NCBI GenBank assembly: GCA_025352305.1
Contig: JANXTQ010000277.1
Coordinates: 1 to 5,145, forward strand
Direction of reading: 5' to 3'
Source of the DNA: Actinomycetes bacterium
GTDB lineage: Bacteria; Actinomycetota; Acidimicrobiia; Acidimicrobiales; RAAP-2
DNA: 5,145 nucleotides
The notes below the pieces were generated by a model. That model searched no databases, had not been told where the DNA came from, and saw only the letters and a list, made by a program, of their open reading frames with translations. Below, one piece after another: positions 1-5,145 of this stretch. A program made the translations under genes and the position numbers. Positions within the stretch are counted from its first letter, which is position 1. Every line of letters starts with the position of its first letter.

Positions 1-372
1 GATCGGACGAACGGCGATCGGCCACGGCACATCCAGAGCGGAGAACAGCTCGTTCATAGACGATGCGTCAATTACGGCGTCTGCGTCCACGTACAGGCGT
101 GGGAAAACTTCTCCGATGAAATTTTCAGCTCTGTTGATAGCCGCAGTCTTCGACGCCACAACTGATTCCAGGACGTGGATTCCAGGGATCGATTTCGCAA
201 CCTGGGCGGTTGAGTCAGTGCAACCATTGCACGAAACGACGACTAGATAGCCCTCTTGTTCCATGGATTTCAACGTTGGCAATAAATCTCCGATCCGTTC
301 AGCTTCATTGTGGGCGGGAACAATGACGGAACCCCTGTACTTTGGGGAATTCGAGTTTGGATCCTCAGTCAT
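1..372 (-). CDS. Family 2 glycosyltransferase, N-terminal part (runs off left edge)
   Basis: The minus-strand frame is open from an ATG at 372 to the window edge, giving 124 residues without a stop. It reads as the nucleotide-sugar binding half of a GT-A fold, family 2 glycosyltransferase. Residues 16-27 (VIVPAHNEAERI) are the typical first strand and loop. CNGCTDST (48-55) is the second signature, a form common in the exopolysaccharide-type members. SKTAAIN (74-80) matches the usual K-x-x-A-L-N region, and YVDADAVI (94-101) carries the metal-binding DxD at 96-98. The acceptor-binding C-terminal part is missing from the window. A TGA lies in frame four codons upstream of the ATG, so the start is well bounded. 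A GAGAGG sits very close (2 nt) before it. The acceptor is unknown. The divergent sugar-nucleotide epimerase suggests a role in surface glycan or glycolipid synthesis, which is inference. Confidence 0.88.
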   Translation of the reverse strand, partial: MTEDPNSNSPKYRGSVIVPAHNEAERIGDLLPTLKSMEQEGYLVVVSCNGCTDSTAQVAKSIPGIHVLESVVASKTAAINRAENFIGEVFPRLYVDADAVIDASSMNELFSALDVPWPIAVRPI

Positions 373-601
373 GGCCTCTCAGTCAACACTAGGGGTCAAT
401 CGATTCAAGTTATCTAGTTCGGCTACACCTGTTATTTCGCCCTAATCAAAATTTGAAGGATTTCCGCACTCGGAGCTTCGAGACGCGTAGTCCGAGAGTC
501 TCAAAAATGGGATTTTCGATGCGAAGATCGCACGAGTCGAAAATGACAATATATTTCCAATCTTGAACGAGAAGACTTTGAATCGGAACGGCGCTGACGA
601 C
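373..601. other. Divergent intergenic region, GT2 / epimerase
   Basis: This A/T-rich spacer separates the two outward-facing glycan genes and should hold promoters for both. I see no coding sequence in it. On the plus strand TATATT (550-555) is the best -10 candidate for the epimerase. Two interleaved inverted repeats lie at 469-502: CTCGGA/TCCGAG (469-474, 491-496) and GAGAC/GTCTC (480-484, 498-502). They cannot both form at once. They lie upstream of the presumed epimerase promoter, so they would act as DNA sites rather than in its mRNA, if they act at all. Confidence 0.5.
550..555 (+). promoter_or_regulatory. Candidate -10 box for the epimerase gene
   Basis: TATATT fits the TANNNT consensus well. 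The start point would fall near 560-563, giving a 5' leader of about 40 nt before the ATG at 602. Alternatively, transcription at 563 would place a TTG codon at the 5' end. No good -35 hexamer is visible. Confidence 0.4.
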
Positions 602-1537
602 ATGGGCAAAATCGCGGTCGCGGGCTGTGCAGGATTTATTGGCCGGCACATGACAGTCAAACTCCTTGACAACGGCTTCTCTGTAGTGGGAATCGACAAT
701 TTTTGTGAGGAACTTTACTCGTCGACCACTCGTCGTGACGAAATGTCAAAGATTCAGCATCAAGCAAATTTTGAATTCATCAATGCCGATCTACTTGATC
801 TCGATCTCGACGTTTTAGAAGAATGCGATGTCGTTTTGAATTTTGCTGGACTAGCTGGTCAAGCTCGCAGTTGGGAGATACCTCGACGTTACCGAGAATT
901 GAATGTTGATCTTGCCGTCAAACTATATGAGGCCGCGCTACGAAATGGCGCGCGTAAATTTGTCCACGCTTCGTCGTCGTCCGTCTACGGAGAAATTTCG
1001 GTGGGTGATGAATCCCAACCATTTAATCCATGTTCCCCCTACGGCGAGACAAAAGTCGAAGCAGAGATCGCACTTGGAGAAGCTTCGAATGGTGCCTGTG
1101 ATCTTGCAATACTTCGTTTTTTTTCGGTCTACGGTCCGGGTCAGCGAACAGATATGGGATTTTTTCGGATCATCAAGTCAGCTCTCGCTGGCGAAGAGGT
1201 TCCGGTTCACGATCGTCCGGGACTAATGCGTGATTTCACGTACGTCTCAGACGTTGTAGAAGCAGTTATCGCCGTCATCGATCCAAAAGTTGGCACTGAG
1301 ATCTTCAACGTTGCTTCCTCTAAGCCGACGTCGCTCGAAGAAGCCCTGGATGTTATTGAAGAACTCACCAATGGCAACATGAGGCGACGCTTGATCGAGA
1401 CGCCGACTGGGTTGCAAACGATTTCGAGTGGCGACACGACTCGACTGCGCCGCGCCACCTTGTGGCGCCCCAGCACTTCCCTGCGCGATGGGCTGGAGAA
1501 GCAAGTTTCGTGGCAGAAGAGCTTTTCGATTAGCTAA
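602..1537 (+). CDS. NAD-dependent epimerase/dehydratase, UDP-glucuronate/UDP-glucose 4-epimerase-like
   Basis: This 311-residue extended short-chain dehydrogenase/reductase probably inverts or modifies a nucleotide sugar in the cytoplasm. The Rossmann signature AGCAGFIG gives GxxGxxG at 8/11/14, and an Asp at 32 ends strand 2. SSSSVYGE (124-131) holds the catalytic Ser region. SPYGETK (145-151) gives the catalytic Tyr147 and Lys151. LRFFSVYGPGQRTDMGFF and RDFTYVSDVVEAV (RDF at 210-212) most resemble UDP-glucuronate 4-epimerases of the CapI type, but the exact substrate cannot be fixed. Its length is close to that family. I chose ATG 602 because it puts the nucleotide-binding strand at the N-terminus. 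An in-frame TTG at 563 would add 13 residues that look non-homologous (NEKTLNRNGADD). No clear Shine-Dalgarno precedes 602. The gene is more A/T-rich than its right-hand neighbours, with T8 at 1117-1124. It pairs divergently with the glycosyltransferase, suggesting a glycan locus. Confidence 0.88.
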   Translation: MGKIAVAGCAGFIGRHMTVKLLDNGFSVVGIDNFCEELYSSTTRRDEMSKIQHQANFEFINADLLDLDLDVLEECDVVLNFAGLAGQARSWEIPRRYRELNVDLAVKLYEAALRNGARKFVHASSSSVYGEISVGDESQPFNPCSPYGETKVEAEIALGEASNGACDLAILRFFSVYGPGQRTDMGFFRIIKSALAGEEVPVHDRPGLMRDFTYVSDVVEAVIAVIDPKVGTEIFNVASSKPTSLEEALDVIEELTNGNMRRRLIETPTGLQTISSGDTTRLRRATLWRPSTSLRDGLEKQVSWQKSFSIS

Positions 1538-1563
1538 TTCGGGTCAACTCTCAGTGACGCGGG

Positions 1564-1569
1564 TAACCT
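1564..1569 (+). promoter_or_regulatory. Candidate -10 box for a leaderless transcript of the zinc-finger gene
   Basis: TAACCT fits TANNNT and ends 7 nt before the ATG at 1577, the spacing expected if transcription starts at the start codon. No Shine-Dalgarno sequence is present before the ATG. The -35 region is not recognisable, and the hexamer alone is weak evidence. Confidence 0.35.
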
Positions 1570-1576
1570 TCGCACG

Positions 1577-1768
1577 ATGAGTGACACTTCCAACGACACC
1601 GTGGTGGCCATTGAATCCACATTGATCGATGTGGATCGGGCATTGGATCGTCTTCGCGAAGGAACCTATCGTCAGTGTGATTCCTGCGGCGAGGAAATTG
1701 GCGAATCACTCTTGATTGCTGATCCGTTGCGCACCAACTGTGCGGCACATCCCCAACTTCACGAGTAG
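1577..1768 (+). CDS. Small DksA/TraR-type zinc-finger protein
   Basis: This 63-residue protein resembles the C-terminal part of DksA/TraR proteins, which bind RNA polymerase through its secondary channel. An acidic helix (residues about 9-28, IESTLIDVDRALDRLREG) leads into YRQCDSCGEEIGESLLIADPLRTNC, matching the family pattern Y-x-x-C-x-x-C-G-x-x-I-x-x-x-R/L-L-x-A-x-P. The second metal pair is C55 and H58 rather than the usual Cys-x-x-Cys, so the site would be C3H (C34, C37, C55, H58). It lacks the long coiled coil of full DksA, so it is either a short TraR-like factor or a free-standing zinc ribbon of unknown role. The start has no Shine-Dalgarno but has a possible -10 box 7 nt upstream. It lies 39 nt after the epimerase and converges on sodN. 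The family assignment is fairly secure; the function is not. Confidence 0.7.
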   Translation: MSDTSNDTVVAIESTLIDVDRALDRLREGTYRQCDSCGEEIGESLLIADPLRTNCAAHPQLHE

Positions 1769-1784
1769 TTGAAGTTCGCGAACT
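1755..1784. terminator. Convergent-gene inverted repeats, possible terminator
   Basis: AACTTCA (1755-1761) and TGAAGTT (1770-1776) form a perfect 7-bp stem with an 8-nt loop that contains the TAG stop codon of the zinc-finger gene. It overlaps a 12-bp perfect palindrome, AGTTCGCGAACT (1773-1784). The position between two convergent genes suits a bidirectional terminator. The stem is short and A/T-rich, however, and no clean T-tract follows on either strand. Confidence 0.35.
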
Positions 1785-1795
1785 GCCAGGCGAAT

Positions 1796-2212
1796 TTACT
1801 TCTTGGTCGCCCAGAAAATTTCGGAGATCTCGTTGATCTCGCCGAGCAGGCGATCCGCAACGGAAACGTCATTGGTTTTCTTGGCTTCGCCGGCTGATTT
1901 CGTTGCCTTCCAGAACAGGTCGTGCAGCTGGGGGTAGTTGGCGAGGTGCTCGGGCTTGAAGTAGTCCGTCCACAGCACCCACAAGTGGTGCTTCACCATG
2001 TCGGATCGCTCTTCTTTGATCAACGTCGCTCGGACCTTGAAGTCGGCGTCGGTCGACGCGTTGTACTTCTCCATGCACGCTTTGACCGACTGAGCTTCAA
2101 TCGTCGCCTGCGCCGGATCGTAAACACCACAGGGCAGATCGCAGTGGGCGTGCGCTACGAGCACGTTTGAGTGACGATCAAGGACAGCCTCGATGCGGGT
2201 ACGAAAACTCAT
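1796..2212 (-). CDS. sodN: Nickel superoxide dismutase precursor
   Basis: This encodes a nickel-containing superoxide dismutase precursor of 138 residues, which converts superoxide to oxygen and hydrogen peroxide. The nickel hook HCDLPCGVY lies at residues 23-31. After removal of the first 22 residues (ending VLVAHA), His23, Cys24 and Cys28 become the mature ligands His1, Cys2 and Cys6. The remaining 116 residues match the known four-helix subunit: YDPAQATIEAQSVKA follows the hook, with VRATLIKEERSDMVKHHLWVLWTDYFKP in the middle and EISEIFWATKK at the end, very like the Streptomyces enzyme. The leader is not a Sec signal; it is a pro-sequence cut by SodX, encoded divergently next door. The start is supported by an AAAGGTG Shine-Dalgarno 5 nt upstream (2218-2224). 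Nickel or oxidative control is expected from other actinobacteria, but no Nur-type site is obvious here. Confidence 0.97.
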   Translation of the reverse strand: MSFRTRIEAVLDRHSNVLVAHAHCDLPCGVYDPAQATIEAQSVKACMEKYNASTDADFKVRATLIKEERSDMVKHHLWVLWTDYFKPEHLANYPQLHDLFWKATKSAGEAKKTNDVSVADRLLGEINEISEIFWATKK

Positions 2213-2217
2213 AATTA

Positions 2218-2224
2218 CACCTTT
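2218..2224 (-). promoter_or_regulatory. Strong ribosome binding site of sodN
   Basis: Read on the minus strand, AAAGGTG lies 5 nt before the sodN ATG. It fixes that start and contrasts with the neighbouring genes that lack such a site. A possible -10 box for the same gene, TAATGT, lies at 2276-2271 on the minus strand and would give a leader of roughly 50 nt. Confidence 0.7.
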
Positions 2225-2280
2225 CGAACGAACTAGCGATCAGCGGTTCGCCTGAGACGAGCCAATCGAGACATTAGCGA

Positions 2281-2300
2281 CGAACGGCCGATATCGTTCG
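2281..2300. promoter_or_regulatory. Inverted repeat in the sodN/sodX divergent promoter region
   Basis: CGAACG (2281-2286) and CGTTCG (2295-2300) are perfect 6-bp inverted repeats separated by 8 bp. The right arm overlaps TATCGT (2292-2297), which fits a -10 box 8 nt before the sodX ATG. A further pair, CGAAC (2225-2229) and GTTCG (2246-2250), lies nearer sodN. A repressor bound at the first repeat would block sodX and could influence sodN. The regulator is unknown. Confidence 0.45.
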
Positions 2301-2305
2301 ATTCC

Positions 2306-2626
2306 ATGGCAACAGCGTGGTGCGAACTACTCGTGCGCCGCGTACGAATAGAAGGTCCGTCGATGCTTCCCACTCTGGTGCCCGGAGAGATCGTCACCGC
2401 CGTGAGGCGGTGGCGCCGGCTCCGGAGCGGAGACGTGGTGGTGCTGAAAAGTCCGGTCGGCGATCAGTGGATCGTGAAACGTTGCCAGCTGATCGGGCGA
2501 ACCTCGGTGCAACTAACTGGCGACAACGAACAGTTCTCCTTCGACTCCCGTGATTTCGGTTCCGTTGCTCCTCGTGACATCCATTGGATCGTGCTGAACA
2601 GTTCGATCGCGCCGCTTTCGCCTTAG
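2306..2626 (+). CDS. sodX: Nickel-type superoxide dismutase maturation protease (S26 family)
   Basis: This 106-residue peptidase resembles the signal peptidase I/LexA-like S26 and S24 proteases and is expected to cut the SodN leader just before the nickel-binding His. EGPSMLPTL (16-24) carries the catalytic Ser19. RSGDVVVLKSP (40-50) is the conserved strand, and the general-base Lys is Lys58 in WIVKRC (55-60). TGDN (71-74) and SFDSRDFGSV (78-87) are the closing S26 boxes. No membrane segment is seen, unlike type I signal peptidases, which fits a cytosolic maturation enzyme. The gene is divergent from sodN rather than tandem with it as in Streptomyces. ATG 2306 has no Shine-Dalgarno but has a possible -10 box 8 nt upstream, suggesting a leaderless message. 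A GTG at 2333 is an alternative start that would still keep the catalytic Ser. The function rests on family plus adjacency to sodN, and is secure. Confidence 0.93.
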   Translation: MATAWCELLVRRVRIEGPSMLPTLVPGEIVTAVRRWRRLRSGDVVVLKSPVGDQWIVKRCQLIGRTSVQLTGDNEQFSFDSRDFGSVAPRDIHWIVLNSSIAPLSP

Positions 2627-2776
2627 TAATCTCAAGCCGTTTCTCGGTGATCCGATTCAGTCACCTCACGATCACTGAGTAGCTGTAATTTGATGGGGGA
2701 CAACCCTGCTGACCAGCCATTTTGTTGCTATCTCGGAAAATAATCATTTTGATGCTGTTTAATGTCAAAGATGATG
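2627..2776 (+). other. Intergenic region with TGATG-like repeats upstream of the RHH gene
   Basis: No gene is visible here. The first half has only weak inverted repeats, such as GGTGA/TCACC near 2646-2664, without a T-tract, so no firm sodX terminator is found. From about 2720 the sequence becomes A/T-rich. TGATG or close variants occur at 2750, 2760 (TAATG) and 2772, continuing at 2783 and 2794 into the palindrome over the next gene's start. The spacing is 10-12 bp, about one helical turn. This suggests upstream operator sites for the RHH protein. Confidence 0.4.
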
Positions 2777-2807
2777 GTATAGTGATGTCATGTTGATATC
2801 ACTATAC
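2777..2807 (+). promoter_or_regulatory. Palindromic operator overlapping -10 box and start codon of the RHH gene
   Basis: GTATAGTGAT (2777-2786) and ATCACTATAC (2798-2807) are perfect 10-bp inverted repeats. After one mismatched pair the symmetry continues as TCA/TGA around a TGT centre, giving 13 of 14 symmetric pairs over 31 bp. The left arm contains TATAGT (2778-2783), an excellent -10 box 6 nt before the ATG at 2790, which lies at the palindrome centre. A protein bound here would cover the promoter and start point together. The right arm contains TATCACT, which matches the WATCACW heptad known for the RHH omega repressor; that likeness may be coincidental. Confidence 0.75.
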
Positions 2808-3245
2808 GTCGAAAACGTGCAAACTGATCTGCAGACGTTGTCACGATTGGGTGGCGAGGAATTGGCGTCGGCCGGATCGCGCCTGGCCGACGCTCTTGAG
2901 CCGGCTCTGCGTGGGCGGCTTTTTGAGGCGCTGAGTCAACTCGTTGCCGAGGCCAACTCGAACTTGGGATCCGCTCGTTTGGAGCTGCGCTTGAGCGGTG
3001 ACGAAGTGACTCTCGTTCGCGAACAGAGTTCCAACGACCCAGTTGAAACCCCCGGTGATCTAAAGGCCCGCTTTGCACTGCGTCTACCCGAAGATTTGAA
3101 GACAATGATCGACGAGCAGGCTGACCGCTTGGGAGCTTCCACCAACGCGTGGATGATCCGAGCGCTCGCCAAAGAGCTCGGCGAAAACGGCCCGCCAAAT
3201 GTGACTCAAAGCGGTCGCACGTTGCGCGGAACGGGCAAGAGCTAA
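2790..3245 (+). CDS. Ribbon-helix-helix (HicB/Arc-like) DNA-binding protein
   Basis: This 151-residue protein has a C-terminal ribbon-helix-helix domain. The strand ARFALRLP is at 93-100, helix A (EDLKTMIDEQADRLG) at 101-115, and helix B (NAWMIRALAKEL) at 119-130 after the AST turn. It would dimerise and bind DNA through the paired strands. The tail (138-151) is Gly/basic-rich. Residues 1-90 are a separate, mostly helical segment followed by a short strand pair (LELRLSGDEVTLVRE, 64-78), and I do not recognise it. Such proteins are often labelled HicB-family antitoxins, but no HicA toxin lies nearby. In actinobacteria they often sit next to DUF4097 genes, as here. There is no Shine-Dalgarno, and the ATG lies 6 nt after TATAGT, so the mRNA is probably leaderless. 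The palindrome over its start suggests autoregulation, and probably control of the downstream gene 53 nt away. Confidence 0.85.
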   Translation: MLISLYVENVQTDLQTLSRLGGEELASAGSRLADALEPALRGRLFEALSQLVAEANSNLGSARLELRLSGDEVTLVREQSSNDPVETPGDLKARFALRLPEDLKTMIDEQADRLGASTNAWMIRALAKELGENGPPNVTQSGRTLRGTGKS

Positions 3246-3287
3246 GCCGCAGCGAACACCATTCACCACATTCTGAAACGCATTAAC

Positions 3288-3294
3288 GAGAGGA
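3288..3294 (+). promoter_or_regulatory. Ribosome binding site of the DUF4097 gene
   Basis: GAGAGGA lies 4 nt before the ATG at 3299 and fixes that start. Its presence in a 53-nt gap after the RHH gene fits an internal gene of an operon, whose first gene seems leaderless. Confidence 0.65.
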
Positions 3295-3298
3295 AATC

Positions 3299-4129
3299 AT
3301 GGTGAGCAACGCACCAGTAAACGACCTCGATGTCCACAACACAGCGTCCAGCTCGGCCAATGACCACGAGCGCATCGAGAAGTTCAATGCAACAGGGCCG
3401 ATTAACTCAACGATTCGAACGGCCTCGGCTCGTGTGACAGTTCAAAATGGTCCTGACGACACCTGCCGGGTGCGAGCCACGATGAGCGGCTCGAGCAGCG
3501 CGGAGCGTTTGGCGCACATTGAAATTAGCTTTGACGAGGCAACGAACACCCTGCTCGTTGATACCCGTCCCAAGGGACGTCGACGTGTCCGGATATTTGA
3601 TTTTCACAACATTGACCTGCACATCACGATGCCGGCCTCGTCCAACGTAGAACTGCACAGTGCGTCGGGGGACGTGACGTTGGACGGGACGTATGACGAA
3701 GTTTCTATCGCCAGTGCGTCCGGTGACGTCACTGCTGGAGTTGTTAAGGGTTCTCTCACGGTCAACGTCGCTTCTGGCGACGTCAGCACTGGCCAGGTTC
3801 ACGGACGTGCAAGCGCTCACTCCGCTTCGGGGGACATTTCGCTGGGCGACGTTTCCGCTGACGTCAACGTTCACGCGGTCTCGGGCGATATTCGTTTGAC
3901 GGCCGTGGCGCCACTCAACGCCAAGGTTCACAGCGTGTCTGGAGACGTGACCGTGATGGTCAAGCCCGGATTCATCATTGAAGTAAACGCCAAATCATTA
4001 GCGGGCTCTGTTCGTTCAGAGATCGCCCTTGATGATGCAGCGTCGTTGGAACATCACGGCGAGAACAGCGGCGTTATTTCGATTGACGCCTCCACGGTCT
4101 CGGGGGACGTTCGAATCGCCCGGTCGTAA
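3299..4129 (+). CDS. DUF4097-type beta-repeat protein
   Basis: This 276-residue protein belongs to the DUF4097 (adhesin-like beta-strand repeat) group, whose biochemical role is unknown. Residues about 25-115 form an introductory region with F-x-x-x-G-P-I-x-x-x-I-x-T-A-S-A and a strand ending in IDLHITMPASSNVELHS. Then comes a repeat with SGD at 123, 141, 159, 177, 195 and 214, a degenerate copy (LAGSV) near 234-238, and a last SGD at 268. The steps are 18, 18, 18, 18 and 19 residues, as expected for turns of a beta-solenoid. There is no signal peptide, lipobox or membrane segment, so it is probably cytosolic, unlike many DUF4097 proteins. It follows the RHH gene and is probably co-transcribed, so the RHH protein may control it or bind it. 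The Shine-Dalgarno is good. Family call is confident; function is unknown. Confidence 0.88.
   Translation: MVSNAPVNDLDVHNTASSSANDHERIEKFNATGPINSTIRTASARVTVQNGPDDTCRVRATMSGSSSAERLAHIEISFDEATNTLLVDTRPKGRRRVRIFDFHNIDLHITMPASSNVELHSASGDVTLDGTYDEVSIASASGDVTAGVVKGSLTVNVASGDVSTGQVHGRASAHSASGDISLGDVSADVNVHAVSGDIRLTAVAPLNAKVHSVSGDVTVMVKPGFIIEVNAKSLAGSVRSEIALDDAASLEHHGENSGVISIDASTVSGDVRIARS
3659..3949 (+). repeat. Tandem protein repeat, about 18 residues (54 bp) per unit
   Basis: Six consecutive units share the core (S/V)(A/V)SGD(V/I), at almost constant 18-residue spacing. The DNA has diverged: SGD is written with varied codons such as TCG GGG GAC, TCC GGT GAC and TCT GGC GAC. The periodicity is therefore kept at protein level rather than by recent duplication. 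Confidence 0.85.
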
Positions 4130-4135
4130 GGACCG
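4121..4135 (+). terminator. Short hairpin at the end of the DUF4097 gene
   Basis: CGGTC (4121-4125) and GACCG (4131-4135) form a perfect 5-bp stem with the stop codon in its loop. There is no following T-run, so it may be a weak terminator, an mRNA end stabiliser, or chance. Confidence 0.25.
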
Positions 4136-4177
4136 TCAACGCCCGGAGCGTTCGCCCCGACTCGACTCCGCGCGACC

Positions 4178-4183
4178 TACGAT
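4178..4183 (+). promoter_or_regulatory. Candidate -10 box for a leaderless XRE transcript
   Basis: TACGAT fits TANNNT and lies 7 nt before the ATG at 4191. With no Shine-Dalgarno in that gap, transcription starting at the ATG is the simplest reading. The XRE gene may thus have its own promoter despite following DUF4097 by 61 nt. No clear -35 box is seen. Confidence 0.45.
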
Positions 4184-4190
4184 CACTGTC

Positions 4191-4571
4191 ATGCCCGATC
4201 AGAAGCCGAGTGTTCGCGACCTCGGTGCCTTCATCCGCGAACAACGAGCCAACGCTCAAATATCACTTCGTCGACTCGGTGAACTCGCCGGCGTATCGAA
4301 CGTCTATCTGTCCCAGATAGAAGGCGGACTGAAGCGACCGAGTGCGGACATTCTGCAAAAAATCGCCAAAGCGCTGCAGATATCTTCCGAGACTCTCTAC
4401 GTCCAGGCCGGCATATTGGACGAAGATCGTCACGGCTCTACTGAGGCCGCGATACTCGCCGACCAACGCCTCAGTGACGCCCAACGCCAAGCCCTATTAA
4501 CGGTCCTGAGAAGTTTCTTAGCTGACAACGCGACCGATCCTTCGACGCCCCCGAATGCTGCAACGACTTAG
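4191..4571 (+). CDS. XRE-family helix-turn-helix transcriptional regulator
   Basis: This 126-residue regulator has an N-terminal Cro/C1-type helix-turn-helix domain over about residues 10-72. LGAFIREQRANAQISLRRLGELAG is followed by the recognition helix region SNVYLSQIEGG (36-46), then KRPSADILQKIAKALQISSETLYVQAGIL. The C-terminal part (about 80-112) is a helical tail, ILADQRLSDAQRQALLTVLRSFL, with a disordered end. From memory it strongly resembles a conserved single-domain actinobacterial XRE regulator (Rv0474-like in mycobacteria). In mycobacteria that gene lies in the same general region as mshA, which fits the gene found at 4808. The frame is open upstream to 4029, but that stretch overlaps the DUF4097 gene and has no homology-like content, so ATG 4191 is preferred. 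Its targets are unknown. It may be unrelated to the RHH-DUF4097 pair. Confidence 0.9.
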   Translation: MPDQKPSVRDLGAFIREQRANAQISLRRLGELAGVSNVYLSQIEGGLKRPSADILQKIAKALQISSETLYVQAGILDEDRHGSTEAAILADQRLSDAQRQALLTVLRSFLADNATDPSTPPNAATT

Positions 4572-4807
4572 ATTTTCGCCAGTACGCCACGAACGAACAA
4601 CACGAAGAGACGTGGCAAAAATTGGCTCGACACGCCGATGTAGCGCCAACTAACAATGCTTTCGCGACACATCAAACGTAATGGGCAGTGACTAACTTCT
4701 ACTTTTCATTTTCGTCAAACTGCGCTAATTACATGGGTGCAACAAATCGCGTTTTCGGATTCGCAAATTTCTGGGACGATTTGTCGCTTCGCCGGTAGAA
4801 TTACTTG
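4572..4807 (+). other. Intergenic region before the MshA-like gene
   Basis: No convincing gene or RNA gene is visible. GCCACG (4586-4591) and CGTGGC (4611-4616) form an inverted repeat with a 19-nt spacer, followed by an A-run rather than a T-run, so it is not a standard terminator for the XRE gene. An ATG at 4733 opens a 21-codon frame that stops at 4796-4798, inside the next promoter. It has no support as a gene. Confidence 0.45.
4796..4801 (+). promoter_or_regulatory. -10 box for a leaderless MshA-like gene transcript
   Basis: TAGAAT is a strong TANNNT match and lies 6 nt before the ATG at 4808. No Shine-Dalgarno is present. Together these point to a transcript that starts at the start codon. 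The -35 region is not clear. Confidence 0.55.
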
Positions 4808-5145
4808 ATGGCTCGTATGGCGGTGCTTTCGTATCACACGTCGCCGCTCGCTCAAGCGGGTACCGGTGACGGCGGCGGCATGAACGTCTACGTCCGCGAA
4901 CTCTCGTCCGCGTTGGCCCGTCTCGGTCACGAGGTGGACGTCTATACCCGCCGCGACGACGTCAACCAGCGCCACACGATTGACGTGGAGCCGGGTTTTC
5001 GTGTGCGTGTCATTACTGCCGGCCCGCCTCGGCCCCTTTCTCGCGAAGAGCTTCCCCAATACGTCGATGATTTTGCCGACGCGGTTGCGGCGAAGTTTCG
5101 CTGCGCGGGCGCGCCCGAAGCCGTGCACGCGAACTACTGGCTGAG
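4808..5145 (+). CDS. mshA: Family 4 glycosyltransferase, MshA-like, N-terminal part (runs off right edge)
   Basis: The first 112 residues are present. They closely follow MshA, which transfers N-acetylglucosamine from UDP-GlcNAc to inositol 3-phosphate in the first step of mycothiol synthesis. MAVLSYHTSPLAQAGTGDGGGMNVYVRELSSAL (4-36) matches the N-terminal signature (HTSPLAQPGTGDAGGMNVY in mycobacteria). AGPPRPLSREELP (71-83) aligns with AGPFEGLxKxxLP, and VHANYWL (106-112) with VHSHYWL. The lysine recalled as contacting the inositol phosphate (Lys78 in the Corynebacterium enzyme) is Arg79 here. That is conservative, but it leaves some room for another GT4 acceptor. The C-terminal UDP-sugar domain lies outside the window. 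ATG 4808 is favoured by the -10 box 6 nt upstream; ATG 4817 is an alternative. The upstream XRE regulator agrees with actinobacterial gene order near mshA. Confidence 0.82.
   Translation, partial: MARMAVLSYHTSPLAQAGTGDGGGMNVYVRELSSALARLGHEVDVYTRRDDVNQRHTIDVEPGFRVRVITAGPPRPLSREELPQYVDDFADAVAAKFRCAGAPEAVHANYWL

Follow-up and report, generated by a model that had tools for sequence, protein, structure and literature searches.

Genes and features of the locus

The window, meaning the whole 5,145-nucleotide stretch analysed, is the entire contig C155 of a 1.79-Mb assembly, and among the named entries of the genome collection it is closest to actinobacterial MAGs, for the most part Acidimicrobiaceae or Acidimicrobiales; closer proteins, at up to 79% identity, occur in the protein database. 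The window encodes a ribbon-helix-helix (RHH) protein followed by a DUF4097 (Toastrack) protein, with a predicted promoter, a palindrome and a series of short boxes around the RHH start codon (Table 1). Downstream of the DUF4097 gene lies an XRE-type HTH gene whose product resembles small phage- or defence-type regulators, and elsewhere in the window a nickel superoxide dismutase gene is divergent from a likely maturation protease gene.

Table 1. Positions of genes, protein domains and DNA elements in the window
Feature	Positions	Strand	Remarks
Nickel superoxide dismutase gene	1796-2212	-	
Likely maturation protease gene	2306-2626	+	
Box 1, TAATGTCA	2760-2767		Decayed; 12 bp before box 2
Box 2, TGATGGTA	2772-2779		Decayed; 11 bp before box 3
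Predicted extended -10, TGG TATAGT	2775-2783	+	TG 2775-2776, TATAGT 2778-2783
Palindrome	2777-2807		Arms 2777-2790 and 2794-2807; box 3, TGT and box 4, with outer arms GTATAG and CTATAC
Box 3, TGATGTCA	2783-2790		Perfect; shares its first T with the end of the -10 and its last A with the ATG
Box 4, TGATATCA	2794-2801		Perfect; over codons 2-4; as a rule genus-specific
RHH protein gene, 151 aa	2790-3245	+	Predicted leaderless start at 2790
N-terminal domain of RHH protein	2790-3026		Residues 3-78 in the model
Recognition strand ARFALRL	3066-3086	+	Residues 93-99, with R94, A96 and R98; by alignment
DUF4097 (Toastrack) gene	3299-4129	+	Putative second operon gene; Pfam PF13349, 83.9 bits
TGACGTCA octamers	3724-3731, 3859-3866		Perfect; within the DUF4097 gene
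XRE-type HTH gene	4191-4571	+	

The first gene product scored 19.2 bits with the Pfam model RHH_1, below the cut-off of 20.5, and profile matches of its RHH part were obtained with the DUF1778 antitoxin (6e-4), Arc (4e-3), AmrZ (5e-3) and Mnt (5e-3). A monomer model (mean pLDDT 76, pTM 0.45) has helices at residues 101-114 and 118-133 and no DSSP strand at 94-99. Foldseek matched this model to Arc (1bdv_B) and AtaR (6gts_C) at probability 0.99, with no match at E <= 0.001; against Arc chain 1bdv_B the TM-score was 0.72 (by the Arc chain), with an rmsd of 1.1 over 42 columns and an E-value of 0.6. Taken together, the structural and profile matches place the protein in the RHH (Arc/MetJ) superfamily. 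Its N-terminal domain, modelled as two helices and a beta-hairpin, has no Pfam match and, among the best 50 of 105 Foldseek matches, no credible PDB match, and a C-terminal LRGxGR tail is kept within the genus. PADLOC returned no match for the RHH and DUF4097 proteins.

This RHH regulator is widespread and uncharacterised, and some public records label its homologues ‘HicB family antitoxin’. A HicAB toxin-antitoxin system was considered for the locus and rejected, given a HicB model score of 16.2 bits on the RHH protein (cut-off 21), a next gene encoding DUF4097 and no adjoining HicA. In a scan of 60 loci, hand-picked from 177 extracted ORFs, the gene following RHH encoded DUF4097 in 51, and HicA was absent both from the four Pfam families found in that scan and from three annotated Streptomyces plasmid loci. 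These three named plasmid loci carry arrays, of the kind described below, built from TGGYRCCA boxes, one of them imperfect; the third reads ‘hypothetical protein’, DUF4097 and then cytochrome P450, and the other two read ‘HicB family antitoxin’, DUF4097, ABC ATPase and permease. The latter two share their gene linkage with an RHH-Toastrack-ABC operon, a setting in which an actinobacterial RHH factor is already known and in which the Toastrack domain has been proposed to help assemble sub-membrane stress complexes (PMC11237479). Unlike that operon, the window lacks ABC genes beside DUF4097; the accessible text of PMC11237479 describes no operator, and no description of an RHH-DUF4097 box operator was found in the accessible parts of the open-licence literature.

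A predicted leaderless promoter overlapped by boxes

Six bases (2784-2789) separate TATAGT from the ATG, as the first-pass annotation had read it, and an upstream TG extends the element. There is no good -35 at spacers of 15-19 in the window's species, nor does a Shine-Dalgarno word precede the RHH gene start in the window. Leaderless genes are recognised by a TANNNT roughly 12 bp ahead of the start and by the lack of a Shine-Dalgarno sequence (PMC3160421), and TATAGT begins 12 bp before the ATG here. In 134 homologues whose array keeps the same register, positions -12 to -7 agree with TATAAT at a mean of 3.8 of the 6 letters, against 0.7 to 3.2 when the frame is shifted by 1 to 3 bases (3.2 at a shift of -3), and 93 of these 134 match TTGACA in four or more of its 6 letters when the best spacer from 16 to 19 is taken; a Shine-Dalgarno-like 4-mer occurs in 1 of 180 loci. 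The transcript of the RHH gene is therefore probably leaderless, with a predicted start at 2790, and the spacing of the -10 together with the rarity of Shine-Dalgarno-like words lends comparative backing to the leaderless start first proposed from the window. In the 134 in-register loci the box array covers the region from -35 to the start, which is the placement of an operator over its own promoter and gives comparative backing to the promoter overlap likewise proposed at first pass.

The palindrome itself was confirmed, with 13 of 14 pairs, the outer 10 perfect, and a 3-nt centre. It is the one palindrome in the window with at least 13 of 14 pairs, and when the entire window was shuffled 300 times with its dinucleotides preserved, 3 of the shuffles contained such a palindrome (0-6 nt loop). 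Comparison with 32 same-genus relatives shows that its two outermost pairs are kept in 2 and 3 (8 expected at 25%) and its three innermost pairs in 24, 26 and 26; relatives have in common the two-box core and not the palindrome in its full 31 bp. The expectation that relatives would share a palindrome over the start codon thus stands for the two-box core and array and falls for the outermost arm pairs, and the 31-bp palindrome is superseded as a unit. What is conserved is the box TGAYRTCA, a palindrome of 8 bp that recurs at 11-bp steps, and the 31-bp palindrome is the downstream, best-preserved half of a tandem array of such boxes, which extends over the predicted -10, the ATG and codons 2-4. 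In the window's species boxes 3 and 4 are the strong ones; in most other groups boxes 1 to 3 are.

Recurrence of the array across homologues

Homologues were matched at E <= 0.001 in 32 of 148 relatives, 36 of 99 genus genomes, 71 of 397 genomes of the order and 70 of 396 of the phylum, and at E <= 1e-8 in 138 of 394 genomes of one class and 51 of 249 of another, from which 85 and 48 loci, respectively, were hand-chosen to spread over families. Many weaker order, phylum and genus matches, spanning the RHH part only, were left out, as were duplicates (L027, L028, L030-L032, L113-L115, L127, L128, L131 and L146), giving a set of 218 loci with the window included. Also dropped before counting was L105, a split homologue without the usual start codon, in which the start position reads ATA and a three-box array adjoins. 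An array was scored as a pair of TGnnnnCA boxes, the inner four letters ignored, 10-12 bp apart and at most 60 nt from the start, with at least 7 of 8 letters matching and half a point taken off for steps other than 11. Mononucleotide shuffles were the null for array counts, exact-pair distances and far pairs.

Of the 218 homologues, 180 had a two-box chain no more than 60 nt from the start, compared with 1.6% of mononucleotide shuffles, and the second box of the best pair stood most commonly at register -7 (119 of 184). Distances between exact boxes were 11 in 141 of 217 loci, 22 in 88, 33 in 29 and 44 in 19, where shuffle means were at most 0.3; smaller side peaks fell at 12 (17 loci), 23 (21) and 32 (27), and 56 loci had three exact boxes at 11-bp steps. 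An operator of omega type, also suggested at first pass, was set aside: the window does contain a WATCACW match (TATCACT, 2797-2803), but exact pairs of TGnnnnCA boxes, the motif to which this test applies, peak at 11, 22, 33 and 44 with none at 7. In a control stretch 200-269 nt upstream, an exact pair at distance 11 was found in 7 of 213 loci, and in part these may be genuine arrays belonging to operons whose first gene is not RHH.

For 18 of the 38 homologues lacking a near array, the 400 nt upstream contain an exact pair at 11 bp (0.12 expected), which argues against an array tied to the start codon as such. These distant pairs lie 69-342 nt upstream (L036, L037, L067-L069, L077, L079, L081, L092, L099, L102, L104 and others), with probably an upstream gene or a leader between pair and homologue start; some of the homologues concerned carry a Shine-Dalgarno-like word. 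No array was found by either test (60-nt chain or 400-nt exact pair) in 20 of the 218 loci, ten of them in the window's genus with degraded upstream boxes. Judged by these counts, the box array recurs beside most sampled homologues across actinobacteria. The two octamers within the DUF4097 gene are perhaps a mere product of Gly-Asp-Val repeats.

Codon constraint and exclusivity of the site

Box 4 coincides with codons 2-4 in 33 members of the window's genus. Ile3 is written ATA in all 30 members with Ile at that position, the other three having no Ile there, whereas beyond codon 6 these genes use ATA for 1 of their 168 Ile codons. Ser4 is written TCA in 26 of 32, versus 34 of 414 further along the genes. 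One locus with Ala but outside the genus (L085) was left out of the codon test. Although the 33 genes are related, such counts indicate that peptide conservation alone cannot account for ATA in 30 of 30.

In the window's own genome, the promoter described here is the sole place with the two-box pattern at no more than one mismatch; further places appear at two or three mismatches, and because of these weak secondary targets are possible. Of the 99 genus genomes, 11 contain exact TGAYRTCA-N3-TGAYRTCA, with 12 places in all (reversed-pattern control 0), and 11 of the 12 are RHH promoters, all of which had already been seen before this genus count; the exact form is present in only 10 of the 33 genus genomes with the full gene. 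The exception is a lone exact two-box site in genome G078 (L288:2037-2055; G078:C14:118336-118354), with no RHH match within about 2 kb and with adjoining reading frames unlike the RHH protein. The corresponding TGGYRCCA-N3-TGGYRCCA was found exactly in 23 of 61 genomes of the genus taken as Streptomyces (reversed control in 9). In the 21 of these 23 that had not been looked at before, an RHH gene adjoins the site in 19 and two are without one, and in 18 of the 19 the site ends 10-11 nt before the RHH start or overlaps it. Within the window's genus, exact pairs are nearly exclusive to RHH promoters.

Correspondence between residue 96 and box base 3

Residue 96 of the recognition strand goes with base 3 of the box. 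Where residue 96 is Asn, box base 3 is G in 38 of 46 loci, with 8 ties and no A; where it is Ala (as in the window), Thr or Ser, base 3 is A in 113 of 134, with 16 ties and 5 G. Asn accordingly goes with TGGnnCCA and Ala, Thr or Ser with TGAnnTCA (Fisher 3e-31 without ties, the rows not being independent). The Fisher and pair tests excluded ties, which made up 24 of the 180. The same match was seen in 18 of 18 far pairs, which were scored afterwards. Base composition was rejected as the cause, as flanks with GC >= 0.60 still gave 38 Asn-G and 0 Asn-A, with 5 G and 99 A for the rest.

All seven homologues with an R-T-T strand (L148, L149, L181, L188, L189, L191 and L216) have the composite TGACACCA-N3-TGGTGTCA upstream of the start, compared with 0 of 211 others. 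The three with untied boxes form one clade, so the composite box may reflect a single event; it hints at a second specificity position at residue 95.

On a tree built with the recognition strand masked, residue 96 changes 4-5 times and the box base 7 times. The base changes in the same direction on three of four residue-change branches, two of them leading to clades with support of 79 and 62, and only partially on the fourth (N to T, L148/L149/L181). The independent-pairs test was underpowered, with one residue-differing pair on starred branches, and in the reverse test, with three starred base-differing pairs, the residue differed in 0.9 and did not in 2.1 on average. The residue-box match is backed by many loci but by few phylogenetically independent events, with only four or five changes on the tree.

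Known systems and a proposed mechanism

Several RHH systems resemble parts of this arrangement. Arc of phage P22 is alike in its RHH dimer fold, by the Foldseek comparison above, and in having half-sites one turn, or 11 bp, apart; its operator consists of two half-sites, compared with arrays of up to about four palindromic 8-mer boxes here, and the protein described here, unlike Arc, has an extra N-terminal domain and a DUF4097 partner. The met box of MetJ is an 8-bp palindrome with a GACGTC-like core that is likewise used in tandem, but met boxes abut at 8-bp steps, whereas the present boxes are set at 11-bp steps by 3-bp spacers. The omega repressor is an RHH protein that reads tandem repeats, in its case a WATCACW heptad every 7 rather than an 8-bp palindrome every 11 bp. 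AmrZ of Pseudomonas aeruginosa, an RHH autoregulator, contacts bases through strand residues Lys18, Val20 and Arg22 (PMC3325190), which align with R94, A96 and R98, and differs in its GGC half-sites and other extra domains and in having no DUF4097 link shown.

The favoured reading, at a probability of roughly 0.86, is that the array is a tandem operator through which the RHH protein is predicted to bind, and likely to repress, its own, probably leaderless, RHH-DUF4097 operon. One RHH dimer would occupy each 8-bp box, neighbouring dimers would lie about one helical turn apart on the same DNA face and cooperate, and a filled array over promoter and start would block RNA polymerase; residue 96 would read base 3 of each half-box, Asn reading G and Ala, Thr or Ser going with A. 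The first-pass proposals that the palindrome acts in DNA as an operator, and that the encoded RHH protein is its ligand, draw comparative backing from conservation, the residue-box match and the codon constraint. The sequence comparison itself shows the array, its 11-bp period and promoter register, the constraint on synonymous codons, the near-confinement of exact pairs to RHH promoters in the genus, and the residue-box match. Binding, cooperativity and repression, like the leaderless start, we infer, the autorepression from where the array lies and from other RHH proteins such as RelB: its dimers sit on one helix face and need correct spacing to cooperate (PMC2812701).

That the boxes are instead read by another regulator, for example the XRE-type HTH protein, with the RHH protein acting elsewhere, seems improbable: an HTH regulator gene does lie two genes downstream of the RHH gene, and RHH binding is itself a prediction, but box base 3 follows RHH residue 96, exact sites stand almost only at RHH genes and palindromic boxes at 11-bp spacing suit RHH dimers. 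Far less credible still is a palindrome serving as an RNA hairpin or arising only because the peptide MLIS is conserved. It does extend across the ATG, and the genus does keep MLIS, yet the peptide cannot account for the uniform use of ATA and the boxes persist outside the genus without MLIS; a hairpin is further disfavoured because the predicted transcription start, at or next to 2790, would leave the left arm untranscribed.

Somewhat better placed than either, though still unlikely, is the possibility that the RHH protein, once bound to the array, works mainly as an activator or promoter-shaping factor and not as a repressor; AmrZ and NikR do both (PMC3325190). Many loci also have boxes upstream of the -35, at pair distances of 33 and 44, but the common register places boxes over the spacer, -10 and start. 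A protein bound over these three elements usually blocks polymerase.

Implications for RHH regulators in actinobacteria

With autorepression through the array as the favoured reading, the DUF4097 protein might, as a conjecture, release the RHH protein from the operator. A more ambitious extension, doubtful at present, would see a phylum-wide one-component envelope-stress switch, in which the Toastrack (DUF4097) protein draws the RHH repressor, its partner, away from an operator that is phased with the helix and built into both a leaderless promoter and the first repressor codons, and in which the strand code (residues 95 and 96) was switched together with the operator in actinobacterial evolution.

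At the level of the operon, a phased box array matched to an RHH strand residue would represent a variant of the RHH autorepressor, and the regulator gains a predicted target, a predicted mechanism and a candidate specificity residue. The use of a rare codon, ATA in 30 of 30, where predicted operator boxes fall within codons 2-4 shows a coding sequence bent to a regulatory site, and the correspondence of Asn with G and of Ala, Thr or Ser with A makes DNA reading by the beta-sheet testable by a swap of one residue and one base.
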